Source of the DNA: Methylophilales bacterium
Lineage (GTDB): Bacteria; Pseudomonadota; Gammaproteobacteria; Burkholderiales; Methylophilaceae
Assembly: GCA_021414145.1 (NCBI GenBank)
Contig: JAIOOY010000097.1
Span: forward strand, 1 to 38,477
DNA length: 38,477 bases
Reading direction: 5' to 3'
The notes beneath the pieces were generated by a model. It had not been told where the DNA came from. It searched no databases and worked only from the letters and a program-made list of their open reading frames with translations. This document shows, piece after piece, positions 1 through 38,477 of the stretch; within the stretch, counting starts at the first letter, position 1; every line of letters begins with the position of its first letter. A program made the position numbers and the translations under genes.

Positions 1-1
1 G

Positions 2-139
2 ATGGTGATGCCAGGTGACAACGTTTCCATCACGGTTGCTTTGATTGCGCCTATCGCGATGGAAGACGGCCTGCGCTTCGCGATTCGTGAAGGTGGTCGT
101 ACCGTCGGTGCTGGTGTGGTAGCTAAAATTATCGAGTAA
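2..139 (+). CDS. tuf: Elongation factor Tu, C-terminal end (partial, cut by window edge)
   Basis: The last 45 codons of EF-Tu, the GTPase that carries aminoacyl-tRNA to the ribosome. The translated tail contains MPGDNVSI and the strongly conserved C-terminal stretch [17 protein letters not shown], which belong to beta-barrel domain 3. The GTP-binding domain lies outside the window. It sits 72 nt upstream of rpsJ on the same strand, the usual str-to-S10 junction. Which tuf copy this is cannot be told from the fragment. Confidence 0.97.
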
Positions 140-147
140 AATCCTTA

Positions 148-175
148 GAAGGCAGGCCGTAAGGTCTGCTTTTTT
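148..175 (+). terminator. Hairpin with T-run after tuf (terminator or attenuator)
   Basis: Arms GCAGGCC (152-158) and GGTCTGC (163-169) pair through one G-T pair around a GTAA loop, and TTTTTT follows. The A residues before the left arm can pair with the T-run. It lies between the tuf stop and rpsJ, 36 nt before the rpsJ start. No clear promoter follows it, so rpsJ is probably fed by read-through. Confidence 0.6.
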
Positions 176-211
176 GTTCTTTAGAAACATTACGCTCTTT
201 GAAAGAAAATT

Positions 212-520
212 ATGCAAAGTCAAAAAATCCGTATTCGTCTGAAAGCCTTTGATTATCGTTTGATAGATCAATCCGCTCAGGAAATCGTAGAAACTGCCAA
301 GCGCACCGGTGCCGTGGTAAAAGGCCCAGTACCGTTGCCAACGCGCATTGAGCGTTTCGACATTCTGCGTTCACCGCACGTCAACAAGACTTCGCGTGAC
401 CAATTTGAGATTCGTACGCACTTGCGTTTGATGGATATCCTCGATCCTACTGATAAAACAGTGGATGCATTGATGAAGCTGGATTTGCCTGCGGGCGTAG
501 ATGTAGAAATTAAGCTGTAA
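212..520 (+). CDS. rpsJ: 30S ribosomal protein S10 (NusE)
   Basis: Small-subunit head protein that also acts with NusB in transcription antitermination. The 102 residues match the usual S10 length. They open with a typical start ([15 protein letters not shown]) and contain the family stretch [19 protein letters not shown]. The ATG at 212 has only a weak purine-rich upstream sequence (GAAAGAAAA). It lies between tuf and rplC, but 113 nt and a promoter-like element separate it from rplC, so transcriptionally it may belong with tuf. Confidence 0.98.
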
Positions 521-537
521 AAGTTGTTGTAATCTGG

Positions 538-566
538 TTGTAATTTAGTAAGGGCTTCGATATAAT
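538..566 (+). promoter_or_regulatory. Sigma-70 promoter upstream of rplC
   Basis: A -35-like TTGTAA (538-543) and a perfect -10 TATAAT (561-566) are separated by 17 nt. The -10 sits inside an inverted repeat, AAGGGC (550-555) and GCCCTT (570-575). The predicted start near 573 gives a leader of about 60 nt before rplC. It would drive the S10-type genes from rplC onward without rpsJ. Confidence 0.75.
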
Positions 567-633
567 CGCGCCCTTTCGCAAACAGTGCTGGTCAATTGTA
601 ATCAGCTCTTAAACTATAAATAAGGAAACGATC

Positions 634-1290
634 ATGAGCTTAGGGCTTGTAGGTCGCAAGGTGGGTATGACCCGCATTTTTACCGAGGATGGCATGAGTA
701 TTCCGGTAACGGTGCTGGATGTTGCACCCAACCGCGTGACTCAGATCAAAACTCAGGACAGCGACGGCTATACTGCCGTTCAAGTCACCTTCGGCGAGCG
801 TCGCGCGAGCCGTGTTACTAAGGCAATGGCTGGACACTTTGCGAAGGCTGGCGTTACTGCTGGTCGCGGCGTGATGGAGTTCCCTGTGGATGCTAAAGCA
901 TTGGGTGAACTCAGCGCTGGCGGTCAAGTCACCGTTGAAACTTTTCACGCAGGTCAAATCGTAGACGTAACTGGTACGACCCAAGGTAAGGGTTATGCAG
1001 GTGTTATCAAGCGTCACCATTTCTCCTCTAACCGCGCCTCTCACGGCAACTCTAAGTCTCACAATGTGCCTGGCTCAATCGGCATGGCGCAAGATCCTGG
1101 CCGCGTGTTTCCAGGTAAACGCATGACCGGTCATTTGGGTGCAGTGAAACGTACCGTGCAAAATCTGGAAGTGGTGCGCGTGGATGTTGAGCGCAACCTT
1201 CTGCTGATTAAGGGTGCGGTCCCTGGCTCCAAAGGTGGCGACGTGGTTGTTCGTCCCGCCATTAAAACCGTGAAAGCAGGTGCCAAATGA
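634..1290 (+). CDS. rplC: 50S ribosomal protein L3
   Basis: Early-assembly 23S rRNA-binding protein whose loop reaches the peptidyl-transferase centre. The 218-residue product begins [16 protein letters not shown] and carries the L3 signature around residues 118-150 ([13 protein letters not shown], then SHNVPGSIG). Q153 corresponds to the glutamine that PrmB methylates in E. coli. The start at 634 is preceded by AAGGAAA. The gene overlaps rplD by 4 nt (ATGA), so the two are translationally coupled. Confidence 0.98.
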
Positions 1291-1913
1291 AACTGAAACT
1301 TGTTGATGGCAATGGCAAGGCCGGTAAGACGGGTGTTGAGGTGTCCGATGTTACCTTTGGTCGTGAATTTAATGAAGCGTTGGTGCATCAGGTGGTGGTT
1401 GCCTATATGGCGAATGCCCGCACTGGCACTCGTAAGCAAAAAGACCGTGAAGAAGTGCATCATAGTACGAAAAAACCTTTTAACCAAAAAGGTACAGGTC
1501 GTGCGCGTGCAGGTATGACTTCCAGCCCTATTTGGCGCGGAGGTGGTCGTACATTCCCAAATTCCCCTGATGAGAATTTTAGTCAAAAACTTAATAAGAA
1601 AATGTACCGCGCTGGTATGCAGTCCATCTTGTCTGAGTTGGTGCGTCAAGACCGTTTGTCAGTGGTAGAGGAGTTCGCTATTGAAGCGCCGAAGACCAAG
1701 CTGATGGCGGCAAAGATTAAGGCGATGGGTTGCACCGAAGGTGTGTTGGTGGTGACCGATGGCTTCGATGAGAACTTGTTCTTATCCGCTCGCAATTTGC
1801 CACATGTGATGGTGCTTGAGGCACAACACGCTGACCCGGTCAGTTTGGTTCGTTTTCCTCGCGTGATTGCTACTAAAAATGCTGTTAAAAAACTTGAGGA
1901 GATGCTGGCATGA
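1287..1913 (+). CDS. rplD: 50S ribosomal protein L4
   Basis: Lines the peptide exit tunnel. In E. coli it represses its own operon through the S10 leader. The 208-residue product has the tunnel loop at about residues 58-91, rich in basic residues and glycine ([20 protein letters not shown]). Both ends overlap neighbours by 4 nt (rplC and rplW). The E. coli-style L4 target leader before rpsJ has no obvious counterpart, because only 72 nt separate tuf and rpsJ. Confidence 0.98.
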
Positions 1914-2221
1914 GTACAACCTCCATCAATCAAGAGCGTCTGCTGCAAGTGATTTTGGCACCTCAGATTACCGAGAAGGCCACACGTCTAGCGGACAATA
2001 ACCAACAAATCGCATTCAAGGTACGCACTGATGCTACCAAGCTTGAAATTAAAGCTGCGGTAGAACTGTTGTTCAAGGTGGAAGTGAATGCGGTCAGCGT
2101 GATCAATGTCATGGGCAAAGCCAAGCGCTTTGGTCGTGCCATGGGGTCACGTAAGGACTGGAAGAAGGCGTATGTGAGCCTGAAGCCAGGTCAAGAAATC
2201 AACTTCGCGGCTGGCGAATAA
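1910..2221 (+). CDS. rplW: 50S ribosomal protein L23
   Basis: Binds near the tunnel exit and provides the docking site for trigger factor and SRP. The product has 103 residues and contains the family stretches [11 protein letters not shown] near the N-terminus and [15 protein letters not shown]-like basic sequence in the second half. The start overlaps the rplD stop by 4 nt. A 10-nt gap with AAGGAGAA leads into rplB. Confidence 0.97.
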
Positions 2222-2231
2222 GGAGAATACG

Positions 2232-3065
2232 ATGGCATTGGTTAAAGTCAAGCCGACGTCCCCCGGTCGTCGCGCGGTAATTAAAGTGGTGAACCCTGAT
2301 TTGTACAAGGGTAAACCTTACGCTCCGCTGTTAGAAAGCCAAAGCAAGAATGCCGGCCGTAACAACAGTGGCCGCATCACTATCCGCCACCAAGGTGGCG
2401 GTCATAAACAGCACTATCGTGTGGTGGACTTCCGTCGCAATAAGGATGGCATTCCAGCAACCGTTGAGCGCTTGGAATACGATCCTAACCGCAGCGCACA
2501 CTTGGCGTTGCTGTGCTATGCAGATGGTGAGCGCCGTTACATCATTGCTCCGCGCGGTGTTGCGGTTGGTGCGCAACTCATTTCCGGTTCTGACTCACCT
2601 ATCAAGGTGGGCAATACTTTGCCGCTGCGTAACATTCCAGTCGGTAGCACTATTCACTGCGTAGAGTTGATGCCAGGCAAGGGCGCTCAGTTGGCACGTT
2701 CTGCCGGTACTTCTATCCAGTTGCTGGCGCGTGAAGGTGCTTACGCTCAGTTGCGGTTACGCTCTGGCGAAGTGCGCCGTGTGCACGTGGATTGCAAGGC
2801 CACCTTGGGTGAAGTTGGAAATGAAGAACACTCTCTGCGTTCCATCGGTAAGGCTGGTGCTATGCGATGGCGTGGAGTTCGCCCAACCGTTCGCGGTGTG
2901 GTAATGAACCCAGTTGATCACCCGCACGGTGGTGGTGAAGGTAAGACTGCTGCTGGTATGAATCCAGTGAGCCCATGGGGTACGCCAACCAAGGGTTATC
3001 GTACTCGTAACAATAAACGGACGGACAATATGCGCGTGAGCCGTCGTCCTTCCGGTAAGAGGTAA
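2232..3065 (+). CDS. rplB: 50S ribosomal protein L2
   Basis: Core 23S rRNA-binding protein needed for subunit joining and peptidyl-transferase activity. The 277 residues match the family length. The conserved C-terminal segment [15 protein letters not shown] contains the functional histidine at about residue 230. The basic tail ends RRPSGKR. The ATG at 2232 is preceded by AAGGAG, and rpsS follows after 5 nt. Confidence 0.98.
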
Positions 3066-3070
3066 TTCAC

Positions 3071-3349
3071 ATGGCACGTTCCGTTAAAAAAGGTCCATTT
3101 ATTGATAGCCATTTGGCAAAAAAGGTAGAAGTTGCAACTGCAGCTAAAGATCGCCGTCCGATTAAAACTTGGTCACGTCGTTCTACCATTTTGCCTGACT
3201 TCATTGGTCTCACAATCGCGGTGCACAACGGTAAGCAACATATTCCGGTGCTGATTTCAGAAAACATGGTTGGCCATAAACTGGGTGAATTCGCCCTGAC
3301 CCGTACTTTCAAGGGTCATGCTGCCGACAGGAAAGCTAAGACGAAGTAG
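3071..3349 (+). CDS. rpsS: 30S ribosomal protein S19
   Basis: Small-subunit head protein that contacts A-site tRNA and S13. The 92-residue product starts [15 protein letters not shown]. It has the S19 signature in the second half ([20 protein letters not shown]). The gene lies 5 nt after rplB. The sequence around its own stop (TAGGAG) supplies the ribosome binding site of rplV. Confidence 0.98.
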
Positions 3350-3359
3350 GAGCATGACA

Positions 3360-3689
3360 ATGAATGTATCCGCAATACTAAAAGGGGTTCATCTGTCGCC
3401 GCAAAAAGCGCGGCTGGTAGCTGACATGGTGCGTGGCAAGAAGGTGGATCAAGCTCTGAATATCTTGACGTTCTGCCCAAAAAAGGGAGCAGACATCATT
3501 AAGCGCGTGGTGGAATCTGCCATTGCCAATGCCGAGCACAATGAAGGTGCTGATATTGATGAATTAAAAGTGACTACGATTTATGTGGATAAAGGCATGG
3601 TGATGAAGCGTATTCGTCCTCGCGCCAAGGGTCGTGCTGGTCGTATTATCAAGCCAACGTGTCATATCACCGTGATGGTGGGAGATTAA
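3360..3689 (+). CDS. rplV: 50S ribosomal protein L22
   Basis: Lines the exit tunnel. Its beta-hairpin is the site of erythromycin-resistance mutations in other bacteria. I chose the ATG at 3360: AGGAG (3348-3352) is 7 nt upstream, while the ATG at 3354 is too close to it. That gives 109 residues, the usual length. The family stretch [16 protein letters not shown] lies near the N-terminus and [14 protein letters not shown] near the C-terminus. Confidence 0.96.
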
Positions 3690-3691
3690 AT

Positions 3692-4423
3692 ATGGGTCAA
3701 AAGATACATCCAATCGGCTTTCGTTTGGCAGTTCAAAAGAACTGGACGTCACGCTGGTATGCCAATAGCAAAAACTTCCCCGGCATGTTGCAAGGCGACA
3801 TCAAGGTGCGTGAGTATTTGAAGAAAAAGTTGGCGCATGCCGCAGTGAGCAAGATTGTCATTGAGCGCCCTGCTAAAAATGCCAAGATCACCATCTACAG
3901 TGCCCGCCCAGGTATTGTGATTGGCAAGAAGGGCGAGGATATTGAAACATTGCGTTCTGCTCTGCAGCGCATGATGGGCGTGCCAGTACACTTGAATATC
4001 GAGGAAGTGCGCAAGCCAGAAATAGACGCCACATTGATTGCAGAGAATATTGCTCAGCAGTTGGAAAAACGTGTGATGTTCCGTCGTGCCATGAAGCGTG
4101 CTATGCAAAATGCCATGCGTTTAGGTGCTCAAGGCATCAAGATTATGAGTGCGGGGCGTTTGAATGGGATTGAAATTGCCCGTACCGAGTGGTATCGCGA
4201 GGGCCGTGTACCATTGCATACCCTGCGCGCCGACATGGACTATGGCGTGGCTGAGGCTAGCACTACCTACGGCATCATTGGTATCAAGGTTTGGGTATTC
4301 AAGGGAGAAATCTTGGGTAAAGGCGAGCAGCCAGCAGTTCCAGCCACTGCGCCAGTTCCACCGGCCGCAGAACCTGAGAAAAAAGTAAGAAAGTCGGGAG
4401 CAAAAAATGCTGCAACCAGCTAG
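3692..4423 (+). CDS. rpsC: 30S ribosomal protein S3
   Basis: Helps form the mRNA entry channel of the 30S subunit and contributes to mRNA unwinding. The start at 3692 (GGAG 8 nt upstream) gives the canonical [12 protein letters not shown] and 243 residues. A KH domain with the GxxG loop GKKG is at 78-81. The C-terminal tail, rich in Ala, Pro and Lys, goes past the conserved domain, making the protein about 10 residues longer than E. coli S3. The last 17 nt overlap rplP in another frame. Confidence 0.97.
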
Positions 4424-4823
4424 ACAAAAATATCGCAAGATGCAAAAAGGGCGCAACAAAGGCGTTGCGACTACGGGTAACAAGGTAAGCTTTGGTGAGT
4501 ATGGCCTGAAGGCGATTGGTCGTGGTCGTATTACTGCGCGTCAGATTGAAGCGGCGCGTCGTGTGATGACGCGTCATATCAAGCGCGGTGGTCGAGTGTG
4601 GATTCGTATTTTCCCCGATCAACCGATCTCAAAGAAACCAGCCGAAGTGCGTATGGGTAATGGTAAGGGTAGCACCGAGTACTATGTTGCTCAGATCCAG
4701 CCCGGGAAAATGTTGTATGAAATGGACGGGGTAACCGAAGATTTGGCAAGGGAAGCATTTAAGCTGGCTGCGGCCAAGCTGCCAATTCCAACCGCGTTCG
4801 CCACCCGTCACATAGGGAGTTAA
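4407..4823 (+). CDS. rplP: 50S ribosomal protein L16
   Basis: Binds the 23S rRNA near the A-site and the central protuberance. The product has 138 residues and begins [16 protein letters not shown], the standard L16 start. The conserved [22 protein letters not shown] follows in the middle. The reading frame starts inside rpsC, a 17-nt overlap that suggests coupled translation. rpmC follows after 2 nt. Confidence 0.98.
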
Positions 4824-4825
4824 GC

Positions 4826-5020
4826 ATGAAAGCCGCTGAATTAAGAGCAAAATCCGTGGGTGACTTGAAGAATGAGTTGGTCGAATTGATGCGTGCGCAA
4901 TTTTCGCTGCGTATGCAAGTGGCGACACAACAGCTTTCTAAAGTTGACCAAATTGGGAAAGTGCGCCGTGACATCGCGCGTGTGCGTACCGTGCTGACTG
5001 AAAAGGCAGGGCAAGCATAA
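4826..5020 (+). CDS. rpmC: 50S ribosomal protein L29
   Basis: Small two-helix protein at the tunnel exit next to L23. The product has 64 residues, with the typical [14 protein letters not shown] start and the signature [19 protein letters not shown] near the C-terminus. It sits between rplP and rpsQ, as in the standard S10 order. Its stop codon overlaps an out-of-frame ATG that I do not use as the rpsQ start. Confidence 0.97.
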
Positions 5021-5031
5021 TGGGAGCGAAG

Positions 5032-5307
5032 ATGGCTGAAGCCGAAAAAACCAATAAAGTAGTGCGTAGTGTGACTGGTCGTGTGGTCAGTGACAAAATG
5101 GACAAGACCGTGACTGTACTTGTGGAACGTAGTGTGAAGCATCCTCTCTACGGCAAGATCGTGCGTCGCTCTAACAAGTTTCACGCGCATGATGAAACCA
5201 ACGAATGTAAAGAAGGCGATTTGGTGACTATTGTTGAAAGTCGTCCTATGTCACGCACCAAAACTTGGAGCGTGTCGAAAATATTAGAAAAAGCGCAGGC
5301 TGTTTAA
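5032..5307 (+). CDS. rpsQ: 30S ribosomal protein S17
   Basis: Primary 16S rRNA-binding protein with an OB fold. I chose the ATG at 5032 because GGGAG lies 6 nt upstream. The ATG at 5020, which overlaps the rpmC stop, has no such site. The 91-residue product shows [19 protein letters not shown] and the S17 signature [20 protein letters not shown]. It is the last S10-type gene before a 157-nt gap with a promoter. Confidence 0.95.
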
Positions 5308-5328
5308 TAATTTAGTGAGTAAGTTTTG

Positions 5329-5357
5329 TTGTGTTAGGTAAAAAGCCCAGCTATAAT
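5329..5357 (+). promoter_or_regulatory. Promoter upstream of rplN (spc-type promoter)
   Basis: A perfect -10 TATAAT (5352-5357) lies 17 nt after a weak -35, TTGTGT (5329-5334). The -10 is at the exact centre of an inverted repeat, AAAGCCCAGC (5342-5351) against GCTCGGCTTT (5358-5367), with one mismatch. Its position corresponds to the spc promoter of E. coli, which also lies just before rplN. Confidence 0.65.
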
Positions 5358-5364
5358 GCTCGGC

Positions 5365-5464
5365 TTTGTTGGCGCCCGTAGCTGGTGCCCCAATACTGAC
5401 CGCATGGGTATTTGTGCAAAACGCAGATAACCTATTTTTGACGGATTAAGTTGGAGATATTTCC
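5365..5464 (+). promoter_or_regulatory. Structured 5' leader of rplN
   Basis: About 100 nt of predicted untranslated leader contain two possible hairpins. The first is GGCGCC (5371-5376) with GGTGCC (5384-5389). The second is GGTAT (5407-5411) with ATAACC (5427-5432), with a one-base bulge, plus TGC/GCA inside, followed by TATTTTTG. The second could work as a weak attenuator. A ribosomal-protein binding role is possible but not shown. Confidence 0.4.
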
Positions 5465-5833
5465 ATGATTCAAATGCAATCCCGTTTAGAGGTTGCTGAC
5501 AACACTGGTGCACGTGAAGTGCAGTGTATCAAGGTGTTGGGCGGCTCTAAACGACGTTACGCCGGTATTGGCGATATTATCAAGGTCAGCATTAAAGACG
5601 CTGCGCCGCGTGCGCGCGTCAAAAAAGGCGACGTATATAGCGCTGTAGTAGTACGTACCACTAAGGGTGTACGTCGTCCTGATGGCTCGCTGATTAAGTT
5701 TGATGAAAACGCAGCGGTACTTCTTAACAATAAGCTAGAGCCAATTGGCACCCGTATCTTCGGGCCAGTGACGCGCGAGCTGCGCAGTGAGCGATTCATG
5801 AAAATCGTCTCGCTTGCACCAGAAGTATTGTAA
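5465..5833 (+). CDS. rplN: 50S ribosomal protein L14
   Basis: Forms an intersubunit bridge and is the docking site for the silencing factor RsfS. The 122 residues match the family length. The start is [17 protein letters not shown], and the L14 signature ([21 protein letters not shown]) follows in the first half. GGAG lies 7 nt before the ATG. It opens the spc-type gene set after a promoter and leader. Confidence 0.98.
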
Positions 5834-5844
5834 GGAGGCTATCA

Positions 5845-6162
5845 GTGAACAAGATTCGTAAAGGTGATGAAGTGATCGTCACTACCGGTAAAGATAAAGG
5901 CAAGCGCGGCACGGTGTTGAGCGTATTGGACATTGGACGTGTTGTGGTTGAGGGTATCAACCGTGTAAAGCGTCACACCCGCCCTAACCCGACGAAGGGT
6001 GTCCAAGGCGGCATTATTGAAAAGGAAATGTCGATTCATGCTTCCAATGTAGCGTTGTTCAATACGGCTACACAAAAAGCTGATCGCGTAGGCTTCAAAG
6101 TGCTGGATGACAATCGCAAGGTGCGTGTTTTCAAGTCCAACGGCGAAGTTGTGGACGCTTAA
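5845..6162 (+). CDS. rplX: 50S ribosomal protein L24 (GTG start)
   Basis: Assembly-initiator protein of the 50S subunit with a KOW motif. The product has 105 residues. The KOW segment is near the N-terminus ([20 protein letters not shown]), and [16 protein letters not shown] follows. The start codon is GTG at 5845, compensated by a strong AAGGAGG 5 nt upstream. It lies between rplN and rplE as usual. Confidence 0.97.
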
Positions 6163-6171
6163 GGGATAATC

Positions 6172-6711
6172 ATGGCGAGACTTAAACAATTTTATAAAGA
6201 GACTGTGGTCAAGAAATTGACAGAGCAGTTTGGCTACAAGTCAGTGATGGAAGTGCCGCGCATTGACAAGATCGTCCTTAATATGGGCGTGGGTGAAGCG
6301 GTTGCAGACAAGAAGATTATGGATAACGCGGTGGGCGACATGCAGAAAATTGCCGGTCAAAAACCTATCGTCACTTTGTCGCGCAAGTCTATTGCAGGCT
6401 TTAAAATTCGTGACAATTATCCTGTGGGCTGTAAAGTCACGCTTCGTCAAGAGCGCATGTACGAATTTCTGGATCGCTTGATCACTATTGCGATTCCACG
6501 TATTCGCGACTTCCGCGGCATTTCTGCAAAAGCTTTTGATGGTCGTGGTAATTACAACATGGGCATTAAAGAGCAGATCATTTTCCCGGAAATTGATTAC
6601 GACAAAGTTGATGCCCTGCGGGGCATGAACATCACGATTACCACTACTGCGAAAACGGATGATGAGGCGCGTGCGCTGCTCACAGCATTCAGTTTTCCGT
6701 TTAGGAGCTAA
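6172..6711 (+). CDS. rplE: 50S ribosomal protein L5
   Basis: Binds 5S rRNA and contacts P-site tRNA in the central protuberance. The 179 residues match E. coli L5 length. Typical stretches are [18 protein letters not shown] near the N-terminus, [19 protein letters not shown] in the middle, and [21 protein letters not shown] towards the end. The rpsN ATG follows 4 nt after the stop. Confidence 0.98.
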
Positions 6712-6715
6712 TGGA

Positions 6716-7021
6716 ATGGCCAAGTTGTGCATGATCGAACGCGAATTAAAGCGTGCCGAAACAGTAAAAAAATATGCCAGCAAACGTACTGAGTTGTTTG
6801 CGGTGATTAATGATCCTAAGGCAAGCTTTGAAGATCGCTTTGCTGCTCGTACCAAATTGCAAGCCTTGCCGCGTAATGCAAGCCCAGTGCGCCAACGCAA
6901 TCGTTGTGCGATTACAGGCCGCCCACGTGGTGTGTTTAGCAAGTTTGGAATTGGTCGTAGTAAATTGCGTGAACTGATGATGCGCGGCGAAGTGCCGGGC
7001 GTGGTCAAGGCAAGCTGGTAA
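6716..7021 (+). CDS. rpsN: 30S ribosomal protein S14 (zinc-free type)
   Basis: Head protein of the 30S subunit. The ATG at 6716 follows TAGGAGC and starts the normal N-terminus [13 protein letters not shown], giving 101 residues. An upstream in-frame extension into rplE is not used. It is the long S14 form without the paired CxxC zinc site of short S14. The C-terminal signature [21 protein letters not shown] is present. Confidence 0.96.
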
Positions 7022-7034
7022 CGGAGGAAATACT

Positions 7035-7430
7035 ATGAGTATGCATGATCCGATTGCCGATATGTTGACACGCATCCGCAATGCCCAAATGGTGAATAAG
7101 CCTAGCGTCTCAATGCCTGCATCCAAGCTGAAAAGCGCGATTGCCGGCGTGTTGAAGGACGAGGGCTATATTGAAGACTTCGCGGTACAAGCCAATGATG
7201 GTAAGCCTAGCTTAAACATCGGTTTGAAATACTACGCAGGTCGTCCAGTCATCGAAAAAATTGAGCGTATTAGTAGCCCTGGTCTGCGTGTTTATCGTGG
7301 CACAGGCGCTATTCCTACGGTAATGAACGGCCTTGGTGTGGCGATTGTGTCCACATCTAAAGGTGTAATGACAGATCGCAAAGCGCGCGCAGCCGGTATC
7401 GGCGGTGAAGTTTTGTGCGTCGTGGCTTAA
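7035..7430 (+). CDS. rpsH: 30S ribosomal protein S8
   Basis: Binds the central domain of 16S rRNA. In E. coli it represses the spc operon. The product has 131 residues, with the start [18 protein letters not shown] and the C-terminal family signature [25 protein letters not shown] precedes the ATG at good spacing. It lies between rpsN and rplF, the standard order. Confidence 0.98.
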
Positions 7431-7440
7431 GGGGTGAAAT

Positions 7441-7974
7441 ATGTCTCGCGTAGCTAAAAATCCAGTGGTTATTCCCTCTAAAGTAGAGGTCAGCATTACT
7501 CATGATGCGATTGCCGTGAATGGGCCTATGGGCAAGTTGACTCAGGCCTTGTGCGGCGCTGTTAAAGTTGCGCGTGAAGGTGACGCGGTGACTTTTGTTG
7601 CGGTTAATGATAGCCAGCATTCACAAGCCATGTCTGGAACGGTGCGTGCTTTGGTCGCCAATATGGTGCGTGGTGTATCGGAAGGTTTTGTGCGTAAGCT
7701 AACCTTGGTTGGTGTGGGTTATAAAGCGGCGGCGCAAGGTACGAATTTGAATCTTGAGCTGGGCTACTCACACACCATCAACCACAAAATGCCAACTGGT
7801 GTGACGGTGGAAACACCTAGCCCAACCGAAATCATCCTCAAAGGTGCTGACAAGCAAGTGGTGGGGCAGGTGGCCGCTCAAGTGCGTGGTTATCGTAGCC
7901 CGGAGCCTTACAAGGGTAAGGGTGTGCGTTACGCTGATGAAGTGGTTGCCATCAAAGAAACCAAGAAGAAGTAA
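7441..7974 (+). CDS. rplF: 50S ribosomal protein L6
   Basis: Located at the factor-binding region near the sarcin-ricin loop. The 177-residue product starts [17 protein letters not shown]. The first L6 repeat ends near [13 protein letters not shown]. The second contains the signature [22 protein letters not shown] before the lysine-rich end. rplR starts 10 nt later. Length and order are ordinary. Confidence 0.98.
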
Positions 7975-7984
7975 GGGTTAAATT

Positions 7985-8341
7985 ATGAACAATAATGTAG
8001 ATACACGGATACGTCGCGCGAAGAAAACCCGTGCCAAGATTGCAGAGCTGAAAGCGACACGCTTGAGCGTGCATCGCACCAACAGCCATATTTATGCCCA
8101 AATAATCGGTGAAACGGGTGATAAGGTCTTGGCGAGTGCTTCTACCTTGGAAAAAGATGTGCGTAAGAAAGTTAAAAATGGCGGCAACATTGAGGCGGCT
8201 GTGGCAATAGGCAAGCGCATTGCAGAAAAGGCAAAAGCGGCAGGTATTACCACGGTGGCGTTTGATCGCTCCGGTTTCAGATATCACGGTCGCGTTAAAG
8301 CGCTGGCCGAAGCAGCCCGTGAACACGGCCTGACCTTCTAA
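7985..8341 (+). CDS. rplR: 50S ribosomal protein L18
   Basis: Binds 5S rRNA together with L5. The product has 118 residues: a basic N-terminal tail ([20 protein letters not shown]), then [14 protein letters not shown], and the C-terminal [25 protein letters not shown] family segment. It is preceded by AAGGGTTAAATT and lies between rplF and rpsE, as expected. Confidence 0.98.
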
Positions 8342-8357
8342 ATAGACGAGGTTGATG

Positions 8358-8864
8358 ATGGCAAAAGTTGAAATGGAACAACAAACCGACGGCATGCGCG
8401 AGAAGATGATCGCCGTGAACCGTGTGACTAAAGTGGTCAAGGGTGGTCGGATTATGAGCTTCGCAGCATTAAGCGTGGTGGGCGACGGTGACGGTGCGGT
8501 CGGCATGGGCAAGGGTAAGGCGCGTGAAGTGCCAGTTGCCGTGCAAAAAGCCATGGATGAGGCGCGTCGCAATCTGGTCAAGGTGAGCCTGAATAACGGC
8601 ACCCTCCATCATGCGGTGGTGGGCAAGCATGGCGCCGCTAAAGTGTTCATGCAGCCTGCATCTGAAGGTACTGGGATTATCGCTGGTGGCGCAATGCGTG
8701 CAATTTTCGAAGTGATGGGTGTGACGAATGTGCTGGCAAAATGCATGGGTTCTACCAATCCTTATAATGTAGTACGTGCCACGTTGAACGGCTTGCAAGC
8801 AATGAATACGCCGTCAGAAGTGGCTGCAAAACGCGGCAAAACGGTCGAAGAAATTAGAGGTTAA
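8358..8864 (+). CDS. rpsE: 30S ribosomal protein S5
   Basis: Takes part in decoding fidelity and helps form the mRNA entry channel. Three in-frame starts are possible: TTG 8352, ATG 8355 and ATG 8358. GAGG (8348-8351) has normal 6-nt spacing only to 8358, giving 168 residues beginning [13 protein letters not shown]. The S5 double-stranded-RNA-binding segment ([25 protein letters not shown]) lies in the N-terminal third and [17 protein letters not shown] further on. Confidence 0.95.
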
Positions 8865-8866
8865 TC

Positions 8867-9064
8867 ATGGCTAAAGCAAAAAAAGAAACGGCCACCATTA
8901 AAGTGACCCAAATCAAGAGTGTGATTGGACGTATCCAATCGCATCGTGCTTGCGTCAGTGGTTTAGGCATACGCCGTATGCATCAAACGGTGGAAGTGCA
9001 AGATACGCCCGCCAACCGCGGCATGATTACCAAAGTGGGTTATCTGTTGAAGGTAGAGGGTTAA
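8867..9064 (+). CDS. rpmD: 50S ribosomal protein L30
   Basis: Small 23S rRNA-binding protein. The 65-residue product carries a lysine-rich N-terminus and the L30 core [33 protein letters not shown], longer than any piece quoted whole: the key parts are IGRIQSH and [11 protein letters not shown]. It begins 2 nt after rpsE and ends 4 nt before rplO, so the three genes are very tightly packed. Confidence 0.97.
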
Positions 9065-9068
9065 GAGA

Positions 9069-9503
9069 ATGAAGCTGAATACAATTAAGCCAGCAGAAGG
9101 TGCCAAGCACGCCAAGCGTCGCGTTGGGCGCGGCATAGGATCCGGTTTGGGTAAGACCGCAGGGCGTGGTCATAAGGGTCAAAAATCCCGTGCAGGTGGT
9201 TTCCATAAGGTCGGTTTTGAAGGTGGTCAAATGCCTTTGCAACGCCGTTTGCCTAAGCGTGGCTTCGTGTCATTGACTACTGGCGATACCGCTCAAGTGA
9301 GAACCGGTACTTTGAGCATGAGTAATATTGAGGTCATAGACTTGTTGGCTTTGAAGGCTGCCAAGATAGTGCCAGCATTGGCCAAGACTGCGAAGGTGAT
9401 TCTTGCTGGGGAAGTTTCTCGCAAGTTCACGGTGCAAGGCTTGCTGTTGACCAAGGGCGCACGCGCAGCGATTGAAGCCGCTGGCGGCAAGATCGTAGAG
9501 TAA
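9069..9503 (+). CDS. rplO: 50S ribosomal protein L15
   Basis: Late-assembly 50S protein. The 144 residues match the family. The glycine- and arginine-rich N-terminal tail ([21 protein letters not shown]) threads into rRNA in known structures. The C-terminal domain contains [16 protein letters not shown] and ends in GAR-type sequence. The ATG at 9069 follows AAGAGA. secY follows after 4 nt. Confidence 0.98.
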
Positions 9504-9507
9504 TAGG

Positions 9508-10836
9508 TTGGCGAACGAAAACTCTTTTCTGGGTGCGGCAGGCAAGATGCAGGAGCTCAAAGGGCGCTTGCTATTTGTACTCGGAGCGTTGGTAGTTTAT
9601 AGACTGGGCGCACATATTCCAGTGCCGGGGATAGACCCTGACGTATTGGCTAAGCTTTTTGAGAGCCAGGGTGGTGGCATTTTGGGCATGTTTAACATGT
9701 TCTCCGGTGGCGCATTGAAGCGTTTTACCGTGTTTGCGTTGGGGATTATGCCGTATATATCGGCCTCCATCATTATGCAGTTGCTGACGGTAGTGTCACC
9801 GCAGATGGAGCAGCTAAAGAAGGAAGGCGAAGCAGGTCGCCGTAAGATTACGCAGTACACGCGTTACGGCACGGTGTTGTTGGCGGTGTTTCAGGCGACA
9901 GGTATTTCTATCGCTTTGGAAGCGCAGCATGGTTTGGTGTTGGAGCCAGGCTTGGCGTTTCGCTTGGTGACGGTTATTACGTTGGTCACGGGTACGATGT
10001 TTTTGATGTGGTTGGGTGAGCAGATTACAGAGCGTGGTATTGGTAACGGCATTTCCATCATCATCTTTTCAGGCATTGTGGCTGGTTTGCCGCATGCTAT
10101 TGGTGGAACTTTAGAGTTGGCGCGTACCGGCGCATTCTCCATTCCGCTGGTGTTGTTTTTGTTTGCTGCAACCATTATGGTGACTGGTTTTGTAGTGTTT
10201 GTGGAACGCGGGCAGCGCAAAATTACGGTGAATTATGCCAAGCGCCAAGTGGGTAACAAGATGTTTGGCGGACAGAGTTCGCATTTGCCCTTGAAGTTAA
10301 ATATGGCCGGAGTCATCCCGCCTATATTTGCCTCCAGCATTATCCTGTTCCCGGCGACGATGGCGGGTTGGTTTGGCCATAGTGACGGTATGTTGTGGTT
10401 GAAGGATATAGGCGCGGCTTTATCGCCAGGTCAGCCGATTTATGTGGGGCTGTATGCCTTGGCGATAGTGTTTTTCTGCTTCTTCTATACCGCTTTGGTG
10501 TTCAATCCCAAAGAAACGGCTGATAACTTGAAGAAGAGCGGTGCGTTTGTCCCGGGGATACGCCCAGGTGAGCAAACCGCCAAGTATATAGATCGCATCA
10601 TGGGTCGTTTGACGCTGGTAGGGGCTGCATATATTACAGCAGTCTGTTTGTTGCCAGAGTTCTTGATTGTGAAGTACAACGTGCCGTTTTATTTTGGGGG
10701 CACCAGTTTGCTGATTATTGTAGTGGTGACCATGGATTTTATGGCACAAGTGCAAGCGTATTTGATGTCACATCAGTATGAAAGTTTGTTGAAGAAGGCA
10801 AACTTTAAGGGCGGCGGCGCTGGATTGCCGCGCTAA
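9508..10836 (+). CDS. secY: Protein translocase subunit SecY (TTG start)
   Basis: Channel subunit of the SecYEG translocon in the inner membrane. The 442-residue protein has about ten hydrophobic segments. Early motifs include [11 protein letters not shown], then [27 protein letters not shown], of which the parts FALGIMPYI and SIIMQLL are the family hallmarks. A cytoplasmic loop contains [16 protein letters not shown]. The start is TTG at 9508, directly after the rplO stop with only TAATAGG upstream, so translation probably depends on coupling to rplO. Confidence 0.97.
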
Positions 10837-10852
10837 GAATTTAAGCAGACAC

Positions 10853-11071
10853 ATGGCTAAGGAAGACACGATAGAAATGCAAGGCGAGATTCTGGAGAAT
10901 CTTCCCAACGCAACCTTTCGTGTAAAACTTGAAAATGACCATGTGGTATTGGGTTATATCTCCGGCAAGATGCGTATGCACTACATTCGTATTCTGCCTG
11001 GCGATAAGGTGACTGTTGAATTAACGCCGTATGATTTGTCGCGGGCACGCATTATCTTCCGCGCCAAATAG
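10853..11071 (+). CDS. infA: Translation initiation factor IF-1
   Basis: Single OB-fold factor that binds the 30S A-site during initiation. The 72 residues equal the standard length. The sequence opens [19 protein letters not shown] and has the RNA-binding segment [16 protein letters not shown]. It lies between secY and rpmJ, the common betaproteobacterial place for infA. Only a weak ribosome binding site is visible upstream. Confidence 0.97.
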
Positions 11072-11106
11072 TTGTTTTGATATCGGTACTATAGAAGAGG
11101 TGTGAG

Positions 11107-11220
11107 ATGAAAGTTCGTCCGTCGGTAAAAGTGATGTGTCGCCACTGCAAAGTGATACGCCGTCATGGTGTCGTACGTATTATCTGCTCTGACCCGCGCC
11201 ACAAGCAGCGCCAGGGTTGA
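11107..11220 (+). CDS. rpmJ: 50S ribosomal protein L36, zinc-binding form
   Basis: Only 37 codons, read directly from the sequence. It starts [16 protein letters not shown] and ends HKQRQG. Cys11, Cys14, Cys27 and His32 form the zinc ribbon of the C+ type of L36. The ATG at 11107 follows AGAGGTGTGAG. It closes the spc-type set, and 71 nt with a promoter separate it from rpsM. Confidence 0.95.
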
Positions 11221-11227
11221 TTTTGAG

Positions 11228-11256
11228 TTGATGGTACGAGGTTAAACTGATAAAAT
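11228..11256 (+). promoter_or_regulatory. Promoter upstream of rpsM (alpha-type promoter)
   Basis: TTGATG (11228-11233) and TAAAAT (11251-11256) are spaced by 17 nt. The predicted start near 11263 falls in AAGCT-TTT-AGCTT, a small possible hairpin (11260-11272), and leaves a leader of about 30 nt. E. coli also has a promoter before rpsM, which supports the reading. Confidence 0.6.
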
Positions 11257-11291
11257 TTTAAGCTTTTAGCTTGCCATTTACGGAGTAAAAC

Positions 11292-11654
11292 ATGGCTCGA
11301 ATCGCAGGGGTTAACATCCCCAACCATAAACATGCCGAAATTGCCTTAACTGCGATTTTCGGAATTGGACGTAGCACTGCACAGGACATCTGTGTGGCAG
11401 CTGGCATTGCTATTTCTACCAAGATTAAAGACCTGAGCGATGCTGAGGTCGAAAAGCTGCGCGATGAAGTCGCCAAGTTCAAAGTGGAAGGCGATTTGCG
11501 TCGTGAAATTTCCATGAACATCAAGCGCCTGATGGACTTAGGTTGCTATCGCGGTGTGCGTCACCGTCGTGGCTTACCAGTCCGCGGGCAGCGCACCAAG
11601 ACCAACGCCCGTACCCGCAAAGGTCCGGTCAAGGCAATTAAAGCCGCCAAGTAA
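11292..11654 (+). CDS. rpsM: 30S ribosomal protein S13
   Basis: Head protein that contacts P-site tRNA and bridges to L5. The 120 residues begin [19 protein letters not shown]. The helix-two-turn-helix segment has [12 protein letters not shown]. The conserved C-terminal part is [22 protein letters not shown]-like, with its last residues basic. TACGGAGT precedes the start. It is the first gene of the alpha-type set. Confidence 0.98.
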
Positions 11655-11675
11655 TCAGGGGTTATAGGACACATT

Positions 11676-12071
11676 ATGGCTAAAGCTACTAGTAACGCAC
11701 GGGTTAAAAAGAAGGTTAAGAAGAACATTGCCGAAGGTATTGCGCACGTTCACGCTTCTTTTAACAACACCATCATCACCATTACCGACCGTCAAGGAAA
11801 TGCCCTGTCTTGGGCGACTTCTGGCGGTGCTGGCTTTAAGGGTTCACGCAAGAGTACGCCTTTTGCCGCACAGGTAGCTGCGGAGGCCGCTGGTAAAGCT
11901 GCGCAAGAGTGCGGTGTAAAAAATCTGGAAGTGCGTATCAAAGGGCCAGGCCCTGGACGTGAATCTGCCGTTCGTGCGTTGAATTCTGCAGGTTTCAAAA
12001 TTACCAGTATTTCTGACGTGACACCAGTACCGCACAACGGTTGCCGTCCGTCTAAAAAGCGCCGTATCTAA
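11676..12071 (+). CDS. rpsK: 30S ribosomal protein S11
   Basis: Platform protein of the 30S subunit near the mRNA exit. The 131-residue product has a lysine-rich N-terminus, then [21 protein letters not shown], and the C-terminal signature [19 protein letters not shown]. It lies 21 nt after rpsM and 27 nt before rpsD, as in the alpha operon. Nothing is unusual in length or order. Confidence 0.98.
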
Positions 12072-12098
12072 GCGCATAGAAGTTTTAAGGAGAAGAAA

Positions 12099-12728
12099 TT
12101 GGCAAGAAATCTTGACGCAAAGTGCCGCCAGTGCCGCCGAGAAGGTGAGAAGTTGTTTTTGAAGGGTGAGAAATGCTTCACCGACAAATGCGCGATTGAA
12201 AAGCGCAACTTCCCACCCGGTCAGCATGGCCAAAAACGTACCTCACGCTTGTCTGACTACGGTGTGCAATTGCGCGAAAAGCAAAAGCTACGTCGTATCT
12301 ATGGCATCTTGGAAGCGCAATTTCGTGGTTATTATGCTGATGCAGATCGCCAAAAAGGCATTACTGGCGAGAATTTGCTGCAACTACTGGAAAGCCGTCT
12401 GGATAACGTGGCTTACCGCATGGGTTTGGGAGCATCGCGTAGCGAAGCGCGTCAAATTGTGCGTCACAACAGTATTTTGGTGAATGGTAGTCGCGTCAAC
12501 ATTCCTTCTTACCAAGTGCGTCCTGGTGACGTGGTTGAAGTGGCTGAGCGCTCCAAACAGCAATTGCGCATTAAAGGTGCTGTTGAAGCTGCTGAGCAAC
12601 GTGGCTTCCCGGAATGGCTGGAAGTTGACGTGAAAGCGCTGAAAGGCACTTACAAAGCACGTCCGCAGCGTGACGAGTTGCCAGCAACGATTAATGAATC
12701 ACTGGTTGTCGAACTTTACTCCAAGTAA
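12099..12728 (+). CDS. rpsD: 30S ribosomal protein S4, zinc-binding form (TTG start)
   Basis: Primary 16S rRNA-binding protein; in E. coli it is the alpha-operon repressor. The product has 209 residues. A cysteine set (C9, C12, C26, C31) suggests the zinc-containing N-terminal form. The S4 RNA-binding domain follows around residues 95-160 ([17 protein letters not shown], then [17 protein letters not shown]). The start codon is TTG at 12099 with AAGGAG (12087-12092) at normal spacing. ATG is absent at the family start position. Confidence 0.96.
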
Positions 12729-12757
12729 TTTGTAATATCTATTAAAGGGCAAAGCCG

Positions 12758-13747
12758 ATGCAAAGTAGTCCTAATGAATATTTAAAGCCGCGCGTTGTTG
12801 AAGTGGAAGCGATATCCCCTAATCGTGCGCGTGTCACCTTAGAGCCGATGGAGCGTGGCTTTGGTTACACCTTGGGTAACGCCATCCGCCGTGTATTGCT
12901 GTCTTCTATTGCGGGTTATGCGATTACTGAAATCAAGATTGATGGCGTGGTGCATGAGTATTCCACGCTGGATGGTGTGCAAGAAGACGTGGTGGACATT
13001 CTGCTCAATCTTAAGGGTGTGGCGCTTAAGCTGCACAACAAGACTGAGGCCATGTTGACCATCAATAAGTCTAGCGAAGGTGCTGTTACCGCCGCTGATT
13101 TTGAGATTGGTCATGACGTGGAAATCGTCAATCCGGATCACGTGATTGCTCATTTGACCAAGGGTGGCAAACTGTCTATTGAAGTGAAAGTGGAAATGGG
13201 ACGCGGCTATCAGCCAGTCACCATGCGCCAAAAGGCCGCCGACGAAGACCGCGCCATGGGCTTCATCATGGTAGATGCTTCTTTCAGTCCGATTCATAAA
13301 GTGAGCTACCACGTAGACAGCGCCCGTGTTGAGCAACGTACCGACTTGGACAAACTGGTGATGGATGTGGAAACCAATGGTGCCATAGATCCTGAGCAAG
13401 CTATCCGTGATGCAGCGCGTATTTTGATGGGTCAGTTGTCGGTATTTGCTGATTTGGAAGGCGCACCTATGGAGGCCGAATCTGGTGGTGCTGCACCACA
13501 GATAGATCCGATTCTTTTGCGCCCGGTGGATGATTTGGAACTCACCGTGCGTTCTGCCAACTGCTTAAAAGCAGAAAATATTTTCTACATTGGCGATCTT
13601 ATCCAGCGTAGTGAAAACGAGCTGCTCAAAGCGCCTAACCTTGGCCGTAAGTCTTTGAATGAAATTAAAGATGTTTTGGCTTCTAAAGGATTGACTTTGG
13701 GTATGAAATTAGAGAACTGGCCACCAGCCAGTTTAGAAAGAGTTTAA
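12758..13747 (+). CDS. rpoA: RNA polymerase alpha subunit
   Basis: Assembles RNA polymerase through its N-terminal dimer domain and contacts UP elements and activators through its C-terminal domain. The 329-residue length matches E. coli. The N-terminal domain contains [20 protein letters not shown]. The C-terminal domain begins after an acidic linker near residue 250 and contains [21 protein letters not shown] and [14 protein letters not shown]. It lies between rpsD and rplQ. Confidence 0.98.
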
Positions 13748-13757
13748 GGGAAATATC

Positions 13758-14144
13758 ATGCGTCATCGCGTCAGTAACCGTAAACTAAACCGCACCAGTA
13801 GCCATCGTATGGCGATGTTGCGTAATATGGCAAACTCCTTGTTGCGCCATGAAGTGATTAAGACCACTTTGCCTAAGGCCAAGGAATTGCGCAAAATTGC
13901 TGAACCCTTGATTACCTTGGCCAAAAATCCTACTTTGGCAAATCATCGTTTAGCGTTTAATCGCACTCGTGACCGTGACATGGTAGTTAAGTTGTTTGCT
14001 GAACTAGGTCCGCGTTATGCCAACCGTAATGGTGGGTACTTGCGTATCCTGAAATGCGGGTTTCGTGATGGTGACAATGCTCCTATGGCCTTGGTGGAGT
14101 TGGTAGATAGACCAGAAGTAGCGGAAATCGTTACCGCTGAATAA
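13758..14144 (+). CDS. rplQ: 50S ribosomal protein L17
   Basis: Located near the tunnel exit. The 128-residue product begins [20 protein letters not shown] and contains the L17 signature ([21 protein letters not shown]). The conserved [20 protein letters not shown] lies in the C-terminal half. It starts 10 nt after rpoA and is the last gene of the ribosomal cluster; an intrinsic terminator follows. Confidence 0.98.
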
Positions 14145-14170
14145 GCGCTGTTTCTAGGGTGTGCTTGAAT

Positions 14171-14210
14171 AAGCCGGAGATGCAGAAATGCGCTCCGGCT
14201 TTATTATTTT
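14171..14210 (+). terminator. Intrinsic terminator after rplQ
   Basis: A perfect 9-bp stem, AAGCCGGAG (14171-14179) with CTCCGGCTT (14193-14201), is followed by TATTATTTT. It closes the ribosomal cluster. The T-rich tail overlaps the stop codon of the opposing glutaredoxin-like gene, so the two transcription units converge here. Confidence 0.9.
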
Positions 14211-14440
14211 GTAATGATGAACTTGGTGACGGTGATGGTATCAAATGGCCAGTCCAGCTCACGCAATCCAAGGCGTAGCAATGGAATACGGGTTTCGTAG
14301 GCATCAAAGCCAGATTGTTCGGCGATGTCTACGAATGACAAGTGAAGCTGGTGATTTTGTGCGACGGGAATGACAATAGCTTCTGCCTGCTCGCAGAGGT
14401 GGCAGCCCAAAGTGCCGTACAAGATAAGCTGTGGGAACAT
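14204..14440 (-). CDS. Small glutaredoxin-like protein
   Basis: Likely thioredoxin-fold redox protein of the DUF836/glutaredoxin-like group. From the chosen ATG at 14440 it has 78 residues. The motif LYGTLGCHLCEQAEA places the redox pair CHLC at residues 13-16, after the first beta strand. A conserved-looking RIPLL (cis-Pro region) follows. A GTG at 14467 would add nine residues; neither start has a clear ribosome binding site. It is divergent from mgtE with 47 nt between starts. Substrates cannot be inferred. Confidence 0.8.
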   Translation of the reverse strand: MFPQLILYGTLGCHLCEQAEAIVIPVAQNHQLHLSFVDIAEQSGFDAYETRIPLLRLGLRELDWPFDTITVTKFIITK

Positions 14441-14487
14441 CACTAAAATTTTAACGTGGATAGGCACATTTGCGTTATCTTCTTACT

Positions 14488-15924
14488 ATGACTGAACTCG
14501 AACAATCCAAAGAGAGTCTGCAAGAAAGCTTGCAACAGGTAGTCAGCTTGTTAAACAAACACAAGCTGGTGGAAGATCTCGTGCATAAACAAGACATGCC
14601 ACGCCAGGCCTTGGTGGAAACTCTAGTCCACAAGCAGAATCTTGTGGAGCTGCAGAAGAAGTTAGATGAACTGCACTCTGCCGACGTAGCCTTTATCCTG
14701 GAAGCATTACCGCGTGATCAGCGCTTGATCGTGTGGGACTTAGTCAAGGCCGAACGTGACGGTGAAATTCTGCTGGAAGTTTCCGATGTCGTTCGGCAAA
14801 GCCTTATCGCTGAGATGGATACCGAAGAACTGTTGGCTGCGGCCGAGCAGTTGGAAACCGACGAGATTGCAGATCTTGCGCCGGATCTGCCAAAAGACGT
14901 GTTCCAAGAACTGTTGGAAAGTCTGGACAGCCAGAACCGCGAACGATTGCAATCGGCGCTATCCTATCCTGAAGACGCAGTAGGCGCTTTGATGGATTTC
15001 GACATTGTCACGATACGCGAAGACATTACGCTAGAAGTCGTGCTGCGTTATTTGCGGCGTTTGGGGGAACTCCCCGACCATACTGACAAGCTATTCGTGG
15101 TGAACCGCGATGATACTGTGCGCGGTGTGTTGTCGCTTAAGCGCTTGCTGATGGCCGATCCTGAGAATATCGTGGCAGATGTGATGGCGGAAGACGCAGT
15201 ATTGTTTCATCCTGAAGAGGATGCAACTGAGGCTGCCGCTGCATTTGAGCGTTATTACTTGGTTACAGCTCCGGTAGTGGATGCTGACAACAAGCTGGTA
15301 GGGCGCTTGACAGTGAATGAGGTCATGGACTTCTTGCGTGACGAATCTGAGAGTGAAGCCTTGTCTTTAGCTGGTTTACGCGAAGAAGAGGACATGTTCT
15401 CCTCGGTATGGAAATCGGTACAAAACCGCTGGACTTGGTTGGCGGTGAATTTGGTAACGGCTTTTATCGCTTCGCGTGTTATCGGTGCATTTGAAGGCTC
15501 GATAGAAAAAATCGTAGCATTGGCCGCCTTAATGCCTATCGTAGCAGGGATAGGCGGTAATTCTGGTAACCAAACTATCACTATGATTGTACGTGGACTA
15601 GCGCTGGGGCAAGTGAGTGCGCAAAACATGAAAGCCTTGTTTAAAAAAGAACTGGGTGTGAGTCTTTTCAACGGGATGGTGTGGGGAAGCGTATTGGGCT
15701 TGCTCACTTATATGCTTTATCACAACGTAAAATTGGCAGCAGTGATGATGGGAGCGATGACGCTTAACCTGCTGTTGGCGGCAGTGATGGGAGTGGCCAT
15801 ACCTTTGCTTATGGTACGAACTGGACGCGACCCCGCTGTGGGCTCTAGTGTATTGATTACCGCCGTCACCGATAGTGGCGGATTTTTTATATTCTTAGGC
15901 TTAGCCACTCTATTTCTAATATGA
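14488..15924 (+). CDS. mgtE: Magnesium transporter MgtE
   Basis: Mg2+-selective channel of the inner membrane. From the ATG at 14488 the product has 478 residues. The N-terminal part is an acidic helical MgtE_N superhelix, preceded by a short repeat of the LVHKQ type. Two CBS domains follow (about 180-305), then a membrane domain of about five helices starting near residue 315. The pore signature GIGGNSGNQT is present. A TTG at 14470 would add six residues. The stop overlaps the next gene by 4 nt. The leader is too short for an Mg2+ riboswitch. Confidence 0.93.
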   Translation: MTELEQSKESLQESLQQVVSLLNKHKLVEDLVHKQDMPRQALVETLVHKQNLVELQKKLDELHSADVAFILEALPRDQRLIVWDLVKAERDGEILLEVSDVVRQSLIAEMDTEELLAAAEQLETDEIADLAPDLPKDVFQELLESLDSQNRERLQSALSYPEDAVGALMDFDIVTIREDITLEVVLRYLRRLGELPDHTDKLFVVNRDDTVRGVLSLKRLLMADPENIVADVMAEDAVLFHPEEDATEAAAAFERYYLVTAPVVDADNKLVGRLTVNEVMDFLRDESESEALSLAGLREEEDMFSSVWKSVQNRWTWLAVNLVTAFIASRVIGAFEGSIEKIVALAALMPIVAGIGGNSGNQTITMIVRGLALGQVSAQNMKALFKKELGVSLFNGMVWGSVLGLLTYMLYHNVKLAAVMMGAMTLNLLLAAVMGVAIPLLMVRTGRDPAVGSSVLITAVTDSGGFFIFLGLATLFLI

Positions 15925-17162
15925 GCGAATTCTGGCAAGAAATTATTTCCGATCTAAGTACTACAGTGATCTGGCCGCAGCTTGCTGTGTTGGGAGTCAG
16001 CCTAGGTTTGGCTTGGTTTGTGAATAAGCTACTTATCAAATCTGTACACACGCATACCTCGGATTCCTGGCAGATAGGAATGGGAGCGGTAGCAAGGGTG
16101 ATATTCCCATTAAGCGCTCTGGTATTTGTAAGCCTGGGGCGCATCTTATTACAACACGTTTCTCGACACAGCAGCTTGTTGCAGCTCGCCATTACATTGC
16201 TGTTGGCGATGGCAGTAATTCGCTTAGCGGCATACGCTTTGCGCTATGTATTCACCGCTGCACAGTGGGTACGTGCCACTGAAAATTTTGTGGTGTTTGT
16301 GGTGTGGGGCTTGGTGGCGTTGCACTTAACCGGGCAGCTAGAAGATTTCACCACTTTTCTTGATGAACTGAGTTTTCATGTTGGTAACCATAAGTTTTCG
16401 GTTTTATTGCTGATTCAATCTGTTTTTATTGCCGTTCTGACGCTGATAGTGACGTTGTGGATAGGGCGTGTACTGGAAAACAAGCTGATGCGCACACAGC
16501 AGTTAGATATTAATCTGCGCGTAGTACTTTCCAAATTCCTGCGAGTGTTACTGATACTGGTTGGTGTGTTGACTGCCCTTTCTGTGGTGGGATTTGATAT
16601 CACCCTACTCTCGGTATTTGGTGGCGCGTTAGGTGTGGGGCTGGGTTTCGGTCTACAGAAAATCGCAAGCAACTATGTCAGTGGCTTCATCATTTTGTTG
16701 GATCATTCGCTGCACCCTGGCGACGTGTTGACAGTAGATGGACACTACGGAGTAGTAGGCCAGCTTCGTGCCCGCTATCTTGTATTACGCAAACTGGATG
16801 GCACCGAAGTCATCATTCCTAATGATGCGCTGATTACTTCCACCGTCATCAACCACTCATTGTCGGATCGAAGGGCAAGTGTGTCGGTGTCGGTGAGAGT
16901 GAGCTACGATAGCACGCTAGAGAATGCTATGAAGATCATGCGAGAGTCGGCAGTAGGTGTGGCTAGAGTGTTAAGTGCCCCAACACCTGACGTGACGGTC
17001 AAGCAGCTTGCCGACAATGGCGCGGAATTACAACTGACAGTGTGGGTCAATGATCCAGAACTCGGGGTTACTGGACTGCAATCTGAACTCTTCATCAAGA
17101 TTCTGGAAGGTTTTCGTACCAACAACGTCAGAATTGCTGTTGGGGTTATTCCAACGAAATAA
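15921..17162 (+). CDS. MscS-family mechanosensitive ion channel
   Basis: Tension-gated channel of the inner membrane that releases solutes on osmotic downshock. The 413-residue product has four or five N-terminal hydrophobic segments, then the MscS pore helix region with glycine and alanine spacing (LSVFGGALGVGLGFGLQKIA). The beta domain follows (GDVLTVDGHYGVVGQ, then DGTEVIIPNDALI). The start ATG overlaps the mgtE stop (ATGA), so the two are co-translated. It is larger than E. coli MscS, so it resembles the longer MscS paralogues; I give no symbol. Confidence 0.9.
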   Translation: MSEFWQEIISDLSTTVIWPQLAVLGVSLGLAWFVNKLLIKSVHTHTSDSWQIGMGAVARVIFPLSALVFVSLGRILLQHVSRHSSLLQLAITLLLAMAVIRLAAYALRYVFTAAQWVRATENFVVFVVWGLVALHLTGQLEDFTTFLDELSFHVGNHKFSVLLLIQSVFIAVLTLIVTLWIGRVLENKLMRTQQLDINLRVVLSKFLRVLLILVGVLTALSVVGFDITLLSVFGGALGVGLGFGLQKIASNYVSGFIILLDHSLHPGDVLTVDGHYGVVGQLRARYLVLRKLDGTEVIIPNDALITSTVINHSLSDRRASVSVSVRVSYDSTLENAMKIMRESAVGVARVLSAPTPDVTVKQLADNGAELQLTVWVNDPELGVTGLQSELFIKILEGFRTNNVRIAVGVIPTK

Positions 17163-17189
17163 AAAAAGCCCGCAATTGCGGGCTTTTTT
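17162..17189. terminator. Perfect palindromic bidirectional terminator
   Basis: GCCCGC (17168-17173) and GCGGGC (17178-17183) pair around AATT and are flanked by six A and six T, so the element is symmetric on both strands. It starts at the mscS stop codon and lies 17 nt from the end of rpmG. It can end both converging transcripts. Confidence 0.93.
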
Positions 17190-17206
17190 GTGAAGAAGAC
17201 CAATGT

Positions 17207-17374
17207 TTATTTCAGCTTGGTTTCTTTATACGCGACATGTTTACGGGCGACGGGATCAAACTTGCTGATCTCCATCTTCTCCGGCATGGTACGTTTGTTC
17301 TTGGTGGTGGTGTAGAAATGACCAGTGCCAGCACTGGATTCCAACTTGATTTTTTCGCGTCCGCCTTTAGCCAT
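17207..17374 (-). CDS. rpmG: 50S ribosomal protein L33, zinc-free form
   Basis: The 55-residue product, read directly from the minus strand, begins [20 protein letters not shown] and ends YKETKLK. The family core [21 protein letters not shown] is present. It has no CxxC pair, so it is the C- form. The ATG at 17374 follows AAGGAG. It lies 11 nt after rpmB, the usual rpmB-rpmG pair. Confidence 0.96.
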
Positions 17375-17385
17375 GAGTGCTCTCC

Positions 17386-17622
17386 TTAAATGCGTTCGCC
17401 GCGTTCACGCAAATCGGCCAGAACGCTGTCAATGCCGTTCTTGTCTATGGTGCGTAGTGCAGCGGTGGTGATACGAAGGCTAACCCAACGGTTTTCGCTT
17501 TCTACCCAGAATTTGCGATTTTGCAAATTAGGTAAAAAACGGCGTTTGGTTTTGTTGTTAGCGTGGGAGACATTGTTCCCACTCATCGGCTTTTTGCCGG
17601 TTACCTGACATTTGCGAGCCAT
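17386..17622 (-). CDS. rpmB: 50S ribosomal protein L28
   Basis: Large-subunit protein near the E-site. The product has 78 residues, starting [20 protein letters not shown], and carries the basic core [19 protein letters not shown] and the C-terminal [16 protein letters not shown]. It forms a two-gene unit with rpmG. The leader contains a good promoter and AGGAAATAGCA before the ATG. Confidence 0.97.
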
Positions 17623-17662
17623 TGCTATTTCCTAAATCAAGTTCAAATTTTGAAAGACCAGC

Positions 17663-17692
17663 TTTATACCATGAAACCGCTTATTTCCTCAA
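17663..17692 (-). promoter_or_regulatory. Promoter of rpmB-rpmG
   Basis: On the minus strand TTGAGG (17687-17692) and TATAAA (17663-17668) are separated by 18 nt. The predicted start lies about 30 nt before the rpmB ATG. It sits in the 76-nt gap after dut, so rpmBG may be transcribed both from here and by read-through from dut. Confidence 0.55.
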
Positions 17693-17698
17693 GAAAAA

Positions 17699-18151
17699 TC
17701 AGCTTTTTCCTGTGCTGCCAAAACCTCCTTCACCGCGCTCACTGGCGGTGAATTCAGGCACGACCTCAAAACTGGCCTGTATCACGGGCACGATGACCAA
17801 TTGTGCGATGCGCTCCAGCGGATTGAGAATGAATGGTTCGCGTCCGCGATTCCAACATGACACCAGTAATTGGCCTTGATAATCCGAATCAATCAACCCC
17901 ACCAGATTGCCCAGCACGATGCCATGTTTGTGTCCCAAGCCTGAGCGCGGTAGTATCAAAGCGGCATAATTGGGATCTGCGAGATGTATCGCTATCCCGG
18001 TAGGGATTAGTTCTGTCTTGCCCGGTTCAAGCGTCAGCGTATGTTCTATGCACGCACGCAAATCCAATCCTGCAGAGCCGGCTGTGGCATAAGCCGGGAG
18101 GTGATTACGCAGACGTTCGTCGAGTATTTTGAGTTGAACTTGAAGTGACAT
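17699..18151 (-). CDS. dut: dUTP diphosphatase (dUTPase)
   Basis: Trimeric enzyme hydrolysing dUTP to dUMP, which keeps uracil out of DNA and feeds thymidylate synthesis. The 150 residues match the family. Motifs in order are [36 protein letters not shown] and the C-terminal [10 protein letters not shown] arm that closes over the substrate. Its start lies 1 nt after the coaBC stop. dut with coaBC is a common proteobacterial pair. Confidence 0.97.
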
Positions 18152-18152
18152 T

Positions 18153-19340
18153 TTATTTTCCTAATAAAGAAGCAATGTGCTGTAGTAACTGACGTGCGAG
18201 CGTCAGTTTATTAGCCGTGGGTAATGGGTGCGAGCCTTCTTCATCCAGTAAAATCAAGGTGTTTTCATCTCCGCCAAAGCCGTATTGCACTAGGTTGGCG
18301 GCGAGAAGGGGCAGATTTTTCTGGCGACGTTTTTGTTCAGCATATTTCAGTAGATTTTCGCTTTCCGCGGCAAAGCCTACGCAGAATGGGGGCTTAGGAA
18401 GATTTGCTACAGTGGCCAGAATGTCAGTGTTTTGTACCAGCTCTAAACTAAGGGCGTTCCCGTCTTTTTTGATTTTTTGCGGTTTGGGATTAGTCATACG
18501 ATAGTCGCTTACCGCTGCCACGCCGATAAAAATGTCTTGTTTTGCAATATGTGCCATCACCGTATCCAGCATATTCTGCGCGCTTACCACGCTAATGACG
18601 TTTACCCCGCGTGGCGCATCCAGACAAGCCGCGCTGACAAGAGTGACAGTGGCGCCCATTTCTTGTGCAGCGCGTGCCACAGCGTAACCCATTTTTCCTG
18701 AACTTAAATTTGTGATGCCGCGTACCGGGTCTATGGCTTCAAACGTGGCTCCTGCGGTGACCATTACGTTTTTTCCTTGGAGAATCTTGGGCTGAAAACT
18801 GGTTTCCAATTCTTCCAGCAAGGCTTCTGGCTCCAACATGCGCCCTAAGCCAACTTCACCACAGGCCTGGTCGCCGCTAACGGGGCCAAGCACGGCAATG
18901 CCATCTTGAGCTAGCTGAGCCACATTGCGTTGTGTTGCCGGGTTTTGCCACATTTCCACATTCATGGCGGGGGCGACGAATAGCGGGCATTTCCCTCGTG
19001 CCAAACACAGCGTTGAGAGCAAATCGTCCGCCGCACCGTGTACCAGCTTGGTGATGAAGTTAGCACTGGCAGGCGCAATGACGATGGCATCTGCATCCCG
19101 CGCCAAGCTGATGTGAGACATTCCATTGCCAGCGTTATCCCATAAGTCAGTGAGAACCGGTTTTCCAGAAAGCGCTTGCAAGGTGAGTGGGGTGATGAAT
19201 TGGCAGGCGGATGCAGTCATCACTGCTTGCACGTCCATATTTTGCTTGACCAGCAAACGTACTAGCTCCGCCGCTTTATAGGCTGCGATGCCGCCAGTAA
19301 TGCCGAGCAGAATTTTTTTGCTAGGGGTGGGGATGCTCAT
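18153..19340 (-). CDS. coaBC: Bifunctional phosphopantothenoylcysteine decarboxylase / phosphopantothenate-cysteine ligase
   Basis: Catalyses two steps of coenzyme A synthesis. The 395-residue protein has an N-terminal flavoprotein CoaC domain ([21 protein letters not shown], and [13 protein letters not shown] with the active cysteine). The C-terminal CoaB domain has [12 protein letters not shown] and AAVSDYR. A -10-like TAGAAT (19369-19374) lies upstream without a good -35. The gene is divergent from radC. Confidence 0.96.
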
Positions 19341-19393
19341 AACGCGCTATTTCATTGATAATGTGAGCATTCTACCATTACGGGAAAATCCAT

Positions 19394-20071
19394 ATGGCGA
19401 TTACCGACTGGCCAGAGGATGAGCGTCCACGCGAAAAACTCATGATAAAGGGTGCGCCCGCCTTGTCCGATGCCGAACTGCTGGCAATTTTTCTGCGTGT
19501 GGGCGTGACGGGAATGAGTGCGGTGGATTTGGCGAGGCAGCTACTCAAGGAGTTTGGCAGCCTGAATGGAATATTCTCAGCCACCCGTGCCCAGCTTACC
19601 CAAGTCAACGGCATGGGCGACAGCAAATACGCGCAACTACAGGCGATTTTCGAAATGTCACAACGCGCACTGAAAGAGCAGTTGCGGGAACGTGACGTGC
19701 TGGCTTCTCCATTGGCAGTGCGTGATTTTCTCAAGCTGAAATTGGGTGGTCTGGCGCGAGAGGTTTTTATGGTCTTGCTGTTGGACGCGCAGAATCGGGT
19801 AGTAGCGACCGAGGAATTGTTTTCCGGAACGCTCACGCAGACTTCGGTGTATCCGCGCGAGGTGGTTAAATGCGCCTTAAACCACAACGCAGCAGCGGTG
19901 ATATTCGCTCACAATCACCCGTCCGGCGTGGCAGAACCCAGTCGTGCCGATGAAATATTGACTAAAGTCTTGAAAGAAGCGTTAGCCTTGATTGATGTAA
20001 AAGTGCTAGACCACTTTATAGTAGCGGGAGATGCGGCGGTGCTTTCGTTCAGTGAACGAGGACTGCTTTAA
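19394..20071 (+). CDS. radC: RadC family protein (JAB/MPN domain)
   Basis: JAMM metalloprotease-fold protein; the historical link to DNA repair is doubtful and the function is unknown. The product has 225 residues. The N-terminal helix-hairpin-helix region ([14 protein letters not shown]) precedes the JAB domain. Glu123, His173, His175 and Asp186 form the metal site (HNHPSG at 173-178), so it looks catalytically intact. Its stop overlaps the end of the opposing acetyltransferase by 4 nt. Confidence 0.93.
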
Positions 20072-20583
20072 GCTTTTTGCAAGGTTCCCCACTCTTCGCG
20101 TAGTAGGCCAAAGTTGATGATGTCGTCGTACTCGCCGTCCAGTTTCCTGCTTTTCCGCTTGCGGCCTTCTTCAACAAAGCCAGCCTTGCAGTACAGCGCG
20201 AGTGCAGCGGTGTTGGAAGCGAAAACTTCCAGCTCTATGCGCTCAAACTTCTCTTTGAAACCCGAGTTTAATGCCGCTTGTAGCAGTTTTTTACCCCAAC
20301 CCAATCCACGATAAGCGGGAAGTAAGCCCATGCTGAGATGCCCTACATGATCTAGGCCTTCAAATATGCCGGGAGTGATGTCGCACCAACCTACAACTTC
20401 TGTGTTTTCACATAACAGCATATGGATGCCACAAACTATCAGCATCACAATGTAGTCGCGCGTTTGGGTGACACTGAATCCTTCAGTGCTAGCTAGAAAA
20501 TGGCGCTCATGGGCGATGGCATCCACGCACTTGGCTAGTGCGGGTGCATCTTTCTCGGTAGTAGGGCGAATATTCAGCGTCAT
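20068..20583 (-). CDS. GNAT-family N-acetyltransferase
   Basis: Transfers an acetyl group from acetyl-CoA to an unknown amine. The 171-residue product has the GNAT fold order. The acetyl-CoA loop lies in the middle ([19 protein letters not shown]), followed by the C-terminal [20 protein letters not shown], typical of RimJ/RimL-like or PhnO-like enzymes. The start at 20583 has no visible ribosome binding site. A run of nine C (coding strand) lies 16-24 nt before the ATG. It converges on radC with a 4-nt overlap. Confidence 0.85.
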
Positions 20584-20598
20584 TTTTTATAGGTTCGC

Positions 20599-20607
20599 GG
20601 GGGGGGG
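20599..20607. repeat. G9 homopolymer in the leader of the acetyltransferase gene
   Basis: Nine consecutive G on the + strand (C on the coding strand of the acetyltransferase gene), 16-24 nt before its start codon. Runs of this length are prone to slipped-strand change and to sequencing error. Confidence 0.9.
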
Positions 20608-20661
20608 TAGTTTAAGAAGTTTTATTTTCACCCCAGAGTGGATGCATATTCTGTTAGAAAA

Positions 20662-21387
20662 TTACAATAGATGCAAGCTGGGCGAGAGAGCTTTTAATGT
20701 GCGCCTATGGGCGCTGTAATCTGGGCATAACTTGGCTACCCAAGCCCAAAATTGGGCGCTGTGGTTCATTTCTTTCAGATGCGCCAGTTCGTGTGCGACG
20801 ACGTAATGGATGATGTGAGGCGGCGCTTGTATCAATCGCCAGTTAAGACGGATTTCGCCTTTTGAATTACAGCTTCCCCAGCGTGTATTGGCGCTAGAAA
20901 GTTTAATGGGCGGAGTTTTTACGCCTAGTTGGGCAGCACCAATAGCAATGCGCCTAGTGAAATCCTCCAGTGCCTGGGCGCGTAGCCAGCTCAGCACTTT
21001 ACGTTTGAGTGCGACACTATTGCTTGGGTCTGGCAAACAGACTCGCAGAGCATCTCCATTGACTACTGGTAAGCTGCGGAGACCACCTATTTTCAGTTCC
21101 AACTTTAACTCGCGCCCCAGATAATTCAGCCCTTCTCCTTGTTTCCATTGCATTTCAGGCAGGTCTGTATCCAGGCGTGTTGCCAATTGATCTAGCTTAT
21201 TCTCGATCCAGTCGGCGTGTTTCAGCAACATGGCAGGAATTTCGCGGCGCGGCATCCGGCTGGGAATATGCACCGTCAAACCATTACGATCCACGCGCAT
21301 ACCTATCGTACGTCGACGGGCGCTGACTTTAAGCATGTAGGGGATTTCCCGGTTAGCGATGGTAATGCTGTGCTGCGAGTCAGACAT
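20662..21387 (-). CDS. YgjP-type zinc metallohydrolase (DUF45, M48-like)
   Basis: Predicted zincin of the YgjP/WLM-related family; substrate unknown. The 241-residue product has an N-terminal region rich in basic residues. The family motif RWGSC is at 169-173, the zinc motif HELAH at 199-203, and a third ligand candidate is His209 (EMNHS). The start overlaps the plsC stop by 8 nt, so it is the downstream member of the glyQ-glyS-gmhB-plsC run. Confidence 0.88.
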   Translation of the reverse strand: MSDSQHSITIANREIPYMLKVSARRRTIGMRVDRNGLTVHIPSRMPRREIPAMLLKHADWIENKLDQLATRLDTDLPEMQWKQGEGLNYLGRELKLELKIGGLRSLPVVNGDALRVCLPDPSNSVALKRKVLSWLRAQALEDFTRRIAIGAAQLGVKTPPIKLSSANTRWGSCNSKGEIRLNWRLIQAPPHIIHYVVAHELAHLKEMNHSAQFWAWVAKLCPDYSAHRRTLKALSPSLHLL

Positions 21388-22090
21388 ACTCGCTCAGCCG
21401 CGGCATTTCGCCTTCTATCCATGTTTCGACTTGTGCGTTGAGTGCATCTGGTTTCATGTTTGCCGTGTTGATGGGTTTGCCTATGCTGACGGTAATAGTA
21501 CCGCTCTTTTTGCTCAGACTATTCTTGCCCCAGAACTCGCCCGCATTGTGCGCCACCGGAACTACGGTGGCTTCAGTGTGTGTCGCTAGCCAAGCACCGC
21601 CGATGTGGTATTTACCTTTTTGTCCGGGTGGGGTGCGCGTGCCTTCTGGAAATACCACACCCCACAGGCCTTTTTTCAGCCGGTCTTTACCTTGCTCCAC
21701 CATTTGTATCAGCGCAAAGCGGCCAGCGGCACGGTTAATGGCGATACTGTCCACTGCCCATAGCGCCCAGCCGAAAAACGGAATCCAATATAACTCTCTT
21801 TTGAGCACCCATATTTGCGGTGGAAAGATGGCTTGGAAAGCGATGGTCTCCCATGCCGATTGGTGCTTGGATAGGATGATGCAAGTATGTTTGGGGATGT
21901 TATGTTCGCCTATGACCCGGTAATTCAAATTGCAGGTGAGTGCCAACCAGCCCATCACAAAACGCGCCCAACCAGCGACGATGTATGACCGTTTTGGAGC
22001 TGGGAGAGGAATCAACAGTAAGGCCAACAGTGTGTAGGGAAACACCATTAGCCACATTCCCAAGTTGAATATCAGAACCCGTAATTTCAT
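21380..22090 (-). CDS. plsC: 1-acyl-sn-glycerol-3-phosphate acyltransferase
   Basis: Makes phosphatidic acid from lysophosphatidic acid at the inner membrane. The 236-residue protein has an N-terminal hydrophobic segment (about 8-30). The catalytic block is KHQSAWE, with His76 and Glu81, so the usual HX4D is HX4E here. The substrate motif FPEGTR is at 147-152. It starts 10 nt after gmhB and overlaps the YgjP-like gene. The family is secure; the acid residue change is worth noting. Confidence 0.9.
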   Translation of the reverse strand: MKLRVLIFNLGMWLMVFPYTLLALLLIPLPAPKRSYIVAGWARFVMGWLALTCNLNYRVIGEHNIPKHTCIILSKHQSAWETIAFQAIFPPQIWVLKRELYWIPFFGWALWAVDSIAINRAAGRFALIQMVEQGKDRLKKGLWGVVFPEGTRTPPGQKGKYHIGGAWLATHTEATVVPVAHNAGEFWGKNSLSKKSGTITVSIGKPINTANMKPDALNAQVETWIEGEMPRLSEYV

Positions 22091-22100
22091 GAGGCTTTAA

Positions 22101-22640
22101 TCAACTGTTTTTGATGATGTCGCGCGCCGCTTCAGCCAGATTGGCGTAGATTTCTGTGCCTTGTGGTAAGCCTCCGGCGGCTAGCGTTTCCTCGCCTTTG
22201 CCGCTACGTACCAGCATGGGTTTCATTCCAAGAGGCACACCGGCTTGTAAGTCGCGCAGCGAATCTCCCACGCAGGGCACACCTTCCAAATCGGTGCCAA
22301 AGCGCCGTGCGATTTCTTCCATCATGCCCGGTTTTGGTTTTCGGCAGTTGCAGTTGTCTTCGGTTGCGTGAGGGCAATAAAACAGCGCATCTATGCGACC
22401 ACCATTTTGCGCTAGTGCGCGGTGCATTTTGTCGTGGATGGCATTGAGCGTAGCCATATCAAACAGCCCGCGCCCGATACCGGATTGATTGGTGGCCAGC
22501 GCAACACGGAAGCCTGCCTGATTCAGCTCGGCAATGGCTTCCAAGCTGCCGGGGATGGGTTTCCATTCATTCGGATTCTTGATGAAATGGGCGGAGTCAA
22601 AGTTGATGACGCCATCACGGTCCAAAATAACGAGTTTCAT
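22101..22640 (-). CDS. gmhB: D-glycero-beta-D-manno-heptose-1,7-bisphosphate 7-phosphatase
   Basis: HAD phosphatase of ADP-heptose synthesis for lipopolysaccharide core. I chose the ATG at 22640, giving 179 residues and the motif DRDGVIN with Asp7 and Asp9. A longer form would run into the end of glyS. The zinc loop C89-x-H91-x5-C97-x-C99 and the C-terminal VGDSLRDLQAG are typical of GmhB. It lies between glyS and plsC. Confidence 0.93.
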   Translation of the reverse strand: MKLVILDRDGVINFDSAHFIKNPNEWKPIPGSLEAIAELNQAGFRVALATNQSGIGRGLFDMATLNAIHDKMHRALAQNGGRIDALFYCPHATEDNCNCRKPKPGMMEEIARRFGTDLEGVPCVGDSLRDLQAGVPLGMKPMLVRSGKGEETLAAGGLPQGTEIYANLAEAARDIIKNS

Positions 22641-22653
22641 AAGCGCACTAACT

Positions 22654-24789
22654 TCATGATGCCAGCTTTGAAAGATCAGCAACGCGGTTCATGGATTGAT
22701 GCAAAAGATTCAATAAACCCAAACGATTCAAGCGTAGTTTTTCGTCTTCGGCATTGACCATGACGTGCTCAAAGAAGTTATCTATCGGTGCCTTAAGTCC
22801 AGCTAAGGCTTTCAGCGCTGTAGTGTAATCGCCGCGCGTAAAGGCCGAATCAGACTCTGGTTTAACCGCTCCCAGAGCCTGATACAGCGCGATTTCAGCA
22901 TCTTCACGCAACAAGATTAAATCCACATTGTGCGGTACTTTCCCTTCCACTTTCTTGAGAATGTTGCCAACACGCTTGTTGGCGGCGGCCAGGCTCGCGG
23001 CTTCGGGCAGGGTTGAAAAGGCCTGCACTGCCTCCAAACGTTGAGTTACTTCATGCAGCACTTGCGGACGCAAACTGAGAACAGCATCTACTTCTTGCGG
23101 GCTGTAACCTTGGTCGCGCAAACTGCCGGCGAAACGTTCATAGATAAAATCGGGTAGGCTAGCAGTTGCATCGTCTTCGAACTCATTGAACAACTGTGTG
23201 GCATTGGTCAGCAAGTCGTCCACTTGTAGCACCAGCTCTTGCTCCACCAACATGCGAATCAAACCTAAAGCATGACGACGCAGAGCAAAAGGGTCCTTGT
23301 CACCGGTTGGCACTTGGCCAATCTTGAACAAACCCACAAGAGTTTCTAGTTTGTCCGCCAGCGCGACGCAAGTGCCCACCATATTACGCGGCAAGTCATC
23401 ACCCGCGAAGCGCGGCTTGTAGTGATCTTCGATAGCCTCGGCGATGTCCGCCGCCAAACCCTCGTGCAGGGCGTAATAGCTGCCCATGATGCCCTGTAGT
23501 TCTGGGAATTCTCCCACCATGTCAGTGAGTAAGTCAGCTTTGGCCAGTAGTGCAGCTTGCTCAGCCAAGCCTGCCAATACTGCTCCACCTAGCTGTTCGC
23601 CGATATGTTTGGCGAGCTTAGCAACACGCTGCGTACGTTCGCCTTGTGAACCCAGTTTGTTGTGGTACACCACTTTGTCTAGGCCGCTTACACGCTCCGC
23701 CAAGGTCTTTTTACGATCCTGATCGAAGAAGAATTTTGCGTCCGCTAGGCGAGGGCGTACCACGCGTTCATTACCCTCAATCACGGCACTTGGGTCTTTA
23801 GGGGTGATATTGGAGACCAGCAAAAACTTATTGCTTAAGCTACCATCCGGGTTAAGCAATGGGAAGTACTTCTGATTCGCCTTCATGGTCAGAATCAAGC
23901 ATTCCTGAGGCACTTCTAAAAATGCAACGTCAAACTCACCCATCAGCACATTGGGGCGCTCTACCAATGCGGTCACTTCATCCAGCAAATCATCATCCAC
24001 AATAGGTTGCAACCCGTTGCCGGCTTTGAGTGCGGCGGCGGCAAGTTGTTTCTCAATCTCGGCGCGGCGGGCATCAAAGCTGACAATCACTGCGCCTTCT
24101 GTTTCCAATTGCGTAGCGTAGCTGTCTGCATTATGAATTTCTATGGGATGCTTGGTGGCCTCAAAACGATGGCCTTGGGCAAGGTTACTGGAAGCCAGTC
24201 CTAATGCCGTGACCTGAATCACCTCTTGACCATGCAGTGCTACCAAGCCGTGTGCGGGACGCACGAAATTGACACTTTCCCAACCGTCTTGCAACTGGTA
24301 GCTCATCACCTTGGGGATGGGCAGTTTGGCTATTGTATCTGCAAGTGCACTTTGTAAAGCCACTTGCAGACTGCCTCCTTTTGCAACGCCACTGAGAAAA
24401 ACATTATCGGTCTTACCGTCAGAGGCTACATAGAGCTTATCCGGCCCATCTTCAGCCTCTGGCCATAAATCGGCCAAGTGTTCACGGCCTTCCTTAGCTA
24501 GCCGTTTACGCAAAGCCTCCGTGGGGATGCCGTTGGCAGTAATGGCTACTGTGACTGGCATCAGTTTTTGCATGATTTCTTGGTCAGGAGCTACTGAAAG
24601 TACATTGCTGATATGCACCGCCAAACGACGCGGTGTGGCATAGGGGATTACCTCGGCTTTGTCACCTACCAACCCTTGGTTTTTCAAGGATTCAAATACA
24701 CCATTGGCAAACGCATCGCCTAATTTTCTGAGGGATTTTGGTGGTAGTTCTTCTACCAGTAATTCAACCAACAAGTTGTGCTTGCTCAT
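22654..24789 (-). CDS. glyS: Glycyl-tRNA synthetase beta subunit
   Basis: Partner of GlyQ in the alpha2beta2 bacterial enzyme; it binds tRNA(Gly). The 711-residue product starts with [15 protein letters not shown], the usual beta-subunit opening. It contains HD-like and linker regions in the middle and a DALR-type anticodon-binding domain at the C-terminus (about 590-700). The start overlaps glyQ by 4 nt (ATGA), so the subunits are made together. Confidence 0.97.
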
Positions 24790-25703
24790 GCGGCCTTCTT
24801 CTCCATTTGCGCCAACACCTCATTCGCCCAATCCTTGGGGGCCATCGGAAAACTCAGTCGAGCGCGGCTTTCTAAGTACGCTTGTGCTACGGCTCTTGCC
24901 AAATTGCGAATGCGGCCGATGTAGGCGGCGCGTTCGGTGACGGAAATCGCACCTCTGGCATCCAGCAGATTAAAGGTGTGGGCGGCTTTTAGTACTTGTT
25001 CGTAAGCGGGCAGCGACAACTGATTTTCTATCAGCAACTGCGCTTCTTTTTCGTGGCTACCAAACGCCCCGAGCAAGAACTCTACATCGCTGAATTCAAA
25101 GTTATAAGTAGATTGTTCCACTTCGTTTTGGTGGTAAACATCGCGGTATTTCAGGTCATCTGTCCAAGTCAAATCGAACACGTTTTCTACACCTTGCAGA
25201 TACATGGCCAGGCGCTCTAAGCCATAGGTAATTTCACCGGTGATAGGTTTACAGTTGATGCCGCCAACTTGCTGGAAATAGGTGAACTGGGTGACTTCCA
25301 TACCGTTCAGCCAAACTTCCCAACCCAAGCCCCAGGCGCCCAGAGTGGGATTTTCCCAATCGTCTTCCACAAAGCGAATGTCGTTCTTTTGCAGGTCAAA
25401 CCCCAGCGCTTCCAGCGAACCGAGGTAGAGATCAAGAATGTTGTCCGGCGCAGGCTTTAATACGACTTGATACTGATAATAGTGTTGCAAACGATTCGGG
25501 TTTTCTCCGTAACGTCCGTCCTTTGGGCGGCGACTGGGTTGCACGTAAGCGGCTTTCCACGGTTCGGGGCCTAGTGAACGCAAAAAAGTTGCAGTGTGTG
25601 ATGTGCCCGCGCCGACTTCCATGTCGTAAGGTTGCAGCAGTGCGCAGCCTTGCTTGTCCCAGTATTGCTGGAGAGTAAGAATAATTTGCTGAAAGGTAAG
25701 CAT
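24786..25703 (-). CDS. glyQ: Glycyl-tRNA synthetase alpha subunit
   Basis: Class II catalytic subunit that makes glycyl-adenylate. The product has 305 residues, with the conserved [21 protein letters not shown] and [27 protein letters not shown] blocks near the N-terminus; only fragments such as YVQPSRRP are needed for recognition. A -10-like TAGAAT (25733-25738) lies upstream but lacks a clear -35. No T-box structure is visible in the 147-nt leader region. Confidence 0.97.
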
Positions 25704-25850
25704 GACGAACCGGATAGCTTGGAAAGATGTGGATTCTACCGCAAAACCTCACAAGCAGGCCACAGCAGGCTTGCAGAAGCGGGGTTATTCAAGGGCTTGC
25801 ATGACTTGATGGAGGTGCCACCAAGTTCTTATCTTAATTGGCGTTTCTGT

Positions 25851-26189
25851 TTAAGTGTTGGCAATCAACGCCCAGACTAAGCGAGTAATGCTATCAGGGG
25901 CGACCACAGTGTGCGCATTGAAAGCAGAATTGAGTTTGTGGCGTAGCTCTTTGGTTACATTTGGGTTGCCGCTTAGATCAAAGATGATATCAAGGTCTTT
26001 ACCCATCTTGGCAATCTCGTCTATGGTGCAGTTTTTGACTCCTGCTTCCACGGCTTGCGCTTTTCCTGTGGTGTCATTAGGTTCAACGATACATACTAGG
26101 TTCACGTTTTGCTTCTTGTTAAGAATGGCGCCAAGAAAGGCTGTGCCTGCTTTTCCTAGACCAATGATGGCGATGTTTTGGTTACTCAT
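25851..26189 (-). CDS. Small orphan Rossmann-fold protein
   Basis: The 112-residue product has an N-terminal nucleotide-binding turn, AIIGLGKAG, with glycines 10, 12 and 15 of GxGxxG. Later, LDIIFDLSGNPNVT resembles the sugar- or homoserine-dehydrogenase NAD domain. The catalytic domain of such oxidoreductases is missing, so the protein is a stand-alone nucleotide-binding module. GAGGGGG precedes the ATG. It sits between lnt and glyQ with its own promoter-like sequence. Function unknown. Confidence 0.75.
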   Translation of the reverse strand: MSNQNIAIIGLGKAGTAFLGAILNKKQNVNLVCIVEPNDTTGKAQAVEAGVKNCTIDEIAKMGKDLDIIFDLSGNPNVTKELRHKLNSAFNAHTVVAPDSITRLVWALIANT

Positions 26190-26239
26190 GTTGCCCCCTC
26201 AATTATTCATAGAATTATTCAAGTGCATTGCAGGTACAG

Positions 26240-26268
26240 TATATAAAAATTTGGTTATAGGTTTGCAA
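26240..26268 (-). promoter_or_regulatory. Promoter of the small Rossmann gene
   Basis: On the minus strand TTGCAA (26263-26268) and TATATA (26240-26245) are 17 nt apart in a visibly AT-rich stretch downstream of lnt. The start would be about 45 nt before the ATG at 26189. A shifted -10, TATACT, is also possible. Confidence 0.5.
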
Positions 26269-26273
26269 TTAAA

Positions 26274-27752
26274 TTAGCTTTGTTTGCGCTTTTGCCACAA
26301 TGCCCCGAGCGCCAGTAGAATCAAAGTAATCACCAGCCAATTTCCCCAAAGCACATAAGGAGTAGTACCTTGATAGCCCTGAATCTGGCCATTTAGTGAT
26401 GCTTGCGTGAACTGCGGCAGTTTGGCCAATACTCGGCCATCGCGGTTGATCACGGCAGTCACGCCAGTATTGGTAGAACGAAGAACGGCGCGGGCTGTTT
26501 CCAGAGCGCGGGTTTGCGACATTTGAAGATGTTGCTCGGCAGCCAAAGATTGGCCATACCAGGCATCGTTGCTGACGTTCACTAGGAGTGTCGCCGCGGG
26601 TAACTGACGAATGATTTCTTCGCCGAACACGTCTTCGTAGCAGATATTGAGTGCGATTTTTTGGCCGGATAAATTCATCGGTTGTGGCTCTAGTGTGCCG
26701 CGTTCTAGGTCAGCTAGTGGTATGTGCAGTACATCGTCATAAATCCAGCCAATGAGCGACTTGAAAGGGATGAACTCGCCAAAGGGAACCAAGTGCGACT
26801 TTTGGTAGCTCTGACTGGGGGCGGCACCTAGACTGGTGACAGCATTGAAATACACGGTTTCGCCATCTTTTGTTGCACTTTCGGGAATGCCTACCAGCAC
26901 GTTACCGCCTTGTGCCGCAGCATGCTGCTCAAATGTTTTGAGATAGTTTTTTGGTAGGTTTTCCGCCAATTGTGGCAACGCCATTTCGGGGATGACGATG
27001 AGTTGCGCATGGCTTGCCAGCAACATGTCCAGATAGGTTTGCAGCGTGTGCGGCAATTCGTTTTTTTGCCATTTCAGCGATTGTGAGATGTTGCCCTGTA
27101 ATAGGCTGAAGGTGAGCGGCTTGCCCTGCGGAGTACTCCATTCCAAATGCTTGAGTACGCTGCCGCCCAACCAAAACATTAACAGCCATACCCCCATTTG
27201 TTTGACGGAGATTTTTTTGCAAAGTGCGGCGGCAATGAGTGCTGCGCAAATGGTCATTGCTAGCGATACTCCATACACACCCACCACAGGCACCAAACCC
27301 GCCAGTGGACTATATGGCACTTGCGAATAACCCACTGTGAGCCATGGGAAACCAGTAAAAATCCAGCTTCGCACCCATTCCAGCAGTGCCCACAGTAAGG
27401 GAAGCGCAATGAGTTTTTTTGCAGGGAATTGACGTGTCACCAACCACGCCGTTGCTGCTGGAAACAGCGCTACAAAGCCACAAACGGCCGTAGTGGCAAG
27501 TGCCGCTAACAGAGCCGGCATCTCTCCAAAATCATGCAGGCTGATATACAACCAGGAAATACCTACACCAAACAGTCCTGCGCCAAAGCTTAATCCTAGC
27601 AAGCCGGCCTGGCGTGGACTAGGGCTGCGCTCAATCAACCAAAATAAACCTGCCAACGCCAAAATGGTCGCAGGGTAGAAATAAAATGGTGCGTAGCCCA
27701 ACACCGCAAATGCACCCAAGGCAATAGCAAGAAGGAATTGGCGTAAGCGCAT
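26274..27752 (-). CDS. lnt: Apolipoprotein N-acyltransferase
   Basis: Adds the third acyl chain to lipoproteins in the inner membrane. The 492-residue protein has about six N-terminal membrane helices and a nitrilase-like periplasmic domain (about 215-460), then a last helix. The catalytic triad is visible as Glu256 (IPEMALP), Lys318 (YQKSHLVPFGEF) and Cys371 (NICYEDVFGEE). In many relatives lnt directly follows corC; here two unrelated genes lie between them. Confidence 0.95.
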   Translation of the reverse strand: MRLRQFLLAIALGAFAVLGYAPFYFYPATILALAGLFWLIERSPSPRQAGLLGLSFGAGLFGVGISWLYISLHDFGEMPALLAALATTAVCGFVALFPAATAWLVTRQFPAKKLIALPLLWALLEWVRSWIFTGFPWLTVGYSQVPYSPLAGLVPVVGVYGVSLAMTICAALIAAALCKKISVKQMGVWLLMFWLGGSVLKHLEWSTPQGKPLTFSLLQGNISQSLKWQKNELPHTLQTYLDMLLASHAQLIVIPEMALPQLAENLPKNYLKTFEQHAAAQGGNVLVGIPESATKDGETVYFNAVTSLGAAPSQSYQKSHLVPFGEFIPFKSLIGWIYDDVLHIPLADLERGTLEPQPMNLSGQKIALNICYEDVFGEEIIRQLPAATLLVNVSNDAWYGQSLAAEQHLQMSQTRALETARAVLRSTNTGVTAVINRDGRVLAKLPQFTQASLNGQIQGYQGTTPYVLWGNWLVITLILLALGALWQKRKQS

Positions 27753-27824
27753 CAGGACTAGACCGGAATTGAAAGAGACTGCATTATAGCGGCTGGATTT
27801 TTAACTCTTGTGAAAGGTGTCGTG

Positions 27825-28274
27825 ATGTTAAAGGAATTCAAGGAATTTGCCATGCGTGGCAACGTGGTGGATATGGCGGTGGGTATCATCATCGGTGCAT
27901 CGTTTGGCAGCATTGTGAAGTCGCTCGTGGATGACGTGATTATGCCTCCTATCGGTTTGTTGATGGGTAACGTGGATTTCAGCAATTTGTATCTGGTGCT
28001 GAAACAGGGTTCGGCTGCAGCGGCGCCTTATCTATCGTTGGCTGATGCCAAAAAAGCTGGCGCGGTGACGCTTAACTATGGCTTATTTGTGAACGCGGTG
28101 GTGAGTTTTATGATTGTGGCGTTTGCGGTATTTTTGCTGGTACGTAGCATCAATAAAATGCGTCAAGAGCAGCCTGCGGCGGCCGCTGATCCAAGCACCA
28201 AGCCTTGCCCACGGTGTTTTAGCGAAATTGCGATTAAGGCGACACGCTGCCCTTGCTGCACTTCAGCACTCTAA
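27825..28274 (+). CDS. mscL: Large-conductance mechanosensitive channel with C-terminal cysteine motif
   Basis: Pentameric channel opened by high membrane tension. I chose the ATG at 27825 (GAAAGG upstream) over the GTG at 27810; it gives MLKEFKEFAMRGNVVDMAVG, the classic MscL start, and 149 residues. Two membrane helices lie at about 15-45 and 83-107. The tail adds C128-x2-C131-x10-C142-x2-C145, a possible zinc ribbon absent from E. coli MscL. It is divergent from lnt and ends 2 nt from the opposing hypothetical gene. Confidence 0.93.
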   Translation: MLKEFKEFAMRGNVVDMAVGIIIGASFGSIVKSLVDDVIMPPIGLLMGNVDFSNLYLVLKQGSAAAAPYLSLADAKKAGAVTLNYGLFVNAVVSFMIVAFAVFLLVRSINKMRQEQPAAAADPSTKPCPRCFSEIAIKATRCPCCTSAL

Positions 28275-28276
28275 GC

Positions 28277-28660
28277 TTAACAACTGGGGTTGCATTCAGG
28301 CAGAGGGGGTTCTTCCTCAAGAGGAGTCGGCACGTAAGGACTTTGCTCTTTATCTAGGTCGTTCATAAATACTACTGTAGCCACACGGTCGCCTACGATG
28401 TCCAACTCCGTCGTAGGGTAGTATTCACCCTCTTCAGAAGTATTTAGATATTCGTATTGCCATACTTGGCCGATGACCGTTCCAGTGTGGTCATCTTTGA
28501 GTTCATAGTGTTTTTGAGGCTCGCCCAAAAGTTCGGCTATTTTGCTGGTTTTGAGGGTTTTGATGGCATCCACGAAGCTCCCTTCATTCAAAGGTAGTTC
28601 GTCTCTCGCCAGAGCCAAAGTCGAAAGCGAAATTAAAAGTAAAGCCAATATAGCCTTCAT
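28277..28660 (-). CDS. Exported hypothetical protein
   Basis: Not recognised. From the ATG at 28660 (AAGGAG 7 nt upstream) it has 127 residues. An N-terminal signal peptide (about 1-19, ending LALA) is followed by KTSKIAELLGEPQKHYELKDD and VWQYEYLNTSEEGE. The order resembles small SmpA/BamE-like envelope proteins, but this is only a pattern impression. The acidic C-terminus ends in two cysteines (ECNPSC). There is no lipobox cysteine. It lies between corC and mscL. Confidence 0.7.
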   Translation of the reverse strand: MKAILALLLISLSTLALARDELPLNEGSFVDAIKTLKTSKIAELLGEPQKHYELKDDHTGTVIGQVWQYEYLNTSEEGEYYPTTELDIVGDRVATVVFMNDLDKEQSPYVPTPLEEEPPLPECNPSC

Positions 28661-28708
28661 CTTCAAGCTCCTTAAGTGGTGGTTTGCTATTGGAACCTAG
28701 ACCAAAGC

Positions 28709-29554
28709 TTAAGTTCCCATTACATCTTGTGGTGGCAGTTTTTCCAGCAGCAAAGTGTGCAAACGGCGACTGTCGGCGCGGAGCGCGGTGAATCGCATAT
28801 CAGCGAAGACGATACTTTCACCACGCTTGGGTAAGCGCCCGAACTTGCTCACTACCAAACCACCTATGGTGGAAAATTCCTCGTCGCTAAAATCGGTATC
28901 CAGCGCTTCGTTAAAGTCTGATATTTCGGTCAGCGCCTTGACGCGGAATCGCCCGGCCGAGTCTTCAAAAATGTTGTCTTCGTCTTCATCGTAGTCGTAT
29001 TCGTCCTCAATGTCGCCGACGATTTGTTCAAGCACGTCCTCTATCGTCACCATGCCCGCCACACCGCCGTACTCGTCGACTACGATGGCGATATGATTGC
29101 GATTGCCACGAAATTCTTTTAGCAATACGTTCAATCGCTTAGATTCCGGGATGAATACCGCAGGGCGCAGCATATCGCGCACGTTAAAATCTTCCCCCGC
29201 ATAATAACGGAGCAAGTCTTTGGCTAACAGTATGCCGATGATGTCGTCTTTGTTGTCGTCAATCACAGGGAAGCGCGAGTGAGCGGTTTCGATGACGAAG
29301 GGAATGAATTTTTCAGGTGAATCGGAGATGTCGATCACGTCCATCTGCGAGCGCGGAATCATGATGTCGCGCACTTGAGTCTCGGAGACCTGCATCACGC
29401 CTTCAATCATGGAAAGCGCGTCGGCATCCAACAGATTATTTTCGAACGCTGAATGAAGAAGTTCTACCAGTTCCTCGCGGTCTTCAGGTTCGCGCGAGAG
29501 CCAGCCGGATAAGCGTTCCAGCCAGCTATGTTTACTACTTGAGTCGTCAGCCAT
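28709..29554 (-). CDS. corC: CorC/HlyC-type CBS-domain protein (YbeX-like)
   Basis: Cytoplasmic CBS-pair protein linked to Mg2+/Co2+ efflux and ribosome maturation in relatives. From the ATG at 29554 it has 281 residues. It has the opening VEGVM-type segment (MIEGVMQVSETQVRDIMIPRSQMD), of which VRDIMIPRSQM is the hallmark. Two CBS motifs follow, then DEYGGVAGMVTIEDVLEQIVG and the CorC_HlyC C-terminal domain. An ATG at 29566 is an alternative start. It overlaps ybeY by 8 nt. Confidence 0.92.
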   Translation of the reverse strand: MADDSSSKHSWLERLSGWLSREPEDREELVELLHSAFENNLLDADALSMIEGVMQVSETQVRDIMIPRSQMDVIDISDSPEKFIPFVIETAHSRFPVIDDNKDDIIGILLAKDLLRYYAGEDFNVRDMLRPAVFIPESKRLNVLLKEFRGNRNHIAIVVDEYGGVAGMVTIEDVLEQIVGDIEDEYDYDEDEDNIFEDSAGRFRVKALTEISDFNEALDTDFSDEEFSTIGGLVVSKFGRLPKRGESIVFADMRFTALRADSRRLHTLLLEKLPPQDVMGT

Positions 29555-30005
29555 GAGCGATGGCATTCTCCAGAATGAGATAGGGAGCAGGATAACCTAA
29601 ATCTGTGACGATTTGTGTTTCTAGCGCTTCCATGATCTCTGCAGCCGCATCGATTTCATGATCATGACCTTGCAGATGAAGCACGCCGTGTACGGTGAGG
29701 TGCGCGTAATGGGCTTCCAGAGTTTTGCCCTGTTCTACGGCTTCTTGCGCTACCACAGGCGCGCACAGCACGATGTCGCCCATGAGAGGAATTTCATTTA
29801 AGGGAAAAGTGAGGACATTGGTAGGGTAATCTTTGCTACGGTAATCACGGTTAAGCGCTTGGCCTTCAGCTGTATCCACGATGCGAATGGTGATTTCTGC
29901 ATCGGTTTGCAAGGCTGCGCGCACCCATTTTTTGAATTGGTGGCGCGTAGGCAGGTTTTCTGATGCGACTGCGTACTGCACCGTCAGTGAAAGTTTGGGC
30001 TTCAC
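29547..30005 (-). CDS. ybeY: Endoribonuclease YbeY
   Basis: Zinc endoribonuclease for 16S rRNA 3' processing and 70S quality control. The 152-residue product has the signature HGVLHLQGHDH with zinc ligands His106, His110 and His116. The upstream block LNRDYRSKDYPTNVLTFP is also typical. The start overlaps the phoH stop by 4 nt and the end overlaps corC, so phoH-ybeY-corC form one unit. Confidence 0.96.
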   Translation of the reverse strand: MKPKLSLTVQYAVASENLPTRHQFKKWVRAALQTDAEITIRIVDTAEGQALNRDYRSKDYPTNVLTFPLNEIPLMGDIVLCAPVVAQEAVEQGKTLEAHYAHLTVHGVLHLQGHDHEIDAAAEIMEALETQIVTDLGYPAPYLILENAIAHG

Positions 30006-30946
30006 CCTTCCTTGCTTTCGTACCGCTCATAAGCGTTCACAATCTTCTGTACGAGTGGGTGCCGCACCACATCCTCGGACAAGAACTGCGTAAATGCCAC
30101 ACCTCGGACGTCTTTCAATACCTCTTGCGCGATAATCAGCCCGCTTTTCTGTCCCCGCGCCAAGTCTATCTGCGTCACATCACCCGTAATCACTGCCTTG
30201 GAGCCAAATCCCATGCGCGTGAGAAACATCTTCATCTGCTCCGGCGTAGTGTTTTGCGCTTCGTCCAGAATGATGAAACTTTGGTTCAGGGTACGCCCCC
30301 GCATATAAGCCAGTGGCGCGACCTCAATCGCATTGCGCTCAAACATCTTGGCGACCGTATCAAAGCCCATCAAGTCATACAACGCGTCGTAGAGCGGGCG
30401 TAAATAGGGGTCAACTTTCTGTGCCAGATCGCCAGGCAGAAAGCCTAGCCGCTCGCCGGCTTCCACCGCAGGACGGACTAAAACTATCCTTTTCACCCTG
30501 TCGCGCGTCAATGCATCCACCGCACTTGCCACAGCTAAATAGGTCTTGCCCGTCCCCGCCGGTCCGATACCAAAGGTGATGTCAAAGTCTTGTACCTGCT
30601 GCAAATACGCCACTTGGCGTGGGGTGCGGCCATGCAGGTCACGACGGCGCGTCATCAGCAAGGGCATAGCCGAAGTAGCGATGCTCTCCGGCGACAATTT
30701 GCCCAATTCCACCAGTCCTAGCTGAATCGCTTCCAGTTCGATAGGTTTTTTGGCGCGTTCATAAAAATCCTGCAACAACTGGCTTGCCAGTCGCGTTTGT
30801 GGTTCTTCGCCAGACAGGTTAAAAATGTTACCGCGCCGCGCAATGACGACATCCAACGCCGCTTCAATCTGTTTCAGGTTTTCGTCAAGAATGCCGCATA
30901 GATTATTCAGGCGGGTGTTGTCTTCGGGAGTGAGGGTGATTTCCAA
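30002..30946 (-). CDS. PhoH-like ATPase (YbeZ)
   Basis: Predicted RNA-linked ATPase that partners YbeY. The 314-residue product has Walker A GPAGTGKT at 128-135 and Walker B IILDEAQ with Asp228 and Glu229. A putative KH-like N-terminal region comes first. The conserved RPAVEAGERLGFLPGD lies between the two motifs. It starts 5 nt after miaB and overlaps ybeY. The symbol used elsewhere is ybeZ or phoH; I leave it unset to avoid mixing the two families. Confidence 0.93.
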   Translation of the reverse strand: MEITLTPEDNTRLNNLCGILDENLKQIEAALDVVIARRGNIFNLSGEEPQTRLASQLLQDFYERAKKPIELEAIQLGLVELGKLSPESIATSAMPLLMTRRRDLHGRTPRQVAYLQQVQDFDITFGIGPAGTGKTYLAVASAVDALTRDRVKRIVLVRPAVEAGERLGFLPGDLAQKVDPYLRPLYDALYDLMGFDTVAKMFERNAIEVAPLAYMRGRTLNQSFIILDEAQNTTPEQMKMFLTRMGFGSKAVITGDVTQIDLARGQKSGLIIAQEVLKDVRGVAFTQFLSEDVVRHPLVQKIVNAYERYESKEG

Positions 30947-30951
30947 AGTGA

Positions 30952-32283
30952 TTAATCCACCAATTCGCCACTTAAATTATGCGGCCGCGCTTCGGTGATT
31001 CTTAAGTTTACAAATTGATTCACCAAGCTAGTATCCGCATTAAAAAATACGATACGGTTGCTGTCGGTACGCGCGGCGAGTTGGCCTTGATATTTTCGGG
31101 AAGGGTTCTCCACCAAAACTTTTTGCACCGACCCCACCATTTTTTGACTGTGCGCCAAGCCTTGTTTTTCGATGAGCGCCTGTATGCGTTCTAGCCGCGC
31201 TTGTTTGACTTCATGCGGTGTGTCGTCAGGCAAATACGCAGCGCTGGTGCCTGGGCGCTGGCTGTAGATGAAGCTGAAGCTGTAGTCGAAATTGACTTCA
31301 TCTACCAAACGCATGGTGGCTTCGAAGTCGGCCTCGGTTTCGCCGGGGAAGCCAACGATAAAGTCGGAAGAAAACAATAAATCTGGTCGCGCGGCACGTA
31401 GTTTTCGCACGGTGGATTTGTATTGCAGAGCGGTGTAATTGCGCTTCATCGCAGAAAGTACGCGGTCAGACCCGGCTTGCACTGGCAAATGCAGATGCGA
31501 CACCAGTTTGGGGATGCGGGTGAAGGCCTCTATCAAGCTGGGTGACATTTCATTGGGGTGTGAGGTGGTGTAGCGTAGGCGTTCGATACCCGGCATTTCG
31601 GCGATGTAGTCCAGCAATAACGCCAAGTCGGCGGTACCGCCGCTTTTCATCGCACCGCGGTAGCTGTTGACGTTCTGGCCTAATAAGGAAATCTCTTTCA
31701 CGCCTTGCTGCGCCAGTTGCGCAGCTTCTGTCAGGATGTCGTCGAACGGACGTGAGACCTCTTCGCCACGGGTATAGGGCACCACGCAGAACGTACAGTA
31801 TTTGCTGCAACCTTCCATAATGGATAGCGAAGCGGCAGCGCCATCCACGCGGGGTGGTGGTAAGTGGTCGAACTTCTCAATTTCGGGGAAACTGATATCC
31901 ACTTGCGCGCGGCCAGTACGGCGCTTTTCTGCGATAAGTTCCGGCAAGCGGTGCAAGGTTTGCGGGCCAAACACGATGTCCACCAGGGGTTCACGCGTCA
32001 CGATGGCCTGCCCTTCCTGGCTGGCTACGCAGCCGCCGACGCCGATGACCAGTTTGGGGTTGGCTTCTTTCAAGTCACGCAATCGACCGAGTTGGTGAAA
32101 TACTTTTTCCTGCGGTTTTTCGCGTACAGAACAAGTGTTAATCAATATCACATCGGCTTCGTCGGGGTTGTCGGTTTGGGTCATGCCGTCAGCGGCATGC
32201 ATCATGTCGGCCATGCGCGAAGAATCGTACTCGTTCATCGCGCAACCGAAGGTCTTGATGTAAAGTTTGGTGGGTGTGCTCAT
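30952..32283 (-). CDS. miaB: tRNA-2-methylthio-N6-dimethylallyladenosine synthase
   Basis: Radical SAM methylthiotransferase acting on A37 of tRNAs that read UNN codons. The 443-residue protein has the N-terminal MTTase cluster ligands Cys14, Cys51 and Cys85, the radical SAM ligands Cys159, Cys163 and Cys166 ([15 protein letters not shown]), and a C-terminal TRAM domain. A -10 TATAAT (32291-32296, minus strand) lies only 7 nt before the ATG and no ribosome binding site is visible, so the mRNA may be leaderless. Confidence 0.96.
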
Positions 32284-32290
32284 GGCGGCG

Positions 32291-32296
32291 ATTATA
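32291..32296 (-). promoter_or_regulatory. -10 box immediately before miaB
   Basis: TATAAT on the minus strand ends 7 nt before the miaB ATG at 32283. The expected start would fall at or next to the A of ATG. A convincing -35 is not visible at 16-18 nt. GGC (32287-32289) and GCC (32302-32304) flank the region as a weak inverted repeat. Confidence 0.45.
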
Positions 32297-32324
32297 CAAT
32301 AGCCCGATACCAGCCATGCCGCGG

Positions 32325-32330
32325 TATAAT
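32325..32330 (+). promoter_or_regulatory. -10 box of tRNA-Arg
   Basis: Perfect TATAAT exactly centred in CGCG (32320-32323) and CGCG (32332-32335). The predicted start near 32337 gives a 5' tRNA leader of about 29 nt. The -35 region is poor. It lies 28 nt from the divergent miaB -10 box. Confidence 0.55.
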
Positions 32331-32365
32331 TCGCGCCGCAGCAAAGTTGTATAGATGTAAGGTAC

Positions 32366-32443
32366 GCGCCCGTAGCTCAGCTGGATTAGAGTACTGCCCT
32401 CCGAAGGCAGGGGTCGGACGTTCGAATCGTCTCGGGCGCGCCA
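32366..32443 (+). tRNA. tRNA-Arg, anticodon CCG
   Basis: A full cloverleaf of 78 nt. The acceptor GCGCCCG (32366-32372) pairs with CGGGCGC (32433-32439), followed by discriminator G and an encoded CCA. The D arm is GCTC/GAGT. The anticodon stem CTGCC/GGCAG carries loop CTCCGAA, giving anticodon CCG for codon CGG. The T arm is GGACG/CGTCT with loop TTCGAAT. It is divergent from miaB. Confidence 0.96.
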
Positions 32444-32452
32444 ATCAATCTA

Positions 32453-32472
32453 GGACGGCAGGTTAATCGTCC
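32453..32472 (+). terminator. Possible weak terminator hairpin after tRNA-Arg
   Basis: GGACG (32453-32457) and CGTCC (32468-32472) pair around a 10-nt loop, 9 nt after the tRNA CCA. There is no T-run after it on the + strand, so a processing or stabilising role is as likely as termination. Confidence 0.3.
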
Positions 32473-32481
32473 ATGTCAGCA

Positions 32482-32904
32482 TTATAAATACGTCCATTCT
32501 TTCAACAATGCCGCTTGTCCGTAGTAAGCGCCATTTTCATCTGCCAGATTCCACACGGTGGCATTTTTCACCATAAAGCGCTTACCTGTAGCCGAAATCC
32601 GTACACCGGAATAGTCATCCACAAAACCATGCACCATCACCCTTGCCAGTAACCTGGCCCGGGCTTCCCGCTCCATAGCTTCGGCTGAAAAGCGCGAGGG
32701 CAGTTTTGTGAAAGCTGCCCAGTCCATTTCAAATAACTCCAGTGCGGTTGGGTTGGCATAGTTGAAGATGGGGTCGGACTCTATACCGTGTGACACCACT
32801 GCAAACGTTGCGGTGTGAAGGGTTTCAGCTTGCAGCACACGCCCCGTTAAGCGGTGGTAGCTGGCGCATAAAATGGCAATGTGGCGGGGCAGAAAGTCAC
32901 TCAT
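32482..32904 (-). CDS. MEKHLA-domain (PAS-like) protein
   Basis: The 140-residue product matches the MEKHLA family in its core: HGIESDPIFNYANPTALELFEMDWAAFTKLPSR, with FNYANPTALELFE and the F-x-LPSR-type end as the hallmark parts. A second block, DDYSGVRISATGKRFMVKNATVW, follows. The fold is PAS-like and the ligand is unknown. It has no signal peptide, so it is probably cytoplasmic. The start overlaps the stop of the beta-barrel gene by 4 nt (ATGA), indicating co-expression. Confidence 0.85.
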   Translation of the reverse strand: MSDFLPRHIAILCASYHRLTGRVLQAETLHTATFAVVSHGIESDPIFNYANPTALELFEMDWAAFTKLPSRFSAEAMEREARARLLARVMVHGFVDDYSGVRISATGKRFMVKNATVWNLADENGAYYGQAALLKEWTYL

Positions 32905-33746
32905 TGGAAGCGGTACAACCAGCTCATTCTGACTTCGGTACCGTCGTAGGAATGGCTGCCCTCAGCGTCAATCTGAAAATAGCGTAAGCCTACGTCCAGC
33001 GTATTGCTGGGATTAAGGCTGAAACTGCTACCTAGTTCCAGCATGTCGGCTACAGCATTAAGGCGGTAAGCGCGTCTTGCGCCAAATGCAGAATCATTCA
33101 TGACCGCTTTGGCGGCGTTGAGAAAGGCCGGAGTGGGGGTGGCGGTGAATACCTGGTCGCCATAAGTTCGGGAGAGATTGGTATAGAACGTGATTGCTGG
33201 CGAGTACTTAAAATCTGCCGCGATGGAGACTTTGAGTCTTTGCCAGTCGAACACATCATTGTCATCGGCATAACGGCGTTCCAAAGTGATTCCACCATGC
33301 GCGCGCAACTTATCGGTAAAACGCTGGCCAATGCCAGCGTCCAATGCTAGCACATTGCCGTTACGGATATCACTCCCCATAAAGTTAAGTCGCTGCGCAC
33401 TGATACCCGCATCAAACCACGGCGAGGTGTAGCCCACTATCGGCTGGATGCGGTACAAGGCACTCACACCAAGGTCTACGTGACTGATGTCGTCAAAGTG
33501 CTTGAACTCTGCTAACGCCGTTTCTGCACGTAGCAAAACGCCGCTGTTAGGGCTGAGGATGAAGCTACGGCTGACGTTTATATCCATGGCCAGAATATTG
33601 TCGGAGCTGATGTCATCGCTGGCTTCCGCACGGCTCACATTGCTGTCGTGCCGCAACGATAGCTCAGCTTCAATATGTGAGGCATCAGCTAAAGCGGTGC
33701 CTGTGACCAAGGTGGCGAGAAAAAAATAATGTCTGAAACAATGCAT
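32901..33746 (-). CDS. Predicted outer-membrane beta-barrel protein
   Basis: From the ATG at 33746 it has 281 residues. A signal peptide (about 1-20, ending TGTALA before DASH) is followed by alternating polar and hydrophobic strands, e.g. LGVSALYRIQPIVGYTSPWF. It starts with ELSLRHDSNVSRA, as in barrels that read RxDxNv after export. The end is SWLYRFQ, so the usual terminal aromatic is followed by Gln. An ATG at 33794 would add 16 residues. The exact family was not identified. Confidence 0.65.
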   Translation of the reverse strand: MHCFRHYFFLATLVTGTALADASHIEAELSLRHDSNVSRAEASDDISSDNILAMDINVSRSFILSPNSGVLLRAETALAEFKHFDDISHVDLGVSALYRIQPIVGYTSPWFDAGISAQRLNFMGSDIRNGNVLALDAGIGQRFTDKLRAHGGITLERRYADDNDVFDWQRLKVSIAADFKYSPAITFYTNLSRTYGDQVFTATPTPAFLNAAKAVMNDSAFGARRAYRLNAVADMLELGSSFSLNPSNTLDVGLRYFQIDAEGSHSYDGTEVRMSWLYRFQ

Positions 33747-33762
33747 TGCAGTATTGTAATGC
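33743..33762. promoter_or_regulatory. Operator-like dyad between barrel gene and FecR gene
   Basis: GCATTGCA (33743-33750) and TGTAATGC (33755-33762) form an inverted repeat with one mismatch around GTAT. A direct repeat is also present, AATGCATTGCA (33740-33750) and AATGCTTTGCA (33758-33768), 18 nt apart. The dyad covers the barrel gene start codon at 33746 and lies in the 39-nt divergent gap. Confidence 0.45.
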
Positions 33763-33785
33763 TTTGCAAAGTGAAGAGAGCCAGC

Positions 33786-34460
33786 ATGACGCATGATCCT
33801 GATGAGGCGCGCCGCCAGTTTCTGATTCAAGCCTTGGCTTTGGGCTTGTTTGCTGCAACACCTCTTGCTCGCGCTGGACAAGTGCCACGTCAGATGCCAG
33901 CGGGTAAATCCATCTATAGTTTGCAAGGCAGCTTATCGGTGAATGGCGTGACTGCTAATCTTGATACAGTCATCCACCCCAACGATACGTTGCTCACCGG
34001 CGCTAATAGCCAGGCGATTTTTGTGGTCGGTCACGATGCATTCATCCTGCGCGCCAATAGTGAGTTAAAACTCTCCAGCGAGGGTGCGTTGGTAGGTGGC
34101 TTGCGTCTGGCAACAGGTGCATTGCTTTCTGTTTTTGGCAAAAGTCGCCACCAGATTGCCACTTCGACTTCCACGATAGGCATTCGTGGCACGGGTGTTT
34201 ATGTCGAGGCGCAGCCGGATTTATCTTACGTTTGTACCTGCTATGGCACGACGGAAATCAGTGCCAATAACGGGGTAACAGAAACCGTTACTTCCCAGCA
34301 TCACGATGCACCAAAATACGTCACTAGCACTGGCGAAATCCGGGCTGCCGGATTCATTAACCACACAGACGAAGAGCTACTGCTGATTGAAACCTTGGTG
34401 GGTAGAACTACTCCATTTGCGTTGTTTGATGACTCGTACAATGGCCCCAAGCGTTATTAA
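33786..34460 (+). CDS. Secreted FecR-domain protein with Tat-type signal
   Basis: From the ATG at 33786 (GAGAG upstream) it has 224 residues. Twin arginines 9-10 in ARRQFLIQALALG and an ARA cleavage site at 28-30 suggest Tat export. A FecR domain follows (TVIHPNDTLLTGANSQAIF through ANSELKLSSEG, 61-100). Past it are YVCTCYG (Cys150, Cys152) and QHHDAPKYV (His172, His173, Asp174). The anti-sigma N-terminal domain and membrane helix of true FecR are absent, and no ECF sigma gene is nearby. It is divergent from the barrel gene. Confidence 0.8.
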   Translation: MTHDPDEARRQFLIQALALGLFAATPLARAGQVPRQMPAGKSIYSLQGSLSVNGVTANLDTVIHPNDTLLTGANSQAIFVVGHDAFILRANSELKLSSEGALVGGLRLATGALLSVFGKSRHQIATSTSTIGIRGTGVYVEAQPDLSYVCTCYGTTEISANNGVTETVTSQHHDAPKYVTSTGEIRAAGFINHTDEELLLIETLVGRTTPFALFDDSYNGPKRY

Positions 34461-34512
34461 AGAGTTTAAGGGCTGTCTTGGTAAAGCTGTAGCTTAGATT
34501 TATCTTAAGATT

Positions 34513-35121
34513 ATGATCATCTCGCACAAGTACCGGTTTATCTTTGTCAAAACCGCCAAAACGGCGGGTACCAGTATCGAGGTTTTTCTGTCGCAACATT
34601 GTGGGAAGTCAGACATCCTGACCCCCATCGCTCCACCCATCGAATCACACACGCCAAGGAATCATGCCGGCTTTTATAACCATATTCCTGCGCACGAGAT
34701 CCGGCAGATCATTGGTACTCAGGTTTGGGATTCATACTTCAAGTTTTGCGTCGAGCGTAATCCGTGGGACAAAGTACTTTCCGGTTATTTTTTCTGGAAA
34801 AACTGGAAATTCGAAAATATGACGTTCGAGCGCTACCTTGCGAACGGAGTTTTCCCGGTCAACTATATCCGGTATACCGAGCCGGACAATCCGCAACAGA
34901 TCATGGTGAACGAGGTGCTGCGTTACGAACAGTTGACTGAAGATTTGGGCCGTACGTTCAAGCAGTTGGGAATACCTTTCTCAGGTTCTTTGGGGGTTAA
35001 CGCAAAGTCTGAGTTCAGGAAAGACAAGCGACACTACCGCGATATATACACTACAGAACAGGCAGCTATCGTTGAAAAAGCCTTCTCGCAAGAGATTGCC
35101 ATGCATGGCTACCGGTTTTAG
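34513..35121 (+). CDS. Sulfotransferase, Sulfotransfer_2-like
   Basis: Predicted PAPS-dependent carbohydrate sulfotransferase. The 202-residue product has the 5'-phosphosulfate loop FVKTAKTAGTSIE at 11-23 and the 3'-phosphate motif ERNPWDKVLSGYF with Arg82 and Ser90. The ATG at 34513 follows TTGGTA-17 nt-TATCTT (34478-34506), which would put the transcript start at or near the ATG. No good ribosome binding site is seen. It ends 7 nt from the opposing second sulfotransferase. Confidence 0.8.
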   Translation: MIISHKYRFIFVKTAKTAGTSIEVFLSQHCGKSDILTPIAPPIESHTPRNHAGFYNHIPAHEIRQIIGTQVWDSYFKFCVERNPWDKVLSGYFFWKNWKFENMTFERYLANGVFPVNYIRYTEPDNPQQIMVNEVLRYEQLTEDLGRTFKQLGIPFSGSLGVNAKSEFRKDKRHYRDIYTTEQAAIVEKAFSQEIAMHGYRF

Positions 35122-35128
35122 CTCATTC

Positions 35129-35896
35129 TTATTGATGGTAATTGTGTAGGTTGTTCAGGCTATAGCCAAAACGCATCATCCGGCTTTCCAGAATATGCGC
35201 AAAATAGTTATCCGAGATTTCAGTTTTTATCTGGTCACGATATTGTAGCCATTGCTCAAAGTATTGCTCATTGAGCGACGGCTTAATCGGCTGTATAAGC
35301 TTTGTGGTCGGCACTCCGATAAATTTGTAGATAGCATCCAGAACCAATTGCGGATCGAGCATGAATTCCTCATATTTGAATATCAATTTATTGCGCAACT
35401 GCCGAGCATCCAGGTCAAAGCGCTCGTGGCAGATCAGCCAATGCTCCAGCAATTCCGGGATGGAGTTCTTGCTCCATTTTTGCGTAGCCAGCGATACCGC
35501 CACCGGATGCCGTAATAACACGATGAAATAGGCTTCCGGGAACAACGCTTGCAAAAAACGCGTACGGATCAGATTGGGCGGTGATTTTTCCACCAGTACC
35601 GGTTTGCTTAGATCCCAATATCGACCCCACTGCTGCATCAGGTTTTCCGCATTCTCCTTGGTGGCAAGTGCGGAATACTCATTGAGGAATGACTGCGGAT
35701 AAAATCCGAACTTGCCAGGCCCGCCATACACGTTCCCGCTGGGATAGACATTCTGCAAGTGCTGGCCTTCGTCCTCTGGTACACCAGTATCATGAAAGCC
35801 GCTCATCATCGGGTGGTCGCGCAGGCAACTATGCAGCAACGAAGTGCCACTCCTGTGCAGGCCGCAGATGAATACCAATTTATGGGTTTGTGCCAT
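35129..35896 (-). CDS. Sulfotransferase, Sulfotransfer_3-like
   Basis: From the ATG at 35896 it has 255 residues; a TTG two codons earlier is possible. The 5'-PSB motif CGLHRSGTSLLHSCLRDHP is near the start (11-29). The 3'-PB motif LLRHPVAVSLATQKW has Arg129 and Ser135. This is a different sulfotransferase family from its neighbour, so the pair did not arise by recent duplication. Acceptor unknown. It is divergent from the glycosyltransferase-like gene with 115 nt between. Confidence 0.82.
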   Translation of the reverse strand: MAQTHKLVFICGLHRSGTSLLHSCLRDHPMMSGFHDTGVPEDEGQHLQNVYPSGNVYGGPGKFGFYPQSFLNEYSALATKENAENLMQQWGRYWDLSKPVLVEKSPPNLIRTRFLQALFPEAYFIVLLRHPVAVSLATQKWSKNSIPELLEHWLICHERFDLDARQLRNKLIFKYEEFMLDPQLVLDAIYKFIGVPTTKLIQPIKPSLNEQYFEQWLQYRDQIKTEISDNYFAHILESRMMRFGYSLNNLHNYHQ

Positions 35897-36011
35897 GATC
35901 AATCAAGTGTTTATTTCAGAGTAGTTTCTCACAACTGTCTTCCTGCGCGCCATCTCGACCAATTCGCCTTAATCGGGCATGCTTATGGCAACAATACCAG
36001 TAAGATGAGCT

Positions 36012-36806
36012 ATGGACACCTCTAAAGTCACTATCATCCAGGCCTATGAAGCCCCTGCTGTACCGGGCTGGATAGCCCGCTGCCTCGCCTCGGTAAGGGA
36101 ATGGGCCGCCCTGCAAGGCCATGACTATCATTTCAGCCCCGAATTCTGGCGTTACTCCCCAGACTGGTTTCGTCGGCGTTGCGGCACAGAACTTGGCCCA
36201 ATGACTGACGTTGCGCGGTTGTACATGATGAAAGAGCAATTTGAACGGGGTGTGGAATGCGCGGTATGGATAGATGCCGATGTGTTGGTGTTCGATCCAC
36301 AAAATCTCAATATCCCCACTGAAGCAGATTTTTTTGGCATCGAGGAAGTCACTGTGTTGTCGTTTGATGATGGGTCAACGCAGATCTCGCCACCAGGGGT
36401 CAATGGCGCATTGCTGGGGGCACGCCGTGACAGTTCGATGTTTGACATTTACCTTGATGCCGTCGAATCCGTAGTGCGTGACTATCCAGAGTTGGTTCTA
36501 CCGCGCACCGTAGCGGGCCCGCCACTGCTCACGCAACTCGCAAAATCACATAACATTGAATGTCTTACCACTGTTGGCCTGTTCACCCCGAACATCCTGA
36601 ATGAAATCGCCTTGGGGATACCCCGCCTTCCTGCCATATTCGCCAAGAGCTTTGGGCATAAAGTGGCCGCCGCGAACTTATGCCATTTTTATCGTGATTT
36701 CTTGCCGGCAGGAACTGCCGCCCAATACGATGCCCTGATGCATAGAGCACTGGATCAACTCATAACAACAAAAGGGGATGTGGTTAACCTGCATTTTACC
36801 TGCTGA
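36012..36806 (+). CDS. GT-A glycosyltransferase-like protein
   Basis: The 264-residue product has the nucleotide-sugar pattern CAVWIDADVLVFDP with a DxD motif at Asp88 and Asp90. It opens with VTIIQAYEAPAVPGWIARCL. The LGPMTDVARLYMMKEQ stretch before the DxD recalls galactosyl- or GT32-like enzymes, and FYRDFLPAG lies near the end. No signal peptide or membrane helix is seen, so it is probably cytoplasmic. A family below GT-A fold cannot be assigned by eye. Confidence 0.65.
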   Translation: MDTSKVTIIQAYEAPAVPGWIARCLASVREWAALQGHDYHFSPEFWRYSPDWFRRRCGTELGPMTDVARLYMMKEQFERGVECAVWIDADVLVFDPQNLNIPTEADFFGIEEVTVLSFDDGSTQISPPGVNGALLGARRDSSMFDIYLDAVESVVRDYPELVLPRTVAGPPLLTQLAKSHNIECLTTVGLFTPNILNEIALGIPRLPAIFAKSFGHKVAAANLCHFYRDFLPAGTAAQYDALMHRALDQLITTKGDVVNLHFTC

Positions 36807-36824
36807 GATATATCTATAGCTTTA

Positions 36825-38297
36825 CTAGTCTAGTCCTATATCTTTTGAAAAGACAAACTTCCTCAACGCAGAACGTTGAATCTTTCTCGTCCCCATCTCA
36901 CTTCGTGGAAACTCTTTCAATACTGAGAAACGCACACGTTCGAAAGTAGAAAACTCGCTTGCTACCGCCTCTAAATCTGGCTTTGGAGGCAGTCGATCTG
37001 ACTCAATAACAACAACCAACTCCTCACGACCTTGAGCATTTAGTCCGGAAAATAGGCAAACTTCGTCAACGCCTAACATCTGTTGAATTTTTTGTTCTAG
37101 CGGTGCCACAGCCACTTTATTGCCCTGAACATTCAATACGTCTACCGTTCGACCAAGAATGCGAATTCGTCCATCTGCGCGCCTAATCGCCAAGTCTCCG
37201 GAGTAAAAAAATCCATCACGGAATACATTTTCGGTGGCTTCTTTGTCATCAAGATATTCCGTACAATCGATATCCGTGGTGAGGATGCGTAATTTACCCT
37301 CCTCACCAACAGGGCATTCGATACCATTATCGTCAACAATCTGAACAATGCGATCGTCAGCAGGATTCATCCAATGTAGGTCGTCTAAACTATTGAAACT
37401 TGAGTGTAAAGCGTATGTACCCAGTTCCGTTGCGGTATATCGAATCTCTATTTTTCTAGTCAATTGACGATTCGCATGTTCTGCAAGTCCAAGCGACAGA
37501 AACCCTGCAGAAACCACCAGCTTAAATTCCTGACTTGAAACTGTTGGGACAACGCCTGATTTCAGCAAAATTTGCAGCATGGATGGAACCAAGGCTGTGC
37601 TGGTGATTCCTTGTTGAAAGAAGTGACTATATTTTTCTGCGCTCTGATCGAATAGGACGCATCCGCCGGTGTGCCAAATTGCAGAGGGGTGCTTGAAACC
37701 AACCCCTGTGTATAGTGGAAAGTCAACGCCATGATGTATGGTATGCCTGTCAAACAGCCATGTTTGTGCCCGTGCAACATTTCTTTTTTCCTGCTCAGCA
37801 CCACTCATCATCACTTTTTTGTAGCCCCCAGTGGTACCCGACGTATATAAGATATGTCCGCCAAATGGGATAAGGTCTTGCGGATTAAAAGCAAGATTGC
37901 CGGAACGAGCATTGCTAAAAATAGTGTGAGGAATAGTAATTCTTACAGTCTGAGAAAAGAAGTTGTCACCGGATTGCGATGGGCCAGGTTCTGCAGGACT
38001 CAGAACTATGCAAACGACATTTTTGAGGGCTAGTTTTTCTGCCTCTGCCTTAGATACAACATTAATGGTATTGAGACCTGTTGCGCGTAAACCCATCACA
38101 GTAACCCATGCATGCACAAGGTGATTAATTTGCACAATGGCCGTGCCGCCTATAGGTAAATTTTGTGCAGCAAAGAACCTACGCGCACCTTCTATCATCC
38201 TCCAGAAAGCTGCGTAACTAAGTGGAAAGCCGTTCCAGATGAGTGCAGTAGCTTCTGGTTGTTTGCATGCCCAATGATAGATGCGTTCTATGGTCAT
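36825..38297 (-). CDS. AMP-forming acyl-CoA ligase-like adenylating enzyme
   Basis: ANL-superfamily protein that should adenylate a carboxylate. The 490-residue product has A3 YTSGTTGGYKKV (151-162), A5 YTATELG (287-293), A7 YSGDLA (365-370), A8 GRTVDVLNVQGNKV (382-395) and A10 with the catalytic Lys472 (EMGTRKIQR). The usual PKG of A3 is YKK. It starts 3 nt after the recN stop but is visibly more AT-rich than its neighbours (25 of 60 G+C in one counted line, against 35 of 60 in miaB), suggesting transfer. Substrate unknown. Confidence 0.85.
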   Translation of the reverse strand: MTIERIYHWACKQPEATALIWNGFPLSYAAFWRMIEGARRFFAAQNLPIGGTAIVQINHLVHAWVTVMGLRATGLNTINVVSKAEAEKLALKNVVCIVLSPAEPGPSQSGDNFFSQTVRITIPHTIFSNARSGNLAFNPQDLIPFGGHILYTSGTTGGYKKVMMSGAEQEKRNVARAQTWLFDRHTIHHGVDFPLYTGVGFKHPSAIWHTGGCVLFDQSAEKYSHFFQQGITSTALVPSMLQILLKSGVVPTVSSQEFKLVVSAGFLSLGLAEHANRQLTRKIEIRYTATELGTYALHSSFNSLDDLHWMNPADDRIVQIVDDNGIECPVGEEGKLRILTTDIDCTEYLDDKEATENVFRDGFFYSGDLAIRRADGRIRILGRTVDVLNVQGNKVAVAPLEQKIQQMLGVDEVCLFSGLNAQGREELVVVIESDRLPPKPDLEAVASEFSTFERVRFSVLKEFPRSEMGTRKIQRSALRKFVFSKDIGLD

Positions 38298-38300
38298 AGC

Positions 38301-38477
38301 CTACCATCCCAGTATCTCAGCAGCATGTTTGCGCGTTGTTTCGGTGATTTCCACCCCCCCCAGCATGCGCGCGATTTCTTCAACCCGGTCAGATTGATTC
38401 AAAGCCGTAATATGGCTTAAAGTCTGACCGTTCGTAGTGGTTTTGCTCACCACCAGATGTTGCGACCCTTGCGCCGC
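38301..38477 (-). CDS. recN: DNA repair protein RecN, C-terminal end (partial)
   Basis: The last 58 codons of RecN, an SMC-like ATPase of double-strand break repair. The translated tail has QGSQHLVVSKTT, then RVEEIARMLGGVEITETTRKHAAEIL, the C-terminal RecN segment. A run of eight G on the coding strand encodes part of LGGV. The N-terminal Walker region is outside the window. The stop lies 3 nt before the ligase-like gene. Confidence 0.9.
   Translation of the reverse strand, partial: AAQGSQHLVVSKTTTNGQTLSHITALNQSDRVEEIARMLGGVEITETTRKHAAEILGW

Follow-up and report, generated by a model that had tools for sequence, protein, structure and literature searches.

A FecR-like periplasmic protein with invariant cysteine and histidine residues and its association with a predicted outer-membrane beta-barrel

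The genes of a FecR-like periplasmic protein and of a predicted outer-membrane beta-barrel, which are arranged divergently in the analysed DNA of a Methylophilales bacterium, represent a conserved pair that is supported well beyond the genus of this organism, and a joint action of the two proteins at the cell surface is probable. The linkage of both genes demonstrates an association, but neither contact nor signalling. The window, i.e. the whole stretch of 38,477 nucleotides that was analysed, corresponds to one whole contig (C15) of an assembly of 1.45 Mb that is 72 % complete. According to the FecR-like protein, the nearest named relatives are the Methylophilaceae MAGs L002 (89 % identity) and L003 (71 %). 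The pair and an adjoining gene for a MEKHLA-domain protein (Table 1) are flanked on one side by a tRNA-Arg gene and housekeeping genes, which are miaB-like and phoH-like by inspection, and on the other side by genes of the sulfotransferase family.

The open reading frame of the FecR-like protein opens at position 33729, and the ATG at position 33786 was chosen as start codon, which brings the twin-arginine motif (ARRQFL) close to the N-terminus; the stop codon ends at position 34460. The barrel gene extends from the ATG at position 33746 to the stop codon at 32901, with the mechanically delineated reading frame beginning upstream at 33926, where it would overlap the FecR-like gene. The tetranucleotide ATGA at 32901-32904 is common to the stop codon of the barrel gene and the start codon of the MEKHLA gene, and a comparison by eye revealed that the sister species L039 shares 37 of the 39 nucleotides between the two divergent start codons. 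Accordingly, the Tat-type signal, the motifs, the overlap and the 39-nt start region that had been described in an earlier note on this DNA were all borne out by the sequence, including Cys150, Cys152 and His172-His173-Asp174 at exactly these residues.

Table 1. Features of the FecR-like, barrel and MEKHLA genes in the window.
Feature	Position	Strand	Details and basis
MEKHLA-domain (PAS-like) protein	32482..32904	-	140 aa; PF08670 E 1.5e-49
12-stranded outer-membrane beta-barrel (predicted)	32901..33746	-	281 aa; model pLDDT 86.7; Sec-type signal by inspection
39-nt divergent gap between both start codons	33747..33785	.	gene coordinates; comparison with L039
FecR-like periplasmic protein, no anti-sigma domain	33786..34460	+	224 aa; model pLDDT 84.3; FecR/PupR fold
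Tat-type signal region (EARRQFLIQALALGLFAATPLARA)	33786..33878	+	sequence; Arg at alignment column 10
C150-T-C152, followed by Y153 and G154	34233..34241	+	C150, C152, Y153 and G154 in 64/64
H172-H173-D174	34299..34307	+	H173 in 64/64, H172 in 48/64, D174 in 38/64; only H173 invariant
H193-T-D195-E-E197, second conserved part of putative site	34362..34376	+	H193, D195 and E197 in 62/62 rows with letters
C-terminal tail YNGPKRY, the form accompanying the barrel	34437..34457	+	barrel (0-7.6 kb) at 25/31 tail-bearing loci and at 1/53 others

The assignment of the window protein to the FecR-like proteins stands despite a Pfam score below threshold (17.4 bits against PF04773, with a gathering cut-off of 24), as both its fold and its relatives in alignment A1 agree with it. 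PF04773 was matched at E <= 0.1 by 10 of the 11 proteins of this alignment, the window protein included, with a best value of 2.4e-6; NCBIfam provided no name above cut-off for either the FecR-like protein or the barrel of the window. The model of the FecR-like protein resembled the periplasmic domain of PupR (6ovk_R; VIA Z 14.9, rmsd 3.0 over 131 residues) and a putative anti-sigma factor of Parabacteroides (4m0n; Z 13.4, rmsd 2.7 over 127 residues; Foldseek E 1.7e-5). Since a search of the solved structures by sequence with profile A1 yielded only one chance match (3hzh_B, E 1.7), the solved FecR domains are reached by fold alone. The absence of an anti-sigma domain, as claimed before, was confirmed: the Pfam and NCBIfam scans detected no such domain, and only eight residues precede the arginine pair (residues 9-10), so that the position of the Tat motif near the N-terminus leaves no room for it.

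A pattern scan for FecR-like relatives gave 11 loci, and an alignment of 64 proteins that includes the window protein provided the basis for examining residue conservation. The proposal to align homologues as a check on the C-x-C motif was answered positively, with both cysteines present in every row. By contrast, the HHD motif named alongside it held only in part: His173 is invariant, His172 and Asp174 vary, and 'HHD' as a single motif was consequently rejected. The conserved stretch H193-x-D195-x-E197 was absent from the earlier list of motifs; its columns are missing in L055 and L056. The arginine at alignment column 10 occurs in all 43 rows that have a letter there, and the remaining 21 rows are gapped. 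The invariance of the residues is partly definitional, since the family was collected with a profile containing those columns; the weakest of the 64 proteins (E about 3e-19) still keep CxCYG and H173. From these residues we infer that the FecR-like protein may contain either a bound metal or two reactive cysteines.

With respect to its distribution, the FecR-like profile matched 19 of the 61 related genomes (threshold E <= 0.001), with 16 of them belonging to the CxC family and the other three matches (L029-L031) lacking CxCYG; the matches of relatives at E 3e-4 to 6e-4 (G007, G042 and G057) were excluded from the family because they lack this motif. Matches were furthermore obtained in 34 of 369 genomes of the class and in 49 of 393 genomes of the phylum, the window being counted in both. 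All 18 phylum loci L191-L208 carry CxCYG, and all eight weaker profile matches that were examined lack it. The matches in class and phylum thus indicate that the FecR-like protein has been kept across the Pseudomonadota to a degree that exceeds chance.

The barrel gene predicted in the earlier note gave rise to a model with twelve long strands, and the protein can be classified as an outer-membrane beta-barrel on the basis of this model, matches in the PDB and a signal peptide recognised by inspection. Structural matches were obtained with KdgM (Z 19.8; rmsd 2.0 across 171 residues), with the COG4313 channel at Z 19.7 and with two translocators of autotransporters, EspP (18.7) and NalP (18.3); as such Z-scores are common to many barrels, they specify fold and not function. 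The likeness to KdgM, NanC, the COG4313 channel and autotransporter translocators is accordingly one of fold, with Z 18-20 for the best rows, whereas sequence identity amounts to 6-15 % and the window barrel has no passenger domain. No Pfam family exceeded its cut-off in the window barrel (DUF2860 reached 20.9 bits against 22.9), and OMP_b-brl was matched at E <= 0.1 by 8 of the 18 proteins of alignment A3, with a best value of 1.4e-9 and the window protein not among them. Slam, the surface lipoprotein assembly modulator, combines a TPR domain with a 14-strand DUF560 barrel; the window barrel differs by its 12 strands and by the lack of TPR and DUF560 matches in the Pfam scan. A resemblance to porin-cytochrome conduits of the MtrCAB/PioAB type lies in CxxCH lipoproteins near FecR at 7 of 84 loci and in a weak MtrB_PioB match in one of the 18 A3 barrels (E 0.0059), but the barrels of this type have 26-28 strands, in contrast to the 12 of the window barrel.

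The linkage between the FecR-like gene and the barrel gene was deduced from 84 loci, comprising those of the 64 aligned proteins and 20 phylum loci, the regions of which were picked out of 55 phylum rows from the better matches and by family, not at random. The barrel family was detected at 26 of the 84 loci with a profile itself built from barrels found beside FecR. At 20 of these loci the barrel gene lies within 250 nt of the FecR-like gene, and at the other six at a distance of 3.2-7.6 kb with genes for large surface proteins or CxxCH lipoproteins in between; the two genes are usually divergent and at times co-directional. The reciprocal test started from the barrel profile A2, derived from four proteins (the window barrel, two from Natronospirillum and that of L007), which matched 22 of 369 class genomes and 21 of 368 when the window was left out. 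Sixteen of these 21 genomes hold a FecR-like protein, compared with 33 of 368 overall (Fisher p 4.8e-15, with genomes treated as independent). All Fisher tests of this study treated genomes as independent, which genomes of the same family are not; at the family level 12 of 15 barrel families of the class sample also hold FecR. For 15 of these 16 genomes, the two genes share a contig, forming 17 pairs that are 47 to 9,973 nt apart by the coordinates of the class FecR search and the A3 barrel search; in G153 they are on different contigs. The five barrel genomes without a FecR match are G151, G183, G256, G391 and G413. The A2 seeds were found beside FecR, which biases the profile towards FecR-linked barrels, but the choice of the sampled genomes did not depend on this linkage, and the other source genomes of A2 seem to lie outside the sample, since the next best match after the window reached only E 2e-57. 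An earlier class search with A3, which was built partly from sampled genomes, is circular for co-occurrence, and the A2 figures were used instead. Among the 43 class rows, G116, G253, G389 and the partial G274 fall in regions outside those fetched, and the Fisher tests include the first three as FecR genomes with CxCYG unchecked.

Moreover, 31 of the 84 FecR-like proteins end in a PRR-x-Y-like tail of the form [PE][RK][RKQ]-x(0-3)-Y, and the occurrence of this tail parallels that of the barrel in the stretch examined (Table 1), with p 1e-14 if the loci are independent; the barrel is missing there at six of the 31 tail-bearing and at 52 of the 53 tail-less loci. In a tree built without the tail, all 31 tail-bearing and all 26 barrel loci fall into one clade of 38 rows with a support of 98/91. 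Within this clade, neither tail nor barrel occurs in L041, L044, L106, L110 and the pair L102/L107, and in L104 the barrel is accompanied by another type of tail. Only four independent pairs could be placed on supported branches, on average 3.6 of which change the same way and 0.1 the opposite way, and with so few pairs the link between tail and barrel cannot reach significance on the tree. As to the tail-bearing loci without barrel, L004 and L005 are situated at contig ends, L098 has a barrel about 10 kb off in a frame with a stop codon, L011 is devoid of an intact 5' part, and L087 and L089 show no barrel in the stretch examined, with G153, the source of L089, having barrels on other contigs.

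Taken as an explanation of the pair, we tentatively favour an envelope relay with a FecR fold, a dedicated barrel and a variable output, a reading that is quite possible and falls somewhat short of even confidence. After Tat export, the FecR-like protein would reside in the periplasm and dock on the barrel from within the periplasm, in the barrel-linked form by means of the conserved basic-aromatic PRR-x-Y tail; it might carry either a metal or two reactive cysteines and would convey to a partner what state (ligand or substrate) the barrel is in. This partner would differ by lineage, with a CHASE2 adenylate/guanylate cyclase in some cases, giant surface proteins or CxxCH lipoproteins elsewhere, and the PAS-like MEKHLA protein as a weak candidate for a cytoplasmic partner in the genus of the window. 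Docking, metal and signalling are what we infer here from the observed families, conservation, folds and linkage. Counted in favour of the relay are the residues present in all 64 proteins, the FecR/PupR fold, the barrel model, the linkage, the tail, the CHASE2 loci and the precedents of NsrA and the Campylobacterota; counted against it are that the data amount to association only, that a CHASE2 cyclase occurs in the stretch examined at only 4 of 84 loci, that the cases with tail and barrel belong to one clade, that 6 of 31 tail loci are without barrel and that 5 of 21 barrel genomes are without FecR. The wider claim of a widespread and undescribed FecR signalling free of sigma factors, in which a Tat-exported protein of FecR fold with a metal or redox site (C-x-C, H, H-x-D-x-E) senses a small plug-less 12-strand barrel via the PRR-x-Y tail and acts on outputs that can replace one another, such as a CHASE2 cyclase, haem proteins of the surface or MEKHLA, is doubtful and leans towards unlikely.

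The FecR/PupR/FpvR anti-sigma regulators share the FecR periplasmic fold and the outer-membrane partner with the window pair. Unlike these regulators, the window protein has no cytoplasmic anti-sigma domain and no adjoining TonB-dependent receptor, its partner is a 12-strand barrel without a plug, and it contains the invariant C-x-C / H set. Neither an ECF sigma factor nor a TonB-dependent receptor adjoins FecR according to a scan of the neighbours on both sides and the genes up to position 38297, with the part below 32482 beyond the MEKHLA gene checked by inspection only. Clusters with CHASE2 cyclases provide a second comparison. In S. meliloti, CHASE2 cyclases have been described as acting downstream of NsrA, a barrel of the outer membrane (PMC7529298, PMC13001267), and a description of Campylobacterota presents a cluster of a CHASE2 cyclase, a phosphodiesterase, a FecR-domain protein and a TPR protein (PMC9239204). 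The combination of FecR-like protein, barrel and cyclase in L006 and L007 and that of FecR-like protein, TPR protein and cyclase in L055 and L056 resemble these clusters, including that of S. meliloti CyaD1 (SMc02176) with SMc02177 and NsrA; the comparison of NsrA with the window barrel is one of protein type. The difference is the lack of a cyclase in the window and at 80 of 84 loci.

The four CHASE2 loci show both CHASE2 and cyclase Pfam domains above cut-off in L006, L007 and L055, and the cyclase of L056 was assigned by homology. It directly follows FecR in L006 and L007 and is located 3.4 kb away in L055, where a TPR gene, a second FecR-domain gene and a TetR-like gene (the last by inspection) lie in between; the homologue in L056 is at a like distance. 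Two further cyclase-domain proteins, at a distance of 1.3 kb in L092 and of 5.3 kb in L119, are devoid of CHASE2. A CHASE2 cyclase as general output was rejected on these counts, and no single output is general. No CHASE2-cyclase gene is present among the open reading frames of the window, which ends with the contig at position 38477.

The neighbouring genes also gave rise to another reading, according to which the barrel and the FecR-like protein would form a module that exports, anchors or matures large surface proteins (choice-of-anchor V giants, autotransporter fusions and CxxCH lipoproteins), with the C-x-C motif as a possible thiol or metal catalyst and the client encoded elsewhere or lost in the genus of the window. 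It is consistent with a PKD/CxxCH lipoprotein family at seven of the 84 loci, six of them with barrel and several also with giant repeat proteins (in L101 the lipoprotein is a 95-aa piece at a contig end), with the scores of the three giants scanned against choice_anch_V (106.4, 60.4 and 79.1 in L095, L099 and L105, cut-off 42) and with barrels that constitute the C-terminal part of a longer protein with the autotransporter domain PF03797 in L008 and L009, the two loci covered by the domain scan; L010 has a similarly long fused barrel gene. However, 20 of the 26 barrel loci, the window included, are devoid of a CxxCH/PKD lipoprotein in the stretch examined, and neither a client-like gene nor a CxxCH protein with three or more motifs was recognised near the window pair. 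CxxCH lipoproteins as a general partner were rejected in view of their seven loci, and the module as a whole is unlikely. Somewhat less probable still is a pair dedicated to metal or haem handling without signalling, in which a metal or chelate would pass through the barrel and be accepted in the periplasm by the Cys and His ligands of the FecR-like protein. The invariant C-x-C and H, the conserved H-x-D-x-E, the Tat signal and the CxxCH proteins at several loci are in line with it, but Tat export does not imply a cofactor, given that E. coli FecR is reported to be a Tat substrate, and an inspection of 28 loci recognised no transporter or metal-resistance gene as recurrent neighbour.

Regarding the envelope relay, the FecR fold, the barrels and the CHASE2 clusters are already known, and what appears to be new is a subfamily marked by C-x-C / H / H-x-D-x-E that has a barrel and a tail of its own; among the open-licence papers listed, none describes this subfamily or a CxC FecR and barrel pair by title and abstract. 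To our knowledge, FecR-domain proteins without anti-sigma domain are common and mostly unexplained. Invariant residues, a partner barrel and a partner-linked tail offer a direct handle on the role of a sigma-free FecR protein at the envelope.

The earlier note had combined the MEKHLA, barrel and FecR-like genes into one unit spanning cytoplasm, periplasm and outer membrane, and had named the scattering of the three genes in relatives as an argument against it. The identity of the MEKHLA protein is well established (168 bits against PF08670, cut-off 23.7), and the pairing of FecR and barrel was borne out. MEKHLA did not hold as a fixed third member: in relatives it is scattered, which does not apply to the pair of FecR and barrel. 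In a scan of the 64 loci, the 20 phylum loci being left out, a full-length MEKHLA gene was found within 7 kb of FecR at four only (the window, L039, L040 and L118), three of which represent the genus of the window. L039 has the gene order of the window and the same 4-nt overlap of MEKHLA and barrel genes, which thus occurs in two of the three species of this genus; in L040 the MEKHLA gene is 2.9 kb from FecR with another gene between, and in L118, from another family, the MEKHLA and FecR genes are convergent and overlap by 4 nt. Among the 61 relatives, 22 contain a full-length MEKHLA protein (E <= 4.1e-41), 16 the FecR family and seven both, which is not enriched (Fisher p 0.33), and MEKHLA as a fixed general partner was rejected. 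In the class sample, FecR is present in 7 of 19 MEKHLA genomes (p 6e-4) from five families, with one genus accounting for three of the seven and MEKHLA and FecR being adjacent in G295 only, and MEKHLA coincides with the barrel in 2 of 19 (p 0.30, not enriched). The neighbours at 28 MEKHLA loci, among which L118 and L040 recur as L126 and L157, respectively, vary by inspection. A single sensor of three proteins reaching from the cytoplasm to the outer membrane, which the shared overlap in L039, the separate neighbourhood in L118 and the co-occurrence across five families would suit, is consequently very improbable. MEKHLA looks like a lineage-level neighbour with at most a hint of association to FecR. 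Among the matches listed, the literature on the MEKHLA domain deals by title mainly with plant HD-ZIP genes.

Downstream of the FecR-like gene in the window, the Pfam scan assigned two genes of a small cluster to sulfotransferase families (PF03567 and PF13469) and another to the AMP-binding ligases, and gave no Pfam match for a 264-aa gene. In the sister species (L039), the FecR-like gene is likewise followed by genes related to the second sulfotransferase gene and to the ligase gene. The window's genome encodes a second CxC FecR-like protein (L051) of the short type that does not carry the C-terminal tail, and its gene adjoins a dihydroorotase-like gene, named by inspection, a relative of which is also found next to the FecR-like gene in three further loci (L048, L053 and L054). 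The genus has a third species (L040), whose barrel gene is broken into two overlapping reading frames by either a frameshift or an assembly error.

Two small genomes of the window's family (L055 and L056) contain a cluster in which genes for a FecR-like protein and a TPR protein occur with those for a second FecR-domain protein and a CHASE2 cyclase and with a regulator-like gene; the domain scan covered L055. This cluster is much like the published Campylobacterota cluster (PMC9239204). In a member of another family (L118), a MEKHLA gene overlaps the convergent FecR-like gene by 4 nt.

Giant repeat proteins, the one in L108 being putative, are encoded next to the FecR-like gene in six loci, where the barrel gene and a gene for a PKD/CxxCH lipoprotein usually accompany them, and the choice-of-anchor V domain was confirmed in three of them. 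In one of the six (L108), the CxC FecR-like protein stands in tandem with a Tat-type relative.

Coordinates of genes and clusters associated with FecR-like genes
Feature	Locus	Position	Remark
Small gene cluster	window	34513-38297	downstream of FecR-like gene
Second CxC FecR-like protein	L051	G000:C35:23867-24475	window's genome
Barrel gene	L040	7781-8690	two overlapping ORFs
CHASE2 cyclase cluster	L055	8420-14469	
CHASE2 cyclase cluster	L056	2906-8945	
MEKHLA gene	L118	9163-9627	convergent with tail-less FecR-like gene
Giant repeat protein	L095	7427-15480	choice-of-anchor V
Giant repeat protein	L099	1202-8607	choice-of-anchor V
Giant repeat protein	L105	1005-8136	choice-of-anchor V
Giant repeat protein	L098	1-7654	N-terminal CxxCH as in L095/L099/L105
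Giant repeat protein	L101	289-8533	N-terminal CxxCH as in L095/L099/L105
Putative giant repeat protein	L108	10115-17999	long gene
Tat-type FecR-like relative	L108	7878-8528	without CxCYG
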